Shown: piece by piece, positions 1-64,000 of the stretch | Numbering within the stretch: position 1 is the stretch's first letter | How the letters are laid out: each line of letters begins with the position of its first letter | Assembly: GCF_024721305.1 (NCBI RefSeq) | Contig: NZ_JAMXOD010000003.1 | Location: 124,001 to 188,000 of the forward strand | Source: Aequitasia blattaphilus | GTDB lineage: Bacteria > Bacillota > Clostridia > Lachnospirales > Lachnospiraceae | DNA: 64,000 nucleotides | Reading direction: 5' to 3' | Notes under the pieces: generated by a model | What the model saw: the letters and a program-made list of their open reading frames with translations, nothing else | Told to the model about the DNA's origin: nothing | Database searches by the model: none | Made by a program: the position numbers and the translations under genes

Positions 1-746
1 GGAGCTTTTGAATAAAAATTAATGTTCTGATCATCTTGGTCTATATTCTCAATATTGATTGTCGCTCTTTCATTAATAACGCCACCATCTACCGTAGATA
101 TGACTTTATTTTCCCTGTCAAGAAGAAACACCTCATTTACGGTATCATTCTTTAGTTCAGAAATATAGTTGTAATAAAGATACCTTTCTTCTATATTTGC
201 ACAAATATAACCAGTTATTTTTCCATTGTCAACAATCGTTTCCACAAAACCAAGATGAGGAGATTTCCCACTAATCAAATTATTTAGTAAAAATGGTCCC
301 GCCTTATCGGTTGTCTCCTCCAACATGCCTTCTATACTCTTCTTTTCCACTACTTTTTTATATATCGGATATGCTTCTGATGTTACCAAGACCTGCTCCT
401 CTGGCAAAATCAGATGGAAGGATGATATGGCAGTATTTTGCTTATTATACGTTTTTAAGATCGTTGATATTTGCTCCAAAACAGCATCCTCTTTATTTTG
501 AGAAAATTCTTCAATTAAAACTTTTAACTCCTCATCACATGAGGTTGCAACAAGAACATGGTAAATCCCCTGCATATTTTGATCTAAGTTTTCAATCAGC
601 TGTCGATTACGTTCCTGGTTTGACGAAATATAGTTCTCCTCAATTGTGTCAGCTGACTTTCGGTAAAATATTATGGTGATTACAAGAGATGTCAGAATCG
701 TAATAAATAAAATGGATCCTAATATTTTACTTCGTATGCTTTTCAA
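1..746 (-). CDS. Membrane sensor histidine kinase, N-terminal part (cut by window edge)
   Basis: Only the first ~248 codons are inside the window. The reading frame is open from a TTG start at 746 down to base 1. The start is chosen because GGAGGTG lies just upstream, inside the end of the preceding gene, and because the next residues (MKSIRSK) are followed by a hydrophobic helix at about residues 8-28. After it comes an extracellular region of some 220 residues, rich in Glu, Asn and Ile, of the kind seen in Cache-type sensor domains. The kinase core would lie outside the window. It overlaps the upstream sugar-binding lipoprotein gene by 20 bases, so the two are translationally coupled. Such pairs in Firmicutes (for example XylFII with LytS) form a binding protein plus sensor kinase unit that controls a sugar transporter. 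Kinase assignment is inferred from topology and context; a chemoreceptor cannot be excluded. Confidence 0.6.
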   Translation of the reverse strand, partial: MKSIRSKILGSILFITILTSLVITIIFYRKSADTIEENYISSNQERNRQLIENLDQNMQGIYHVLVATSCDEELKVLIEEFSQNKEDAVLEQISTILKTYNKQNTAISSFHLILPEEQVLVTSEAYPIYKKVVEKKSIEGMLEETTDKAGPFLLNNLISGKSPHLGFVETIVDNGKITGYICANIEERYLYYNYISELKNDTVNEVFLLDRENKVISTVDGGVINERATINIENIDQDDQNINFYSKA

Positions 747-1671
747 TAAACACCTCCACATTATCTGATGTTAAAAACTGAGCATCTAAAATAATTTCTT
801 CTTTTTCACTGGTTCCTTTACGTACCTCGTCAATATATTTTACTGTTTCATATCCGATATCAAAACCTGATTGTGCAACCAAACCCGTCAACTTCTTATT
901 CTGTAAAGCATATAGCGCATCTTCCTGCACGTCAATTGTAACCATTTTCATATTTCCTGCTTCTGCACTTTCTACAATCCCCAGCGCTGTAACTGCGCTT
1001 GTTACAACCAACCCCTTCACCTGGGGATATGCATCTCGTAATTGAACAATCTTCTCCCCTGACATCTTCGCACCTGAATAACCGCTCTCTATATAGGCCA
1101 CTTTCATGCCTGGTATGGTTTCAATATATTGTTGGATTCCTTCCACTCTTTCTTTATGACACATTTGATCTAATTTCCCGGACACAATACCGATTTCTCC
1201 CTGGTAATTCATTGTCTTCGCAATATACTCTGCCATTTTGTATCCCGCTTTTCTATTGTCTATTCCAATATAAGCGTAATCACTATTATCAAATGCCGAA
1301 TCATAGGTCACCACAGGAATACCTTTTTTCTTTGCTTCAAGCAAATAGTCTGGTATCCCCAATGCATCAATAGGTGCTGTTGCCAATGCATCTACATTAT
1401 GCTGAATGAGTGACATCGCCAACTTCTCCTGTGCTTCCTTATCTTCTTCCGCTTCCGGTGCAAAGAACATCACTTTAGCCCCAACCTCCTCAGCTGCTGC
1501 CTCCATCCCGGAACGAACCGATAACCAGTACTCACTTTTTACAGACTTGGCTACCACTCCAATCGTGTATTCGTCTTTTTCTTTTGCTCCATTTACCCCT
1601 TTATTATTACATCCCACAAGGAGTATCATGGCAAAAGACACTGCGAAGACACATCGAATAATCCTTTTCAT
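727..1671 (-). CDS. Sugar-binding lipoprotein, periplasmic binding protein type 1 (RbsB/XylF-like)
   Basis: A 314-residue exported protein with a lipoprotein signal peptide: Lys-Arg start, hydrophobic core and lipobox LVGC with Cys at about residue 21. The mature part reads as a LacI/RbsB-type two-lobed binding fold, with the opening strand YTIGVVAKS, the repeated DALATAPIDALG segment, AYIGIDNRKAGYKMAEYI, and IVSGKLDQ before the second lobe. This family binds monosaccharides or autoinducer-2. No permease or ATPase follows; instead the next gene is a membrane sensor, overlapping by 20 bases. That makes a sensing role more likely than transport. The ligand cannot be read from the sequence. An unremarkable GAGAGG lies about 11 bases before the ATG. 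Confidence 0.85.
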   Translation of the reverse strand: MKRIIRCVFAVSFAMILLVGCNNKGVNGAKEKDEYTIGVVAKSVKSEYWLSVRSGMEAAAEEVGAKVMFFAPEAEEDKEAQEKLAMSLIQHNVDALATAPIDALGIPDYLLEAKKKGIPVVTYDSAFDNSDYAYIGIDNRKAGYKMAEYIAKTMNYQGEIGIVSGKLDQMCHKERVEGIQQYIETIPGMKVAYIESGYSGAKMSGEKIVQLRDAYPQVKGLVVTSAVTALGIVESAEAGNMKMVTIDVQEDALYALQNKKLTGLVAQSGFDIGYETVKYIDEVRKGTSEKEEIILDAQFLTSDNVEVFIEKHTK

Positions 1672-1704
1672 ATCTTCAACAACCTCTCATTTAACTTTTA
1701 GTTT

Positions 1705-1745
1705 CTTAAAAGCACAGGGTAAATTATGTATTCACACTGTGCTTT
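1705..1745 (-). terminator. Rho-independent terminator after the LTA-synthase-like gene
   Basis: On the minus strand, AAAGCACAG (1737-1745) pairs with CTGTGCTTT (1709-1717) and is followed by a short T-run. It sits between the stop of the LTA-synthase-like gene and the start of the sugar-binding lipoprotein gene, so the latter probably has its own promoter, which I could not place confidently. Confidence 0.6.
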
Positions 1746-1757
1746 CTATGTATTTCC

Positions 1758-3704
1758 TTATTTTTTACTTGTTGAGCTTCCTTTACTATCTTCTGTCACG
1801 GTACCAAGATCCACCTTAAGACTCTTATCAAAAGTCACCTTCATACTTTGCAGCATTCTCTTTCGTCCATCATCTGTAATGTAAAAGTGAATCGTGTATT
1901 CTCCTTCTGGTTCTATAAAGGCCTTCGTGTCTACTCTTGTAAAATAGCGAATGCCGTCTTGGGAAATCGCCTTATTCATGGAAATCCATTGTATATCTTC
2001 TTGGTGCTCTCCCGTCCAGACTACAGCATGAACATCATCGGCAATCTTCGCATAATCATCCATATCATCTGCATATACGTAAAAATATTCCGAATCATTG
2101 TCACACAATTCTGCAGACATAGAAGGCTCCATATAAGTATATTCATTGGCCAGATTTTCCAAAAGCTTTGACTGTTTCCCAAGCTCATTGTTCACTGCTT
2201 CTATTCCATAGTTCTCCAACAAGGTGGGAACGTCGCTGTAAAGATTACTTCCCAAACCTAACCGATTTCCTTCAATAGAAGCACCTAAGCTTGCAACAGT
2301 AGTTGGAAACAAATCAAATGTTGAATAAAAGCGTTCTTCTGTACCTTGATACTCCACCGCACTGTTTAAATAATTCACATAAACTTTTCGTTCAGCAGAT
2401 TCATCAATTTCCTCACAGAAATCCGAATCCATTGTTGGATGATCTCCTGCAATTACAACTGTTGTATTCTCATAAAAAGGCTGGCTTTTTATCCATTCTA
2501 CAAATGCCAGTACCTGCCTGTCGGAGCACGAGATTACATTTGCATACTGATCTTCCCCATGCTCTTCTCCACAAATTTCACATACATACCCATCTTCAAA
2601 ATGTGTATCAACCGTCAACATCGTAAAATTAAAAGGCTCGCCCTCTGCTGCAATCTCTGTCAGCTTTTCTTTCGCATTTTCAAAAAGCTTTACATCCTCG
2701 TATCCCCAAAAAACTTTGTATCCATCTTCAATCCAATTAACATCCTTCGCATAATAATAATCAAAGATATTGTAATTTCCATGGGTTGTAAAGTACAGTT
2801 TACGTCCGCCAAACACCGCGTCTGATCCAATTAAAAGTGATTGGTTGTAACCCTGCTCTTCCAAAATATCCCCCAAAGCCGTTACGTCCTCAAAAAATGT
2901 ACTTTGCATATCCATGTTGTTTCGACCACTCATCACAGACAAAGGTAATCCTGCCGTTTCGGCAAACATCGCTCCAATCGTCCATGTTGTACCTTTCATG
3001 CTGTGTCCACCATTCAATTTATCAGAGCTTCCCGAAAAATTTTCATTCTCCTGAGCCAGCTTCGTCAAATTAGGAATATAGTTTTCCTCATATCCTCCAC
3101 CATTCTCTACGTCGGCATAAGTAGTTTCCATAGATTCCAAAAAGATATATATTAAATTTCGCTTTTCTTCCGGAAACTGAATCTGAGTCTCGCCGGGATT
3201 CACATAATTATCCTCAACAAAGGTAGAATAAGTTCCATTTCCCGCGAAATATGCTCCTGCATCTATTTTATCCCAGGTATACCCAAAAAGTACTGACGTA
3301 ATAAGCAGAAATACAGCAAACACTCCACCTGCAATCTTTGAAGAGAGATTCCGCTTCTTAAATTTTATCATTGTGAAAAGAAGAATTCCCATAATTAATA
3401 TCGTGGGCAGCAAACATGAAAGAAGGTAATTTAAAACCATCCCCTTATCTGTCCCTTTAATCGGCGAATTCAGTGTATACATCAGCTCATCCATACTTAG
3501 GGCAGACCATGTTTTATTCATCCAAAGAATACTAAAAGAAGCCATTGCCAGCAGAATTGACACTATAATTGTCGTGACAAGGGCGATACGTTTAAACAGG
3601 GGGGCTTTCAAAAAACTTTTTGCAGAGGGTAACGTAAACTTTCTCTCAGTTTTCCTTTTTTTATGAATATTTCTTCTCCATCTGTTTGAACTCATATGAA
3701 TCAT
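1758..3704 (-). CDS. LTA synthase family / sulfatase-fold phosphoglycerol transferase, membrane anchored
   Basis: A 648-residue protein with three hydrophobic helices at about residues 39-61, 92-113 and 124-142, then an extracellular alkaline-phosphatase-fold domain from about residue 184. Family landmarks are visible: the metal-binding Glu in LIYIFLESME (about residue 190), the Thr nucleophile region MKGTTWTIGAMF (about 239-240), and the metal-binding AGDHPTMD. LtaS-type enzymes move glycerol phosphate from phosphatidylglycerol to a glycolipid or glycan acceptor on the cell surface. Classical LtaS has five helices, so this three-helix form may instead modify a different polymer, as OpgB does. 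Two ATGs (3704 and 3695) are possible starts; GGAAG lies at a usable distance for the first. It is transcribed divergently from the REC-GGDEF-EAL gene. Confidence 0.85.
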   Translation of the reverse strand: MIHMSSNRWRRNIHKKRKTERKFTLPSAKSFLKAPLFKRIALVTTIIVSILLAMASFSILWMNKTWSALSMDELMYTLNSPIKGTDKGMVLNYLLSCLLPTILIMGILLFTMIKFKKRNLSSKIAGGVFAVFLLITSVLFGYTWDKIDAGAYFAGNGTYSTFVEDNYVNPGETQIQFPEEKRNLIYIFLESMETTYADVENGGGYEENYIPNLTKLAQENENFSGSSDKLNGGHSMKGTTWTIGAMFAETAGLPLSVMSGRNNMDMQSTFFEDVTALGDILEEQGYNQSLLIGSDAVFGGRKLYFTTHGNYNIFDYYYAKDVNWIEDGYKVFWGYEDVKLFENAKEKLTEIAAEGEPFNFTMLTVDTHFEDGYVCEICGEEHGEDQYANVISCSDRQVLAFVEWIKSQPFYENTTVVIAGDHPTMDSDFCEEIDESAERKVYVNYLNSAVEYQGTEERFYSTFDLFPTTVASLGASIEGNRLGLGSNLYSDVPTLLENYGIEAVNNELGKQSKLLENLANEYTYMEPSMSAELCDNDSEYFYVYADDMDDYAKIADDVHAVVWTGEHQEDIQWISMNKAISQDGIRYFTRVDTKAFIEPEGEYTIHFYITDDGRKRMLQSMKVTFDKSLKVDLGTVTEDSKGSSTSKK

Positions 3705-3821
3705 ATCCTACTTCCTATTTATATATCATAATATTTTTAAAAAACACTACTACTCCTTAGTATCCCATATTGCATCTTAAAAGTCCACCCCCTTATTTCC
3801 TTTATATTTGTGAAACAACGA

Positions 3822-3850
3822 TTGCTTTTTCCTCCCACAACATGTAAAAT
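3822..3850 (+). promoter_or_regulatory. Sigma-A-type promoter for the REC-GGDEF-EAL gene
   Basis: TTGCTT (3822-3827), a 17-base spacer and TAAAAT (3845-3850), placed about 30 bases before the start codon and followed by AAAGGGG as ribosome site. Identified by eye from consensus. Confidence 0.6.
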
Positions 3851-3880
3851 TAAGTTAGTTTGAGTAAAGGGGATATGTAA

Positions 3881-5539
3881 ATGAGCAAGATTCTTATTGT
3901 TGAAGATAGTGCAATCAACAGACAAATATTAAAGAAAATGCTTGATCAGGAATACGATATTATTGAGGCAGTAAATGGTCAGGAAGCATTAGATATACTG
4001 AAAGATGAATGGTTTAATCTTGATTTAATTCTACTGGATATTATGATGCCAGTAATGGATGGATATACCTTCTTATCTGTCATTAAAGATTATCCAGATT
4101 ATATGACAGTACCAATTATCGTAACAACATCAAACGATAGTGAAAAAGATGAAATACAAGCCCTCGCCAGAGGAGCTACAGATTATATCCGAAAGCCCTA
4201 TCATTGGCAAATTGTAAAGCATCGAATTAACAACATTATTTCTCTTCGTCAAACAGCTGCTATATTTAATCTTATCAAGTATGATCAATTAACTGGACTC
4301 TATAGTAAAGAATACTTTTATAAAATGGCAGCTGAAGAAATGGAGACACATCCAGAAAACACATACGATATTATCTGTTGTGATATCGAAAACTTTAGCC
4401 TCGTAAATGATGCCTATGGTTATGATACGGGAAATGAAATTTTAAAGTGCACTGCCAGTGCGGTGAACTCCTTCCTGAAAGATAATATATTATGCACGCG
4501 ACTCAACAGTGATATCTTCGTAGCATTATTACCCCATAAGGAGCTCTACGACGAACTGTTTTTTACCGACTTAACAAATCACATAAATTCATGTCTGACT
4601 CATTGTAATATTGTATTGGATTATGGAATCTACCAGAACAGCAGTAGTGAAACTTCTATTTACACTGCTTGTAACAGAGCAATGTCTGTAATCGAAAAGG
4701 TGAAGGGTAATTTCACGAAAAACTATGCTTTTTATGATGAATCTTTCCGAAAAGACAAGCTTTTTGCTCAAAATATAACTGCTAATATGGAAAGAGCTTT
4801 AAAGGACAAAGAGTTTAAAGTCTATTATCAGCCTAAGGTTGACTTAAAAACCGGACAGATGATTGGCGCTGAAGCTCTGGTTCGCTGGGTGTCTCCCATT
4901 GACGGCTTTATGCCGCCGGGACAATTTATTCCCTTGTTCGAAAAGAACGGTTTTATATCCGAGCTTGACTGCTTCGTTTGGGAAGAAACCTGCCGCTTTA
5001 TGCGTGAGTGCCATGACCAGGGACTTCCGAAACTTCCTATATCCGTCAATGTATCTCGTACAGACTTATATAACCTTGATGTTCCAAAAATTGTATGCCA
5101 TTTGACGAACAAATATCAATTAGATAAGAAATATTTACATTTAGAAATAACAGAGTCCGCTTACAATGAACATCCCGAAATAATTCTGAAGGTTACTTCA
5201 GTCCTTCACGATTTAGGATTCATTCTTGAATTGGATGATTTTGGTACCGGCTACTCTTCATTAAACCTTTTAAGCGAAATGTCAATTGATATTTTAAAAT
5301 TAGATATGCGTTTTGCTCAGAATCACACTACGAACAAACGTCAAAATGACATTCTTTCATTTATTTTAGACTTGGCCAAAAGAATGGGTCTCGTTGTGAT
5401 TTCAGAAGGAGTAGAAACAAAAGAACAGGCTGATACTTTAAGAGATATGGGCTGTGGTCTTGCGCAAGGTTACTATTATTCTAAACCAATAACACAAGAT
5501 GAGTATAAAGAAATGTTAATGAAACTTAAAGGGGAATAA
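3881..5539 (+). CDS. Response regulator with degenerate GGDEF and intact EAL domain (c-di-GMP phosphodiesterase)
   Basis: A 552-residue three-domain protein. Residues 1-125 are a receiver domain with the acidic ILIVEDS start and phospho-acceptor Asp53 in LLDIMMP. Residues ~130-290 are a GGDEF-type domain whose signature is degenerate (RLNSDIF in place of RxGGDEF), so it should not make c-di-GMP; it may bind GTP or act as scaffold. Residues ~300-545 are an EAL domain with all catalytic landmarks: EALVRW, SVNVSR, EITES, DDFGTGYSS, KLD, EGVET and AQGYY. The predicted activity is hydrolysis of c-di-GMP to pGpG, controlled by phosphorylation of the receiver. The HPt gene follows 3 bases later and hybrid kinases face it, so the phosphate is likely to arrive through that relay. 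Confidence 0.93.
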   Translation: MSKILIVEDSAINRQILKKMLDQEYDIIEAVNGQEALDILKDEWFNLDLILLDIMMPVMDGYTFLSVIKDYPDYMTVPIIVTTSNDSEKDEIQALARGATDYIRKPYHWQIVKHRINNIISLRQTAAIFNLIKYDQLTGLYSKEYFYKMAAEEMETHPENTYDIICCDIENFSLVNDAYGYDTGNEILKCTASAVNSFLKDNILCTRLNSDIFVALLPHKELYDELFFTDLTNHINSCLTHCNIVLDYGIYQNSSSETSIYTACNRAMSVIEKVKGNFTKNYAFYDESFRKDKLFAQNITANMERALKDKEFKVYYQPKVDLKTGQMIGAEALVRWVSPIDGFMPPGQFIPLFEKNGFISELDCFVWEETCRFMRECHDQGLPKLPISVNVSRTDLYNLDVPKIVCHLTNKYQLDKKYLHLEITESAYNEHPEIILKVTSVLHDLGFILELDDFGTGYSSLNLLSEMSIDILKLDMRFAQNHTTNKRQNDILSFILDLAKRMGLVVISEGVETKEQADTLRDMGCGLAQGYYYSKPITQDEYKEMLMKLKGE

Positions 5540-5542
5540 AAT

Positions 5543-5881
5543 ATGAGTGAATTACTAACAAAACTTACAAATTATGGTGCAGACGTAAATGCTGCGCTTG
5601 AGCGCTTTGGAGGAGATGCTTCTCTATTTGAAACTTGCTTCTATATGCTGATAGAGGATGAGAACTTTGCCAACCTTGGCAAATATATGAAAGAAAAAAA
5701 CTATGAAGAAGCGTTTAAATGTGCCCATGCACTAAAGGGGGTTGTGGGGAATTTGGAAATAACCCCTCTTTATCAATCAATCTCTTCCCTTGTAGAATCT
5801 TTAAGAGCACAAAATTATGAAGATATTGATTCGATATATCATCAAATAGAAACGGATTATCAATCCTTGTTAGACATTTAA
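5543..5881 (+). CDS. Stand-alone HPt (histidine phosphotransfer) protein
   Basis: A 112-residue, mostly helical protein. The segment CAHALKGVVGNLE carries the HPt signature, with the phospho-accepting His at about residue 62 followed by the usual Lys-Gly pair. HPt proteins carry phosphoryl groups between the receiver domain of a hybrid kinase and the receiver of an output protein. The gene starts 3 bases after the REC-GGDEF-EAL gene, and its ribosome site AGGGGA lies inside the end of that gene, so the two are co-translated. The two hybrid kinases encoded convergently just downstream are natural donors. Confidence 0.9.
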   Translation: MSELLTKLTNYGADVNAALERFGGDASLFETCFYMLIEDENFANLGKYMKEKNYEEAFKCAHALKGVVGNLEITPLYQSISSLVESLRAQNYEDIDSIYHQIETDYQSLLDI

Positions 5882-5893
5882 AATAAAAGAAAT

Positions 5894-5938
5894 GACAGGA
5901 GCTTGCAACCAGCGTTACTTGCTCCTGTCTCTTTTTTA
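5894..5938. terminator. Bidirectional terminator between the HPt gene and the FIST hybrid kinase
   Basis: GACAGGAGC (5894-5902) pairs with GCTCCTGTC (5921-5929), followed by a T-rich run on the plus strand; upstream A-rich bases give T-rich sequence on the minus strand. It lies between two convergent genes. Confidence 0.8.
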
Positions 5939-8900
5939 TTTCCTCCAATATTCCAATGCACGGTATACTTCTTCTACATCTACCGGCTTTGTTAAATGAT
6001 CATTCATTCCACATCTCTTACTTTCTTCCCGATGCTCTTTGCTTGCATGAGCTGTCATCGCCAAAATAGGCATATCGTCAAATTCATGGTTCTCACGAAT
6101 TAAAGTAGTTGCAGTTAATCCATCCATTTCTGGCATTTGAATATCCATCAGTACGATGTCAAGACTTTGCTCTTTTACAAGCTTTACGGCTTCAACTCCA
6201 TTAGTCGCATAGAAAACTTCAACTCCTGCCTTTTTAAGAAGTTCTCCCATAATAATTCGATTGATTTCATTATCTTCAACAACAAGAACTCTCATACCTG
6301 ATAAACGTTTTTTCTGTTCATCTAGAGATATCTCTTCCTTCACTATATGAGTTTTAGGAATATCAAAAATGACATGAATTCCAAATAAGCTTCCCTTATC
6401 CTTAATTTGTTGGTAGGTAACATCTCCTTTCATAAGCTTTGCAAGTCCTTTACTAATTGCCAAGCCCATTCCCAGACCTTCTTGTTTCTTGCTATAACTC
6501 ATGTCCATTTGCGTAAGTGGTGTAAACAAACCAGCATTTCCTGCATCCGAAATACCTCTGCCAGTATCCTCTACTTCAACCCATAAACCAACTTTGTTCC
6601 GAAATTTTTTCGACTCTTTTTTTAGCCGGACTGTGACACCGCCCTCTGCTGTAAACTTCACACCGTTTGACATAATATTATAGATAATCTGCTCAAATTT
6701 AGCCCGGTCTCCCAGAACTCCTTCCGGAATATCCGAATCAATCTCCGTCTTGATATATAGACCCTTTTTTCTTGCAGTGTCTTCAAAAAGTTTTCCCAGA
6801 TTTTCCACTACTTGTTTGGGATTAAACTCCTTGCTTTCAAGCTCTATTTTTCCCGCCTCAATGTCAGAAAAATCTAATATACTCTCAACTGTAGAATTCA
6901 GAATATGAGCCGAATGTATTCCCTTTTCAATAATGATTTGCGTGCTTTCACCAGTTCCCTCTATGTTTTTCACTTCATTTGCCATTGCCAATATACTATT
7001 GAGAGGAGTCCGGACTTCATGTCCTACAGAGGCCAAAAATTCGTTCTTTTGCTTCAGGTTTCCTTCTGCTATTGCCCTTGCTCTTTGAAGCTCATCCATT
7101 GCCGCCTTTTGTTCCCTAAGATCTCTCAGATATCCTACTACGCAGTAGTTTTCTCCCATGGGAACACGTACTAAGGTTATTTCTGTTGGAATCTCTGTTC
7201 CTACGTGTGTTCTAAAAGACCATTCAAATTTTATATGTCCATCAATAAAAGCCTTCATCACATAATCGGTGAATCCGCCATCTTTCTGTTCTTTAATCAT
7301 TTGTGGGAATTGTATAATAAAATCCTCCCTGCTGGCACTTTCAAACATGTAAAGGGCTTCCTTATTACAATCAATTGGTTTCCCGTTTTCATCCCAGAAC
7401 ACACAGCTAAGAGGCATCGATCCCACCATAATATGAGATCTTTCCTCGGCCGTTTCCAGCCTTTGATGGGCAAGAACAGAGGAAAGAAGCGCTGCAATGG
7501 ATTGAATCGTCTCTACATCACTTTCACCTAGTCTGGATAAAAAAGGCGTTTGCTCTACGGTTCTTCCTGTAATTAAAATTGCAACTTTTTTATTCTGTAT
7601 TGTCACAGGAGAAGAAATAAAGTAAGGAAGCTTTAGCACCTCTCTTATCTCTTTCAGCCGTTCCTCTGAATCTGCTGCTGTAACTATGACCGACGTATGC
7701 TCATCTAACATTTCCCCTTCCAGATTTACACGCCTTTGTGAAATGTCCATAATTTCCTCTGGGGTATATCCTTGCAATACCGATGGAATAAATCCTCCCT
7801 CGTCATGAGGAACTAAAACCACTGTTTTTTGCATATTCAGAACAGCGTTCAATCTTCTGGCTACCGGTATAAATACGCTATCTTGTCCCGTAACTGTACG
7901 AAGTGAAACAGAAAGCTCTGAAAGGAGACTAAATCCTCTCCGTTTTTGCTCTAATTCATGACGAATCGAAATCATCATATTATCCAATTCCAAGATCTTC
8001 GCTGCGTTATGATTGGAAAGGCTGATTACCCCATCCAAAGGTATCTCATCCGAATCATCCTTCTGAGTATCTTCCCAGCTTGTCGCCTGTGAATTTTCGC
8101 TCTCTGCACTCTTCTTTTTAGAGTCTTTACTTTGGGTTAACAAACAAAATACACCCGTCCAATCAAGCCCTCTCGCTCTCCCACCTATCGGTGCAATCTC
8201 CACTCCGGTATATACACCTAATACAGGGACTTTATCTCCCACAACTTCTTGCAAAACAAGAGCATCCTCTATATCTCTTCCGCCATAACCTGCACATCTT
8301 CCGGCACAATCAATATAGATTCCCAGAACAGGCTCTCGGTCTCCTAGCTCTTGAAATAAACTCTCAATTTTAGGCTTCATATATTCTAAATTATTTGCAC
8401 GGAACATTAGTTGAAATTTTGTCCCTGATACCATATCAGGTTCAAACATAACAATCCCATCTCTTTCTTTGTCAATTCCAAGGCAAAGACGACTGGCATA
8501 ATTACTTTCGTTATATGGCTCCCAACGTTTTCCATGATTAATTCCAAAAGTCAAAAAGAATGGGTACTGTTCCGGCATTACAACAGATTCTATCATTCGG
8601 TCCACAAAAGGTATTGCTGGTTCTCCATCTATCTCTAAAATCACCGGTCCTTCCGCTTTGGTAACCGTATGATATGTAGATGCCGGTTCACACCCATGCA
8701 TAATAGCATGGTCAATCTGTATATCATCTGAAAAAACCAACGCCATTGCTTCATGCTCTGTCAGCTTTCCATCAATAACGAGAGGAGTTGGCGTACACAC
8801 GTGATCCCCTTGCAGCCCAGCTCCTGTCAAAGGCGGCAAAAAACCCAACCCTTTTTTCATCCCTTCTAACAACCATGTAGCCATCAAAAGACGCACCCCA

Positions 8901-9328
8901 TCCTTTGAATGGTCTACTCCATCATAAAAGAGCATTGCTGAAGTGTCTTCCTTTACTCCAGCCTCTTTAAGCTGTTGTCCCAAACGATATCCTGTATCTT
9001 TTTCACTGGCTAAGAGCCCTTTCTCGTGATAAACCGAACACGCAGAGTTCTCCATCCAAAAACATGCAACACCAACTTGATTACCTGCGTAACCATATGT
9101 GTCATTGGTAATAATACCAACTCCACCGCCTCCATAAATTTGAGCCTGGTCTCCCACTACTGATTGAACTGAATCCAACAGCTCTTGATGACTATGGGTT
9201 GCCGTACCGAAAAGCAAGACCATATCACAGGGCTCTGTAAGCCCTCCATTTTGTAATGCTTTTCGAGACGCCTCCTTTCCAGCTAATACACTATCCGGAT
9301 TATCACAATATCCAACCCCAACCTTCAT
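5936..9328 (-). CDS. FIST-domain hybrid sensor histidine kinase
   Basis: A 1130-residue protein without a membrane helix. Residues 1-~200 match FIST_N (MVLLFGTATHSHQ, IYGGGGVGI) and ~225-~380 FIST_C (YPFFLTFGINHG, YIDCAGRCAGYG, GVYTGVEIAP), a cytosolic small-ligand sensor module. A GAF-like region (~450-620) and a PAS-like region (~640-745) follow, then a HisKA domain with the phospho-His in SVGHEVRTPLNSI, an HATPase domain (NGVKFT, DTGRGIS, GLGMGLAIS) and a C-terminal receiver with VLVVEDNEIN and the acceptor Asp in VLMDIQMPEMDG. It lies 1 base after the neighbouring hybrid kinase gene in the same operon. The receiver needs an HPt partner to pass phosphate on, and the HPt gene is the convergent neighbour. 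The ligand is unknown. Confidence 0.92.
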   Translation of the reverse strand: MKVGVGYCDNPDSVLAGKEASRKALQNGGLTEPCDMVLLFGTATHSHQELLDSVQSVVGDQAQIYGGGGVGIITNDTYGYAGNQVGVACFWMENSACSVYHEKGLLASEKDTGYRLGQQLKEAGVKEDTSAMLFYDGVDHSKDGVRLLMATWLLEGMKKGLGFLPPLTGAGLQGDHVCTPTPLVIDGKLTEHEAMALVFSDDIQIDHAIMHGCEPASTYHTVTKAEGPVILEIDGEPAIPFVDRMIESVVMPEQYPFFLTFGINHGKRWEPYNESNYASRLCLGIDKERDGIVMFEPDMVSGTKFQLMFRANNLEYMKPKIESLFQELGDREPVLGIYIDCAGRCAGYGGRDIEDALVLQEVVGDKVPVLGVYTGVEIAPIGGRARGLDWTGVFCLLTQSKDSKKKSAESENSQATSWEDTQKDDSDEIPLDGVISLSNHNAAKILELDNMMISIRHELEQKRRGFSLLSELSVSLRTVTGQDSVFIPVARRLNAVLNMQKTVVLVPHDEGGFIPSVLQGYTPEEIMDISQRRVNLEGEMLDEHTSVIVTAADSEERLKEIREVLKLPYFISSPVTIQNKKVAILITGRTVEQTPFLSRLGESDVETIQSIAALLSSVLAHQRLETAEERSHIMVGSMPLSCVFWDENGKPIDCNKEALYMFESASREDFIIQFPQMIKEQKDGGFTDYVMKAFIDGHIKFEWSFRTHVGTEIPTEITLVRVPMGENYCVVGYLRDLREQKAAMDELQRARAIAEGNLKQKNEFLASVGHEVRTPLNSILAMANEVKNIEGTGESTQIIIEKGIHSAHILNSTVESILDFSDIEAGKIELESKEFNPKQVVENLGKLFEDTARKKGLYIKTEIDSDIPEGVLGDRAKFEQIIYNIMSNGVKFTAEGGVTVRLKKESKKFRNKVGLWVEVEDTGRGISDAGNAGLFTPLTQMDMSYSKKQEGLGMGLAISKGLAKLMKGDVTYQQIKDKGSLFGIHVIFDIPKTHIVKEEISLDEQKKRLSGMRVLVVEDNEINRIIMGELLKKAGVEVFYATNGVEAVKLVKEQSLDIVLMDIQMPEMDGLTATTLIRENHEFDDMPILAMTAHASKEHREESKRCGMNDHLTKPVDVEEVYRALEYWRK

Positions 9329-9329
9329 A

Positions 9330-11582
9330 CTATTCTTCCTCCGTGCTTCTCAACAAAAAATTTCTCATCTTATCAATTACTTCATCCACTTTTATCGGCT
9401 TGGTGATGTAATCATTCATTCCAGCGTCAAATGCCATCTCCACATTCTCATCATACATACATGCTGTCATTGCAACAATTGGTATGCTTGCCGCCTCGTC
9501 AATATCCAATGCCCGTATCGCCCTTGTCGCCCCATATCCATCAAGGTTTGGCATATGTACATCCATAAAAATCAAATCATATTTCGGATTATTTTTAAAC
9601 TGCTTAACCACCTCTTCACCATCAAAAGCAAAGTCAATTTCTATGCCAGTATCTTTTAGTAATGCTTTCAGAATTTCTCTGTTAATCATCATATCTTCCG
9701 CAACTAATATCCGATTTTTCATAAAAATTCCTCTTCGATTTTTCTTTGTTTCCGATTCTTTTTCATCCTGTTGACTGCCCAAAACCACCTGGACACAGTC
9801 CACAATAAAAGAGGGAAAAATCGGTCTACCAAGATGAACCTTTGCACCTGCTTCAAAAGCAGCATCTCTATTTTCCCGCCATAATGCATCATTCATTATC
9901 ACTGCAAGATTCTCTTGATTGTATTTTTTATTTAACCTGTTAGTAAATCGAAAGCCATGCTCTTCAATGGAACGATAATCAATGAAAATTAGTGAAAATT
10001 GTTCTCCGGCTTTTAGAAGCTGTTCTGCCTCTTCCTTTGTATCTGCTAAAGTACAACGAGATCCAAATTTCACCAAAATATCTTGAAATCCATAGCGCTC
10101 ATCTCCAAAATCTCCAATAATAAGAAACTTAAGCTTTTCCCATGAAAGACTTGACTCCTCCGTGTTAATATCACTTTGTGTTCCTTTTTTTATTTGAATT
10201 GTGAAAATAAAATTTGCACCTTTTCCTTCTTCCGACTCAATCCAAATTTTTCCGCCCATTCCTTCGACAATACTCTTACAGATTACCAGCCCAAGACCTG
10301 TACCTCCAAATCTTCTTGATATACTGCTGTCGGCCTGTTGAAATGCCTGGAAAAGCTTTTCCTGCTGCTCTTTGGAAATACCAATTCCTGTATCCTTGAC
10401 TTCAAAACGCAGTGTCAATTTGTCATCCTTTTCCCAATCCTTATGAACCACCAAATCAACGCGTCCAGATTCCGGCGTAAACTTTACAGCATTCGAAATT
10501 AAATTTGCAATCACCTGGGTAAGTCTTTGCTCATCTACAAACAAAGAATCCGGTACATCTCCATCTACTTTTAGTACAAATTCCTGCTTTTTGGCTTCTA
10601 CTGTAAAGGTGGTAATCGTCACTACTTTCTTAAGAATTTCTTCTAACGACGCCTCCACAGGTACAATTTCAAATTTTGCAGACTCAATCTTCGAAACATC
10701 TAAGATATCATTAAGCAATCCCATCATGTGCTCTGCAGCGCCACTAATCTTCTCCAAATACTGTTTAATCTGCTCCATAGCCACACTATCTTTCGCCAAC
10801 TGGCTCATACCAATGATGGTATTCATCGGCGTTCTGATTTCATGACTTATATTCGATAAAAACATTGTCTTCGACTGACTTGCCTCTTCCGCTTGTACAA
10901 CTTTACTTCGATACATTATTAAAGCCAAGCCACAGGCTAATATAATTACAATAAGGGCCACCAAAAGAAGAATTGCTTGAGAATAGGCATTGCTTTGGGC
11001 CTGATGAATATAAATATCTTTTTTATCAACTCCGGCTACTATATTAGACATTTCACCATTGCTATAATAAACTGGTGCATACGCAGTCAAGTAATCTGCC
11101 CAGCCTTCTGAATAAGTTCCCAATGGAACTGTATTGGCTGTTCCCTCCAATGCCAAATCCGGATAAGGCTCTCTTTCCACCTGTTCTTCAACCAATCCCG
11201 TTTCCATTCCTGGTATATTGTCAATAATAAACTGCATCTTATTTGTTTTCGTATCCAACCGCAAATAATACGCATAAGCCAAACCTGAGTCTTTACAAAA
11301 AACCTCCAGCTCCTCTTTCATTTCCTTATAATTTTCTTTGTCCATATCCCCAACAGTCATGAATTCATCCAGTTCATCTGCTGTTGTCATTAATGCCACC
11401 GTTTTGCTAAGAGCCAACATCTCATTCATAGATGTCTCTTCAATAACTCTCGTTGCATTTCCGGCACGAGTAAGGGAAACTCCCGCAACTCCTATCACCA
11501 CTAAAATCAAGAAAATAACTAAGATTAAAAAAACAGGTTTGTAACTTCTCTTCTTCATGTGCCCTCCATTGCCTGATTCCAT
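9330..11582 (-). CDS. Membrane hybrid sensor histidine kinase with extracellular sensor and two receiver-like domains
   Basis: A 750-residue protein. A signal anchor (about residues 16-34) and a second helix near residues 200-222 enclose an extracellular Cache-like sensor. Then come HisKA (phospho-His in NISHEIRTPMNTI), HATPase (NLISNAVKFT, DTGIGIS, GGTGLGL), a divergent receiver-like domain (~490-610; its start IIGDFGDE lacks the usual acidic pair) and a canonical receiver (ILVAEDMMIN, IFMDVHMPNLDG). Two starts are possible: ATG at 11582, with GAGG 8 bases upstream inside the end of the previous gene, or ATG at 11558 (MKKRSYKP), with GGAGGG only a few bases away. The second gives a more typical signal anchor. 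It sits 3 bases after the secreted membrane protein gene, which may be its sensing partner. Confidence 0.9.
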   Translation of the reverse strand: MESGNGGHMKKRSYKPVFLILVIFLILVVIGVAGVSLTRAGNATRVIEETSMNEMLALSKTVALMTTADELDEFMTVGDMDKENYKEMKEELEVFCKDSGLAYAYYLRLDTKTNKMQFIIDNIPGMETGLVEEQVEREPYPDLALEGTANTVPLGTYSEGWADYLTAYAPVYYSNGEMSNIVAGVDKKDIYIHQAQSNAYSQAILLLVALIVIILACGLALIMYRSKVVQAEEASQSKTMFLSNISHEIRTPMNTIIGMSQLAKDSVAMEQIKQYLEKISGAAEHMMGLLNDILDVSKIESAKFEIVPVEASLEEILKKVVTITTFTVEAKKQEFVLKVDGDVPDSLFVDEQRLTQVIANLISNAVKFTPESGRVDLVVHKDWEKDDKLTLRFEVKDTGIGISKEQQEKLFQAFQQADSSISRRFGGTGLGLVICKSIVEGMGGKIWIESEEGKGANFIFTIQIKKGTQSDINTEESSLSWEKLKFLIIGDFGDERYGFQDILVKFGSRCTLADTKEEAEQLLKAGEQFSLIFIDYRSIEEHGFRFTNRLNKKYNQENLAVIMNDALWRENRDAAFEAGAKVHLGRPIFPSFIVDCVQVVLGSQQDEKESETKKNRRGIFMKNRILVAEDMMINREILKALLKDTGIEIDFAFDGEEVVKQFKNNPKYDLIFMDVHMPNLDGYGATRAIRALDIDEAASIPIVAMTACMYDENVEMAFDAGMNDYITKPIKVDEVIDKMRNFLLRSTEEE

Positions 11583-11585
11583 TCC

Positions 11586-12866
11586 CTATTCCTCGTACAA
11601 GTTTCTTTGAATCTGTCGGCGCATTCTTTGTGCCTTTTTCCTCTTCTTTGCTCTTTGAATCTTTAAATGCTGACGATACAGTAATGCAGCACATATTCCA
11701 ACTGCGAAAACAAATAGAAAGAAGAAGGTAACACGAAAATATTTTACTTTTTTGTAAATCACCTCAATACTATGAGATCCCTCTATCTTTGTAAAAGTAA
11801 ATGCTTTATCCTTTTTGTTATACTCAACAGCCTTACCATCGACACGAACTTCCGAAATCTTTTGTCCTTTTACCTCTTGGTAGTCAATCGAGATTTTTTC
11901 TCCCTGCAAAACCTTTTGTATATCCTTCTTTTCTTTCCCTCCAACAGTCTGTATTACCTCCAGCTGTTGATAATAAGGTACTTCCGTTTGATAAAATCGT
12001 ACTTTACGCTCCTGCGTATCCTCTACAACATTTACCGCTGCCAAAAACTTTCCCGGACCAACCACACAGATTGACTCTGGTTCATCCCAAGTTATATTTT
12101 CAAACTTAAAATCCAACTGTGTAGAAGACACAATATCCCTTGCTGAGATGGAGTACATATTAATAAAAGAGCCAATCCCCATACCTGCTGTCAAAGGGAA
12201 ATTAACGATATAGTCACCTGACACACATAAGTCCTGGAAATTGTCGCCTTGTGAGGTATGACTAAAAGACCCTAAGTCATCTGTTATCTGAAAATCAGAG
12301 TTTAAAATTTTGAAACTATATCCACCTTCGTCATTTGTTTGAATTACATATTGATCCGTTTCTTCATCGTAGCCAATTCCTAAAACATTAAAATCATCCG
12401 CTATTTTAATCCGGTCTTCATACTCAAAAGTTTCGCTATTGAGCACATACAAACAGCCTCTGTTCTCCGGATCTGCCGCTGTATATAAGCTAACCAATAT
12501 TTTCTTGGTCTTGGGATTATACGTCATTCCATTACAATGCTCATAATGAATAGAATCAATCCTTTTTGCCAAAGAATACTGCTCGACCTTGTTTCCATTC
12601 TCATCCTTATTGTTTCGGTAGTACGCCCTTAGAATATCTGGTGTATCTACTGTATCATCCTTGTTTTCCAAGGTAACAATATAATCTTCCGTCACACAGA
12701 CAGATTGCACAAGTCCTTCTTCCAGATTTTCCTCAAATAACAATTCCCATTCGCTGCCTTCAAAGACAGACTCATCTGCAATTTCAGCATGTACTGTTTC
12801 TGGTCTGATCACCATTAATAACGCAATAAAAATCAGAACTATCCCTAACTGTTTCGTCCCCTTCAT
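11586..12866 (-). CDS. Secreted, membrane-anchored protein of unknown function (propeller-like ectodomain)
   Basis: A 426-residue protein with a cleavable-looking signal peptide ending near VHAEIA (about residue 27), a large ectodomain, one membrane helix at about residues 383-403 and a short basic cytoplasmic tail rich in Lys and Arg. The ectodomain contains repeated strand-turn patterns such as RAYYRNNKDENG, GCLYVLNSETFEYED and GGYSFKILNSDFQI, suggesting a beta-propeller, followed before the helix by a small beta domain (ISEVRVDGKAVEY). I do not recognise the family with certainty. It is the second gene of an operon and lies 3 bases before a hybrid kinase whose sensor domain is on the same side of the membrane, so a receptor or co-receptor role is a reasonable inference. 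AGGGGAG lies just before the ATG. Confidence 0.7.
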   Translation of the reverse strand: MKGTKQLGIVLIFIALLMVIRPETVHAEIADESVFEGSEWELLFEENLEEGLVQSVCVTEDYIVTLENKDDTVDTPDILRAYYRNNKDENGNKVEQYSLAKRIDSIHYEHCNGMTYNPKTKKILVSLYTAADPENRGCLYVLNSETFEYEDRIKIADDFNVLGIGYDEETDQYVIQTNDEGGYSFKILNSDFQITDDLGSFSHTSQGDNFQDLCVSGDYIVNFPLTAGMGIGSFINMYSISARDIVSSTQLDFKFENITWDEPESICVVGPGKFLAAVNVVEDTQERKVRFYQTEVPYYQQLEVIQTVGGKEKKDIQKVLQGEKISIDYQEVKGQKISEVRVDGKAVEYNKKDKAFTFTKIEGSHSIEVIYKKVKYFRVTFFFLFVFAVGICAALLYRQHLKIQRAKKRKKAQRMRRQIQRNLYEE

Positions 12867-12884
12867 TCCAGCTCCCCTTGCGTT

Positions 12885-13727
12885 TTATAAAATTTCTAAA
12901 TATCTAGAAAGGGCATCCTGCCAGGTCGGAAGTAACTCAAATCCGTTTTCAACCAATTTTTTTTGTTCCATCCTACTGTTATGTGGTCTTTTTGCTTTTG
13001 CCGGGAACATCTCGCTTGTTACTGGATTCACTTTAATATCGACTCCAGCCTGCTTAAATATTTCCTTGGCAAAATCGTACCATGAAATATATCCGCCTTG
13101 ATTCGTAGCATGATATCTTCCATATTTCTCCGAAAGTGTCATATCCACAATTAATCTTGCCAGATCATAAGTATAAGTAGGTGATCCGATTTGATCATCC
13201 ACCACATTTAACTCATCTCTTGTTTCAGAAAGCTTAAGCATGGTTTTGATAAAGTTATTTCCGTTCACTCCAAACACCCACGCAATTCGAACCGTGAAAT
13301 ATTTATCCAGATATTCCTCTACCGCAAGCTCTCCTTCGTATTTCGTCTGGCCGTAGACGTTTAATGGGTCTCTTTTGTCATCTGGATCCCAAGGTCTCTC
13401 CCCTGTTCCGTCAAACACATAATCTGTACTGATATACATCATCTTGATATCTTTTTCCTTACATACCTTCGCAATATACTTCGTCCCCAGCGCATTAATT
13501 TTTCGACACAGCTCCACATTATCTTCAGCAGCATCTACTGCAGTATACGCAGCACAATGAATCACTCCATCTATATCTAAAGGCAGCATTACCTCCCGAA
13601 CCTTTGCTTCGTCTGTAATGTCCATTTCTTCAATATCAACTCCCACATAAGAATGTCCTCTTTTTGAAAGTTCATTTACAACATCATGTCCTAACTGACC
13701 CTTAACTCCTGTTACTAAATAGTTCAT
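12885..13727 (-). CDS. rfbD: dTDP-4-dehydrorhamnose reductase
   Basis: A 280-residue short-chain dehydrogenase/reductase that makes dTDP-L-rhamnose in nucleotide-sugar synthesis. Visible landmarks are the NADPH-binding TGVKGQLGHDV, VIHCAAYTAVDAAE, MMYISTDYVFDG and the catalytic YGQTK (Tyr-x-x-x-Lys). The frame is open 30 codons further upstream, but the start at 13727 is preferred because AAGGAGA lies at the right distance and because the promoter at 13770-13798 leaves little room for a longer form. The rest of the rhamnose pathway (rfbA, B, C) is not nearby; instead the gene heads an operon with a secreted protein and two hybrid kinases. Confidence 0.92.
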   Translation of the reverse strand: MNYLVTGVKGQLGHDVVNELSKRGHSYVGVDIEEMDITDEAKVREVMLPLDIDGVIHCAAYTAVDAAEDNVELCRKINALGTKYIAKVCKEKDIKMMYISTDYVFDGTGERPWDPDDKRDPLNVYGQTKYEGELAVEEYLDKYFTVRIAWVFGVNGNNFIKTMLKLSETRDELNVVDDQIGSPTYTYDLARLIVDMTLSEKYGRYHATNQGGYISWYDFAKEIFKQAGVDIKVNPVTSEMFPAKAKRPHNSRMEQKKLVENGFELLPTWQDALSRYLEIL

Positions 13728-13769
13728 ATATTCTATCTCCTTCTCGATTAAAATCATTCGTATACACCT

Positions 13770-13798
13770 ATTATCGTATGTTTTCCCATGGTTGTCAA
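13770..13798 (-). promoter_or_regulatory. Strong promoter of the rfbD-kinase operon
   Basis: On the minus strand: consensus TTGACA (13798-13793), 17-base spacer, GATAAT (13775-13770). It lies about 43 bases before the rfbD start. Confidence 0.75.
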
Positions 13799-13829
13799 TT
13801 AAAAGCAAAGAAGACAAATCTAAAGTTAT

Positions 13830-13848
13830 ATTTATAATTATTATAAAT
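13830..13848. promoter_or_regulatory. PerR box (peroxide-stress operator) upstream of the catalase gene
   Basis: The 15 bases at 13832-13846, TTATAATTATTATAA, match the published Bacillus subtilis PerR consensus TTATAATNATTATAA at every position, and the palindrome extends perfectly to 19 bases. PerR is a metal-dependent repressor released by hydrogen peroxide and classically controls katA. The box ends 9 bases before the catalase -35 element. The perR gene itself is not in the window. Confidence 0.85.
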
Positions 13849-13855
13849 CTTTAAT

Positions 13856-13884
13856 TTGATTTCAATATGCTTTAATGCTTTAAT
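13856..13884 (+). promoter_or_regulatory. Promoter of the catalase gene
   Basis: TTGATT (13856-13861), 17-base spacer, TTTAAT (13879-13884). It lies between the PerR box and the ribosome site AAGGAGGT. Confidence 0.6.
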
Positions 13885-13911
13885 TAGGCTATAGAGAAGG
13901 AGGTAATCAAC

Positions 13912-15438
13912 ATGAACGACGACATGAAAAAGAACAAGAAACTCACCAACTCTGTGGGTGCTCCCGTTTCCGATAATACCAACTCCAATACTGCAGGCGA
14001 AAGAGGTCCTATGACCATGCAAAATCCATGGTTTATAGAAAAACTGGCACACTTTGACCGGGAAGTTATCCCAGAAAGAAGGATGCACGCAAAAGGATCT
14101 GGTGCTTTCGGAACCTTCAAAGTAACCCACGACATTACCAATTATACAAAAGCAAAGATTTTTTCGGAAATTGGCAAAGAGACCGAGATGTTTGTTCGCT
14201 TCTCAACTGTCGCCGGAGAAAGGGGCGCTGCAGATGCTGAGCGGGATATTCGAGGCTTCGCACTAAAATTTTACACTGAAGAAGGAAACTGGGACTTAGT
14301 CGGAAATAACACTCCTGTTTTCTTCCTTCGGGATCCATTAAGATTCCCTGATTTGAACCACGCTGTAAAACGCGATCCCAAAACCAATATGCGTTCTGCA
14401 CAGAATAACTGGGATTTCTGGAGTATGCTTCCTGAGGCTCTTCATCAAGTAACGATTACCATGTCTGACCGTGGAATTCCAAAATCTTACCGCCATATGC
14501 ATGGATTTGGAAGTCACACCTACAGTATGATTAACGAAAAGAATGAAAGAGTATGGGTAAAATATCACTGGAGAACCGTTCAAGGAATCGAAAACATCTC
14601 TGATTCAGAAGCTGCTGCAATCGTTGCCCATGACCGTGAAAGTCACCAAAGAGATTTATTTGAATCTATTGAAAAAGGGGATTTCCCCAAATGGGATTTC
14701 TACATTCAGGTTATGACTGAAGAACAAGCAAATAACCACAAAGAAAATCCATTTGATATCACAAAAATTTGGAGTCATAAAGAGTACCCGTTAATTCCAG
14801 TTGGACGCTTCGAACTCAACCGGAACCCGGAAAACTATTTTGCCGATGTAGAGCAAGCTGCTTTTAATCCTGCAAGTATTGTTCCCGGTGTGGGACTCTC
14901 TCCTGACAAACTCCTGCAAGGCCGGCTTTTCTCCTACGGAGATGCTCAACGTTATCGGCTTGGTGTAAATCATACCGCTATTCCGGTAAATGCTCCAAGG
15001 TGTCCGTTCCACGCTTATCATAGAGATGGTCAAATGAGAGTGGATGGAAATTATGGTGCAACTACTCATTACCAGCCAAATAGCTACGGCGAATGGGAAG
15101 AACAAAAAGAGCAAAAGGAGCCGCCTCTTGAAATCAAGGGAGCAATGGATTCCTATGAACCAAAGGATGATCAAACCGACAACACCTTCTATCAACCCGG
15201 TGATTTGTACCGTTTGATTGATGATGACAAAAAGACTGCCTTAATTGATAACACCCTTCGAAATATGGACGGAGTCTCTGATAACATCAGATACCGCCAT
15301 TGCGCACACTGTTATCTGGCAGACAAAGATTATGGTACAAGACTAACAAAGGGCTTCTCTCTTGATTTGAACGAGGTGATTCGTTTATCTGAAATGTCTC
15401 ATGACGAGCGAATGAATGCAACGAAATTCAAGCCATAA
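13912..15438 (+). CDS. katA: Heme catalase (monofunctional, small-subunit type)
   Basis: A 508-residue catalase that converts hydrogen peroxide to water and oxygen. The distal His lies in [13 protein letters not shown], the catalytic Asn region is [14 protein letters not shown], and the proximal heme-ligand Tyr lies in [14 protein letters not shown]. Length and the absence of a C-terminal flavodoxin-like domain place it in the small-subunit class, close in size to Bacillus KatA. The ribosome site AAGGAGGT is near-perfect. A PerR box and promoter lie directly upstream, so it should be induced by peroxide. It is a single-gene unit closed by its own terminator. Catalase is not common among strict anaerobes and points to tolerance of oxygen exposure. 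Confidence 0.97.
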
Positions 15439-15444
15439 TAAAAG

Positions 15445-15490
15445 TGCCTCAGGGTAACTGCACTTCGTGCAATTCCCTGAGGCATTTTTT
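15445..15490. terminator. Terminator after the catalase gene
   Basis: TGCCTCAGGG (15445-15454) pairs with CCCTGAGGCA (15475-15484), with an inner stem TGCAC/GTGCA, followed by six T. The convergent gene on the minus strand ends in the T-run, so the element may serve both. Confidence 0.9.
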
Positions 15491-16622
15491 ATTCTCTACT
15501 GTATAAGCTCAGCATTTTGTTCCATATAATCTTTGCATCATTTAAAATATAGTCAAAGCCTCCCGCTTTATAGAGATTGATAATAATCATTCCTGCCGGC
15601 ACAGCTAAAATCATTCCAATCACACTTCCGATTTTAAGACCAATGTATAAAAACACTAACGTCATCAATGGATTGAGCCCCATACTATCTCCTACAAGTT
15701 TGGGTTGAATCAGCTGTCTGACTAATTGTGTAATAACGTAAATCACAACAAGCCCTATTGCCATTTTATATTCCCCTGTCATAAATAAATATATGGCCCA
15801 CGGAATTAATGCTGTTCCAGTCCCAAAAAATGGAAGGAAATCTAAAAAGGAAATAATTAAGGCCAAGAGAACGTAATATGGCACCGATAAAATAATAAAT
15901 CCAATCAAAAGAATACAAAAAACAACTGCCATGATTTTAAACTGTGCCTTAAAATATCCTCCTAAGGCCATCTTTAAGTTTGAAATTATGATAGACATTT
16001 TCTTAGACACTGCTTCTGGAGCCACTTTCTTCGACCATACAATCCATTCATCTCTTTCTGATACAAAGAAATAAGCTGACATCATGGTAATCACAATACT
16101 AATTAATGTGGAAGGTATCTGTTTTGCTACGTTACTTGCAAAGTTAAATGTTGGCGTTCCTGCATTTCTCAAAAAATCCGTTACGTAACTTCCCAGATTA
16201 TCAGTCAAAGATGTTAATCCCTCCTGGAATACTTCTGGCAGATTACGAATTAAATTCTGGGAAAATGAAATGGTATTTGCCATGGCATCTTCAGCTGATC
16301 GATAAATCTGTGGAAGATTTTCTAATAAGCTTGATATCTCTTTAAACACCTTACTTCCCGCAAAATAGAAAGCACAACCTATTCCAGCCAATACCAATAT
16401 AATAATAATGGCTGAACCAAGCTTCCTCTTCATCTTGATTTTTGCCTCTAAAAACTTCACAAGAGGGCTGGCAATATACGCTATGAACCATCCAATTACA
16501 AAGGGCATAAAAAAGCGTAAAAACTTAAGTCCAAAGTATATGAAAGCCACCGTAAATATAAGACTCAGCACAAGACTTAGTGCTGCTTTCCAAAAGGGTT
16601 TATCTACTTCAAAATCACTCAT
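15489..16622 (-). CDS. AI-2E family transporter (YdbI/YtvI-type membrane protein)
   Basis: A 377-residue multi-pass membrane protein from the ATG at 16622, chosen because AGGAGG lies 6 bases upstream; the frame is open 18 codons further but without a ribosome site. It has about eight helices, the early FVIGWFIAYIASPLVKFLE segment and the conserved late segments FGTGTALIPWAIY and QPKLVGDSMGLNP that mark the AI-2E/PerM family. Members export small molecules or act as sodium-proton antiporters; the substrate cannot be inferred. The start overlaps the end of the ysxC gene by 8 bases (ATGAGTGA), so it is translationally coupled to the lon-ysxC group. Confidence 0.88.
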   Translation of the reverse strand: MSDFEVDKPFWKAALSLVLSLIFTVAFIYFGLKFLRFFMPFVIGWFIAYIASPLVKFLEAKIKMKRKLGSAIIIILVLAGIGCAFYFAGSKVFKEISSLLENLPQIYRSAEDAMANTISFSQNLIRNLPEVFQEGLTSLTDNLGSYVTDFLRNAGTPTFNFASNVAKQIPSTLISIVITMMSAYFFVSERDEWIVWSKKVAPEAVSKKMSIIISNLKMALGGYFKAQFKIMAVVFCILLIGFIILSVPYYVLLALIISFLDFLPFFGTGTALIPWAIYLFMTGEYKMAIGLVVIYVITQLVRQLIQPKLVGDSMGLNPLMTLVFLYIGLKIGSVIGMILAVPAGMIIINLYKAGGFDYILNDAKIIWNKMLSLYSRE

Positions 16623-17223
16623 CAAATTCCTCCTCAGGTTTGAGAATATTATCGTCCACATATTTCCAAATTTCATCTCTTCCCTGCTTTGTAACAGCAG
16701 AATAAGGGATAAAAATTGTATTGTCAGGAAGTTCTAAGCCCTCCTTAATCATCTTTATATGCTTTTGAACTTGACTGCGCTTTAGCTTATCTAATTTTGT
16801 TGCTATAATAATCGGCTGATATCCCATATCTGTAATGAAGCGGTACATCATCTGGTCATTTGCACCAGGCTTGTGACGAATATCAATCAAAAGGAAAATC
16901 GCCTTCAACTGCATGGAACCATGTAAATAGCGTTCAATAAGCTTTCCCCACTTTTTCTTTTCATTCTCCGATACTTTCGCATATCCATATCCTGGCAAAT
17001 CTACCAAATACAATTCTTTATTAATATTGTAAAAATTTATTGTCTGGGTTTTTCCAGGTGTCTGTGAAATTCTGGCAAGGGATTTACGATTCATCAATCC
17101 GTTAATCAGAGAAGACTTCCCTACATTTGATTTTCCAGCAAATGCAATCTCTGGAAGCTCGTTCTCCGGAAGTACACTGGTAATGCCACATACTGTTTCT
17201 AATTCTACATTTTTAATTATCAT
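16615..17223 (-). CDS. ysxC: Ribosome-biogenesis GTPase YsxC/EngB
   Basis: A 202-residue TrmE-Era-like GTPase needed for late assembly of the 50S subunit. G-motifs are present: Walker A GKSNVGKSSL, switch TPGKTQTINF, G3 DLPGYGYAK and G4 ATKLDK. Its place directly after lon, overlapping it by 11 bases, is the arrangement typical of Firmicutes. Confidence 0.96.
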   Translation of the reverse strand: MIIKNVELETVCGITSVLPENELPEIAFAGKSNVGKSSLINGLMNRKSLARISQTPGKTQTINFYNINKELYLVDLPGYGYAKVSENEKKKWGKLIERYLHGSMQLKAIFLLIDIRHKPGANDQMMYRFITDMGYQPIIIATKLDKLKRSQVQKHIKMIKEGLELPDNTIFIPYSAVTKQGRDEIWKYVDDNILKPEEEFDE

Positions 17224-19540
17224 CTTTTTTCCTTACTGAATACAATGCAATTTTTTCTACTTCATCCATAGTCATTACAGGGATAATTTCCAATCCTCTC
17301 GTAATTTCCTGTGATAGCTCAGACACATCTACCTGGTTATCCTTTGGAATAATAACTGTCTTAATGCCTGCATTCTTTGCTGCTAAGAGCTTCTCTTTTA
17401 ATCCACCAATTGGCAACACTCTGCCTCGTAAGGTAATTTCTCCCGTCATTGCCACATCTGCGCGAACCTTTTTTTCCGTAATCGCTGAAAGTATCGCAGT
17501 TGCCATAGTAATTCCAGCTGAAGGCCCATCCTTTGGAACTGCCCCCTCTGGAATATGAATATGAACGTCGTGAGTCTTAAAGAAATCCTCCGGAATATTC
17601 ATTCGATTTCCTATGGAACGAATATAGCTTATGCCAGCTCTTGCAGATTCTTTCATTACATCACCTAATTGTCCCGTCAAGGATATATCGCCACTTCCTG
17701 GCATAATATTGACTTCAATTTGCAGAGTATCTCCACCCACACTTGTCCATGCCAGACCTCGTACAATACCAACCTCATCTTCTTCATTTGCTGGTTGGAA
17801 TTTATACAATTCTTTCCCGAAATATTTACCTAAGTTCGTCTCCGTAACAGAAATGCTCTTCTTATTTTTCTCCAGCATTTCTTTTGCCGCCTTACGACAC
17901 AGTTCACCGATTTTACGTTCTAATTGCCGTACTCCTGCTTCTTTCGTATAATGACGTATCATCTTCCACAAAGCATTTTTACTGATTGTCAGCTGCTTCG
18001 GAGTAAACCCATGACGTTTTAGCTGTTTTGGAATCAGATGTTCTGTGGCAATATGCATCTTTTCGTTTTCTGTATAGCTGCTAATTTCAATAACCTCCAT
18101 ACGATCCAACAAAGGTCTGGGAATCGTCTGCAGAGTATTGGCTGTTGTGATAAAGAGTACTTCCGACAAATCCAAAGGCACTTCCAAATAATGATCTCGG
18201 AAAGCTCTGTTTTGTTCACTGTCTAACACTTCCAAAAGTGCCGAGAAAGTATCTCCTTTATAATCATTACTTACTTTATCAATTTCATCCAACAGCATGA
18301 GGGGATTTTTCACTCCCGCCGACTTTATTCCATTGGCAATTCTACCTGGCATTGCCCCTACATACGTTTTTCTGTGACCACGTATTTCAGCTTCATCTCT
18401 TACTCCGCCTAAAGAAATCCGCACGTATGGCTTTTTCAAAGCACGGCTTAAGGATTTTGCAATCGAAGTTTTTCCGGTTCCTGGCGGTCCTACTAAACAA
18501 AGTATTGGGGCATTCCCTTTATCCGTCAGCGCTCTCACTGCCAAAAACTCCAAAATTCTCTCTTTCACTTTCTCAAGACCATAATGGTCTTCGTCTAATA
18601 CCTGCTTTGCATATACAATATCATTATGCTCTTTCGCTATTTTATTCCAAGGCATTTCCAAAAGAGTTTCTATATAAGTACGTAAAACACCAGATTCTGC
18701 CGGAGAATTCATACTACTCCTAAATCGCTTAATTTCCTTAAAAAGCTTCTCCTTTACCTCTTCTGATGCATCTAATTTTTTTGCTTCTTCTTGAAATTCA
18801 TCTGCATCATTTAATGTGGTATCATCCCCTAATTCCTCTCGGATTAGTTTGATTTGCTCACGTAAAAGATATTCTCTTTGATTTTTGTCAACTCTTTCTC
18901 TTACCTTGTTTTGAATTTCTTCTTTAATGTTTTGGATTTGAATCTCGTTATACAACAATTGGGAAACAAGCTCATAGCGCTTCACAACATTATTTTCTTC
19001 TAAAATATTTTGAGCTTCTACCAGAGAAAATGGTACATTTGCAGCAATTTCATCAATCGTTTTTGCAAAATCACCAATTTCTTCCACCTGAATAATTAGC
19101 TCTTTTGAAACCTTAGGATTTTTCGAGAGATACTCTCTGTAGATATCTAAAAGCCCTCTCCGCATTGCCTCTGTGTCCAGGGGTGACTCTCCTACTTCAT
19201 CCGAAATTGGTTGGAGTACCACCTTGAAAAAAGGCTCTCTGTCTAGGATTTCCTCTATTTTTGCTCTTTCCTCCCCAGCAACCAGCACACGGCTGATTTT
19301 ATTGGGAAGCTTAATAATCTGCTTAATTGTGGCAACACAGCCAACAGTGAACACATCTTCTATCTCAGGCTCTTCCACTTCAATCGATTTTTGCGCTGTT
19401 AAAAAAATCTTCTGTCCTTTTTCCATCGATTCATTTATAGCCTGTAAGGACTTCTCTCTGCTGACATCAAAATGGATTACCATCTCAGGCAAAACCGTCA
19501 TTCCTCTTAAGGGAATCATAGGTAATACTATTCTTTCCAT
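17213..19540 (-). CDS. lon: ATP-dependent Lon protease
   Basis: A 775-residue cytosolic AAA+ protease. It has the N-terminal substrate-binding domain (IPLRGMTVLPEMVIHFDVSR), a coiled-coil linker, an AAA domain with Walker [10 protein letters not shown] and Walker B LMLLDEID, sensor region ADVAMTGEITLRGRV, and the protease domain with the catalytic Ser in KDGPSAGIT and Lys in GLKEKLLAA. Length is normal for LonA. An in-frame stop lies three codons before the ATG, which fixes the start; the likely ribosome site GGAG is rather distant (about 12 bases). Confidence 0.97.
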   Translation of the reverse strand: MERIVLPMIPLRGMTVLPEMVIHFDVSREKSLQAINESMEKGQKIFLTAQKSIEVEEPEIEDVFTVGCVATIKQIIKLPNKISRVLVAGEERAKIEEILDREPFFKVVLQPISDEVGESPLDTEAMRRGLLDIYREYLSKNPKVSKELIIQVEEIGDFAKTIDEIAANVPFSLVEAQNILEENNVVKRYELVSQLLYNEIQIQNIKEEIQNKVRERVDKNQREYLLREQIKLIREELGDDTTLNDADEFQEEAKKLDASEEVKEKLFKEIKRFRSSMNSPAESGVLRTYIETLLEMPWNKIAKEHNDIVYAKQVLDEDHYGLEKVKERILEFLAVRALTDKGNAPILCLVGPPGTGKTSIAKSLSRALKKPYVRISLGGVRDEAEIRGHRKTYVGAMPGRIANGIKSAGVKNPLMLLDEIDKVSNDYKGDTFSALLEVLDSEQNRAFRDHYLEVPLDLSEVLFITTANTLQTIPRPLLDRMEVIEISSYTENEKMHIATEHLIPKQLKRHGFTPKQLTISKNALWKMIRHYTKEAGVRQLERKIGELCRKAAKEMLEKNKKSISVTETNLGKYFGKELYKFQPANEEDEVGIVRGLAWTSVGGDTLQIEVNIMPGSGDISLTGQLGDVMKESARAGISYIRSIGNRMNIPEDFFKTHDVHIHIPEGAVPKDGPSAGITMATAILSAITEKKVRADVAMTGEITLRGRVLPIGGLKEKLLAAKNAGIKTVIIPKDNQVDVSELSQEITRGLEIIPVMTMDEVEKIALYSVRKKDDN

Positions 19541-19587
19541 TTTTGGTCATCACTCCTCTCAAAATAAACTTTATGAAGTATTAAATA

Positions 19588-19618
19588 AAGAGGTGTCGCA
19601 TTTACACGACACCCTCTT
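19588..19618 (-). terminator. Hairpin between clpX and lon
   Basis: On the minus strand AAGAGGGTGTCG pairs with CGACACCTCTT with one bulged base. The bases after it are AT-rich but not a clean T-run, so it may reduce rather than stop transcription from clpX into lon. Confidence 0.5.
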
Positions 19619-19632
19619 ATAGTTTTTCTTTT

Positions 19633-20892
19633 TTATGCACTCTCAGAATCCAAATCCTCGTGTTCCAAAATAGGCTCGGCTTTTCCTTTGACTGCTTCTT
19701 TTGTAATATGGCAAACCCTTAGTGTATCGTCTGAGGGAGCCTCATACATGATATCCAGCATTACATTTTCGATAATTGCACGCAGGCCTCTGGCTCCTGT
19801 CCGTCTTTTCCGTGAAATTTCCGCAATTTCACGTAACGCACCATCATCAAATATCAGCTCTACACCATCTAATTCCAGTAGCTTTTCATACTGCTTTACC
19901 AATGCATTCTTTGGCTCCGAAAGAATTTTTACCAGCTCATCTTCCGTCAACATCGAAAGGGATACATTAACCGGAACACGACCGACTAACTCTGGAATCA
20001 AACCATATTTCACCAAGTCTTGAGGTAATATCTGGTTTAATACTGCATCTGTATCCACCACTTTTTTCTGAATACCTTCTGAACCAAAACCAATTGATTT
20101 TTTATCAATTCGATTTTCAATTATTTTGTCTATCCCTTCAAAGGCACCACCACATATAAAAAGTATATTCGTTGTATCAATTTGAATCAGCTCCTGATGG
20201 GGATGCTTTCTACCACCCTGGGGCGGCACATTTGCCACAGTGCCTTCAATAATTTTTAGCAAAGCCTGCTGAACGCCTTCTCCTGAGACATCCCTTGTAA
20301 TAGAAGGATTTTCTGATTTTCTGGTTATTTTATCAATTTCATCAATATAAATAATTCCATATTCAGCCTTCTCAATGTCTCCATCTGCTGACTGAATAAT
20401 TTTTAGAAGAATATTTTCTACATCTTCTCCCACGTAACCAGCTTCCGTAAGGGCAGTTGCATCTGCAATCGCAAAAGGTACATTCAGTACCTTTGCTAAT
20501 GTCTGAGCCAAAAGTGTTTTTCCAGAGCCTGTAGGTCCAAGCATAAGTATATTACTCTTCCCTAATTCCACTCCCAAATCCTTTTCAGACATAATTCTTT
20601 TGTAATGGTTGTATACCGCAACAGATAAAACTTTTTTTGCTTGATCCTGACCTACTACATATTCGTCCAGGAATCTTTTGATTTGTTCCGGTTTTAATAA
20701 GTTGATTTCTGAGAAAGGATTCCAGCGCTGCTTTTGATCAAATTCCAGTTCTTCTTCTATTATTTCCGAACATACGTCAATACATTCATCGCATATGTAT
20801 GCCCCGTTTGGTCCTGCAATAAGCTTTCTCACCTGAGATTGGGTCTTATTACAAAATGAACACCTCACCTGATCATCATTTTTCCCTGGCAT
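19633..20892 (-). CDS. clpX: ClpX, ATP-binding unfoldase subunit of the ClpXP protease
   Basis: A 419-residue AAA+ protein. The N-terminal zinc-binding domain carries two Cys pairs (CSFCNK and CDECIDVC), followed by Walker [13 protein letters not shown], Walker B IIYIDEID, and the pore-loop region [15 protein letters not shown]. The IGFGSEG motif that docks on ClpP is present. It unfolds tagged proteins and feeds them to ClpP, whose gene lies 33 bases upstream in the same direction. Confidence 0.97.
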
Positions 20893-20925
20893 ATATTTCT
20901 ACCTCATTTCATATCCATGGTGACC

Positions 20926-21507
20926 TTATCTATTTGTAATTATCTCATCAATAAGGCCATAATTTTTTGCTTCTTCAGCAGACATAAAGTTATCTCTTTC
21001 GGTATCCGCCTTTACTACATCTATTGGCTGTCCTGTGTTTGCCGCCAAAATTTCATTCAATTTTTGTTTGGTTCTCAGTATATGATTTGCTGTAATCTCA
21101 ATGTCAGTCGCTTGCCCCTGTGCACCACCAGATGGCTGATGAATCATAATCTCCGCATTAGGAAGGGCTAATCTCTTACCCTTGGTTCCACCTGCAAGCA
21201 AAAACGCACCCATACTTGCTGCCATACCAATACAAATCGTTCTTACATCACATTTAATATACTGCATTGTATCGTAAATGGCCATTCCAGCTGTTACGGA
21301 TCCTCCAGGACTGTTAATATAAATATGAATTTCTTTTTCTGGATCCTCTGCCTCCAAAAACAGAAGCTGAGCTACAACAACACTTGCTGATACATCATTC
21401 ACCTCTTCACCCAGGAAAATGATTCTGTCCTTCAGCAGCCGCGAATAAATATCATAGGAACGTTCTCCCCGACTTGTTTGTTCTATTACATAAGGTACTA
21501 AACTCAT
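20926..21507 (-). CDS. clpP: ClpP, proteolytic subunit of Clp protease
   Basis: A 193-residue serine protease subunit of normal length. The catalytic triad is visible: Ser in [11 protein letters not shown], His in MIHQPSGG, and Asp in the [12 protein letters not shown] region. The oligomerisation and hydrophobic-pocket segments ([13 protein letters not shown]) are intact. It assembles as a tetradecameric chamber and partners with ClpX. It follows tig by 25 bases with a clear AGGAGG ribosome site. Confidence 0.97.
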
Positions 21508-21532
21508 AGGACATTACCTCCTTTTGAAAATG

Positions 21533-22816
21533 TTACTCAATTACTGCGTTGTCAATCAGGAATGTAACTGCTTCCTGTACAGCTATATCTTCTTTCATTT
21601 GTTCCTTTTCAGAATCGCCGATTAATTCTTTTAACTTATCTGCTTCCATCTGATATGCTTCTGCCATCTTTCCAATTTCTTCATCCATCTTTTCTTCACT
21701 TACTGCGATGTTTTCTTCTACTGCAATGGCCTCTAATACAATTCTTGTCTCAATTCTTTTAATTGCCTGAGGTTTTAAATCTTCCAGCATCTTCTCAGCT
21801 GTCATACCAGTAAACTGGAAATATTGTTCCATAGAAAGTCCCTGGGACTGAATTCTCTGTGAAAATTCGTCTGACATCTGCATTGTATGTGTCTCAATCA
21901 TAGCCTCTGGAATTTCAAAGCTCGCATTTGCTACTGCTAATTCTACTACTTCATCTTCCTGCTTAGATTTTCCTTCTTTTTCTTTTGTTTCTGTCATTTG
22001 TTTCTTTAAATCTTCTTTATACTCAGCTAAAGTATCAAACTCTGAAACTTCTGATGCAAACTCATCATTTATCTCTGGAAGCTCTTTTGCTTTTATTTCA
22101 TGGATTTTACACTTAAATACAGCCGCTTTTCCCTTTAACTCTTCTGCTTGATAATCTTCTGGGAAAGTTACATTAACATCTGTCTCTTCACCTGTTGATT
22201 TACCAATAAGCTGCTCTTCAAATCCTGGAATGAAAGAACCTGATCCGATTACCAAAGGATAGTTTTCTCCTTTTCCACCTTCAAATGCAACACCATCTAC
22301 AAAACCTTCGAAATCAATAATTACTTCGTCTTGATCTTCCACTGGTCTGTCCACAACAACACTTCTTGCATTCTTCTTTGCTTCTTCTTTAATCTTTTCG
22401 TCAACTTCTTCCTCTGTTACCTCTGTATCTACCTTGGCAATTTTCAAGCCTTTATATTCTCCTAAAGTCACCTCAGGTTTTACTGCAACAGAAGCAGTGA
22501 AAATAAATGGTTTTCCCTTTTCAAGTTGAACCACATCAATTTCTGGTCTGGATACAATGTCTAATTCACTCTCATCATACGCCTTTGCATAAGACTCGGA
22601 AATCAATTCGTTTGCTGCATCATCATAGAAAACTTCTGGTCCATACATCTTCTCAATCATCTGACGTGGAACTTTTCCCTTACGGAAGCCTGGCATGTTA
22701 ATCTGACCTCTTTGTTTTTTATATGCACCTTCAAGGGCTTTTTCCAATTCCTCTGCTGAAACTTCAATCGTCAGCTTCGCCATATTATTCTCTAATTTTT
22801 CTACTTGTAAGCTCAT
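21533..22816 (-). CDS. tig: Trigger factor (ribosome-associated chaperone and prolyl isomerase)
   Basis: A 427-residue protein with the ribosome-binding domain bearing the signature GFRKGKVPRQMIEK (about residues 43-56), a central FKBP-type domain (DQDEVIIDFEGFVDGVAFEGG, then SFIPGFEEQLIG) and an acidic helical C-terminal domain. It binds nascent chains at the ribosome exit. It is the first gene of the tig-clpP-clpX block, with an AGGAGG ribosome site. A small hairpin (TTCTGCT/AGCAGAA, 22838-22858) lies in the leader. Confidence 0.96.
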   Translation of the reverse strand: MSLQVEKLENNMAKLTIEVSAEELEKALEGAYKKQRGQINMPGFRKGKVPRQMIEKMYGPEVFYDDAANELISESYAKAYDESELDIVSRPEIDVVQLEKGKPFIFTASVAVKPEVTLGEYKGLKIAKVDTEVTEEEVDEKIKEEAKKNARSVVVDRPVEDQDEVIIDFEGFVDGVAFEGGKGENYPLVIGSGSFIPGFEEQLIGKSTGEETDVNVTFPEDYQAEELKGKAAVFKCKIHEIKAKELPEINDEFASEVSEFDTLAEYKEDLKKQMTETKEKEGKSKQEDEVVELAVANASFEIPEAMIETHTMQMSDEFSQRIQSQGLSMEQYFQFTGMTAEKMLEDLKPQAIKRIETRIVLEAIAVEENIAVSEEKMDEEIGKMAEAYQMEADKLKELIGDSEKEQMKEDIAVQEAVTFLIDNAVIE

Positions 22817-22869
22817 TACAATTTCCTCCTATTTTTATTCTGCTTCAGTTTAGCAGAACTAACCTTATA

Positions 22870-22899
22870 ATTGTAGCACATTTTTACGCTAATTGCCAG
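22870..22899 (-). promoter_or_regulatory. Possible promoter of tig
   Basis: On the minus strand CTGGCA (22899-22894), 18-base spacer, TACAAT (22875-22870), overlapping the end of the upstream lipoprotein gene. The -35 match is weak. Confidence 0.4.
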
Positions 22900-23566
22900 T
22901 AATCAGTTCATCCAATTTCAAAATTTTCACAACTAATTCACTTAAATCTTGTTCCTCTATTTCATATTTCCCATCGTCATTCTTATGAACCCTTAGATTC
23001 ACCTCTTCTGTTTCACTATACTCACTATTTGAGGCAGCAATCTTCAGCAGCTCCAAGGACCGATATAGTATTTCTCTCTGAATCTGTTCTTCTTTCTCTT
23101 CTTGATTCTCAGAATAGAAACCCGACTCAATTTTTTCTTGCATCTTCTTACTGTCTGCCGCCAATTCCTCATTGTATCGAACAAACACATCCTGAGGAGT
23201 AATCTCTACCGTCACCTCATATTGATTTTCATCTATCTTTTTTCCTGTTTTTACATGGTAGCGCATGGTTTGAAATATCTTTTTTATTTCTTTTCCAAAA
23301 AGCTCTCTATACTCATCATCTGCATCCAATCCTGAGGCAATGTAATCCTCAACAAACTGTGTCACAAACAATTCGTAAGTCTCTTCCAAATCTTCTTTCT
23401 CTACATCTTCTTCTACTTGCAGTGCTTTCGTCCCATCTCCCTGAAAGGATAAATCTAAAATTGCTTCTACATATTCCAACGAGTTAAAGGAGCTTTTACA
23501 TCCGCCTAATGAAAACATAGCACAAATTAGAAAAAAAGCAATGCTTTTCTTAATAAACAATTTCAT
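22889..23566 (-). CDS. Lipoprotein of unknown function
   Basis: A 225-residue protein from the ATG at 23566, chosen because AAGGA lies 9 bases upstream and because it puts a classical lipoprotein signal at the very start (MKLFIKK, hydrophobic core, lipobox LGGC). A longer form from 23596 would add only basic residues. The mature part is acidic and mostly helical, with DDEYRELFGKEIKKIF and a later segment RYNEELAADSKKMQE. Similar small secreted lipoproteins occur in Lachnospiraceae without known function. It overlaps the DJ-1 gene by 17 bases and probably shares its transcript. Confidence 0.75.
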   Translation of the reverse strand: MKLFIKKSIAFFLICAMFSLGGCKSSFNSLEYVEAILDLSFQGDGTKALQVEEDVEKEDLEETYELFVTQFVEDYIASGLDADDEYRELFGKEIKKIFQTMRYHVKTGKKIDENQYEVTVEITPQDVFVRYNEELAADSKKMQEKIESGFYSENQEEKEEQIQREILYRSLELLKIAASNSEYSETEEVNLRVHKNDDGKYEIEEQDLSELVVKILKLDELITGN

Positions 23567-24095
23567 TGGCAATTTCCTTCGCCTTTTCATCATCAATCAG
23601 CTCTTCTATAAGCTTCAACGAAAACTCCAGAGCAGTACCTACCCCTTTGCTCGTTATGATTTTTCCATCTACTACCACATTTTTATCAGATAATACAGCT
23701 CCTTGTAAGTCTCCCTCCAAACCTGGATAACATGTAGCCTGCCGACCTTTTAAAAGTCCCATCTTCCCAAGAATCGTCGGTGCAGCGCAAATAGCCGCAA
23801 TCAATTGCTCACTCTCAATCGCCTTCAACAAAACACTTTTGACACCAGCATGAGCCTCCAGTCGCTTTGTTCCCGGTCCGCCTCCTGGTAAAATAATCAT
23901 ATCGAACTCTTCAAAGTTCACTTCGTCAAATAAGTCCTCCGTCACCACATTGATTCCGTGGGCTCCATTCACTGTATACTCTTCTTCAACAGAGACCGTA
24001 TCAACATACACCTTTGCTCTGCGTAATAAATCCACCGCACTTAATGCTTCAATTTCTTCAAATCCATTTACCAGCAATACACACGCTTTCTTCAT
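23550..24095 (-). CDS. DJ-1/PfpI family protein (YajL-like)
   Basis: A 181-residue class I glutamine-amidotransferase-like protein. The nucleophile elbow AAICAAPTILG carries the reactive Cys (about residue 102), and the conserved Glu lies early in NGFEEIEALSAVD. The family includes protein deglycases, chaperones and redox sensors; the exact role is not decided by sequence. The AAGGAGG ribosome site is strong. It is divergent from the CYTH gene. Confidence 0.92.
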   Translation of the reverse strand: MKKACVLLVNGFEEIEALSAVDLLRRAKVYVDTVSVEEEYTVNGAHGINVVTEDLFDEVNFEEFDMIILPGGGPGTKRLEAHAGVKSVLLKAIESEQLIAAICAAPTILGKMGLLKGRQATCYPGLEGDLQGAVLSDKNVVVDGKIITSKGVGTALEFSLKLIEELIDDEKAKEIANEIVY

Positions 24096-24114
24096 GATTA
24101 CCTCCTTAAACTAA

Positions 24115-24143
24115 TTTACTTTTCTCCGGGATTATCCTATAAT
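24115..24143 (+). promoter_or_regulatory. Promoter of the CYTH gene
   Basis: TTTACT (24115-24120), 17-base spacer, TATAAT (24138-24143). Because the -10 element covers the upstream in-frame ATG at 24142, translation must begin at the next one, 24169. Confidence 0.7.
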
Positions 24144-24168
24144 GAAAAACAAAAACGGAGAAACTTTT

Positions 24169-24609
24169 ATGGAAATCGAACGGAAATATATAATCACCAA
24201 AAAACCAGAACTATTATCATCCTATCCTTGCAAATCTCTTTGCCAGGCTTACTTAAATACCGAACCTGTGATCCGCATACGAAAAGAGGATGACACCTAT
24301 GTTCTAACTTATAAATCCAAAGGACTTATGGTAAGAGAAGAATACAATCTTCCCCTCGACAAAGCTTCCTTTGAACATCTTTTAAAAAAGGCCGATGGCC
24401 GCATCATAACCAAGGACCGTTTTTTGATTCCGTATCAAACCTACACAATTGAATTGGATGTATTTAAAGGTGATTTAGCGCCTCTCCTTTTAGCTGAAGT
24501 TGAATTTCCCAACACGGAAGAAGCAAATCAATTCTCGCCACCCGATTGGTTCGGCGAAGAAGTAACCTTAAATCCCAAATTTCAAAACAGCTATTTATCC
24601 AAAAAATGA
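24169..24609 (+). CDS. CYTH-domain protein (triphosphate tunnel enzyme family)
   Basis: A 146-residue protein beginning with the ExExK motif (MEIERKYII) that defines CYTH domains. Basic and acidic strand motifs follow (VIRIRKEDDTYVLTYKSKG, REEYNLPL, TIELDVF, AEVEF), as expected for the beta-barrel tunnel that binds tripolyphosphate or nucleotide triphosphates with metal. Bacterial members are usually inorganic triphosphatases; adenylate cyclase activity is less likely. The start at 24169 is set by GGAG 8 bases upstream and by the promoter position. Its 3' end overlaps the convergent apgM gene by 19 bases. Confidence 0.88.
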   Translation: MEIERKYIITKKPELLSSYPCKSLCQAYLNTEPVIRIRKEDDTYVLTYKSKGLMVREEYNLPLDKASFEHLLKKADGRIITKDRFLIPYQTYTIELDVFKGDLAPLLLAEVEFPNTEEANQFSPPDWFGEEVTLNPKFQNSYLSKK

Positions 24610-25790
24610 CCCATTAATTGATACCCTTCGTCAAAAAATATTCCCGTATCTTTCGCCATTTTTTCATTGAACCCTTCCACACCCTTTTCTTCTTTTGTGC
24701 TGTCATAAATCATAAAAGGCACAGGATTGGATGTATGTGTCCGCAGATGAGTAGGGGTTGGATGATCCGGGAGAATCATTATCTTATAGTCTACCTTCTC
24801 ACAATCAAGCAGCTCTACAAGTGGCTTCAACACTTTCCCATCGATATTTTCAATTGCTTCTATTTTTTCTTTTATCAGGCCTTGGTGCCCCATTTCATCC
24901 GGTGCTTCCACATGAATATAAGCAAAATCATATCCCTCATCAACGAGAGCTCCAAAGGCTGCCTTTGCTTTCCCCTCATAATTTGTATGAAGTCCTCCAT
25001 TTGCCCCTTCCACTTCAATTACCTTCATGGAAGCCCCTGTTGCAATTCCTTTTAGCAAATCCACCGCTGAAATCATAACACCTTTTCTTTTATATTCTTC
25101 TTCAAAAGAAGAGAGCGCCGGCCTTGTACCTGCACCCCAAAACCAAATCGAGTTTGCAGGATTTTTTCCTTCTTCTTTTCTTTTCTGGTTGAGAGGATGA
25201 CCTTCTAAAATCTCATTACTTTTTACCATCATCTCACGTAAAATTTCATCTTTTGGCAGGTAATTTCCTATTTCCTTCGACAGAATGTCGTGAGGAGGCA
25301 TCAGTTCTACCACCTCGCCATTCTTAATCACCAATAAATGACGATAGCTTGTTCCAAGATAGAACTCATATCCATCTCGTTTAAGGTTATCTATAACTGC
25401 TTTCAAAAGAACTTCTGCATCCTGGGTTGAGATTTCTCCTGCACTGTGATCTAAAATAATCTTCTTCTCATAAGGTCCTTCTCCCCTTAACGTAACAAAA
25501 TTCATTCGAAGAGAGACATCTGCATCCTCTAGCTTCGCTCCAATACTCAAGGCTTCCAAAGGCGAACGCCCTGTATAGTACTTTCTGGGATTGTATCCTA
25601 ATACAGCCAAATTCGCCGTATCGCTTCCTGGTGCCATACCCTCTGGCACTGTTCTTGCCATTCCAACCTGGGATACTTTACACAAGCGGTCCATATTTGG
25701 TTTATGGGCCGCTTCCATTGTCGTTTTATTTCCCAGCTCTTCTATAGGCTCTCCTGCCATTCCATCGCTTAATAAAACAATATATTTCAT
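24591..25790 (-). CDS. apgM: Archaeal-type cofactor-independent phosphoglycerate mutase family; possible homoserine kinase
   Basis: A 399-residue alkaline-phosphatase-superfamily protein. It starts with the metal-site motif YIVLLSDGMAGEP, continues with APGSDTANLAVLGYNP (nucleophile Ser) and AYIHVEAPDEMGHQG, and ends with the metal-binding ILPDHPTPTHLRTH. This is the ApgM type, not the GpmI type. In many bacteria such a gene sits next to homoserine dehydrogenase and is predicted to act as an alternative homoserine kinase. Here it starts 11 bases after hom in the same operon, which supports that reading. A glycolytic role remains possible. Confidence 0.85.
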   Translation of the reverse strand: MKYIVLLSDGMAGEPIEELGNKTTMEAAHKPNMDRLCKVSQVGMARTVPEGMAPGSDTANLAVLGYNPRKYYTGRSPLEALSIGAKLEDADVSLRMNFVTLRGEGPYEKKIILDHSAGEISTQDAEVLLKAVIDNLKRDGYEFYLGTSYRHLLVIKNGEVVELMPPHDILSKEIGNYLPKDEILREMMVKSNEILEGHPLNQKRKEEGKNPANSIWFWGAGTRPALSSFEEEYKRKGVMISAVDLLKGIATGASMKVIEVEGANGGLHTNYEGKAKAAFGALVDEGYDFAYIHVEAPDEMGHQGLIKEKIEAIENIDGKVLKPLVELLDCEKVDYKIMILPDHPTPTHLRTHTSNPVPFMIYDSTKEEKGVEGFNEKMAKDTGIFFDEGYQLMGHFLDK

Positions 25791-25801
25791 TACTCATCTC
25801 C

Positions 25802-27028
25802 CTATAAGCTTTCTTCTACTCGAATCATGTGAATAAAATCTGTTCCTAATGCGGCAATTTTTTCTGCACACATACCTTCAGACATCACGTCTGTTATCAC
25901 ACCAAACTCATCGTTTGCTCCCGAAAGACTCTGGATTTTTCCACCAGGGAACATTGCTAAAACATCTGCCTCTTTTGCTTTTCCATCACCTTTTATACGA
26001 AGGAAGAATTTACGTTTCGTGTCCTCATGTTTTTTGAGAGCAAGTTTATTCACATCCCACACCGGCATAATTGTTTTTCCTTTGTTTCTAAGAGCATCTA
26101 CCACATCACCTACAACCGCACTTGCCGTTGGAAGTTTTCCAGCTCCGCTTCCATAAAACATTCCATCACCAAGAGCATTTCCATGGACGAATACACTGTT
26201 AAAGACTCCGTTTACATTATAAAGTGGATGATTTTCGTCAATCAAAAATGGTGCAACCATTGCCTCAAGCCCTGTTTCATCATTTTTACTGATGGCCAAA
26301 AGTTTAATCGTCATTTCCATCTCTTTTGCATATTTCATATCTTCTGTTGTAATCCCTGTAATTCCTTCACAGTAAATGTCATTAAAATCTACAGTTTTGT
26401 TGGTAATTACAGAGGATAGAATTGCGATTTTTCTACATGCATCATGGCCTTCCACATCTGCCTCTGGATTCAATTCAGCAAACCCCTTGTCTTGAGCCTT
26501 TTTCAGAACCTCATTATAGTCTGCACCTTCATAAAACATCTTTGTCATCATGTAATTGGTTGTTCCATTCAAGATACCTGAGATTTCATCTATATGATCC
26601 CCTGTTAAACTTGTATTCAAAGGACGAATAATCGGAATGCCACCACCTACACTGGCCTCAAACAAGAAATTAACATTCTTATCTTTTGCAAGCTGCAAAA
26701 GCTCTGCACCGTATTCTGCAACCAAGGCTTTATTAGATGTAGCAACACTCTTCCCTGCCAATAAACAGCTCTTTACGAACTGGTATGCTGCATTTGTTCC
26801 TCCAATTGTTTCTACAACCACTTCGATTTCTTCGTCGTTTAAAATCGTGTCAAAGTCATGTACAATCATATGCTCAGCTGGATCTCCCGGAAACTCACGC
26901 AAATCCAAAACATATTTTATCTGAATCTCTTCACCTATTCTCTCGCTGATTAAATCCTTGTTTTTTAAGACAACTTCTACTACACCTTGTCCTACTGTTC
27001 CATATCCCATTACTGCTATCTTTTTCAT
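25802..27028 (-). CDS. hom: Homoserine dehydrogenase
   Basis: A 408-residue enzyme reducing aspartate semialdehyde to homoserine in threonine and methionine synthesis. It has the NAD(P)-binding GYGTVGQGVVE, the catalytic-domain signature GGGIPIIRPLNTSL and GILNGTTNYMMTKM, and the conserved GADYNEVLKKAQDKGFAE with ADVEGHDACRK. The C-terminal ~80 residues resemble a shortened ACT-like regulatory region. Its ATG overlaps the prfB stop by 4 bases (ATGA), so it is translated from the secA-prfB transcript. Confidence 0.96.
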   Translation of the reverse strand: MKKIAVMGYGTVGQGVVEVVLKNKDLISERIGEEIQIKYVLDLREFPGDPAEHMIVHDFDTILNDEEIEVVVETIGGTNAAYQFVKSCLLAGKSVATSNKALVAEYGAELLQLAKDKNVNFLFEASVGGGIPIIRPLNTSLTGDHIDEISGILNGTTNYMMTKMFYEGADYNEVLKKAQDKGFAELNPEADVEGHDACRKIAILSSVITNKTVDFNDIYCEGITGITTEDMKYAKEMEMTIKLLAISKNDETGLEAMVAPFLIDENHPLYNVNGVFNSVFVHGNALGDGMFYGSGAGKLPTASAVVGDVVDALRNKGKTIMPVWDVNKLALKKHEDTKRKFFLRIKGDGKAKEADVLAMFPGGKIQSLSGANDEFGVITDVMSEGMCAEKIAALGTDFIHMIRVEESL

Positions 27029-28129
27029 TTCTTTCCTCCCTTTAAATATGCATTAATAAACAAATCCAGGGAACCATCCAATACTGCATTTACATTACCG
27101 GTCTCTTCACCTGTTCTATGATCCTTCACCATGGTATAGGGCTGCATGATGTAAGACCTGATTTGACTTCCAAATCCTATTTCCTTCATTTCTCCTCGAA
27201 TATCAGACACCTTATCCGCCTGCTCTTGCTCCTTTAACAATTGCAATCGGACCTTTAATATTTGCATTGCTTTCTCTTTATTAAAATGTTGAGAGCGTTC
27301 ATTTTGACACTGCACTACAATTCCTGTAGGCAGATGAGTAATGCGAATTGCCGATGATGTTTTATTGACGTGCTGTCCACCAGCACCACTCGCCCGATAA
27401 GTATCGATCTTTAAATCATCATCCTCAATATCAACATCTATGTCCGTAGCAATATCTGGCACAACATCCACTGAAGCAAAAGAGGTTTGCCGCTTCCCGG
27501 CTGCATTAAAGGGAGAAATTCTAACAAGTCTGTGGATTCCTTTCTCAGACTTCAAATATCCATAAGCATTTTCACCCTCTACTTCAAAGGTAATCGCTTT
27601 GATCCCTGTAATATCCCCTGCCACAAAATCTAATACTGAGACAGAAAAGTTCTTTTGTTCTGCATATCTATGGTACATGCGATACAGCATGTTCGCCCAA
27701 TCATTTGATTCTGTGCCACCTGCACCGGCATGAATTGTTACAATTGCATTGTCTTTATCATATTCACCAGACAGAAGAGTTTCTACACGAAGTGTGTCAA
27801 AGCGCTTTTCGAAATCTTCCAATTCTTCCTGTATCTCTTTCACTAAGGTGACATCTTCTTCTTCATATCCCATATCAATCAAAGTCAATATGTCATCATA
27901 TGCACTTCTCAAGTCCTTTAAGGTGTCTAATACGCCCTCTAAGGACTTCATTTCTTTCATAACCTTCGTTGATTCTTCTGGACTATCCCAGAAATCCGGT
28001 TCTTCTATTCGTTTTCTTAATTCTTCGAGTTTTCTTTCCTTACCTGCTTCGTCAAAGTGAATCCCTCATCTCATACAATGGAGTCTCATACGTAAGGATT
28101 ATTCCTTTAAACTGATCTAATTCGACCAC
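27025..28129 (-). CDS. prfB: Peptide chain release factor 2, with programmed +1 frameshift
   Basis: RF2 terminates translation at UGA and UAA. The coding region is split: a GTG-started short frame of 25 codons (28129-28055) ends in CTT TGA C, and the rest continues in the +1 frame from DEAGKERKLEELRKR to the stop at 27025. The main frame has the catalytic GGQ (RASGAGGQHVNKTSSA) and the recognition region near SPFNAAGKRQTSFAS. An annotation starting at the first ATG of the long frame (27960) would lose about 55 N-terminal residues, including the conserved EEPDFWDSPEES segment. The ribosome site GAGGTGA precedes the GTG. It lies 15 bases after secA. Confidence 0.95.
28051..28066 (-). promoter_or_regulatory. 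RF2 autoregulatory frameshift site
   Basis: On the minus strand AGG GAT TCA CTT TGA C: the slippery CTT (28057-28055), in-frame TGA (28054-28052) followed by C, and an internal Shine-Dalgarno-like AGGG a few bases upstream. When RF2 is scarce, ribosomes slip forward one base at CTT and make full-length RF2. Confidence 0.93.
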
Positions 28130-28144
28130 CAATCTCACCTCTTT

Positions 28145-30709
28145 CTATTTTCTGCCATGGCATTGCTTATACTTCTTTCCACTGCCACAGGGGCATGGAT
28201 CATTTGGATAAACCTTTTTCTCGACTCTTCTTTTCGTTGCTGATACAGAATCGTCTCCTCGGTTTGTTCCCGTTACTTTTGCCACTTCTTCTCTTTCCAC
28301 CTTCTGTTCCACTTTAATATGGAATAAGGTTCGAATGGTTGCCTCTGTTATGCTTTTTGTCATTTCATCAAACATTTCATAACCCAGCATCTTATACTCA
28401 ATCTTTGGATCTCTGTTACCATATGCCTGAAGGCCTATTCCCTGTCTCAACTGATCCATGTCATCAATATGATCCATCCATTTCGCATCAATGGAACGTA
28501 ATAGAACGACCCGCTCCAGTTCTCTTACTTGTTCCGCCTCTGGAAATTCTCTTTCTTTTTGCTCATAGAGTTTTGATGCCTGCTCTTTTAAAAGCTGCTT
28601 CAATTCTTTTGCCGATTTCCCTTGCACTTCCGCTTCCGTAATTGGAGAAAGAGGAATCACGTTATGAGTTGTAACATTAAGCTCTCCCAAATTCCATTCT
28701 TCTGGCTTCTCCACCTGCCCAATAATCATATCCACTGTGTTTTCGATATAATCATTTATCATATGGAAGATTGAATCCCGCATATTCTCTCCGTCTAATA
28801 CACGTTTTCTTTCTTCATACATAATTTCTCTTTGCTCATTCATAACCTGGTCATATTCTAAAAGGTTTTTACGTATTCCAAAGTTATTGCTTTCAATCTT
28901 CTCCTGAGCTTTTTCAATGGCGTTGGATAACATCTTATGTTCAATCTGTTCCCCATCTTCAACACCTAAAGTATTAAAAATTCCCATCAATCTCTCAGAA
29001 CCAAACAATCTGAGCAAATCATCTTCCAGAGAAATATAAAATCTGGATTCTCCCGGATCTCCTTGTCTTCCTGAACGACCTCTCAACTGATTATCAATAC
29101 GTCTGGATTCGTGACGCTCTGTACCAATAATCTTAAGTCCTCCAGCCTCTCTTGATGTTTCATCCAGCTTAATATCCGTACCACGACCTGCCATATTCGT
29201 TGCGATTGTAACGGCGCCATTTTCACCAGCCTGAGCTACAATTTCAGCTTCTTGTTCATGGAATTTAGCATTCAATACATTATGCTTGATTCCTCGTTTT
29301 TTCAGCATAGCACTTAGCAGCTCTGAATTATCTATGGTAATTGTACCAACCAATACCGGCTGTCCTTTTCCATGAGCCTCTTCAATCTCATCACACACAG
29401 CAACAAATTTTTCTTGCTGTGTTTTGAAAACCGCATCATCCATATCTTTACGGATTACTGGCACATTGGTTGGAATCTCAATTACGTCCATTCCATAGAT
29501 TTCACGGAACTCTTTTTCTTCTGTTAAAGCGGTACCTGTCATACCTGATTTCTTCTCATACTTATTAAACAAATTCTGAAAAGTAATCGTTGCCAAAGTT
29601 TTGCTTTCTCTATTGACCTTTACCTTCTCTTTAGCTTCGATTGCCTGATGAAGACCATCTGAATAACGGCGTCCCGGCATAATACGTCCCGTGAATTCAT
29701 CTACAATTAAAACCTCATCATCTTTTACCACATAATCCTGATCTTTAAACATTAAATAGTGCGCCCGCAATGCCAAAATTGTATTATGCTGAATTTCAAG
29801 GTTTTCTGCATCAGCCAAGTTGTCAATGTGAAAGAATTTTTCAACTTTTTTCACACCATTTTCAGTCAGTGAAACATTTTTTTCCTTTTCATTGACAATA
29901 AAGTCTCCTGTCTCCTCAATCATTTCACCCATGATTGCATCCATCTTGGAAAATTCTTTGCTTGCCTCACCCTTTTCCAGCTGTCTGGCTAATATGTCTG
30001 CAGCTTCGTATAATTTTGTGGATTTTCCACTTTGACCCGAAATAATAAGAGGCGTTCTTGCTTCATCAATTAAAACCGAGTCAACCTCATCAATTACAGC
30101 GTATTTCAGTCCTCTTTGAACCAGCTGTTCTTTGTAAATCACCATATTATCTCTTAGGTAATCAAATCCCAGTTCATTATTTGTAACGTATGTAATATCA
30201 CAATTGTAAGCTTCTCTTCTTTCATCATTGTCCATACTGTTTAAGACAACACCCACTGTTAACCCAAGGAATTCATGAACTTTACCCATCCACTCGGCAT
30301 CACGTTTTGCAAGGTAATCATTGACTGTGACAATGTGAACTCCTTCACCTGCAAGAGCATTCAAATACGCTGGTAAGGTAGACACCAAAGTTTTACCTTC
30401 ACCTGTTTTCATTTCAGCAATACGCCCCTGATGAAGAATGACTCCACCAATCAGCTGAACTCGATAGTGCTTCATGCCCAGTGCTCGAACTGCACCTTCT
30501 CTTACTGTTGCATAGGCTTCTATCAAAATATCATCTAAGGTTTCCCCGTTTTTTAATCTCTCTTTAAATTCCTTCGTTTTATCTCGAAGCTCTTCGTCTG
30601 TCAATTGTTGCATTTTCTGATCAAGGGCTTCAATTTCATCTATTTGCGAATAAATTCTTTTTAACTCATTTTCACTATGTGTACCGAATAATTTTTGTAA
30701 TAATCCCAT
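28145..30709 (-). CDS. secA: SecA, preprotein translocase ATPase
   Basis: An 854-residue motor ATPase that pushes preproteins through SecYEG. Landmarks are the Walker A region [34 protein letters not shown], motif [20 protein letters not shown], and the C-terminal SEC-C zinc motif [14 protein letters not shown]. Length is normal. A promoter lies directly upstream and prfB follows within 15 bases. Confidence 0.98.
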
Positions 30710-30755
30710 ATTTTATTTGTCTCCTTATGTGCAATATGCTAATAACTCACATTAC

Positions 30756-30784
30756 ATAATAGCACTTAGATGTTTATTATTCAA
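30756..30784 (-). promoter_or_regulatory. Promoter of the secA-prfB-hom-apgM operon
   Basis: On the minus strand TTGAAT (30784-30779), 17-base spacer, TATTAT (30761-30756), about 47 bases before the secA start. An AAGGAG ribosome site follows. Confidence 0.65.
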
Positions 30785-30788
30785 CTAT

Positions 30789-31556
30789 TTATGACATACC
30801 CTTTACGAATTCATAGGGTAAATCTCCTCCAAAAATATCAAGGGCACTTCCAATTGTAAAGTCCATCTTTTTTTCGGTAAGGCACCCGAACTCCTCAATA
30901 TCCTCTACGCTTTTCATCCCACCTGCATAAGTCATAGGTATCCCATCGTAGGATGACAGGAGTTTTACAAGCTCCTTTTCCATACCTACACCGGTACCTT
31001 CAACATCTACTCCATGAATCAAAAATTCGTCACAGTACTCTGAAAGACGAACCAGCAATTCCTTTGTAACGATTTCATCTGTGAACCTCTGCCATCTGTT
31101 TGTAACGATATGGTAGTGCCCGTCTTTCTTCCGACAGCTTAAATCCAACACCAAATGTTCTCGTCCTATTTCGTCTTTTAATTCAGCTAAGCGTTCATAA
31201 TGAATACGCCCATCCTGAAAAACATAAGATGTAACAATGACATGGCTTGCCCCACTTTCCAAATAGAAGGCTGCATTCTCTGTCGTAATTCCTCCGCCTA
31301 TCTGGAGACTTCCTTTATCTGCGGCCAGAGCCTCCAGAGCCTGTCTCTTTGTTTCCTCAAAATAAGGGGAATCCGTCCCATTTAACATGATGACGTGTCC
31401 CCCTTTAAGATTTGATTCTTTATAGAGTTTCCCATAGTAAGCCGCACTTTTATCAGAGGCAAAGTTTACCTTTGCCTCTGACTGTTCTTTTAAACTTCCC
31501 CCTACAATTTGCTTTACTTGTCCATTATGTATATCAATACACGGTCTGAATTTCAT
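30789..31556 (-). CDS. hisA: Phosphoribosylformimino-AICAR-ribotide isomerase, eukaryotic (HIS6) type
   Basis: A 255-residue TIM-barrel enzyme of histidine synthesis. It is not the usual bacterial HisA: the motifs CIDIHNGQVKQIVGG, SAAYYGKLYKESNLKGGHVI, LQIGGGI, VIVTS, LDLSCRKKDG, NRWQ, EFLIHGVDVEG, TYAGGMKSV and GSALDIFGGDLP match, from memory, the yeast HIS6 protein almost element for element. The catalytic Asp pair is represented by the Asp in CIDIH and the one in GVDVEG. It is separated from any other his gene in the window and follows fbp by 7 bases. Function as the isomerase is very likely; the lineage of the gene is the odd point. Confidence 0.88.
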   Translation of the reverse strand: MKFRPCIDIHNGQVKQIVGGSLKEQSEAKVNFASDKSAAYYGKLYKESNLKGGHVIMLNGTDSPYFEETKRQALEALAADKGSLQIGGGITTENAAFYLESGASHVIVTSYVFQDGRIHYERLAELKDEIGREHLVLDLSCRKKDGHYHIVTNRWQRFTDEIVTKELLVRLSEYCDEFLIHGVDVEGTGVGMEKELVKLLSSYDGIPMTYAGGMKSVEDIEEFGCLTEKKMDFTIGSALDIFGGDLPYEFVKGMS

Positions 31557-31563
31557 TAACTTC

Positions 31564-33516
31564 CTATCCTCTTTCTATAATCGTTCCATTTCTATATGCG
31601 TCTAAAAGTTTTTCTAAATCAACAATTTGACCCAGCAATTCTTTTCCCACATCCGTATCTCCAACACGCTTTCTTTCCTTGGTTCGTTTCACAACAATCG
31701 TTTCTGAATGAATATCACTTTCCTTCTCGATAGCAGACTCCTTTGATTCAAAAGGGTCATGAGACACTAATATCAGTCCGTAAGAATTATAAATCAATGT
31801 GTAGCCAGCGATTCCAGTTTCCTTTTGATAAGCTTTGGAAAATCCTCCATCAATAACCAAAACCTTTCCATTGCTCTTTAAGGGGCTTTCTCCCTTTTTA
31901 GACTTCACTGGTACATGACCATTAACAATATGTGCCTCTTTTGTAATCAGCCCAAATTCATCTAAAATCATGTTTGCTGTTTCTTCTTGATTAATATATT
32001 CATAATAAGGATTCTTTGTTTCCTTGTGGGTAATCTCTTCTGCAATGAAATACCGCTCAAAGGTCGCCATCTTATCCTTTCCAAAAAGCGGTGAATTCTC
32101 ATGGAGCCAAATATACCACATTAAATCCTTCCCTCTTTGTCTCTCCTCATCATTTAAGGCGAAAAAACCTTTACGAACGTATACCTCTAATGCTTCATAT
32201 AATGCTTTTCCTTTATAAGTCTGTCCGTAAATTTCAATTTCTTTCAGACTTCCATCCTTTGCCAGAGGAACACATCCATGAAACAACAGATTATTATTAT
32301 AGACTTTATAAAGTCCGCCTTTATTGAGCAGAAACCGCATATGCTTTTGAAGCTTTTCACAATTCAAGAAGCCTTGTTCTAACCGGTTCAGAATATCGAC
32401 CTCCTCCTTCGTAAGAAGGTTCGGGTTCTTCGGATCTATTGTTGGGAAATTAGCATCTAAAAGGTCATATTTCTCCCCTCTCAGTGTAATCGTTCCTTCT
32501 TCATAGTTTACGCTCTCTAAAAGATTGCGGTCCGCCATCTTGTATTCCGGTCTTTCTTTTATCGTCTGTCCTTCCACCTTAAATTGAAGAATGGAAATCG
32601 CTTTATGCATCTTTATATTTAGTTCTTGTTCCTCCGCATTAATTAACGGCTCCCCTTTTAATTGAAAGCATGTACAAGGGTCATCTTTATACGTGTTCAA
32701 CGCATATGTTGCAAGAGGAAGCAGATTGATTCCATAGCAATCCTCTAACAAATCTAAATTGCCATACCTGGCACAAATGCGGATGACATTCGTAATACAT
32801 CCAAGTTGCCCTGCTGCCGCTCCCATCCAGAGTACATCATGATTTCCCCATTGAATATCAACGGAATGATACTCCATTAATTTGTCCATAATCTTATGAG
32901 GTCCAGGACCTCTGTCATAAATATCACCTACAATGTGTAAGTGATCTACAACTAAGCGCTGAATCAATTCCCCCATAGCCACAATGAACTCTTCCGCCCT
33001 TCCCACTTTAATAATAGAACAAACGATTTCGTTGTAATAAGAATCCTTGTCTCCATCATCTGCTCTCTCATTAATCAATTCATCAATGATATAGGCAAAA
33101 TCCTTTGGAAGAGCCTTTCGCACTTTCGACCGTGTGTACTTGCTGGAAGCTGCTTTACACACTTTAACCAGCCGGTACAAGGTAATTTTATACCAATCCT
33201 CAATATGGACTTCCTGTTTCTTTATCTGTTCAATTTTCTCCTTCGGATAATAAATCAGTGTCGCCAGACTTTGCATATCCTTAGCACTTAGAGTATTTCC
33301 AAAAACCTCCTGTACTTTTCTCCTGACTGCACCTGATCCGTTTTTGAGTACGTGAGCAAAGGCTTCATCCTCACCATGAATATCGGTCAGGAAATGCTCC
33401 GTTCCCTTCGGTAAACTTAAAATTGCCTGAAGATTAATAATTTCGGTAGATGTTGCAGCAATCGTAGGAAACATCTCCGACAACCGATGCAAATATCTGC
33501 TTTCTATATCTCTCAT
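31564..33516 (-). CDS. fbp: Fructose-1,6-bisphosphatase class III
   Basis: A 650-residue gluconeogenic phosphatase of the Firmicutes type. It contains the metallophosphoesterase motifs HFLTDIHGEDEAF, HIVGDIYDRGPGPH and DIQWGNHDVLWMGA, later NGHVPVK and VIDGGFSKAYQK. Class III enzymes are about 640-670 residues and metal dependent, unlike class I. It lies 3 bases after dapB and 7 before hisA, so the three form one transcript. Confidence 0.95.
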   Translation of the reverse strand: MRDIESRYLHRLSEMFPTIAATSTEIINLQAILSLPKGTEHFLTDIHGEDEAFAHVLKNGSGAVRRKVQEVFGNTLSAKDMQSLATLIYYPKEKIEQIKKQEVHIEDWYKITLYRLVKVCKAASSKYTRSKVRKALPKDFAYIIDELINERADDGDKDSYYNEIVCSIIKVGRAEEFIVAMGELIQRLVVDHLHIVGDIYDRGPGPHKIMDKLMEYHSVDIQWGNHDVLWMGAAAGQLGCITNVIRICARYGNLDLLEDCYGINLLPLATYALNTYKDDPCTCFQLKGEPLINAEEQELNIKMHKAISILQFKVEGQTIKERPEYKMADRNLLESVNYEEGTITLRGEKYDLLDANFPTIDPKNPNLLTKEEVDILNRLEQGFLNCEKLQKHMRFLLNKGGLYKVYNNNLLFHGCVPLAKDGSLKEIEIYGQTYKGKALYEALEVYVRKGFFALNDEERQRGKDLMWYIWLHENSPLFGKDKMATFERYFIAEEITHKETKNPYYEYINQEETANMILDEFGLITKEAHIVNGHVPVKSKKGESPLKSNGKVLVIDGGFSKAYQKETGIAGYTLIYNSYGLILVSHDPFESKESAIEKESDIHSETIVVKRTKERKRVGDTDVGKELLGQIVDLEKLLDAYRNGTIIERG

Positions 33517-33519
33517 TCT

Positions 33520-34278
33520 TTATTCTCCAATCACATCAGACATATCATATCTGCCCGGCTGTTGTCCTTTTAAGAACTTGGCTCCTTCAATCGCACCTTT
33601 CCCAAAAATTCCTTTCGAATATGCTGTATGCCTAAATTCAATCACCTCATCCGGACCAGCAAAGAGCACCTCATGATCTCCTACAATTGTACCGCCTCTT
33701 ACGGCGCTGATACCAATTTCCTTCGTATCTCTTTCCACTCTTTCCTGACTTCTGTCATATTTATACTCGTAAATATTGTCGCAAGCTTCATTAATTGAAT
33801 CCGCAAGCGCAAGTGCCGTTCCACTTGGTGCATCTACTTTTAGATTATGATGCTTCTCTACAATTTCAATGTCAAATCCTGCAGGAGCTAACGTTTTCGC
33901 CGCCTCTTTTAAAATCTTTATCAGTAGGTTAATTCCCAGAGACATATTTGCCGATTTCAAAACAGGGATTTCTTTGGCTGCATCTTCCACTTTCTTTAAC
34001 TGCTCCTCAGACAAACCTGTTGTGCAAAGAACAACTGGCAGCTTCTTTTCAATGCAATCTGCCAAGAGCTTATCCGTTGTGTTTGCATTTGAAAAATCGA
34101 TTACTACATCTGTCTGTTCCTTCACTTCTAAAATGGAATCATAAACTGGATATGGATTCTCAATTCCTTTATACGGATCCACTCCTGCTACCAATTCAAT
34201 TTCTCTATCCTCTTTTATAAGATTTGTAATTACCTGACCCATTTTCCCATTACATCCATGCATAATTACTTTAACCAT
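33520..34278 (-). CDS. dapB: 4-hydroxy-tetrahydrodipicolinate reductase
   Basis: A 252-residue enzyme of the diaminopimelate and lysine pathway. It has the nucleotide-binding HGCNGKMGQVI, the VIDFSNA segment and the catalytic signature EKHHNLKVDAPSGTA. It is first in the dapB-fbp-hisA group, with a GGAGG ribosome site and a promoter about 40 bases upstream. Confidence 0.96.
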   Translation of the reverse strand: MVKVIMHGCNGKMGQVITNLIKEDREIELVAGVDPYKGIENPYPVYDSILEVKEQTDVVIDFSNANTTDKLLADCIEKKLPVVLCTTGLSEEQLKKVEDAAKEIPVLKSANMSLGINLLIKILKEAAKTLAPAGFDIEIVEKHHNLKVDAPSGTALALADSINEACDNIYEYKYDRSQERVERDTKEIGISAVRGGTIVGDHEVLFAGPDEVIEFRHTAYSKGIFGKGAIEGAKFLKGQQPGRYDMSDVIGE

Positions 34279-34317
34279 TCTTTGCCTCCTTCATAAGCTT
34301 CCCTACATTTATAGAGA

Positions 34318-34347
34318 ATTCTATCATTAAAGGGGTTTGTATGTAAA
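34318..34347 (-). promoter_or_regulatory. Promoter of dapB-fbp-hisA
   Basis: On the minus strand TTTACA (34347-34342), 18-base spacer, TAGAAT (34323-34318). The typA promoter must also lie in this 142-base divergent gap, but its elements are less clear. Confidence 0.55.
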
Positions 34348-34420
34348 GCTTTATTCTTCCCTTGATTTGTGGTAAACTAACAAGGTTACAAACAAATACT
34401 AAGCAAAGAAAGAAGAATGT

Positions 34421-36247
34421 ATGATGAAATCTCAACGTGAAGATATTAGAAATATAGCAATTATTGCCCATGTCGACCATGGCAAAACTACCTTAGTCGA
34501 TGAACTATTGAAGCAAAGTGGCGTTTTTCGAAAAAACCAAGAAGTTCAGGAACGTGTTATGGACTCTAATGACATTGAAAGGGAACGAGGCATCACTATT
34601 TTGTCCAAGAATACTGCTGTCTATTATAAGGACGTTAAAATCAATATTATTGACACGCCTGGCCATGCCGATTTCGGTGGAGAGGTAGAGCGTGTTCTTA
34701 AGATGGTAAATGGAGTGGTTTTAGTTGTGGATGCCTTTGAAGGTGCCATGCCTCAGACAAAATTCGTGTTACGTAAGGCTTTAGAACTAAACCTTCCGGT
34801 TATTGTATGTGTGAATAAAATTGACCGTCCGGAATCCAGACCGGAAGAAGTAATCGATGAAGTACTGGAGCTGTTTATCGACTTGGATGCATCTGAAGAC
34901 CAGTTAGAATTCCCCTACGTTTATGCGTCTGCCAAATCAGGTTATGCTTTGGTCGAGCTGGATGATAAGCAAAAGAATATGATACCTTTATTTGAGACCA
35001 TCCTTGAGCACATCCCTGCTCCAATGGGAGATCCTGATGGAGACTGTCAGGTGTTAATCAGCACCATCGATTACAACGAATATGTAGGACGAATTGGTGT
35101 CGGTAAAGTGGACAGCGGAACCATTGTATCAGGGATGGAAGCCCTTGTGGTTAACGCCCACGATGAGGGTCGTAAAGAAAAGGTTCGAATCAATAAACTA
35201 TATGAATTCGATGGGTTGGAAAAGGTAGAAGTTCAAAACGCTACCATTGGCTCTATTGTAGCCATTTCTGGTATCAGCGATATCTCTATCGGTGATACTA
35301 TTTGTTCTCCTGAGAACCCTGTGCCCATTCCGTTCCAGAAAATATCCGAACCTACAATTGCAATGCAATTTCTTGTAAACAATAGTCCTTTCGCTGGTTT
35401 AGAAGGTAAGTTTGTTACCTCTCGCCACCTGCGGGAACGCCTATTCCGGGAATTGAATACAGATGTCAGCCTTCGCGTCGAAGAATCTGAATCTACTGAC
35501 AGCTTCCGTGTTTCCGGACGTGGTGAGCTTCACTTGTCTGTATTAATTGAGAATATGCGCCGGGAAGGCTATGAATTTGCAGTTAGCAAAGCAGAAGTAC
35601 TTTATAAGAAGGATGAGAAAGAACATCTCCTTGAACCAATGGAGCTTGCTTACATTGACGTTCCTGACGAATTTACCGGAACCGTTATTGATAAATTAAG
35701 CCAGCGGAAAGGTGAGCTTATTAATATGGGTGCATCCAACGGCGGCTATACCAGAATGGAGTTCTCGATTCCTGCCAGAGGTTTAATTGGATACAGAGGC
35801 GAGTTCTTAACGGATACCAAAGGAAATGGTATTATGAATACTGTTTTCGACAAATATGCTCCTTACAAGGGGGATATCTCCTACCGTAAGCAAGGCTCTC
35901 TTATTGCCTTTGAAACGGGCGAATCAGTAACCTACGGACTTTTCGGTGCACAAGAGCGAGGCATCTTATTCATCGGAGCTGGTGAAAAGGTCTATTCCGG
36001 TATGGTTATCGGAGAAAATGCAAAGGTAGAGGACATTGAGGTAAATGTATGTAAAACAAAGCATTTGACTAATACTCGTTCCTCTGGAGCAGATGATTCT
36101 CTCCGCCTTTCTCCTCCTAAAATTTTAAGCTTAGAGGAAGCCCTTGATTTTATTGATACGGATGAACTTTTAGAAGTAACACCATCCCATCTACGCATTC
36201 GTAAGAAAGAGTTAGATCCTAAAATGAGACGAAGAGGAAAAAAATAA
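34421..36247 (+). CDS. typA: Ribosome-associated GTPase TypA/BipA
   Basis: A 608-residue translational GTPase. G-motifs are [23 protein letters not shown] and NKIDRP. EF-G-like domains follow and the C-terminal TypA-specific region contains [14 protein letters not shown] and ends RKKELDP-type basic residues. It assists 50S assembly at low temperature or under stress. The start has only a weak GAAGAA ribosome site. Its stop overlaps the next start by one base (TAATG). Confidence 0.96.
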
Positions 36248-37113
36248 TGGCATTTTTACATCTTTTGGAGTCCTGTCGTACTCCGCTGCTGAATGTTCTG
36301 ATGCAGTTTATTACTTATTTCGGACAGGACATTCTGATTCTAGCAATAATATGTACTCTCTATTGGTGTATCAATAAGGAACTAGCCTACTTAATAGGAC
36401 TAAATTACTTCATTGCAGGACTTTGTGTACAAACCCTAAAGATTACCTTCCAGATTCCAAGACCTTGGATTCTGGATCCCGACTTCACCCCTGTAAAAAG
36501 TGCCCTGTCAGGGGCGACAGGCTTTTCTTTCCCAAGTGGACATACGCAAGGAGCAACATCTCTTTATGGGACCTTATCCTTTCAAGTAAAGAAACGTACC
36601 TTTAAAATTCTACTTTGGATTTTGTTTTTACTCGTTGGGTTTTCCCGTATGTACTTGGGCGCCCATACCCCAAAGGATGTTTTGGTTTCCATGGGTCTTT
36701 CTCTTGTGATTGCTTTTTTGCTATGGCGTTTCAAAGAGATACTCCTTTCGCCAAAACATACAAAAGGAACTGCTCTTTTTGTAGCCTTTGTCTCGCTCCT
36801 TGTTTTTGCTTATGCACAAACCAAAGGCTCTGATTTAGCTTTAGATGCTATAAAAGCCTCTGGCGCCGGATTAGGCTTTGCCCTTGGTTGGTATTTAGAA
36901 AGATCCTATATTAACTTTGAAACCAAGGAAGTCGATATTGGCCATCAAATTGTAAAGCTTGGAATCGGTTTGATTGCTGCGCTTTTAATCAAACTCCTTT
37001 TTTCACTGCTCCCGGAGATGACTATTTGGGCAGCTTTTATTGAGTATTTTCTTCTGGTTTTGTGGGTCATTGCTGCCTTTCCCTATTTGCGAAAAAGGGT
37101 GAAAAACAAGTGA
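36247..37113 (+). CDS. PAP2-superfamily membrane phosphatase
   Basis: A 288-residue multi-pass membrane protein. The three catalytic motifs of the PAP2 family are complete: KITFQIPRPW (KxxxxxxRP), FPSGHTQG (PSGH) and SRMYLGAHTPKD (SRx5Hx3D). Members remove phosphate from phosphatidate or undecaprenyl pyrophosphate at the outer face of the membrane; either substrate is possible. The start overlaps the typA stop by one base. The C-terminal third adds extra hydrophobic helices. Confidence 0.9.
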   Translation: MAFLHLLESCRTPLLNVLMQFITYFGQDILILAIICTLYWCINKELAYLIGLNYFIAGLCVQTLKITFQIPRPWILDPDFTPVKSALSGATGFSFPSGHTQGATSLYGTLSFQVKKRTFKILLWILFLLVGFSRMYLGAHTPKDVLVSMGLSLVIAFLLWRFKEILLSPKHTKGTALFVAFVSLLVFAYAQTKGSDLALDAIKASGAGLGFALGWYLERSYINFETKEVDIGHQIVKLGIGLIAALLIKLLFSLLPEMTIWAAFIEYFLLVLWVIAAFPYLRKRVKNK

Positions 37114-37138
37114 CAACCCCCTGCAATCATGCTATACT
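37110..37138 (+). promoter_or_regulatory. Promoter of hpf
   Basis: GTGACA (37110-37115), 17-base spacer, TATACT (37133-37138), overlapping the stop codon of the upstream gene and about 80 bases before the hpf start. Confidence 0.6.
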
Positions 37139-37217
37139 TGATGTATCAGATATATACGTCGTGAAGCACCTTTTTTTGTCAGACATATCTGAAATAAGTA
37201 ATAAGGAGTTGAACACT

Positions 37218-37754
37218 ATGAAAATAACAATTAGTGGAAAAAACATTGAGGTTACACCTGGTCTAAAAGATGCTGTAGAAAGTAAGTTGGGGAAATTAGA
37301 AAGGTATTTCACTCCTGACACAGAAGTTATTGTTACTTTAAGTGTTGAAAAAGAACGTCAGAAAATCGAGGTTACGATTCCTGTAAAGGGAAGCATGATT
37401 CGTTCCGAACAAGTAAGTAATGACATGTATGTATCAATTGACCTTGTTGAAGAGGTTATTGAAAGACAGTTACGTAAGTACAAAAACAAATTAGTAGAAA
37501 AGCATCACGGTGGCGGAATATTCCAGCAGGAATTCTTCGACAGTGCACAGGATGAAGATGAAGACGATGCAGTTAAAATCGTTCGAACAAAGCGGTTTGG
37601 TATCAAACCAATGTATCCAGAAGATGCTGCAATACAGATGGAGCTTTTAGGACATGATTTCTTTGTATTCAGCAACGCTGAAACGGAAGAAGTAAATGTA
37701 GTTTACAAAAGAAAAAATGGTTCTTTTGGTTTAATCGAGCCGGAGTTCAACTAA
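37218..37754 (+). CDS. hpf: Ribosome hibernation promoting factor, long form
   Basis: A 178-residue protein from the ATG at 37218, set by AAGGAG upstream; the longer open frame runs back into the previous gene and has no ribosome site. Residues 1-~100 are the HPF/RaiA domain (MKITISGKNIEVTPGLKD, VEKERQKIEVTI). After an acidic linker, residues ~120-178 are the dimerisation domain (KRFGIKPMYPEDAAIQMELL, then FFVF and VVYKRKNGSFGLIEP). Long HPF alone joins two 70S ribosomes into inactive 100S particles in stationary phase. Confidence 0.95.
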   Translation: MKITISGKNIEVTPGLKDAVESKLGKLERYFTPDTEVIVTLSVEKERQKIEVTIPVKGSMIRSEQVSNDMYVSIDLVEEVIERQLRKYKNKLVEKHHGGGIFQQEFFDSAQDEDEDDAVKIVRTKRFGIKPMYPEDAAIQMELLGHDFFVFSNAETEEVNVVYKRKNGSFGLIEPEFN

Positions 37755-37768
37755 AATAAAAAAAGTTT

Positions 37769-37798
37769 ACGGGATGTGTTTAGCACATCCCGTTTTTT
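37769..37798. terminator. Terminator between hpf and yigZ
   Basis: ACGGGATGTG (37769-37778) pairs perfectly with CACATCCCGT (37784-37793), loop of 5, then six T. A-rich bases before it let it work in both directions between convergent genes. Confidence 0.92.
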
Positions 37799-38450
37799 AG
37801 TCTATTATGATTCCTTTCCCATTCACGACAATAAATGATACATCCTTTTCTTTTGTGATTTTCACTCTTCCACCGCTTCCATCTATCAAAGCTTCATTTA
37901 CTTTCTCAATTTGGGCCTCTTCCAATAAAAGAACAATCTGAACCTCTTCTTCATAACGCTGTTCCATGATTAGAATTTCTTCCTGTCGAATGAAGTATTC
38001 GATTTTCCCTAAATCTGTATATGCAACCCCAATCTGAAATAAACCTCCCTGCCTTACCTCTGCAATTTCCGAAGCCTTTATTCCCGCTTTCGCCCCTCGT
38101 CCGTATGCACGTATTAACCCCCCCGTTCCCAAGAGAGTTCCCCCAAAATATCGGGTCACTACAATCAGCCCATTATGAATGTCTTCCTTTAGCAATATTT
38201 CAAGAATCGGTTTTCCCGCCGTTCCGCTGGGTTCTCCGTCGTCACTGAAACGCTGAACCTCGTGATTTTTTCCGATGACATAGGCATAACAATTATGCCT
38301 TGCATCATAGTGTTTCTTTTTCACTTGTCCAATAAAGGATAATGCCTCCTCCTCCGATGTAACCGGAAATGTTTGGGCAATAAATCGTGATTTTTTTTCT
38401 TCTATCTCGTCTTCTCCTCCTTGAAAGAGGATGGAATATCGTATACTCAT
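37797..38450 (-). CDS. YigZ/IMPACT family protein
   Basis: A 217-residue protein of the UPF0029 family. The conserved block KSRFIAQTFPV, AYVIGKNHEVQRFSDDGEPSGTAGKP (in parts) and VVTRYFGGTLLGTGGLIRAYG is present, followed by a DUF1949-type C-terminal domain. The function is not established; related proteins touch the translation machinery. It is a single gene. Confidence 0.9.
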   Translation of the reverse strand: MSIRYSILFQGGEDEIEEKKSRFIAQTFPVTSEEEALSFIGQVKKKHYDARHNCYAYVIGKNHEVQRFSDDGEPSGTAGKPILEILLKEDIHNGLIVVTRYFGGTLLGTGGLIRAYGRGAKAGIKASEIAEVRQGGLFQIGVAYTDLGKIEYFIRQEEILIMEQRYEEEVQIVLLLEEAQIEKVNEALIDGSGGRVKITKEKDVSFIVVNGKGIIID

Positions 38451-38570
38451 ATTTTGATGTCCTTTCCTATCCTTACTCTATACTATAGCGAATTCTTTAT
38501 GATTTTTGAACCTGTTTTTCCTTTATAATTATGAACTTTTTAGTTTTTCCTTTATTTAATGCCTCGTATT

Positions 38571-38579
38571 TGCTATAAT
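38571..38579 (+). promoter_or_regulatory. Extended -10 promoter of the class A PBP gene
   Basis: TGCTATAAT (38571-38579), a TGn-extended -10 element with no convincing -35 hexamer, about 27 bases before the start and followed by AAGGAGG. Confidence 0.5.
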
Positions 38580-38605
38580 TACAAATTGATAAGGAGGCAC
38601 AAAAT

Positions 38606-41125
38606 ATGAATTATAGCAGGAAAGCTGCCAGTAAAAAACAAAAGCATGTTACCTCTAAGACCTCACACCAAAACAAACGAGTTGGTGTCAGACTTTTTAA
38701 AGCTTTTTTACTGTGCGTATTACTGATAGGAGTCGCCGCGGTTATCGGCGCCGGGATTTTTGTCAAAAAAGTAATTGACAACGCTCCCGATACAACACCG
38801 GCTAATGTAAAGCCAAAGAAATTTACCACCTTCGTCTATGCAGAGGATGGAACAACAGAACTTGAACGATTCAATATGGAAGGCTCAAACCGTGTGTATC
38901 GATCCATTGATCAAATTCCAGAGGATTTACAGCATGCCTTTGTTGCCATTGAAGATGAGCGTTTTTATAAACACAATGGTGTGGATTTGCAAGGTGTAGT
39001 TCGTGCTGGTATCAAAGGCATCACCTCCGGAAGCTTCAGTGAAGGAGCCAGTACCATCACTCAACAGCTACTGAAAAATACCATTTTCGATTTTACCTCT
39101 GAGAAAACCTTCATGGACAGATTGGAGCGAAAAATCCAGGAACAATATCTTGCACTACAAATTGAAAAGCAGATGGATAAAGAAACCATTTTAGAGAATT
39201 ATATGAATACGGTTAACTTGGGACAAAACTCTCTTGGAGTACAGACAGCTTCCAAGCGGTATTTTAATAAAGATGTCTCTGAATTGACCCTTTCTGAATC
39301 TGCCGTTATTGCAGGAATTACACAGAATCCAACTGGCTACAATCCAATTACAAATCCTGACGCAAATAAAAAGAGGCAGGTGCAAGTATTGGATCATATG
39401 TTAAAAGCTGAATACATTACCCAGGAAGCATATGATGAAGCCGTTGCCGATGATGTATATGCTCGTATTCAAAGCGTTAATAATGAAATTGGAACAGATC
39501 CTCCCACAACCTATTTTATTGATGCAGCATCACAACAAATTATAAAGGATCTGGAAGATCAATTAAGCTATTCTAAAACCCAGGCCTACAATACAGTTTA
39601 TAGTGGCGGACTTAGTATTATTACCACACAGAATCCTGGCATACAGCAGATTTGTGATGAAGAAATGAATAATCCTGCAAATTATCCTGCTCTTGTGGAA
39701 TACGGCCTGGATTATGCCCTTACCGTAACCAGAGCAGATGGTTCTATTGAGAATTTTGGTTCGGAGCATGTAAAACAGTATGCAGAAGCAGGCGGAAAAC
39801 CTTTTGGACTTCTCTATTCGTCCCTTGAAGAAGCTCAAGCCTATATCGTTGCCTTCCGTGCAACAATTGCCAGAGAAGGAGATGAGTATGATGAATACTA
39901 CAACCTTGCACCACAGCCCCAAGCTTCTCTTACAATTATGGATCAACATACTGGTGAAATTAAAGCTATGGTTGGCGGACGTGGAGAGAAACCAACAAGC
40001 TTAAGTCTGAACAGAGCCTATACTGGTTCGAAAAGACAACCCGGTTCTACCTTCAAGATTGTAACTGCTTATGCGCCTGCACTCGATTCTGCGGGAATGA
40101 CCTTAGCAACAATTGAACAGGATACTCCTTATACTAAGAGTGATGGGCAGCCTTTGAAAAATGCAACTGGTACATTTAGCGGTAGTGTTACCCTTCGAAC
40201 TGCAATTAATGAATCTATGAATACGGTTGCTGTTCGTGTAGTAAATACACTTACGCCTCAAGTAGGAATTGATTATGCAAAGAAATTAGGAATCACAACC
40301 TTAATTGAAACACCAACAGACTATGGAAACGGACTTCATTCTGATTTGATTGAGCTGCTTCCACTTGGAGCACTAACGGAGGGTGTTTATAATTACCAAA
40401 TGTGTGGCGCCTATGCTGCAATTGCAAATAACGGAACTTATATTAAGCCGACTTTATACAAGCAAGTCTTGGATCATGATGGCAATGTTCTTCTGGATGG
40501 TACTGGCGAAACCTCACAGGCTATTAAAGACAGTACTGCTTACCTCTTAACCTCTGCCATGGAAACTGTTGTCACACAGGGAACTGGTAAAGAGTATCAG
40601 CTGGATAATATGCCAGTAGCTGGTAAGACTGGAACCACAGATGATCAAATCGATTTTTGGTTTGTTGGTTTTACACCTTATTATACCTGTGCAGTGTGGA
40701 TTGGTTATGATATGAATAAACCAGTAGCCTATAACTTTAATTCCAATATATGGCGAGGTGTTATGTCCAGAGTTCATGCAGGACTGGAACGTAAAGAATT
40801 TGAAAAACCGGCTTCTGTTGAACAACTCAGCATCTGCCGTACAACAGGAAAGCTCGCCCGCTCCTGGTGTCCTACAATAACTGAATATTTTGCTCTTGAT
40901 TCCGCACCAAAGGAAACTTGTCCAGGCCATGGAAGCAGTAACAGCTGGAATCAACCTTATGATAACTCTACAAATACTTCAGACAATAGTACTAACACAG
41001 AAAATAGCACGGATCAAACAGATCCAAATGCAGAAACTAATCCAGAGCCCACTCCGGAAGAGCCAACACCAGAGCCTACTCCGGAGACTCCAACACCGGA
41101 GCCTGCTCCGGAAGGTGGAGAATAA
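38606..41125 (+). CDS. Class A penicillin-binding protein (PBP1A-type)
   Basis: An 839-residue bifunctional cell-wall synthase. A basic cytoplasmic tail and one membrane helix (about 28-52) precede a GT51 glycosyltransferase domain (AFVAIEDERFYKHNGVD, EGASTITQQLLKN) and a transpeptidase domain with SxxK (GSTFK), SxN (ESMNT) and KTG (AGKTGTTDD). The tail after about residue 765 is low-complexity, with repeated Pro-Glu-Pro-Thr blocks, probably threading through the wall. It polymerises and crosslinks peptidoglycan on the outer membrane face. It is transcribed alone and closed by a hairpin. Confidence 0.95.
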   Translation: MNYSRKAASKKQKHVTSKTSHQNKRVGVRLFKAFLLCVLLIGVAAVIGAGIFVKKVIDNAPDTTPANVKPKKFTTFVYAEDGTTELERFNMEGSNRVYRSIDQIPEDLQHAFVAIEDERFYKHNGVDLQGVVRAGIKGITSGSFSEGASTITQQLLKNTIFDFTSEKTFMDRLERKIQEQYLALQIEKQMDKETILENYMNTVNLGQNSLGVQTASKRYFNKDVSELTLSESAVIAGITQNPTGYNPITNPDANKKRQVQVLDHMLKAEYITQEAYDEAVADDVYARIQSVNNEIGTDPPTTYFIDAASQQIIKDLEDQLSYSKTQAYNTVYSGGLSIITTQNPGIQQICDEEMNNPANYPALVEYGLDYALTVTRADGSIENFGSEHVKQYAEAGGKPFGLLYSSLEEAQAYIVAFRATIAREGDEYDEYYNLAPQPQASLTIMDQHTGEIKAMVGGRGEKPTSLSLNRAYTGSKRQPGSTFKIVTAYAPALDSAGMTLATIEQDTPYTKSDGQPLKNATGTFSGSVTLRTAINESMNTVAVRVVNTLTPQVGIDYAKKLGITTLIETPTDYGNGLHSDLIELLPLGALTEGVYNYQMCGAYAAIANNGTYIKPTLYKQVLDHDGNVLLDGTGETSQAIKDSTAYLLTSAMETVVTQGTGKEYQLDNMPVAGKTGTTDDQIDFWFVGFTPYYTCAVWIGYDMNKPVAYNFNSNIWRGVMSRVHAGLERKEFEKPASVEQLSICRTTGKLARSWCPTITEYFALDSAPKETCPGHGSSNSWNQPYDNSTNTSDNSTNTENSTDQTDPNAETNPEPTPEEPTPEPTPETPTPEPAPEGGE

Positions 41126-41132
41126 AAGATTG

Positions 41133-41168
41133 AGAGGTCGGTAGGTGATTATTCCCCTACCGACCTCT
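41133..41168. terminator. Bidirectional terminator at the left edge of the accessory island
   Basis: AGAGGTCGGTAGG (41133-41145) pairs perfectly with CCTACCGACCTCT (41156-41168). The plus side lacks a clean T-run, but the minus side is followed by TCTTTTATT, so it probably ends the island operon as well. Confidence 0.75.
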
Positions 41169-41196
41169 TAGTCTAAATTGATACAACTAATCCCTT

Positions 41197-42261
41197 TCAC
41201 TTTAGGTTACCTTTCAACGCACACTTTCTGATCCCTACAATGTACATAATATTACATAAACATAGCAATGATATAGTTTTTAGCCAAACAAAGCAATAGT
41301 AAAGCTCTGATGAAGATTTTGACATTTTGAACATAATAATTAATGTGCTGAATTGTTCCGAAAAGAAAGAACTCCAAAAACTAAAATCAGACCATCTAGT
41401 AGGTATATAATCCTCTGGAATACTCACTCTTTTAAATATAAGTATTATAAATACTATCATAAAAACCAATAAACCAGCACTCCAAAAAAAATATTCTTTC
41501 TTTTTATTTGATGCATTTCTCACATTTTTTATTAGCTCAGTCATTAAATGACAACCTATAATTATTGGAAACAATAAACTTACCAGTTCAATACTCTCCG
41601 TAAGCAAAGAATATCTCAAAATGGTTCCTGTAATACCATACTGTGTCTCCATCTTCCGTTGTATTTCTTTTTCTGATGTTTTTGCATCAGTCCTTATTGT
41701 TATTTTCTCTAATCCTATAACTTCACTTGAATCACTTTGCACAATAAGAGTATCTTTAGCATTTTCTAATACTCCTTTAACTTGATAGGCTTTATTATTA
41801 TAGATTAACTCAACTTCACTGACTTTTTTACTGCCGTATAGTTCCATTGCCGTATTCTCGTCAATTAGACATTGATTATAATCACCCCGATCTAACCATG
41901 GACTATTTGAGAAAACCAAATCGGTTCTGCCATTCATAACTAAAATCTCAACGTCTTTAGATCGATTCAAATCACTATTGGTCACTACTGCATTTCCTAA
42001 GCTCCCCCATATCACAAATGCTTTCTGGTTTTCTAATTCCGAATTGTAGTCTTGAATTTCTTTCGCCCGATTACCGGTTATTGCACTACCATCACAAAGT
42101 AATGTGCATAAATCATCCAAACCTCTCATGTATTGCTGATATTTCATAGCATGGGACATAATTCCAAATGTGATTATCAACATCAAAATTTTAATGATTA
42201 TTATGTAATTAGCTTTCCTTAAATTGTTATAGGAATTATTTACAAACGATTCTACTATCAT
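41197..42261 (-). CDS. MacB/FtsX-like ABC exporter permease
   Basis: A 354-residue membrane protein with one helix near the N-terminus (about 19-38), an extracellular domain of about 180 residues, and three helices near 222-245, 268-288 and 318-345. This is the four-helix layout of FtsX/MacB permeases. The segments CLIDENTAMELYGS and YQVKGVLENAKDTLIV resemble the MacB periplasmic core domain. Such permeases work with a LolD/MacB-type ATPase to export or expel peptides or lipids using mechanical movement. It overlaps the adaptor gene by 4 bases (ATGA) and is last in the operon. No intact ATPase gene accompanies it. Confidence 0.7.
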   Translation of the reverse strand: MIVESFVNNSYNNLRKANYIIIIKILMLIITFGIMSHAMKYQQYMRGLDDLCTLLCDGSAITGNRAKEIQDYNSELENQKAFVIWGSLGNAVVTNSDLNRSKDVEILVMNGRTDLVFSNSPWLDRGDYNQCLIDENTAMELYGSKKVSEVELIYNNKAYQVKGVLENAKDTLIVQSDSSEVIGLEKITIRTDAKTSEKEIQRKMETQYGITGTILRYSLLTESIELVSLLFPIIIGCHLMTELIKNVRNASNKKKEYFFWSAGLLVFMIVFIILIFKRVSIPEDYIPTRWSDFSFWSSFFSEQFSTLIIMFKMSKSSSELYYCFVWLKTISLLCLCNIMYIVGIRKCALKGNLK

Positions 42262-43550
42262 AATATTTTTCTCTTTATACGACTGCCATCTTCAATGGCT
42301 TTACTGGTTTCAACAACTATTTCACTATCAACAGGAATACTTTCACTATCAACTGCTATCCATTTGTCGTTCTTATCAATAACATTTACAGCTATTTTTT
42401 TTGCAACTAATTCTTTTCCTAGTACCGTTTCTTTCTCTTTTATAACCAGCACATAATACTTATTAGATGCATCTTGACGCAAAGCATCTAGCGGAAAGCA
42501 TAACTCATAAATATATGACTGATTTTGCAAAGTGATATTTACTATCGTCCCGACCTCATATGTCCCAGATGGGACATTTACGCTTATGTTGTAATACTCC
42601 GGTTGTTCGTGGTTTAACTGCATGCTATTTATTGATAAATTTTCGGTTATGACTTCTGTATCATTACGCAATGATTCCATTTTTATCTTTGTTTTATCAC
42701 CTATATATTCACTAACTGTCGCTGGGACTTGTGCCTTTGCAAGTAAATCTGAATCTAAGTCACCTAGTATCACTGTGCCTGCTTCAGTCGTCAGCGATCC
42801 CACCTTTCCAATAATTTCATTAACAATCCCCTTCTCAGGAGCCTGTATTTGACCATTGTTTTTTTGTAATTCTAATAATCTATTTAATTGTTCCTGTTCC
42901 GTAATTTCATCGGCCAATTTATCCGTACTATCTGAATTAACCTCAACATCTTCAAGAGTTCTTTTCGCATTAAGTATTATAGTTTCTCTTTCTTCTAATG
43001 ACACCTCATAGGCTGTTTCCAGCTCCCTAAAAGTACTATAAAGACCCGAAGCATAAGAGTCGTCATACTCATCGCCTGCATTTGCTATATAATTTTCATA
43101 CGTATAATAAGCTTCATTTTTGGCGTTTTCAGCTCGCGAAACTATAGCGTCTCCTTGTGCAACAGCACGATCATAATCCTCTTTAGCACGCTCTTTTTCA
43201 ATACTTTGTTTTTCTTCTTTATTTGATAAACTACCTTGTAATTGCTCTATTTGACTTTTTAATTTTTCTTCATCAATAGTAAATAAGACCGTTTTTTCAT
43301 CAACCATTTGTCCCTCACTAACATTAATAGATTTAATTAACTGGTTTTCTACCGTAGTGATAACGATTTCTTTACTCGTTGTAATTTGCCCCTGCACTTT
43401 TATATCATGGGAAATCTTTTGCCTTTCCAAGGTATTAACAGTTACTTTTGCCACCGATAAGTTATCTGCTGTTCTAGAGATAATTGTAAAAGCTATCATA
43501 AATAATAAAAATATTAATGTTGCTTTAACAACTCTTTTTTTTGTATCCAT
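42258..43550 (-). CDS. HlyD/MacA-like membrane-fusion (adaptor) protein
   Basis: A 430-residue protein with an N-terminal membrane helix (about 10-27), the first half of a lipoyl-like domain (GQITTSKEIVIT, INVSEGQMVDEKTVLFTID), a long Glu/Lys-rich coiled coil (about 95-235), the second lipoyl half (GQIQAPEKGIVNEIIGKVGS, then ILGD) and beta-barrel and membrane-proximal domains. In Gram-positive bacteria such adaptors pair with MacB/FtsX-type ABC exporters for bacteriocins or antimicrobial resistance. It sits between the two MalFG-type permeases and the MacB-like permease. AAGGAG precedes the ATG. Confidence 0.82.
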   Translation of the reverse strand: MDTKKRVVKATLIFLLFMIAFTIISRTADNLSVAKVTVNTLERQKISHDIKVQGQITTSKEIVITTVENQLIKSINVSEGQMVDEKTVLFTIDEEKLKSQIEQLQGSLSNKEEKQSIEKERAKEDYDRAVAQGDAIVSRAENAKNEAYYTYENYIANAGDEYDDSYASGLYSTFRELETAYEVSLEERETIILNAKRTLEDVEVNSDSTDKLADEITEQEQLNRLLELQKNNGQIQAPEKGIVNEIIGKVGSLTTEAGTVILGDLDSDLLAKAQVPATVSEYIGDKTKIKMESLRNDTEVITENLSINSMQLNHEQPEYYNISVNVPSGTYEVGTIVNITLQNQSYIYELCFPLDALRQDASNKYYVLVIKEKETVLGKELVAKKIAVNVIDKNDKWIAVDSESIPVDSEIVVETSKAIEDGSRIKRKIL

Positions 43551-43555
43551 TATAA

Positions 43556-44395
43556 TTACTCCTTCTTTGTCACTACTGTAATACCTTGTTCCAAATATCC
43601 TCTACCAAATACAAACACTAATCCACACGGAACAAACGCAATAATAGAAGTTACAAATGCTATTCCAATTTCCTCAATAGAAATATTCGGCAAAAATAAT
43701 GACATTGGCCATAACGTCTTGTCTTTTAAAAAGGCTAATGGTTGTTCAATTAAATTCCAATATTCCAAAAATCCTAAGACCAAGGCCGAAATAATCCCCT
43801 GTTTTCCTAGTGGTAATCCTATATATATAAATACCTGAAAATCATTGGCACTTTCTAATTTCGCAGCTTCAATAACCTCATTAGGTATCTTAGAAAATAG
43901 ATGCTGCATAATAAAAATCGGAAACGTTGAAAAAATGCACGGTAGAATTACGGAGAGATGTGAATCAACCAAAGAAATCCTGTCAAACACCAAGTATTCC
44001 GGCAACATTAAGACTTGAAAAGGCATTAACATTAACACAATATATACAAAGTAAATTACCTTTTTTAAAGGAAACGTATATTTCGCCAATCCCCAGGCCG
44101 CTGGAATCGCAATTATCATTTGCCCAACTAGAATTACCATAACAATTTTTATAGAATTCCAAAACATCACAAAAAAAGATGGGGCATCTACTAGTAATTC
44201 AATGTATGATTTCAAAGAAAAATTCCACGGAAATAATCCCCAACTCGCATAACCTTCGCCATCTATAAGAACCGGCGATAAATAACTATATAACATATCG
44301 CTATTCATGAAAGATCCCACTATCAAAAAAACAACCGGGTAAGCTGCTATACCCGCAAGTAAACACAATATAAACAAAATCACTTTATTCTTCAT
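43556..44395 (-). CDS. MalG-type ABC importer permease
   Basis: A 279-residue membrane protein from the ATG at 44395, chosen because AAGGA lies 9 bases upstream; upstream ATGs overlap the previous gene and lack a ribosome site. It has six helices and the EAA coupling loop EAAKLESANDFQVFIYIGLP near residue 180. The loop is slightly unusual (ESA for the common DGA). This is the carbohydrate-uptake 1 family inner permease that pairs with a MalF-type partner and an MsmX-like ATPase. It starts 5 bases after the MalF-type gene. Confidence 0.85.
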   Translation of the reverse strand: MKNKVILFILCLLAGIAAYPVVFLIVGSFMNSDMLYSYLSPVLIDGEGYASWGLFPWNFSLKSYIELLVDAPSFFVMFWNSIKIVMVILVGQMIIAIPAAWGLAKYTFPLKKVIYFVYIVLMLMPFQVLMLPEYLVFDRISLVDSHLSVILPCIFSTFPIFIMQHLFSKIPNEVIEAAKLESANDFQVFIYIGLPLGKQGIISALVLGFLEYWNLIEQPLAFLKDKTLWPMSLFLPNISIEEIGIAFVTSIIAFVPCGLVFVFGRGYLEQGITVVTKKE

Positions 44396-44400
44396 CTCTG

Positions 44401-45264
44401 TCATTCCTTCGTGTTCCAACATTTATATAGTGCCACGATTGGAACCAGAAGTATTATTGATAAGAGCGTTGCTCCTGCTGACATTTTCTCAATATCTAAA
44501 TCTCGAAACCAATTATTAAATAGATGTTGCAGCATATATATACTCTTATTGGGATAATCACCAGCTAATAGATACGCTTCCCTGAATATTTTAAACGAAT
44601 TAATAATAGATATTACCATTGTGACAAATAGTGTTGACCTTAAATTTGGCAGTGTAATATAGCAAAAGCATTCCTTGTCCCCTGCACCATCAACACGAGC
44701 CGCCTCATATATTTGCTTTGGAATAGTCGAGAGACCTGCAAGCCATAATACAATACTATATCCCAAATTTTTCCACAAATAACTGAACACTAAAATTCCA
44801 AATGAATATTTACTATTTATCCAATCAACGCCTTTAATACTAAATGTATTGAATATCCCATTAAGAAATCCCTGATCATCAAATAATAGTCTCCACAATA
44901 ATACAATAGAAACTACCGGTATGGATAAAGGAAACAGAAAAATACTTTTAAACGTATTTGTTATTGCAGCTACATGTTCATGAAGATAAACAGCAATTAT
45001 TAACGAAAGAACAAGCAATATAGGTATACATGTAACAATAAATTTCAGACTATTATACGCTGCTAATTGAAAAGAATCATTAAGAATCACTCTCTTGAAA
45101 TTGTCAAATCCTACGAACTTTCTGTTCCAAACATTTATAAATGCGTAGAAAATAACATTTATGTATGGGATAACTAATATACATATTACACCGATTAGAC
45201 TCGGTAACATAAAAATAAGTCCGACCGTTTTCTTCCTTTTACCATTTCTACGATTCATTTCCAA
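44401..45264 (-). CDS. MalF-type ABC importer permease
   Basis: A 287-residue membrane protein with six helices and a canonical EAA coupling loop EAARVDGAGDKECFCYITLP near residue 190. A TTG start at 45264 has AGGGAAG at good spacing; ATG at 45258 is the alternative. The ribosome site lies inside the remnant of an ABC ATPase gene, which overlaps the start by 17 bases, so the ATPase was once the upstream translational partner. It forms the permease pair with the next gene. The propeller-SBP lipoprotein upstream is the expected solute receptor. Confidence 0.85.
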   Translation of the reverse strand: MEMNRRNGKRKKTVGLIFMLPSLIGVICILVIPYINVIFYAFINVWNRKFVGFDNFKRVILNDSFQLAAYNSLKFIVTCIPILLVLSLIIAVYLHEHVAAITNTFKSIFLFPLSIPVVSIVLLWRLLFDDQGFLNGIFNTFSIKGVDWINSKYSFGILVFSYLWKNLGYSIVLWLAGLSTIPKQIYEAARVDGAGDKECFCYITLPNLRSTLFVTMVISIINSFKIFREAYLLAGDYPNKSIYMLQHLFNNWFRDLDIEKMSAGATLLSIILLVPIVALYKCWNTKE

Positions 45265-45351
45265 CTATTCTTCCCTTTTTTAATGTTATAGTCCTGTCAC
45301 ACATATCTACAATTTTCTTGTTATGGGAAATAACAATACATATTTTTTTCC
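45248..45351 (-). pseudogene. C-terminal remnant of an ABC transporter ATPase
   Basis: Between the solute-binding lipoprotein and the MalF-type permease, the minus strand in the +1 frame relative to the lipoprotein encodes about 34 residues, including KKICIVISHNKKIVDMCDR and TITLKKGRIVGNES, then a stop at 45250-45248. This is the typical end of an ABC ATPase: the switch His (ISHN) and the DRTITLKKGRIV strand found in LolD/MacB-type proteins. Walker A, signature and Walker B are absent. Just after the lipoprotein stop, AAGGA and an out-of-frame ATG remain and may be the original start signals. The simplest reading is an internal deletion that removed about 85% of the ATPase. Confidence 0.8.
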
Positions 45352-47610
45352 TTATTCTTGATTGTATATATTGATTTTTTCCATTATTTCACTAACTACA
45401 GAGCTAACAGCTATATCTCCAGCTAATGAATTTCCCGCACTCTCCAATATTACTTTCTTTATGTATGAGTCTCTTAATATCGGTTTATTTAACTCTTCAA
45501 AATGACTTACAAATTTATCCGCTTCACTTTCTGTATAAGGATGTATTTGGAATCCAGTAGTTTCGTCAATATTCGTATAAACATTGTGTCTATCATCTTG
45601 TAAACAAACTTTTAGTGCTTCTTTATTATTAGGAAACCCTGTAATATTATCGTTACTTTGAACCTTTTTCGACATAGTAAAATTTATAAATTTTTTTGCC
45701 AATTCGCCTTTCTTACTTGCTGCGCTAATGCCTAAAATACCTGCTGGAATATATACTTTCTCACTATTGTCGCTAAGCAAACAATATTCTTTTGATTCAT
45801 CAGCATTAGTAATTTCATTTAATATTGGGATAAGCTTCACAAAATCAACATAGTCAAATGTAATCGCCCTATCATCTGCAACCCAGTTAAAGTAATTAAC
45901 TGTTACATAGACACCATTCTTCTCTGCACTATTGTTTCTCCAACTATCACTTAATTCCGGATATCCACATTTACTATATAATGTTCTAATACAAGAAATA
46001 TATTCAGTTAATAGTTTTTCCTCAATTTCAGTGTCTGTTCCTATCATTGGTTCAACATATGAAGAATAAAGAAATTCCATCATCTGCATGAATTCTTCTT
46101 CACTATAGTTCATTTGATTGTCTACTTTTTTGATGTACTCTTCAATAGCCGAAATACTATCGCTACTCTCCCCAAGCCCTACTTCTCCCTCTAATGCAAG
46201 TAATACAATTCTACTCGGCACTGCTAAGATTTCGTCTTCAGAGGATTTGAATTGCTCAACCACATTTGCAAAATATTTATCAGCTTTGATAGTTTCAGCC
46301 AAATCCATTAGCAGCCCTTTCTCCATATAGGAGGTATATGGCAAATCATCTAGGACTAATATATCAGGCCCCTTGTTGGTCATTATTTCTGTGTTTAAAT
46401 TTTTAATTACATCTGTTTCTGTAGCAATATTACCATCTGATATTCCCACCTTGTAGTTAACCTTAATATTCGGATATTCTATTTCAAAAGCATTTATTGC
46501 CAATTCAACATTTTGGTTATTATAAAGCGAATATATTGTTAGTTCTTCTTTTACACTCTCCTCATCTTTTTCCGTTGTATCCATCCAATACATAGAATAT
46601 TGATTAGATTGCATGTTTATTGCTATTAGATATAAATCTTTGTTATATACCTCAGCATCCAAAATATATTGCTGCAGTAGCTCTCCTGCACCCTCTCCCT
46701 TCAAATCACAAACTTGCTCTACGCCATTCTCAGCATTCCTAAACAAGCCGAAACTATTGAACACATATAATTGTTCTCTTTCATGTTTAAGAACGATATT
46801 GCTTTCAAATGAAGGAATGGATTCCTTCACATATGTATTATTCAAACGATCTATTAACTCATCATCTTCATTTTCTTCCCCAGTATTCATATCCCATGAT
46901 AATATTTCATGATTAGTCGCCATTAAAATCATATCATTGTATTGAGAACAACCTAAAATATATCCATGGTTGTTTTCATAGGACTTGTTAATTTCTCCAT
47001 TTTCTATGTTTATATAGTGTAAATCAAAATTCTCATCCATTGCCAAAAGATTCCCGTCATCAGAAAATTCCGTATTCAAAATATAATTGACTGCACTTTC
47101 TGGCAACCATTCAAATTCTTCATTATGCTCCCTTTTTGCCTTGTCTATCTCTGGCAATTTCAAATTAACAGGCACTATTTTACTCTCCTTCATATAATAG
47201 TATTTAGCGCCTTCAACGCCTCCATCCTCATTATATTCTAGAGACTTCCAAAAAATTTCGTTACTTTTCGAAGCATATGCTCCCACTTTTTCATTTTCGG
47301 CTTTTTCAAACAAATCTGTGGAATTGTAAGCTTCTTCCCACGTATTCCCTTTATCACCTGAATCATAAATTGCAACCTCATTACCTATAGTCGCTACTAG
47401 CCGCAATATTCCGTCTTCCATAACAACCATATCAAAGACCGTGTCAATATTTTCCGGTAACAATAATTCTTTAATTTCTTCACTTCTATCTATTTCTTTC
47501 GATGCATTCTCTTTATTAGCCTCATCAAAACCAGTACATCCTGACAACATTCCACATACTGCCAAAATAACACTTATTATTAGTGCTAACCTTGTTTTTG
47601 TAACATGCAT
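45352..47610 (-). CDS. Lipoprotein with propeller-like N-terminus and extracellular solute-binding C-terminus
   Basis: A 752-residue exported lipoprotein (lipobox LSGC, Cys at about residue 25). Residues ~50-340 carry short strand repeats typical of beta-propellers, including an Asp-box-like YDSGDKGNTWEE, and GNLLAMDENFDLHYINIENG. From about residue 355 the protein reads as a family-1 carbohydrate-type solute-binding domain: EELTIYSLYNNQNVELAINA, FEIEYPNIKVNYKV, GPDILVLDDLPY, a C-terminal SKKGELAKKFINFTMSKKVQ and NKEALK. Ordinary sugar-binding lipoproteins are about 420-450 residues without the propeller. It is the first intact gene of the operon. The ligand is unknown; the propeller could bind a polymer or a peptide. 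Confidence 0.8.
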   Translation of the reverse strand: MHVTKTRLALIISVILAVCGMLSGCTGFDEANKENASKEIDRSEEIKELLLPENIDTVFDMVVMEDGILRLVATIGNEVAIYDSGDKGNTWEEAYNSTDLFEKAENEKVGAYASKSNEIFWKSLEYNEDGGVEGAKYYYMKESKIVPVNLKLPEIDKAKREHNEEFEWLPESAVNYILNTEFSDDGNLLAMDENFDLHYINIENGEINKSYENNHGYILGCSQYNDMILMATNHEILSWDMNTGEENEDDELIDRLNNTYVKESIPSFESNIVLKHEREQLYVFNSFGLFRNAENGVEQVCDLKGEGAGELLQQYILDAEVYNKDLYLIAINMQSNQYSMYWMDTTEKDEESVKEELTIYSLYNNQNVELAINAFEIEYPNIKVNYKVGISDGNIATETDVIKNLNTEIMTNKGPDILVLDDLPYTSYMEKGLLMDLAETIKADKYFANVVEQFKSSEDEILAVPSRIVLLALEGEVGLGESSDSISAIEEYIKKVDNQMNYSEEEFMQMMEFLYSSYVEPMIGTDTEIEEKLLTEYISCIRTLYSKCGYPELSDSWRNNSAEKNGVYVTVNYFNWVADDRAITFDYVDFVKLIPILNEITNADESKEYCLLSDNSEKVYIPAGILGISAASKKGELAKKFINFTMSKKVQSNDNITGFPNNKEALKVCLQDDRHNVYTNIDETTGFQIHPYTESEADKFVSHFEELNKPILRDSYIKKVILESAGNSLAGDIAVSSVVSEIMEKINIYNQE

Positions 47611-47644
47611 ATTAAAGTTTTCCCCTTCCCATTGCTATATAATC

Positions 47645-47680
47645 ATGGAGTGTAAACATCTCATCCTGCTTACACTCCAT
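47645..47680. promoter_or_regulatory. Intercistronic hairpin before the propeller-SBP gene
   Basis: ATGGAGTGTAA (47645-47655) and TTACACTCCAT (47670-47680) form a perfect 11-base-pair stem without a T-run on the minus strand. It lies between the peptide-gene remnant and the lipoprotein gene, where bacteriocin operons often carry an attenuator or mRNA-stabilising structure. Confidence 0.6.
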
Positions 47681-47692
47681 GCATACAGTCTT

Positions 47693-47869
47693 CTAGACTC
47701 CGTACATATACATTCTGCCATCTGCAAATGGACCGCCACCTCTGTATGCTTCCCATACTTTCCAGCCTGAACTGTAATAATGTGTTATTCCACCTTTGCT
47801 TAAATAGTATTGTCTGCAATGATAGCCACCATTAAGCTTATTACCGCTCTTGAATATATGTCTTTCTTT
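47693..47869 (-). pseudogene. 3' end of a bacteriocin-like (possibly lactococcin-972-type) peptide gene, no start codon
   Basis: An open minus-strand frame of 58 codons bounded by stops at 47872-47870 and 47695-47693. It encodes a Gly-, Tyr- and Trp-rich end, including GGYHCRQYY, GGITHYYSSGWKVWEAY, RGGGPFADG and RMYMYGV. The run of GW..W.A followed by Gly-rich residues and a final Tyr pair resembles the C-terminus of lactococcin-972-type bacteriocins as I remember them. There is no usable start codon or signal peptide: the predicted promoter sits directly upstream and the transcript would begin at the frame. The gene therefore looks 5'-truncated. Family assignment is tentative; another small secreted protein is possible. 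Confidence 0.45.
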
Positions 47870-47877
47870 TTACAAAA

Positions 47878-47906
47878 AGATTATCACTCTATGTTTATAA
47901 TGTCAA
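47878..47906 (-). promoter_or_regulatory. Promoter of the accessory island operon
   Basis: On the minus strand consensus TTGACA (47906-47901), 17-base spacer, TAATCT (47883-47878). It lies downstream of the glk terminator, so the island is transcribed independently. Confidence 0.65.
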
Positions 47907-47951
47907 GTTTATATTTTTATATATATTTCTTTTGGTGTCTGTCTCCGCATT

Positions 47952-47986
47952 AAAAAAAGAAGATCGACGCAATTGCGTTAATCTTC
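47952..47986 (-). terminator. Terminator of the ftsH-uvrC-hprK-glk operon
   Basis: On the minus strand GAAGAT and ATCTTC pair around a second stem ACGC/GCGT (internal mismatch TA/CG), followed by seven T (47958-47952). Confidence 0.85.
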
Positions 47987-48010
47987 CTTTTTACTATATT
48001 TCACTTAAAA

Positions 48011-48946
48011 TTATTCACCTAATATTAATTTAGCTCCACCGTAAATACCTGCATCATTTCCCAGCTCAGCAAGAGCAAACTTCAATTCTGTATTGGCAAA
48101 GAAGGCAACTGCTTCAAAGTGTTTCTTCACATATTGAATCAATATCTCTCCTGCCTTCGAAACACCTCCGCCGATTACAACCACGGCAGGGTCTACTACC
48201 ACACAGAGGCTTGCAATGGCGTCTCCCAGTATTCCAGAGAACTCTTCCACAATCTCTGTGGCTATAGCATCTCCTTCCTTTAAACAGTCGAATACGGACT
48301 TTGCAGAGACCTCACGTTCTCTTAGTAAGGAAGGTGCACCGTCCTTTTCCAATCTTTTTCTTGCCAGTCTTGCAATTCCAGTTGCAGATGCGTACTGTTC
48401 AAGACATCCTTTTCTTCCGCAACCACACACTGTTTCTTCCTGCATATTCACACGCATATGCCCGATTTCTCCTCCGGCACCATGTTCTCCCACAAGAGGG
48501 CGTCCATTAATAATAATACCTCCGCCGACACCAGTTCCCAGTGTGATAACAATAAGATTTTCATAGCCGGCTCCACCGCCAACCCACATTTCTCCAAGGG
48601 CAGCTATATTCGCATCATTTCCTACTTTTACAGGTAAGTCTAAACCTTCTTCCAATTCCAGTTTTATATCTTTGAAATCCCATCCTAGATTTGCAGTGCT
48701 TTTCACTCGTCCAAATTTATCAACTGGTCCTGGAATTCCTACCCCTAAACCAATTATCATGCTTTTATCCAATTTATTTTTGTTTATATTTTCTTTGATG
48801 GTTCCACATACATCTGGAAGTATTGCTTCACCTTTGTTTTCTGTATTTGTAACAATTTCCCACTTCTCAATTAGTTTGCCTTCATCTGTAAAAAGACCTA
48901 ATTTCACAGTCGTTCCACCGATGTCTACACCATAACAGTATTTCAT
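48011..48946 (-). CDS. glk: ROK-family glucokinase
   Basis: A 311-residue sugar kinase. The phosphate-binding GVDIGGTTVKLGLF opens the protein; GHMRVNM and the ROK zinc motif CGCGRKGCLEQYASATG follow, with VGGGAGYENLIVITLGTGVGGG between them. It phosphorylates glucose released in the cytoplasm and is common in Firmicutes without a glucose PTS dependence. It lies 9 bases after hprK and ends the operon. Confidence 0.95.
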   Translation of the reverse strand: MKYCYGVDIGGTTVKLGLFTDEGKLIEKWEIVTNTENKGEAILPDVCGTIKENINKNKLDKSMIIGLGVGIPGPVDKFGRVKSTANLGWDFKDIKLELEEGLDLPVKVGNDANIAALGEMWVGGGAGYENLIVITLGTGVGGGIIINGRPLVGEHGAGGEIGHMRVNMQEETVCGCGRKGCLEQYASATGIARLARKRLEKDGAPSLLREREVSAKSVFDCLKEGDAIATEIVEEFSGILGDAIASLCVVVDPAVVVIGGGVSKAGEILIQYVKKHFEAVAFFANTELKFALAELGNDAGIYGGAKLILGE

Positions 48947-48955
48947 CTGTACCCC

Positions 48956-49879
48956 CTACTTTGACAAATTTTCTTGTACTCTTTTGTATAAAGCTTCGGC
49001 AGCATTGTATCCCATTTGCTTTTGTCTGTGATTTACAGCTGCTGTTTCAACAATGATTGAGAGATTCCTTCCCGGTCTAATAGGAATCTGATGGCAAACC
49101 ACCTTGTTTCCTAAGAATTCTGTATAGCGTTCATCCATACCCAGACGGTCATAGTCTCTTTCTCTATCCCATTCCTCTAAGGTAATAACCAAATCAATAT
49201 TCTGTGTCTCTCTGACACACTGTACACCGTATAAAGTTTTTACGTCTACAATCCCAATACCACGAAGCTCAATGAAGTGTCGTGTAATTTCAGGTGCTGT
49301 ACCTACCAAAGTAATATCACTTACCTTGCGGATTTCTACCACATCATCACTTACAAGACGGTGCCCTCTTTTGATTAGTTCAAGAGCCGCTTCACTTTTA
49401 CCGATACCACTTTCTCCTGTAATCAACACACCTACACCAAAAACATCTACTAAAACCCCATGGATGGAGATACGAGGTGCCAATTCAACGTTCAGCCAGC
49501 GAATAATCTCTGCTGTTAGCTCTGAGGTGGGTTTCTGTGAAACAAACACTGGAACTCCGGCTTTTGTCGCTTCCACAACCATCTTTTCATCTGGCTTTTG
49601 TCCACGTGTATAGATAATGCCTGGAATTTTGTAAGATAACAATTTCTTAATTCTTTTTTCCCTACACTCCTTATCCAGCTTTTCTAAGTATGTATTTTCA
49701 ACGTGTCCAATTATCTGTACACGCTCAGAATCAAAATGATCAAAAAAACCCGTAAGCTGTAATGCAGGCCTGTTAATATCCGGCACCGCTACAGACTTAT
49801 CTGTGTAGTCCACATCCGGGGTTGCGTTTTCCAGTCCCATTTTCTCTACAATTTGTTCCATTTCAACTACTCTATCCAT
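48956..49879 (-). CDS. hprK: HPr kinase/phosphorylase
   Basis: A 307-residue bifunctional enzyme that phosphorylates and dephosphorylates HPr at Ser46, the signal for CcpA-mediated carbon catabolite control. The Walker A is [15 protein letters not shown], followed by [14 protein letters not shown], and the family signature region [16 protein letters not shown] is intact. The last bases of uvrC overlap its start by 13 bases. Being encoded with a glucokinase fits a carbon-control role. Confidence 0.97.
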
Positions 49880-51762
49880 TCTGAACCCTCCTCATTTTCG
49901 TTACTGTTAGTCATTATAGCACAGACATGGAAGAAGTTGTAGACTTCTGTTGCTGATTTTTCATTCATGCTTGGTAACTTCTTAAGTTCTTCCACACTTG
50001 CCTCTTTAATTGCTTCTATATTTTCAAAACTCCGCATCAATTCTTTTCGTCTGGCTGGCCCAATACCTTTTATATCATCCAAAATTGAATGTACCTGCCC
50101 CTTACTTCGTAAACTACGGTGATAAGTAATTGCAAAGCGATGGGCTTCATCCTGTATGCGGGTGATTAATCGAAAAGCTTCTGAATCCTTTTCCAAAGGC
50201 AATTCTTTATTCTCATAAAAAAGGCCTCTCGTTCTATGATAATCATCTTTCACCATCCCGGTAACTGGTATACTCAAATGCAGCTTTTCCAAAACATCTT
50301 TTGCAATATTTACCTGTCCCTTTCCCCCATCCATCATAATTAAGTCGGGAAATACAGAAAACTTACTTCCTTCTCTCTTCTCATTTCTCTCTTCTAAACC
50401 ATGGGTAAAACGACGGGTCAATACTTCTTCCAAACTCTGGTAATCATTGCTTCCCTTTACTCCCTTAATTTTGAACTTACGATAATCATTACGCTTTGGC
50501 TTCCCTTTCTCATACACAACCATAGATCCAACCGACATAAACCCGCTTATATTTGAAATATCATATGCTTCAATTCGATTCACCTCTTTGAGACCCAGAT
50601 GTTTCGCAATATCATTCGATGCCCCAATTGTCCTCGTTTCCTCCCGAATCAATCTCTCTTTATCAGAATTCAAGACAATAGATGCATTTTTCGTAGCCAG
50701 CTCCACCATTTTCTCTTTCTTTCCCTTCACCGGAACGAAAATCGAAACCTTTTGCCCTCTCTTATCTGTAAGCCACTGTCCAATCACTTCCTGATCCTCG
50801 ATTTCTACCGGAAGCATAAGCTCTGATGGAATATAGGGAGTTCCCGCATAAAATTGAGTTATAAAACTAGAAAGAATATTCTCCCTTTGATCCCCTTCAC
50901 CCACCTTCATATAAAAGTGATCCCGGCCAATGAGACGACCTTGACGAACAAAGAAAATCTGAACCACAGCATCCTGCTTCTCTCTTGCTATTCCAATTAT
51001 ATCTCGGTCAAAACCTGCAACATCTGTAATTTTCTGTTTTTGTGCCAGTTTACCAACGCTCTTAATTAGCTCCCGGTATTCAATGGCTTTTTCAAACTCC
51101 ATATCTTCAGATGCTTTTTCCATCCTTTGATTTAAATCCTTTAGGAGCTCTTCATATTTACCATTTAAAAAACGAATGAGCTCTTCAACATATTCCCGAT
51201 ACTCATCCTTTTCAATATATCCCTGACAAGGTGCCTTACACTGATGAATCTGATAATAAAGGCACGGTCTTTCCTTTCCTATATCTTTCGGTAAAACACG
51301 GTTACAGCAGCGAATATGATACAATTTCCTGGTTAATTCAATAATATCTTTTACAGCAGTCGAACTTGTATACGGTCCGAAATATTTCGCCTTATCTTTT
51401 CCGACTCTTCTTGCCAGCATAATACGCGGGAAAGCTTCTTGAACAGTAACCTTTATATAAGGGTAAGATTTGTCATCCATCAGCATAGTATTGTACTTCG
51501 GACGATGCTCTTTTATCAAATTACACTCTAAAACTAAGGCCTCAACCTCAGAGTCGGTAACAATATATTCAAACCGTGAAATATGGGTGACCATCCGGTC
51601 AATTTTAGCTCCCTTACTTCTACTCATTTGAAAATATTGTCTTACCCGATTCTTAAGACTGATGGCCTTTCCTACATAAATGATTTCATCATTTTCATCA
51701 TGCATCAGATATACGCCCGGCTTTGCCGGTAACTTTTTAAGCTCCTCTGGTATATCAAACAT
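49867..51762 (-). CDS. uvrC: UvrABC excinuclease subunit C
   Basis: A 631-residue nucleotide-excision-repair nuclease. The GIY-YIG domain is at the start ([20 protein letters not shown]), a four-Cys-like region [11 protein letters not shown] with [13 protein letters not shown], the UVR segment [12 protein letters not shown]-type near residue 215, the RNase-H-like nuclease with AYDISNISG and MMDGGKGQV, and C-terminal helix-hairpin-helix ([12 protein letters not shown]). It cuts both sides of a lesion. It follows ftsH by one base. Confidence 0.97.
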
Positions 51763-51763
51763 T

Positions 51764-53731
51764 TTATTCCGCTTCCACTTCTGTTTCCTTAACTTCTTCT
51801 GTTACTTCTTCTGTTACTTCTTCTACTTTATTTTCTTCTAATCTCTTTGTTTCCTTTTTCTCTTCCGGATCAATTCCTTCTACTTCATAGAAGATGCTCA
51901 TAAACTCTTTTCCTGTTATCGTTTCCTTCTCAATCAAGTGAGCAGCAATCTTATCCAGTGCCTCTCTATGGGCAATCAGCATTTCTTTTCCTTCTTCATA
52001 GGATTCTTTTAGCATCTTCATTACTTCTTTATCAATTTCCGCTGCTGTTTCTTCCGCACAATTTTGTACAGCTCTTCCGTCCAAATATCTATTTTGAATA
52101 GATTCCAAACCAATCAAACCAAATTTCTCACTCATACCATACTGGGTAATCATAGATCTTGCCAATGAGGTTGCTCTTTCAATATCATTAGAAGCTCCTG
52201 TTGTAATTGTATCAAACACGATTTCTTCTGCTGCTCGTCCAGCAAGCATGGTGACTAACATTGCTTGAAGTTCTTTCTTTGTATTTAAGAACTTCTCCTC
52301 TTCCGGTGTTTGCATAACATATCCCAAGGCTCCCATAGTTCTTGGCACAATGGTAATCTTTTGAACGGGCTCAGCATCTTTTTGCAAAGCCGTTACCAAA
52401 GCATGACCTACCTCATGATAGGAGACAATCTTTCTCTCCTCCTGACTCATGATGCGATCCTTCTTCTCTTTTCCAACCAATACTACTTCCACTGCTTCAA
52501 ACAAATCATCTTGTGATACTGCCTGTCTGCCGTGTTTAACCGCATTGATAGCAGCTTCGTTAATCATATTGGCAAGGTCTGATCCTACTCCACCTGATGT
52601 TGCAAGAGCAATTGCATCTAAATCAACGGTTTCATCCATTTTAACGCCTTTAGAATGAACCTTTAATATATCGACACGTCCCTTTAAGTCTGGTTTCTCC
52701 ACAATAATTCGTCGATCAAATCGACCCGGACGAAGAAGTGCAGGATCTAAAATTTCAGGTCGGTTCGTTGCTGCAAGAAGAACCAAGCCTCTGTTTGAAT
52801 CAAATCCATCCATCTCAGATAAAAGCTGATTTAACGTTTGCTCCCGCTCATCATTGCTTCCCATTTGATTATCACGGCTTTTTCCAATTGCATCAATCTC
52901 ATCAATAAAAATAATACATGGTGCCATATCCTGTGCTTGCTTAAACAGATCTCTCACCCGGGATGCACCAACACCTACATACATCTCCACGAAAGCAGAA
53001 CCTGTAAGTGAGAAAAACGGAACCTTTGCTTCTCCAGCAACTGCTTTTGCAAGCAGAGTCTTTCCAGTTCCTGGCGGTCCGACTAAAAGAGCACCTTTCG
53101 GCAGCTTTGCACCAACACTGGTATATTTACTTGGATTATGGAGAAAATCTACTACTTCCTGAAGTGACTCTTTTGCCTCGTCCTGACCAGCCACATCTAA
53201 GAAGGTTACTCCGGTTTCTTTTTGAACATACATCTTCGCGTTGCTTTTTCCAACGCCCATCACTCCGCCGCCTTTTGACATTTTTCTGGTCATCCAGACA
53301 ATCATACCCACAATCAATGCTAATGGCACGAAGGTCATAATCACCTGAAAGATAGCCGCTGATGTTGTATCCGGTATTTCTTGATTATATTCTACGTTTG
53401 CTTTGTATAGACGGTTCGGTAGAGTATCATCATTAACACGGCCAGTGTAATATTCCTTTTGAATATCACTGCCTTCCTTTTTCTTCTCCAAAATAATGAG
53501 TTTATCATTTTCGATTTGGACTTTTTCTACCTTTCCCTCATCAACCATTTTTAAAAATTTATCATAACTAATTTCTGCCGAGGTCATATTCCCTCTTAAT
53601 GCGTACATTGCTACCAAGATTAATGAGGTGATTAACATAACCATAATCACAAAAGTAAGATTATTACGATTTGGATTTTGGTTGCCATTCCTATTATTCC
53701 CAGGGCCTTTATTGTTGTTTTGATTATTCAT
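51764..53731 (-). CDS. ftsH: FtsH, membrane-bound AAA+ zinc metalloprotease
   Basis: A 655-residue protease with two N-terminal helices (about 27-46 and 128-148) around an extracellular domain, an AAA domain (Walker [15 protein letters not shown], Walker [12 protein letters not shown], second region GRFDRRI) and the zinc site HEVGH. It degrades misassembled membrane proteins and some regulators. The C-terminal tail is Glu-rich with a tandem repeat. Ribosome site AGGAGG; promoter 30-60 bases upstream. First gene of the ftsH-uvrC-hprK-glk operon. Confidence 0.97.
51792..51824. repeat. 12-base tandem repeat in the ftsH 3' end
   Basis: The unit ACTTCTTCTGTT occurs twice in a row and a third time for 9 bases. 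On the coding strand it encodes VTEE repeats in the acidic C-terminal tail of FtsH. Length may vary between strains without changing the frame. Confidence 0.8.
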
Positions 53732-53761
53732 CTATTTCCTCCTGTTTTGTCACCTTCATTA

Positions 53762-53790
53762 ATTATAAGTTTCACCCCTTGCAAAATCAA
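53762..53790 (-). promoter_or_regulatory. Promoter of the ftsH operon
   Basis: On the minus strand TTGATT (53790-53785), 17-base spacer, TATAAT (53767-53762). Confidence 0.7.
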
Positions 53791-53833
53791 TACAAACATT
53801 ATGAAAATACCGTGAACTATCTTAATATTAAGC

Positions 53834-53895
53834 TAAAAATCAAGGCCGAAGCTGTTCGTTCATGATAAAAATCAATTAAAAACAACTTCGACCTT
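53834..53895 (-). terminator. Terminator after pyrG
   Basis: On the minus strand a long stem begins AAGGTCGAAG (53895-53886) and closes with CTTCGGCCTT (53851-53842), with G-T wobble pairs, followed by GATTTTT. It starts just after the pyrG stop. Confidence 0.8.
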
Positions 53896-53899
53896 TGGG

Positions 53900-55504
53900 T
53901 TATTCCTTACTTTTTAATGCTGCCTCCACAAATCCCTGAAACAGTGGATGGGGTCTATTTGGACGAGATTTTAATTCTGGATGGGCTTGGGTTGCCAAGA
54001 ACCATCTATGCTCTGGTATTTCAATCATCTCTACAATTCTTCCATCAGGAGAAAGTCCTGAGAGCATCATCCCATTGGCCACCAACTCATCTCGATAGTC
54101 ATTGTTCACTTCATAACGGTGTCTGTGACGTTCCGCAATCTCTTCCTGACCATACAATCCATAAGCCTTTGAATTTTTGTCCAATACACAAGGATAAGAG
54201 CCAAGTCTTAGCGTCCCGCCAATATCTTCAATTCCAATTTGCTCTGGCATAATATGAATCACTGGATGGGTTGTATCAGGTTTTAACTCCGCACTATGTG
54301 CATCATGATATCCCAAAACATTTCTCGAAAATTCAACAATCGAAAGCTGAAGTCCAAGACACAATCCAAGAAATGGAACGTTATTGATTCGTGCATAATG
54401 AATTGCCACAAGTTTTCCATCAATACCTCTGTCTCCAAAACCGCCTGGCACAAGGATTCCGTCTACATCTCCAAGAAGCTCATTCGCATTTTCTTCTGTT
54501 ACCTCTTCCGAGTCAATCCATTTAATATTTACCGTTGCTCTTTTAAAAATCCCTCCATGCTTCAAAGCCTCTACCACGCTAATGTAAGCATCATGGAGCT
54601 GAATGTATTTGCCTACTAATGCAATTTTCACTTCTGCTGTTGGATGCTTTAAATACTCCACCATCTCTTTCCAGTCTTTTAAATCCGGCTCTGAATTTTC
54701 CAACTTCAAACACTCACATACCACTCCGGCAAGGTTTTCTTCCTCCATAGCAAGAGGAGCCTCATACAGATACTCTACATCGAGATTTTGTAAGACACGT
54801 TTCGCAGGCACATTACAAAAAAGAGAGATTTTTTCTCTTATACCTTGATCCAATGGATATTCCGAACGGCACACGATAACATCTGGCTGGATTCCCATTT
54901 CTTGTAAATCCTTTACACTTGCCTGGGTCGGCTTTGTCTTCATTTCTTGAGAAGCTCTTAAATATGGAATTAAAGTAACATGAATCAGTGCCACGTTTTC
55001 TCTGCCCTTTTCATGCTGAAACTGCCGGATTGCTTCTAAGAATGGCTGACTCTCCATATCTCCAACAGTTCCTCCAACTTCAATAATCGCAATTTCTGTG
55101 TTTTTTGCTGCTGGATTCCTATAGAAGCGGTCTTTAATCTCATTGGTGATATGAGGAATTACCTGTACGGTTCCTCCGCCAAAGTCTCCTCTTCTCTCCT
55201 TTTGCAAAACAGACCAGTAAATTTTACCAGTGGTAACATTGGAATTTTTGCTTAAGCTCTCATCAATAAATCTTTCATAATGACCCAAATCCAGATCTGT
55301 TTCGGCTCCATCATCCGTCACAAACACCTCTCCATGTTGAACGGGATTCATGGTTCCCGGATCAATATTGATATAAGGATCAAACTTTTGCATTGTTACG
55401 GTATATCCTCTAGCTTTTAATAATCTCCCAAGAGAAGCAGCTGTTATACCTTTTCCTAGCCCTGATACAACTCCACCTGTTACAAATACATACTTAACTG
55501 ACAT
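53900..55504 (-). CDS. pyrG: CTP synthase
   Basis: A 534-residue enzyme converting UTP to CTP with glutamine. The synthase domain opens with [17 protein letters not shown] and has [20 protein letters not shown] (in part), and the glutaminase domain has [10 protein letters not shown], the nucleophile Cys in [11 protein letters not shown], and His-Pro-Glu in [12 protein letters not shown]. It lies 18 bases after glf with AAGGAGG and ends the operon. Confidence 0.98.
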
Positions 55505-55522
55505 ATTTTCCTCCTTAACCTT

Positions 55523-56635
55523 CTAAATAACATTCTTTTTTACTGCTTCTAATGCTTCAAAAATAATATGGTGCATATCAAAATAGCGATACATTCCCAG
55601 TCGTCCACCAAAAATAACGTTCTCCTCATTCTTTGACAACTCTTCATATTTTTTATATAACTCATTATTCTTTTCATCGTTCATTGGATAAAAAGGTTCG
55701 CTGCTTTCAGAAATATTCAGGGGATATTCTTTCGTTACAATTGTCCGGTCCTTTGGCGTTTCCTCCCCAACCTGAAAATGTTTATGTTCTATAATTCTTG
55801 TATAGGGCACTTCATATTCTGTATAGTTTACAACAGCATTTCCTTGATGATTCTCTTCGGCTAAAACCTCTGTTTCAAACTTTAGCCCTCTGTACTCCAA
55901 TTCTCCTAACTGATAATTGTAATACTCATCAATTTTGCCAGTAAATACAATTTTATCTGCTAAAGAACTGAGCTCTTCTCGGTTTTCAAAAAAATCTGTA
56001 TTCAATTGGACTTCTATGCCATCTAAAATCTTTTCCATCATCTGGGTATATCCGCCTACTGGTATCCCTTGATAGCGGTCATTAAAATAATTATTATCAA
56101 AGGTATAACGCACTGGAAGTCTTTTGATGATAAAAGCCGGTAACTCTGTTGCTTTCTTTCCCCATTGCTTCTCCGTATATCCTTTAATCAATTTTTCATA
56201 GATGTCTTGTCCAATCAAAGAAATTGCTTGCTCCTCCAGGTTCTGGGGATGATCAACCTTCGCATTTTCCTTTTGCTTTTCAATCATCTCTTTTGCCTCT
56301 TTCGGAGTTCTAGTACCCCACATCTGATAAAAGGTATTCATATTGAATGGAAGATTATAAAGCTCATCTTTGTATCTTGCTACAGGACTATTGATATAAT
56401 TATTAAACTCTGTAAATTGGTTCACATAATCCCATACTTCTTTATTGGAGGTGTGGAAAATATGAGCACCGTAAACATGGACATGGATACCGTTTTCGTC
56501 CTTTGTGTAAGCATTTCCAGCGATATGATCTCTTTTATCAATAACCAACACTTTTTTTCCTTTTTTTGTAGCTTCTCTTGCGAATACTCCGCCAAAAAGA
56601 CCTGCTCCGACTACCAGATAATCGTATTTTTTCAT
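55523..56635 (-). CDS. glf: UDP-galactopyranose mutase
   Basis: A 370-residue flavoenzyme that interconverts UDP-galactopyranose and UDP-galactofuranose for cell-surface glycans. The FAD-binding GAGLFGGVFAREATKKGKK, HVHVYGAHIFHTSNKEVW (in part), and the late GGRLGMYRYFDMH are the family landmarks. Its start overlaps the sbcC stop by 4 bases (ATGA). No galactan or O-antigen genes are nearby, so its product is used by enzymes encoded elsewhere. Confidence 0.96.
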   Translation of the reverse strand: MKKYDYLVVGAGLFGGVFAREATKKGKKVLVIDKRDHIAGNAYTKDENGIHVHVYGAHIFHTSNKEVWDYVNQFTEFNNYINSPVARYKDELYNLPFNMNTFYQMWGTRTPKEAKEMIEKQKENAKVDHPQNLEEQAISLIGQDIYEKLIKGYTEKQWGKKATELPAFIIKRLPVRYTFDNNYFNDRYQGIPVGGYTQMMEKILDGIEVQLNTDFFENREELSSLADKIVFTGKIDEYYNYQLGELEYRGLKFETEVLAEENHQGNAVVNYTEYEVPYTRIIEHKHFQVGEETPKDRTIVTKEYPLNISESSEPFYPMNDEKNNELYKKYEELSKNEENVIFGGRLGMYRYFDMHHIIFEALEAVKKNVI

Positions 56636-59600
56636 TTTCTCTCCCTTTGGAACCAGCTTGCACTGCTTCCCTTTTCTCCTTTTTTTATTATTAACTTCGT
56701 ATCAATTTGTTCCTTCAGCTCGTTTACATGGGATATTATTCCCACTAATAAATTTCCTTCTGTCAACTCTGTCAGTACTTCAATGGCCTGATCTCTTGAC
56801 TTATCATCCAAAGAGCCGAATCCTTCATCCACAAACATGGTATCAATGGCAATTCCTCCCGCTTGACTTTGTATGATATCCGATAGTCCAAGAGCCATAG
56901 AAAGGGACGCCAGAAACGCTTCCCCACCAGACAATGTCTTCACATCCCGGTTTTGTCCTGTCAGCATATGATATACATCCAGTTCCAGACCGGTTTGGCC
57001 TTGTCCCTTCAAATCCTTTAACTCTTTATCTTCCAAAATAAAATCCTGATTCGTCATTCGAATCAACCGTTTATTTGCAGCATGAATCACTTTTTTAAAG
57101 AATCGTCTCTGTATATAAGTTTCAAAATCCAGCTTAATACTTCCTTTCAGTGTTCCATTCGCCGTTTTGCTTAAATTAGATAGAACTGTATATTCCTTGC
57201 TCAACCTTTTCTCTTCACTGTAGAGCACAATCAATCGGTCCGCTGTACTCTCATTATTCTCCAATTCCGTTCTCGTCCGAACCAGAATGTCCCTGCACTC
57301 TTCCACTTCCCGTTCCAGCTTTTGACTTTCCTCCTCTAATACACGAAGATCCATCTGTTTTTTGTCTGCAATTTGTTTCCTCAAGGTTTCTTCAATTGTG
57401 TAGAGCCGCTTTTCCTTTTCTTCATATTGATTGACTTGTTCTCTTTTTTTATCAAGCTCCGACAGAACACCTGTTAACTCTTTGTACTCTTCTTCTTGAA
57501 ATCCTTCCTTCATTAAGGCCTCTTCATAGCCTCTTTTCTTTCCTTCATATTCCCTTCCATAACGGAAAAGGTTCTTCTCGATTGATTCCAGATTTCCAAG
57601 AAGTAAATTGTATCGGCCTTCTAATTCCTCTGCTTTTTTACTTGCCTCTTTTACTTGTAGACTAAGGGCCTCTAAGCTTTGCTTTTGATTTCCCAATACG
57701 GCCTTTGCCTCATCTTCCCTTTCAAAAGCTAATCCTTTTCTCTCTACTGCAATCTGCAATTGAACCTCATGTCTCCTGACTTCCAATTCCTTTTTCCTGG
57801 AATTGGCTGAATCCAATTTATTCTGCTGTTCCTTAATTGCTTTCTGCAAGACTTCCTTTTCTTGGGTCAATTTCTGTACTTTTAACTCTTCTTCTTCCTT
57901 TTGCATCAGCTGTTTTTTTACTTTTTCACAATGAACAAGAAGCTTCGATTCAGACATTTTTTCCAAACCAATATTATACTCTTTTTCAAGAATTTTTTCT
58001 AGTGTTTCTAGTTCTTTTGTGGATTTTGTATATTTTGTGAAAGCTTCTTCCCGCTTTTCCTCACTTTTTCTCCGTTTCTCCTTTAAATCTTTTAGCATAT
58101 TCTCATCTGGAGTTTTCTCTTGCACTACTGCTTTGATTGGATGGCTCTTTGACCCACATACTGGACAAGGCTCTCCTTCTTTGAGTTCCTGTGCGAGAAA
58201 ACCTGCTTGTGCAGTGATGAAAAGATGGTATCCTTCTTCATAGGCTTTATTTGCCTCCTTCGCTTTTGAAAACTCTGTTTGAAATTTTTCTTTGTCCTGA
58301 CTGTTTTCTTTGATTAGGCTCAGTTGATTCTTACGAAGCTCCCACTCTTTTCTAAGAGAAACAACCTGGTTTCCAGCATCTTTGCCAGCTTCAATTCCAT
58401 TATCATACTGCTGGATGGTCTCATTTCCATCTGATATTTTAATTTCCAGGTTTGCTGCCTCTTCCTTTAGCTGCTTTTCCTGGCCATCAATCTCCTTCGC
58501 CTCTTTATAAAATTTCTCTAGCTTTTTATATGCTCCCAATGAGCTTTCGATATCATGTATCTGATTCAAGAGAGCCGGCATTTCCTTATCCTGTTTCTGT
58601 TTGATTTCTTCAACCTTTTGATTGGCTTCCTTGAGTTCATCTTTCGTCTGCTCCAACTGAAAAAGGGTGCTTCTCCTGCTTTCTTCCTCTCTTTTTTGTT
58701 TCTCCTCTACTTGGAGCTTTTCTTTTTCATAATCATAAATTCTTTGTGCTTTTTCAATTGCTTTGATACAGCGTTTCTCTTTTTGATATTCTTGTTCTCC
58801 CTCTTTTAATCCTTTCATTTCATCTTTGATTTTTTCATATTCATTTATTCGCAAATTGACTTCCCGCTGAGAAATCAAGGTCTCTTTCATCTTTTGACTC
58901 TTTTGTTCTGCTCCCTCAAGAGTCTTTTGATTCTCTCGAACCTTTTCTCTTCCTTGCCGTAAAAGACCCTCTAAGAATTTTTCATCTATGACAACTTCTT
59001 CTGCCATTTCGTAGATAAGACGGTCTTCTTCTCCCCTTCTCTTATCCACAACGGAAGAAAGCGCTCTCTCCAGCACTCCAACTTCACCCTTTAAATATTC
59101 CTGCACTCCCTTATAAAAACCCGTATCAAATATTTTCGCAAATATTTCTTTCCGTTCCTTAGATTTGGCATAAAGTAATTTCAAAAAATCACCTTGTGCA
59201 ATCATTACGATTTGGGTAAATTGGTGCACGTCCAATCCTAGTATTTCCTCGATTTTTTTATTTGTATCCTTTATACTTCCTTTAAAAATTCCCGTGTCTG
59301 GCAGAATCAATTCTACTTTTGCACCTTCTTTGGTCAATCCCCGCTTTCCATCCTTATCTTTTCGCATAGAAGGTCTTTCATATTCGGGATTTCTCCTGAC
59401 TTGATATACTTTCCCCTTGTACTCAAATTCCAGATTCACAAAAGTTTTTTCCTCGGGAGAAGCAAACTGGCTTCTCATCATAGTTCCTTCTCGCTGTCCG
59501 CCACTGGTATCTCCGTATAATGCATATGTAATTGCATCAAATACCGTTGTTTTACCTGCACCTGTATCGCCGCTTATCAAAAAAAGTCCATTGGAAATTC

Positions 59601-59670
59601 CCGAGAAATCGATTACCACCTCTGCTCCATATGATCCAAAAGCAGACATTACTAATTTAATTGGTCTCAT
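56632..59670 (-). CDS. sbcC: SbcC, ATPase subunit of the SbcCD nuclease
   Basis: A 1012-residue SMC-like protein. Walker A GDTGAGKTTVFDAITYAL is near the start; two very long Glu/Lys-rich coiled coils flank the zinc hook CPVC (about residue 505); the C-terminus has the ABC signature TLSGGEAFLASLS and Walker B MFVDEGFGSLDD. With SbcD it cleaves DNA hairpins and ends. It overlaps sbcD by one base (TAATG) and glf by four. Confidence 0.96.
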   Translation of the reverse strand: MRPIKLVMSAFGSYGAEVVIDFSGISNGLFLISGDTGAGKTTVFDAITYALYGDTSGGQREGTMMRSQFASPEEKTFVNLEFEYKGKVYQVRRNPEYERPSMRKDKDGKRGLTKEGAKVELILPDTGIFKGSIKDTNKKIEEILGLDVHQFTQIVMIAQGDFLKLLYAKSKERKEIFAKIFDTGFYKGVQEYLKGEVGVLERALSSVVDKRRGEEDRLIYEMAEEVVIDEKFLEGLLRQGREKVRENQKTLEGAEQKSQKMKETLISQREVNLRINEYEKIKDEMKGLKEGEQEYQKEKRCIKAIEKAQRIYDYEKEKLQVEEKQKREEESRRSTLFQLEQTKDELKEANQKVEEIKQKQDKEMPALLNQIHDIESSLGAYKKLEKFYKEAKEIDGQEKQLKEEAANLEIKISDGNETIQQYDNGIEAGKDAGNQVVSLRKEWELRKNQLSLIKENSQDKEKFQTEFSKAKEANKAYEEGYHLFITAQAGFLAQELKEGEPCPVCGSKSHPIKAVVQEKTPDENMLKDLKEKRRKSEEKREEAFTKYTKSTKELETLEKILEKEYNIGLEKMSESKLLVHCEKVKKQLMQKEEEELKVQKLTQEKEVLQKAIKEQQNKLDSANSRKKELEVRRHEVQLQIAVERKGLAFEREDEAKAVLGNQKQSLEALSLQVKEASKKAEELEGRYNLLLGNLESIEKNLFRYGREYEGKKRGYEEALMKEGFQEEEYKELTGVLSELDKKREQVNQYEEKEKRLYTIEETLRKQIADKKQMDLRVLEEESQKLEREVEECRDILVRTRTELENNESTADRLIVLYSEEKRLSKEYTVLSNLSKTANGTLKGSIKLDFETYIQRRFFKKVIHAANKRLIRMTNQDFILEDKELKDLKGQGQTGLELDVYHMLTGQNRDVKTLSGGEAFLASLSMALGLSDIIQSQAGGIAIDTMFVDEGFGSLDDKSRDQAIEVLTELTEGNLLVGIISHVNELKEQIDTKLIIKKGEKGSSASWFQRERK

Positions 59671-60824
59671 TATTTACCCTCTTCCACTGCTTCAAAAATA
59701 TATTTCATTTTCTCCATCTCTTCTGGCAAAAGCCCTCTGCCATGTATTTCCTCGAAAAATTCCTCAAAACTCTCGAAAGGATTCTGACTTTGAGACTCCT
59801 CTTCAAAAGATTCTATTTTTTTTCTAGTTCTCTGATTATCAATTTTAATTTCTAATATATTTTCATATACTGAAAACAGGCGCTCCTTTGCTTGATATAA
59901 TTCCCCTTCATCCGTTAACGTAATCCCTACAAAATCCTTTTTTTCCTCTGGCAGGGCCTCTGCTAATATTTCTTCTAAATTACCCTTCTTTCGTCTTACT
60001 TCTCTTAATGGATAAATGGGTAAATGCTGCAGTAAAACTCCTGCACTTTTTTGATGAATTTCTACAACCAGCATTTCTTTCTTATCTTTATACTCACTTA
60101 AACTATATTTCAACAAAGTTCCGCAATATCGGATTTTTTCCTCACCGATTTCCTGTTCCTTGTGGATATGCCCTAATGCAACGTAATCAAAGTTTTCAAC
60201 TAAAGAGGACTCTATTCGATCCAACCCGCCTACCGAAAACACCTCTGATTCGCTTCTTTCTGGCACAAACTCTCCCCTCACAAAAAATTGGTGGGCAATC
60301 AGTACGTTTCTTCTGTTTAAAAAGTCAATGTTTTCTCTCCCTATTAACTCCTGTAATGTATCTGAATAGGACAGACTTTTCTCTTCTCCTAAAAGGTTTC
60401 TCACATAAGAAGGTTTAAAAAATGGCAGCATATAGAAATCCACTTCTCCCTCTTCATCGGACAAGGTCACTTTTCTCATTCCTTCCGTATCTGTTGCCGT
60501 TCCCATTATAAATATATTTTGGTGTCTCATGATCTGAGCGCCATAATCCAATCGTTCTCCGCTATCATGATTCCCCCCGATAATCAACAGTGGAATGGCG
60601 GGGGTAATCTGAGCAAGTCCCGTTATAAACTCATCAAAAACAGAGACTGCTTCTGCAGAAGGTACACTTTTGTCATAGATATCCCCTGCGATAACAATCC
60701 CATCTGGTTTTAACTCTTTTGCATACTCAATCACCTGATTTAAAACATGAACCTGATCTTCTTTTAAACTATAATGATGCAATACTTTCCCGATATGTAA
60801 ATCAGACAAATGAAAAAAACGCAT
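59670..60824 (-). CDS. sbcD: SbcD, nuclease subunit of SbcCD
   Basis: A 384-residue Mre11-like metallophosphoesterase. Metal-binding motifs are FFHLSDLHIGK, VIAGDIYD, GGNHDSGERL and ALGHIHKEQ. The C-terminal region binds SbcC. It lies 10 bases after the phosphatase-like gene and one base overlaps sbcC. Confidence 0.96.
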   Translation of the reverse strand: MRFFHLSDLHIGKVLHHYSLKEDQVHVLNQVIEYAKELKPDGIVIAGDIYDKSVPSAEAVSVFDEFITGLAQITPAIPLLIIGGNHDSGERLDYGAQIMRHQNIFIMGTATDTEGMRKVTLSDEEGEVDFYMLPFFKPSYVRNLLGEEKSLSYSDTLQELIGRENIDFLNRRNVLIAHQFFVRGEFVPERSESEVFSVGGLDRIESSLVENFDYVALGHIHKEQEIGEEKIRYCGTLLKYSLSEYKDKKEMLVVEIHQKSAGVLLQHLPIYPLREVRRKKGNLEEILAEALPEEKKDFVGITLTDEGELYQAKERLFSVYENILEIKIDNQRTRKKIESFEEESQSQNPFESFEEFFEEIHGRGLLPEEMEKMKYIFEAVEEGK

Positions 60825-60834
60825 ATTCCACTCC

Positions 60835-61596
60835 TTATTCCAAAATTCTCTTTTGGAGACTTATTCGACTGCTTTCCTCAATGTTCAACCCTTCTCTTAA
60901 AAAGCCGTCCACACTACCATAATTCTTTTTCATACTATCAATAGCTCCTTCCAGATAGGAGGAATCTGCCACGTATACTTTTCGTATAAACTCCGCTCTC
61001 TTCTCATTTCCGGTTTCTCTTAATACTTTTTCATAAAAATCTTCCGCTCGCTTTTTTGCCGTTTGATTCGTCATTAAATAGTCTTCCATGACGGTATTTT
61101 CATCCCCTCCTAACAGAAATAAAAACAAGGCTGAAACTATTCCGCAACGGTCTTTCCCTTCTGTGCAGTGCCATAAAACACTTCCATTTTCTTGTTTCGT
61201 TATTTCTCCAAAAACTTCTCTTAGCTTCGATACCGAGAATGGATTCGTGACCATATGCGTATAAAACCCGATAAAATCATCCAAAGGCGGAAGATTTTCA
61301 TCGGTTTCCTTCTCATGGGTGATTCCCCCTTGGCTTGCATCAAATAGTGGTAAATGCATCCATTTTGCCCCCAGGATTTTTCGGTCTGGTTTTTCTCTTA
61401 CTTCCTGAGTTGTTCGAAGATCAATAATTTTTCGGAGACGGTAATGATCCTCTAATTTTCTTGCATCCTCTTCCGTTATTCCCGCCAGGGAATTACTTCG
61501 TATAAACTGATCCTCTTTAATTCGATAGCGGTTTCCAATCATTGTACCGCCGAAATCTCTTATATTTTTTGCGCCTTCCAATTCAATTTTTTTCAC
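60835..61596 (-). CDS. Protein-tyrosine-phosphatase-like protein (IphP/Y_phosphatase3 type)
   Basis: A 253-residue protein from a GTG at 61596, chosen because GGAGGAAG lies at the right distance and the following residues (KKIELEGAKNIRDFGG) fit the family start. The active-site loop HCTEGKDRCG matches HCx5R with nucleophile Cys; the general-acid Asp region is upstream. Members remove phosphate from tyrosine, serine or lipids. Its GTG overlaps the dCMP deaminase stop by one base (TAGTG). Confidence 0.88.
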   Translation of the reverse strand: MKKIELEGAKNIRDFGGTMIGNRYRIKEDQFIRSNSLAGITEEDARKLEDHYRLRKIIDLRTTQEVREKPDRKILGAKWMHLPLFDASQGGITHEKETDENLPPLDDFIGFYTHMVTNPFSVSKLREVFGEITKQENGSVLWHCTEGKDRCGIVSALFLFLLGGDENTVMEDYLMTNQTAKKRAEDFYEKVLRETGNEKRAEFIRKVYVADSSYLEGAIDSMKKNYGSVDGFLREGLNIEESSRISLQKRILE

Positions 61597-62087
61597 TACT
61601 CTTCCTCCAAATACCAAACAAGCTCTTTTGCCGGCTTTATCTCATAATCTTCTGGTTCTTCACCTGTTCTTAATACCACCTCTTGAATTCCGGCCTGAAT
61701 AATACTTCTGGCACAGATTGGACAAGGCTTTGCTTTGTGAACTTTTCCATTCTCCGGATCAATACCCGCTAAGTATAATGTAGCACCTAAGGTCTGGCTT
61801 CTGGAACAGTTTAAAAGGGCATTCGCCTCTGCATGAATTGCTTTACACATTCCATACCCCTCTCCTTGATGCATGTTTTTCTCCATCCTGACACAGCTCC
61901 CTGTATCACAGCAGTTTTCAAATCCCCTGGGAGAACCGTTATAACCAGTAGAGATCACAACGTCATCCTTTACAATAACTGCTCCATATTTTCTTTTGAG
62001 ACATGTGCTTCTATACGCAAAGCTTTCTGCACAGTTCAAATACATATTTTCTTTTGAAATTCTTTTATTTTTCTCAGGTTTAATCAT
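61596..62087 (-). CDS. dCMP deaminase family protein (ComEB-like)
   Basis: A 163-residue zinc deaminase. Zinc ligands and the catalytic Glu lie in AIHAEANALL and KPCPICARSIIQAG; the extra Cys-rich insertion GFENCCDTGSCVR is typical of the dCMP deaminase branch. It makes dUMP for thymidylate synthesis. The GGTGG ribosome-site-like sequence and a clear promoter lie upstream, making it the first gene of the operon that runs to pyrG. Confidence 0.92.
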   Translation of the reverse strand: MIKPEKNKRISKENMYLNCAESFAYRSTCLKRKYGAVIVKDDVVISTGYNGSPRGFENCCDTGSCVRMEKNMHQGEGYGMCKAIHAEANALLNCSRSQTLGATLYLAGIDPENGKVHKAKPCPICARSIIQAGIQEVVLRTGEEPEDYEIKPAKELVWYLEEE

Positions 62088-62117
62088 AAAATCACCACCA
62101 TTTTCACTCTATTTCTT

Positions 62118-62146
62118 AGTATATCATTCTATTTTCAAATAGTAAA
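62118..62146 (-). promoter_or_regulatory. Promoter of the dCMP deaminase-to-pyrG operon
   Basis: On the minus strand TTTACT (62146-62141), 17-base spacer, TATACT (62123-62118). Confidence 0.65.
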
Positions 62147-62154
62147 ATAATGAT

Positions 62155-62183
62155 TTGACTTTCCCACAGCTCAGTTGTATAAT
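62155..62183 (+). promoter_or_regulatory. Promoter of the FMN-riboswitch/ribU unit
   Basis: TTGACT (62155-62160), 17-base spacer, TATAAT (62178-62183), about 25 bases before the riboswitch. Confidence 0.8.
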
Positions 62184-62204
62184 AACCTTGACATTTGAAT
62201 ACTT

Positions 62205-62315
62205 GTGTCTTCAGGGCAGGGTGCAATTCCCGACCGGCGGTAGAGTCCGCGAGCGCGAAAGTGCTGATTTGGTGTAATTCCAAAACCGACAGTAAAGTCT
62301 GGATGAAAGAAGATG
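62205..62315 (+). ncRNA. FMN riboswitch (RFN element)
   Basis: The conserved RFN core is present: TCAGGGCAGGGTGCAATTCC, then GACCGGCGGTAGAGTCCGCG, a variable stem, CTGATTTGGTGTAATTCCAA, and ACCGACAGTAAAGTCTGGAT ending GAAAGAAG, which closes the P1 stem with CTTC at the start. Binding of FMN should favour the terminator at 62359-62398 and switch ribU off. Confidence 0.97.
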
Positions 62316-62358
62316 TGTTATAAATATTAAGTTACCACAAGATGGTATCTTTCATTTC

Positions 62359-62398
62359 ATAGCACCTGAAAGACATTTTTCAGGTGCTATTTATTTTA
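62359..62398 (+). terminator. Riboswitch expression-platform terminator
   Basis: ATAGCACCTGAAA (62359-62371) pairs perfectly with TTTCAGGTGCTAT (62378-62390), then a T-rich run. Just before it, TCTTTCAT (62348-62355) is complementary to ATGAAAGA at the 3' side of the aptamer and could form part of the antiterminator. Confidence 0.88.
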
Positions 62399-62425
62399 CT
62401 ATTTATCAAGAGATGGAGGATTATT

Positions 62426-63106
62426 ATGAAAACACAAACAAAACCCAAAACAACTGCAACTTATAACACCAAAAAGATTGTACTAATTGGAATGCTGGCC
62501 GCTATTGCTTACGTGGTAATGGTAGTCGGCAGAATTCCCGTGGTTTCATTCTTGAAATACGACCCCAAAGATGTAATTATTACCATTGGTGGCTTTATCT
62601 TCGGACCCTTCGTATCATTTCTAATTTCTTTTATTGTGTCATTGGTTGAAATGTTTACCGTAAGTGAGACTGGCTTTATTGGATTTATTATGAATGTGAT
62701 AGCCACCTGTGGATTCTCTTGCGTTGCCGCCGCAATCTACAAGAAAAAGAGAACCATTTCCGGTGCCGTAATAGGCTTAGTGGCCGGAAGCATCTGCATG
62801 ACTATCCTGATGCTTCTATGGAATTATCTGATTACACCTCTCTATCTGGGATACCCTAGAGATGCTGTTGCTGCTATGCTTCTTCCTGTGTTTTTACCTT
62901 TTAACTTACTCAAAGCAGGCATCAATGGAGCCATCACCTTGCTCCTTTACAAACCAATTGTAACAGGCCTTCGAAAATCAGGGCTTCTTCCTAAAAGCGA
63001 AACACAGGAAGGAACAAAAACACAAAAGCTAAGTGTTTTCTTCGTCGCACTGTTACTTCTTGTTACTTGTGTTTTAATCATACTCGTGCTCAATAAGATG
63101 ATTTAA
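62426..63106 (+). CDS. ribU: Riboflavin ECF transporter S component
   Basis: A 226-residue membrane protein with about six helices that binds riboflavin for import by an energy-coupling-factor complex. The N-terminal KKIVLIGMLAAIAYVVM, RIPVVSFLKYDPKDVIITIG (in part) and ETGFIGFIMNVIATCGFSC are RibU landmarks. ATG at 62426 has GGAGGA 6 bases upstream; the longer open frame runs into the terminator hairpin. The shared EcfA/EcfT module is not in the window. Control is by the FMN riboswitch upstream. Confidence 0.95.
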   Translation: MKTQTKPKTTATYNTKKIVLIGMLAAIAYVVMVVGRIPVVSFLKYDPKDVIITIGGFIFGPFVSFLISFIVSLVEMFTVSETGFIGFIMNVIATCGFSCVAAAIYKKKRTISGAVIGLVAGSICMTILMLLWNYLITPLYLGYPRDAVAAMLLPVFLPFNLLKAGINGAITLLLYKPIVTGLRKSGLLPKSETQEGTKTQKLSVFFVALLLLVTCVLIILVLNKMI

Positions 63107-63110
63107 AAAA

Positions 63111-63150
63111 CAAATCCCCTATCGGCAATTTCAAGCCAATAGGGGATTTG
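63111..63150. terminator. Terminator between ribU and leuS
   Basis: CAAATCCCCTATCGGC (63111-63126) pairs with GCCAATAGGGGATTTG (63135-63150) with one mismatch. The minus strand continues with six T, so it mainly ends leuS; it can also hold back ribU transcripts. Confidence 0.88.
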
Positions 63151-63152
63151 TA

Positions 63153-64000
63153 TTAGTTCTTCTGAACAATGTTAATGATTTTCTTCGGTACGTAAATTTC
63201 TTTTACAACGGTACCTGTAATCTTGTCTTTAACCGCTTCTTTTCCTGCTGCAATTGCATCCTCTTTACTGATGTTTGCATCAATCTGGATAACCGCTTTG
63301 GTTTTTCCATTAATCTGAACCGGAACTTCGATTGTATCTTCTTTCATAGCCTCCTGATTATACTCCGGCCATTCATTTTCAAAAACACTTCCTTCGTTTC
63401 CAAGTTCTTCCCATATTTCCTCTGCAATATGAGGTGCAAAAGGTGATAGTAAAACTGCCATTGTAGAAAGGGTCTCTTTATCCACTCCCCCTTCTTTCTT
63501 ACCAATTGCAATTAGATTATTGTTGTGTTCCATAAATCCAGAAATAACCGTATTTAAACTAAAGCTATCCAAGCGAGTCGTAATATCGTAGATTAGTTTA
63601 TTTCTTTCACGTATCATCTCTTTAGAAGGCGTAACCTCTTTGTCCTTATTTTCCTGTACCAGGTTCCACACACGCTTGAGATAACGGTTAACACCATCAA
63701 TTCCTCTGTCATCCCACTCTGCATCCAATTCCGGTGGTCCAACAAAAAGCTCGTACATACGAAGGGAATCACAGCCATAATCATTGACAAGATCGTCTGG
63801 AGAAACTACATTTCCCTTGGACTTACTCATCTTCACACCATTTTTCCCTGTAATCATTCCTTGGTTAAACAGTTTTTCAAAAGGCTCAACAAAGTCAATT
63901 ACTCCCATGTCATAAAGGAATTTCGTATAGAATCTGGAGTACAAAAGATGAAGGACGGCATGTTCGACCCCTCCAATGTACATATCCACAGGAAGAAATT
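63153..64000 (-). CDS. leuS: Leucyl-tRNA synthetase, C-terminal part (cut by window edge)
   Basis: The last ~282 residues of a class I aminoacyl-tRNA synthetase. The open frame runs off the window at 64000. The KMSKS signature is VKMSKSKGNVVSPDDL, preceded by YIGGVEHAVLHLLYSRF, and followed by the anticodon-binding helical domain and the small LeuS C-terminal domain (PVQINGKTKAVIQI, AVKDKI, IYVPKKIINIV). It charges tRNA-Leu. Confidence 0.97.
   Translation of the reverse strand, partial: FLPVDMYIGGVEHAVLHLLYSRFYTKFLYDMGVIDFVEPFEKLFNQGMITGKNGVKMSKSKGNVVSPDDLVNDYGCDSLRMYELFVGPPELDAEWDDRGIDGVNRYLKRVWNLVQENKDKEVTPSKEMIRERNKLIYDITTRLDSFSLNTVISGFMEHNNNLIAIGKKEGGVDKETLSTMAVLLSPFAPHIAEEIWEELGNEGSVFENEWPEYNQEAMKEDTIEVPVQINGKTKAVIQIDANISKEDAIAAGKEAVKDKITGTVVKEIYVPKKIINIVQKN

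Follow-up and report, generated by a model that had tools for sequence, protein, structure and literature searches.

A conserved block in Lachnospiraceae joins sugar-type importer genes to an adaptor and a motor-less MacB relative, possibly as one import complex

CUT1 importers (MalEFGK2/UgpBAEC type) resemble the block described here in having a family 1 binding protein, two permeases with EAA loops and a UgpC-type ATPase, which is attached to the block in five loci and was found in 19 of the 20 carrier genomes tested. The block differs from them in adding an adaptor and a MacB-like protein, and in the N-terminal Asp-box propeller-like part of its binding protein. With YknWXYZ and the Gram-positive MacAB systems (type VII ABC) it shares an adaptor and a MacB-type outer domain, but it lacks their LolD/YknY-type ATPase, FtsX domain and coupling motifs and is linked to a sugar-type importer. 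The MacB family, like the protein studied here, has four transmembrane helices and a MacB-type extracytoplasmic domain; members of the family also have a LolD/MacB-type ATPase of their own, fused or adjacent. Class II bacteriocin loci have a double-glycine precursor gene and a C39-peptidase exporter, and such an exporter accompanies the block in two relatives but not in the other scanned loci. To our knowledge, adaptors of the membrane-fusion kind have been described as exporter parts. No description of the five-gene layout was found in the open-access literature among the titles and abstract openings listed, in line with the original prediction, which knew of no such system, and the five-gene transporter is apparently undescribed. 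According to the part of PMC4887032 available, YknWXYZ guards against the SDP toxin and the outer domain of YknZ binds YknX directly; the available part of PMC5985334 locates the MacB coupling helix between TM2 and TM3.

The window, i.e., the whole 64,000-nucleotide stretch of Aequitasia blattaphilus DNA that was analysed, carries the block as five tightly spaced ORFs on the minus strand (41197–47610), and the five-gene transporter block of the original prediction is thus present. This gut-type bacterium carries one copy of it. The features of the region are as follows.

41126..48010, unstranded: stretch flanked by pbp1A and the ROK kinase gene and missing from two congeners
41127..41174, unstranded: hairpin and probable terminator in the gap between the block and pbp1A (22-nt arms, 86% complementary)
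41197..42261, minus: MacB-like membrane protein (outer domain MacB-like, four predicted helices, without FtsX domain)
42258..43550, minus: membrane-fusion (MacA/RND_mfp-like) adaptor (TIGR01730, profile against PDB)
43556..44422, minus: MalG/UgpE-type permease with EAA-like loop (BPD_transp_1, alignment)
44401..45264, minus: MalF/UgpA-type permease with EAA loop (BPD_transp_1, alignment)
45251..45388, minus: stop-to-stop frame with a C-terminal scrap of an ABC ATPase (several ABC models), not a working gene
45352..47610, minus: binding lipoprotein (SBP_bac_1, AlphaFold2, Foldseek, profile against PDB)
47693..47869, minus: possible double-glycine peptide remnant (LNGG), without a start codon ahead and of uncertain identity
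47901..47906, minus: TTGACA hexamer, claimed as a promoter; the scan gives no site here
47953..47992, unstranded: palindrome in the gap that separates the block from the ROK kinase gene (24-nt arms, 88%)

The block had been called AT-rich, and its GC fraction per kb is indeed 0.30–0.35 within 41–48 kb, compared with 0.37–0.41 in the five flanking kb on each side. At its boundaries, where terminators had been claimed, lie the hairpin, a probable terminator, and the palindrome listed above. The claimed promoter fared less well: the TTGACA at 47906–47901 exists, but the scan did not place a site there. The region holds 34 promoter-like sites compared with 35.8 in shuffles, and a promoter of the block's own was rejected on this count. 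In two congeners pbp1A adjoins the ROK kinase gene with no intervening block. The window block is probably an acquired copy, and it has no two-component system beside it. Spread by plasmids was rejected, as a search of a plasmid collection gave no match to the adaptor. Some kb of the window's first 6 kb also have a low GC fraction (0.35–0.37).

The binding lipoprotein has a lipobox (Cys25), an Asp-box propeller-like N-terminal part and a C-terminal oligosaccharide-type SBP domain (SBP_bac_1, E = 2e-6, above the cut-off), as expected for the propeller-fused solute-binding lipoprotein of the original prediction. Its AlphaFold2 model has a mean pLDDT of 84.5, and most of the 50 Foldseek matches listed were CUT1-type sugar-binding proteins or MBP fusions, with CbpC at 1.9e-14. 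Profile comparison with the PDB gave CbpC (2.9e-25), and sialidases for the N-terminal part. The sugar-type fold is no proof of a sugar ligand. The MalF- and MalG-type assignments hold as well: both permeases match BPD_transp_1 (E = 1e-14 and 8e-11, respectively), and alignments revealed EAA-type loops in both. The GlcT and UgpA models matched the MalF-type permease below their cut-offs, as did UgpE the MalG-type permease (1.6e-20). Among relatives, the strict EAA pattern was present in 95 of 123 MalF and 69 of 129 MalG proteins. The adaptor proved HlyD/MacA-like, as claimed, with a match to the RND_mfp model TIGR01730 (E = 3.5e-16, below the cut-off) and PDB profile matches to an RND membrane-fusion protein (6vej, 1.1e-18) and a MacA-type protein (4dk1, 1.4e-14).

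For the predicted "MacB/FtsX-like permease", the MacB-like outer domain stood and the FtsX domain did not. The window protein matched MacB_PCD weakly (E = 0.0054, below the cut-off), and its best profile relative of solved structure was YknZ (E = 5.2e-6). Foldseek retrieved 3ftj (1.2e-8) and 5f9q (1.2e-6), although superpositions were partial for the outer domain (TM-score by target 0.36–0.59) and poor over the full length (rmsd 14.6–21.5). The structural model and the Foldseek matches together support a predicted MacB-type fold for the outer domain. A segment, IPxxWSDFxFW, is conserved in this protein.

As controls we used loci of weak MacB matches, taken from 20 of the 106 genomes with matches, predominantly those ranked highest. 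Eighteen of them have a LolD-type ATPase beside MacB, 17 of these also with an adaptor; the remaining two are distant members of the five-gene system. G474 and G239 were placed in a set of 32 further loci. The FtsX domain (PF02687) was absent from all 64 MacB-like proteins scanned and present in all six of the 18 control proteins scanned, and PF12704 was detected in 28 of the 64 and above the cut-off in the same number of controls, 6/6. Two motifs of ATP-coupled MacB proteins were sought in 117 MacB-like proteins (stop-to-stop frames exceeding 850 nt and a score of 100 bits, drawn from 130 loci, nine duplicate loci included), and by this crude count neither occurred in any, whereas the N-terminal motif was present in 15/18 controls (3/18 failing) and the TM2–TM3 loop motif in 14/18 (4/18 failing). 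Equally crude hydropathy counts gave four predicted helices in the window protein, 1–5 in its relatives and four in 17/17 controls. The gap between TM2 and TM3 had a median of 16 aa in 99 MacB-like proteins, 22 of which had gaps of 27 or more, compared with 26–38 in 16/18 controls; 108 of the 117 frames were used, seven being without TM2 and TM3 and two having one of them, and L037 and L111 in this count are one locus. In the window model the connection is four residues. The MacB-like protein is thus without the FtsX domain and the coupling motifs, and seems to have lost what would link it to a motor.

The test proposed with the original prediction, repeated co-occurrence of the five genes, was strongly positive. 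Across 121 distinct loci in other genomes (nine duplicates dropped), 105 encode all five on one strand, and contig ends cut 10 of the 16 loci without the full set. The block was present in 18/18 loci located via the MacB-like protein, in 29/32 of the further set and in 67/80 named loci located via MalG, the best 80 of 587 relatives being retained. Of these same 80, 79 had the adaptor and 74 the MacB-like gene, and in each of the six without the latter a contig edge lies no more than 170 bases from where the locus stops. The two modules were in swapped order, with both retained, in 4/121 loci. The binding protein was absent despite upstream sequence in 5/121 (L067, L097, L107, L109 and L203), two of which (L107 and L109) also lack MalF. 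The five-gene arrangement is real and far above chance, although linkage in a block can mean co-regulation and not one complex. Its distribution is patchy: the MacB-like gene of the block occurs in 40 of 299 sampled Lachnospiraceae genomes, the named genera with the block include Blautia, Faecalicatena and Clostridium, and the block is rare outside the family.

The original prediction had looked for an intact ATPase, and motif scanning of 130 loci detected neither an ABC ATPase nor, specifically, a LolD-type ATPase inside the block. A UgpC-type ATPase directly follows it in five loci (L030, L102, L182, L248 and L249), and the one in L248 (genome G237) is the sole match to the UgpC model in its genome at E ≤ 1e-80. 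The window block has no MalK/UgpC-type ATPase; its own genome has one above the cut-off elsewhere. Other neighbors include a CydC-like exporter directly upstream (L201) and, in L249, a LolD-like gene at a distance of about 3 kb from that of the MacB-like protein. Seven loci, a number of which are from Blautia, have a LolD–adaptor–MacB set upstream of the block. In 41 of the 70 complete loci that had enough sequence, a two-component system (response regulator and kinase) is located upstream; this count, which includes duplicate loci, comes from BLAST searches with a single regulator and a single kinase, each of them typed.

The five genes could encode two separate transporters kept together, one importing sugar and the other a MacAB-like efflux unit whose LolD-type ATPase would be borrowed from outside the block. 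MacB is usually paired with an adaptor, as the control loci illustrate, a LolD-type ATPase could work in trans, the ATPase scrap in the window could be the remains of an FtsE/LolD-type gene, and the LolD–adaptor–MacB sets upstream of seven blocks fit as well. We nevertheless consider this unlikely given the missing FtsX domain and coupling motifs, the short TM2–TM3 connection and a MalFG linkage that is near-constant and holds in another class too (L248 and L249). The MacAB-like expulsion step of the original prediction likewise finds no support in a block that lacks an ATPase of its own and the MacB coupling features and whose end-attached ATPase is of UgpC type. An export or envelope-building machine, in which MalFG and an ATPase would drive a product outward through the adaptor, is very improbable: exporter parts are the adaptor's best relatives of solved structure, but most loci have a sugar-fold binding protein, and the window MalF and MalG have EAA-type loops.

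A role in peptide sensing or immunity, with the binding protein detecting an antimicrobial or signal peptide, the complex removing or importing it, and the window copy derived from a bacteriocin locus, fits a few loci (G594, G1009 and L117) and not the system as a whole, and we judge it decidedly unlikely. Upstream of the block G594 has a 79-aa double-glycine ORF, two genes for DUF6273 lipoproteins and an intact C39-peptidase ABC exporter. G1009 has an intact exporter, 62% identical to that of G594, immediately before MalF, the position of the ATPase scrap between the binding protein and MalF in the window, where no intact C39-peptidase exporter was found. A lantibiotic-protection-like ATPase lies just upstream in L117 (match below the cut-off), YknWXYZ offers the precedent of SDP protection (PMC4887032, in the part available), and a MalF+MalG tree of 128 rows places the window as sister to G594, with a weak support of 0.66. 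However, the C39 domain occurred in 0/132 stretches scanned (the G594 stretch began inside the exporter gene, and G1009 was found through its exporter), and nine others of 397 family genomes have exporters only 34–38% identical, exporter genes alone being compared. The scrap matches several ABC models (best 1.7e-4) and is not specific to C39 exporters, scoring 32.3 bits against the G594 exporter, 32.0 against the genome's own FtsE-like ATPase and 31.2 against the G1009 exporter. Its sequence thus fits either class; an origin as the tail of a C39 exporter draws on its position and the weak tree, and it may instead be a remnant of a lost motor gene. The predicted bacteriocin-like peptide remnant retains its LNGG, but its frame has no ATG, GTG or TTG ahead, no family model searched matches it, which also led us to reject a lactococcin 972 identity, and 120 family genomes yielded no convincing relative (best other match E = 0.0016, with an internal stop). 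Nor are the window and G594 peptides detectably related, 997 of 2000 shuffles scoring as high. A scan for small ORFs, weak in that the known G594 ORF escaped its pattern, gave seven chance-like matches in 130 loci and two in 17 controls. A bacteriocin peptide as a general part of the block, anticipated in the original prediction as a co-occurring peptide gene, accordingly finds no support. No recognised bacteriocin or immunity gene was found in the window block, and its five proteins matched no PADLOC model, on which grounds anti-phage defence was rejected.

Instead, we favor, with a probability of roughly 0.45, a single importer-directed complex in which the motor-less MacB relative would hold the adaptor over the sugar-type importer. 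The binding lipoprotein would capture an extracellular ligand, oligosaccharide-like to judge by its fold, and pass it to the MalF/MalG channel, which would draw its power from a MalK/UgpC-type ATPase whose gene is at the block end in some species and elsewhere in the genome of others. The MacB-like protein, its ATP drive apparently gone and its outer domain retained, may serve the adaptor as a dock held in the membrane, a role suggested because the YknZ outer domain binds YknX (PMC4887032, in the part available). The adaptor might then form an extracytoplasmic collar or funnel joining ligand, binding protein and channel across the wall zone. An adjacent OmpR-type two-component system may often set expression of the block. 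More tentatively, and with some doubt, we suggest a tripartite importer in which the membrane-fusion adaptor, docked on the motor-less MacB relative, serves as an inward conduit.

If this were true, adaptors would serve uptake too, and an ABC mechanotransmitter would have been turned into a structural subunit. Should the five proteins make up a single complex, two normally separate machine types would be joined in it, and it would show a MacB-type outer domain at work without ATP. The block offers a concrete set of genes in which uptake or envelope sensing by common anaerobes can be tested.

The five genes of the window block lie on the minus strand as follows:

45352-47610, minus strand, binding lipoprotein (SBP), 752 aa, first ORF of the block
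44401-45264, minus strand, MalF-type permease, second ORF
43556-44422, minus strand, MalG-type permease, third ORF
42258-43550, minus strand, adaptor, 430 aa, fourth ORF
41197-42261, minus strand, MacB-like protein, 354 aa, fifth ORF

The ORFs overlap or are separated by a few bases, the one exception being an 87-base gap behind the lipoprotein ORF. The GC content per kb of the block is 0.30-0.35, versus 0.37-0.41 in the flanking five kb on each side. In the congeneric genomes G001 and G002, pbp1A adjoins the ROK kinase gene with no block between them, and a MacB-like match at E ≤ 0.001 is missing from both genomes. We therefore consider it probable that the block was gained in this lineage or lost from the congeners. 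The genome carrying the window totals 3.2 Mb in 60 contigs.

The five genes were profiled in relatives, with gene presence scored using profile models on six-frame translations. The MacB-like protein matched 16 of 98 genomes (E ≤ 0.001, own genome counted), and all 18 distinct loci found in this way outside the own genome contained all five genes. A scan of named genomes with a MalG alignment gave 587 relatives; among the best 80 of these 587, 67 loci were complete, 79 had the adaptor and 74 the MacB-like gene, and the six without the latter all end no more than 170 bases from a contig edge. Further loci picked by MacB-like matches were complete in 29 of 32 cases. After removal of nine duplicates, 105 of 121 loci were complete on one strand; 83 had the exact gene order of the window and 4 had the two modules swapped. 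Ten of the 16 remaining loci are interrupted by contig ends, five lack the binding protein despite the upstream sequence being present, and one (L024) has it on the opposite strand. Named carriers include Neglectibacter, Lactonifactor, Faecalicatena, Coprococcus catus, Blautia, Clostridium celatum and Paraclostridium ghonii. Three loci (L092, L096 and L115) each have at least three tandem binding-protein genes ahead of MalF, and the G048 locus has a 211-aa ORF without a Pfam or NCBIfam match between the binding protein and the adaptor (L030:11190-11822). Among the 70 complete loci with ≥2.5 kb of upstream sequence, 41 have a response regulator and a kinase upstream, and 56 have either gene on any side; neither was seen adjoining the window block.

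At E ≤ 1e-15, the MacB-like model matched 40 of 299 Lachnospiraceae genomes and 3 of 291 genomes sampled from Clostridia (own genome counted in both). In the Bacillota sample 106 of 398 genomes matched at E ≤ 1e-5, all with <50 bits except G474 and the own genome. Loci were fetched for 20 of the weak phylum matches as controls, and 18 were MacB genes beside a LolD-type ATPase. The other two, L248 and L249, are distant block members that have only the phylum in common with the window; their gene order is SBP-MalF-MalG-adaptor-MacB-like-MalK, with MalK as a sixth gene, and L249 has an additional LolD-like gene at a distance of ~3 kb. L248 and L249 form, together with L209 and L211, a divergent subgroup in which PYWEN replaces the WSDF motif and two helices are predicted.

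The AlphaFold2 model of the window MacB-like protein was confident (mean pLDDT 92.1). Foldseek matched it to the MacB periplasmic region (3ftj, 1.2e-8) and the YknZ outer domain (5f9q, 1.2e-6), with partial superposition of the outer domain and poor superposition of the full-length proteins. According to the review PMC5985334, the major coupling helix of MacB sits between TM2 and TM3; this connection is four residues long in the model of the window protein. By hydropathy, the TM2-TM3 gap had a median of 16 in relatives (n = 99; ≥27 in 22) and was 26-38 in 16 of 18 controls, and neither helix was seen in 7 of 108 relatives. PF02687 was detected in 0 of 64 relatives versus 6 of 6 controls scanned, and two MacB motifs were each found in 0 of 117 relatives, compared with 15 and 14 of 18 controls, respectively. 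Judged by its sequence, the protein may be a relative of MacB that is not coupled to an ATPase. The ATPase, FtsX domain and coupling features of MacB and YknWXYZ were all looked for in the block and not found, and it is not a member of either system. Of the CUT1 importer features examined, all were found except an ATPase gene in the window block. No description of this layout was present among the matches listed in the open-access literature; as this is the literature covered, its novelty is provisional.

The C-terminal domain of the binding protein is of the sugar type (CbpC, E 2.9e-25), its N-terminal part matches sialidase Asp-box propellers, and its structure model is consistent with a sugar-binding fold. 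Scanned by motif, none of 130 loci had a frame for an ABC ATPase inside the block. A UgpC-type ATPase gene directly follows the block in five loci (L030, L102, L182, L248 and L249) and lies 1.4 kb upstream in L181. At E ≤ 1e-80, such an ATPase was detected in 19 of 20 genomes tested, including the own genome; the single genome without a match is 74% complete, and in G237 the sole match is the block's own gene. Other transporter genes were seen upstream of the binding protein: immediately upstream, a CydC-like exporter (L201:14721-16475) and a partial lantibiotic-protection-like ATPase (L117:2642-3253), both below the cut-off, and further upstream, a LolD-adaptor-MacB set in seven loci (L041, L066, L073, L074, L081, L087 and L113), several of them from Blautia.

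Between the binding protein and MalF of the window lies a scrap of the C-terminus of an ABC ATPase (stop-to-stop frame 45251-45388, minus strand); given this scrap, a LolD/FtsE-type motor gene may once have existed. Its scores are similar for the C39-peptidase exporters from G594 and G1009 and for an FtsE-like ATPase of the own genome. In G594 the exporter lies upstream of the block, preceded by a 79-aa double-glycine ORF and followed by two DUF6273 lipoprotein genes. In G1009 it lies directly before MalF, the position of the window scrap, and the contig stops before any binding-protein gene appears. At L262:7833-9531, two DUF6273 lipoprotein genes lie in tandem between the C39 exporter and the binding protein, and a partial DUF6273 frame adjoins the exporter in L265. 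The window adjoins G594 in the MalF+MalG tree (support 0.66), and the window and G594 peptides have no detectable relatedness. A peptide link is therefore confined to a few loci; for the window its basis is position and the weak tree.

We favor the reading that the five proteins form one importer-directed complex. The binding protein would capture the ligand and MalFG would be the channel, working with a UgpC-type ATPase. The adaptor may dock on the outer domain of the MacB-like protein, which we propose on the basis of the direct binding of YknX by the outer domain of YknZ reported in PMC4887032. We infer this docking, the direction of transport and the ligand; that the block is a tripartite importer is a further, tentative reading, possible and somewhat doubtful.
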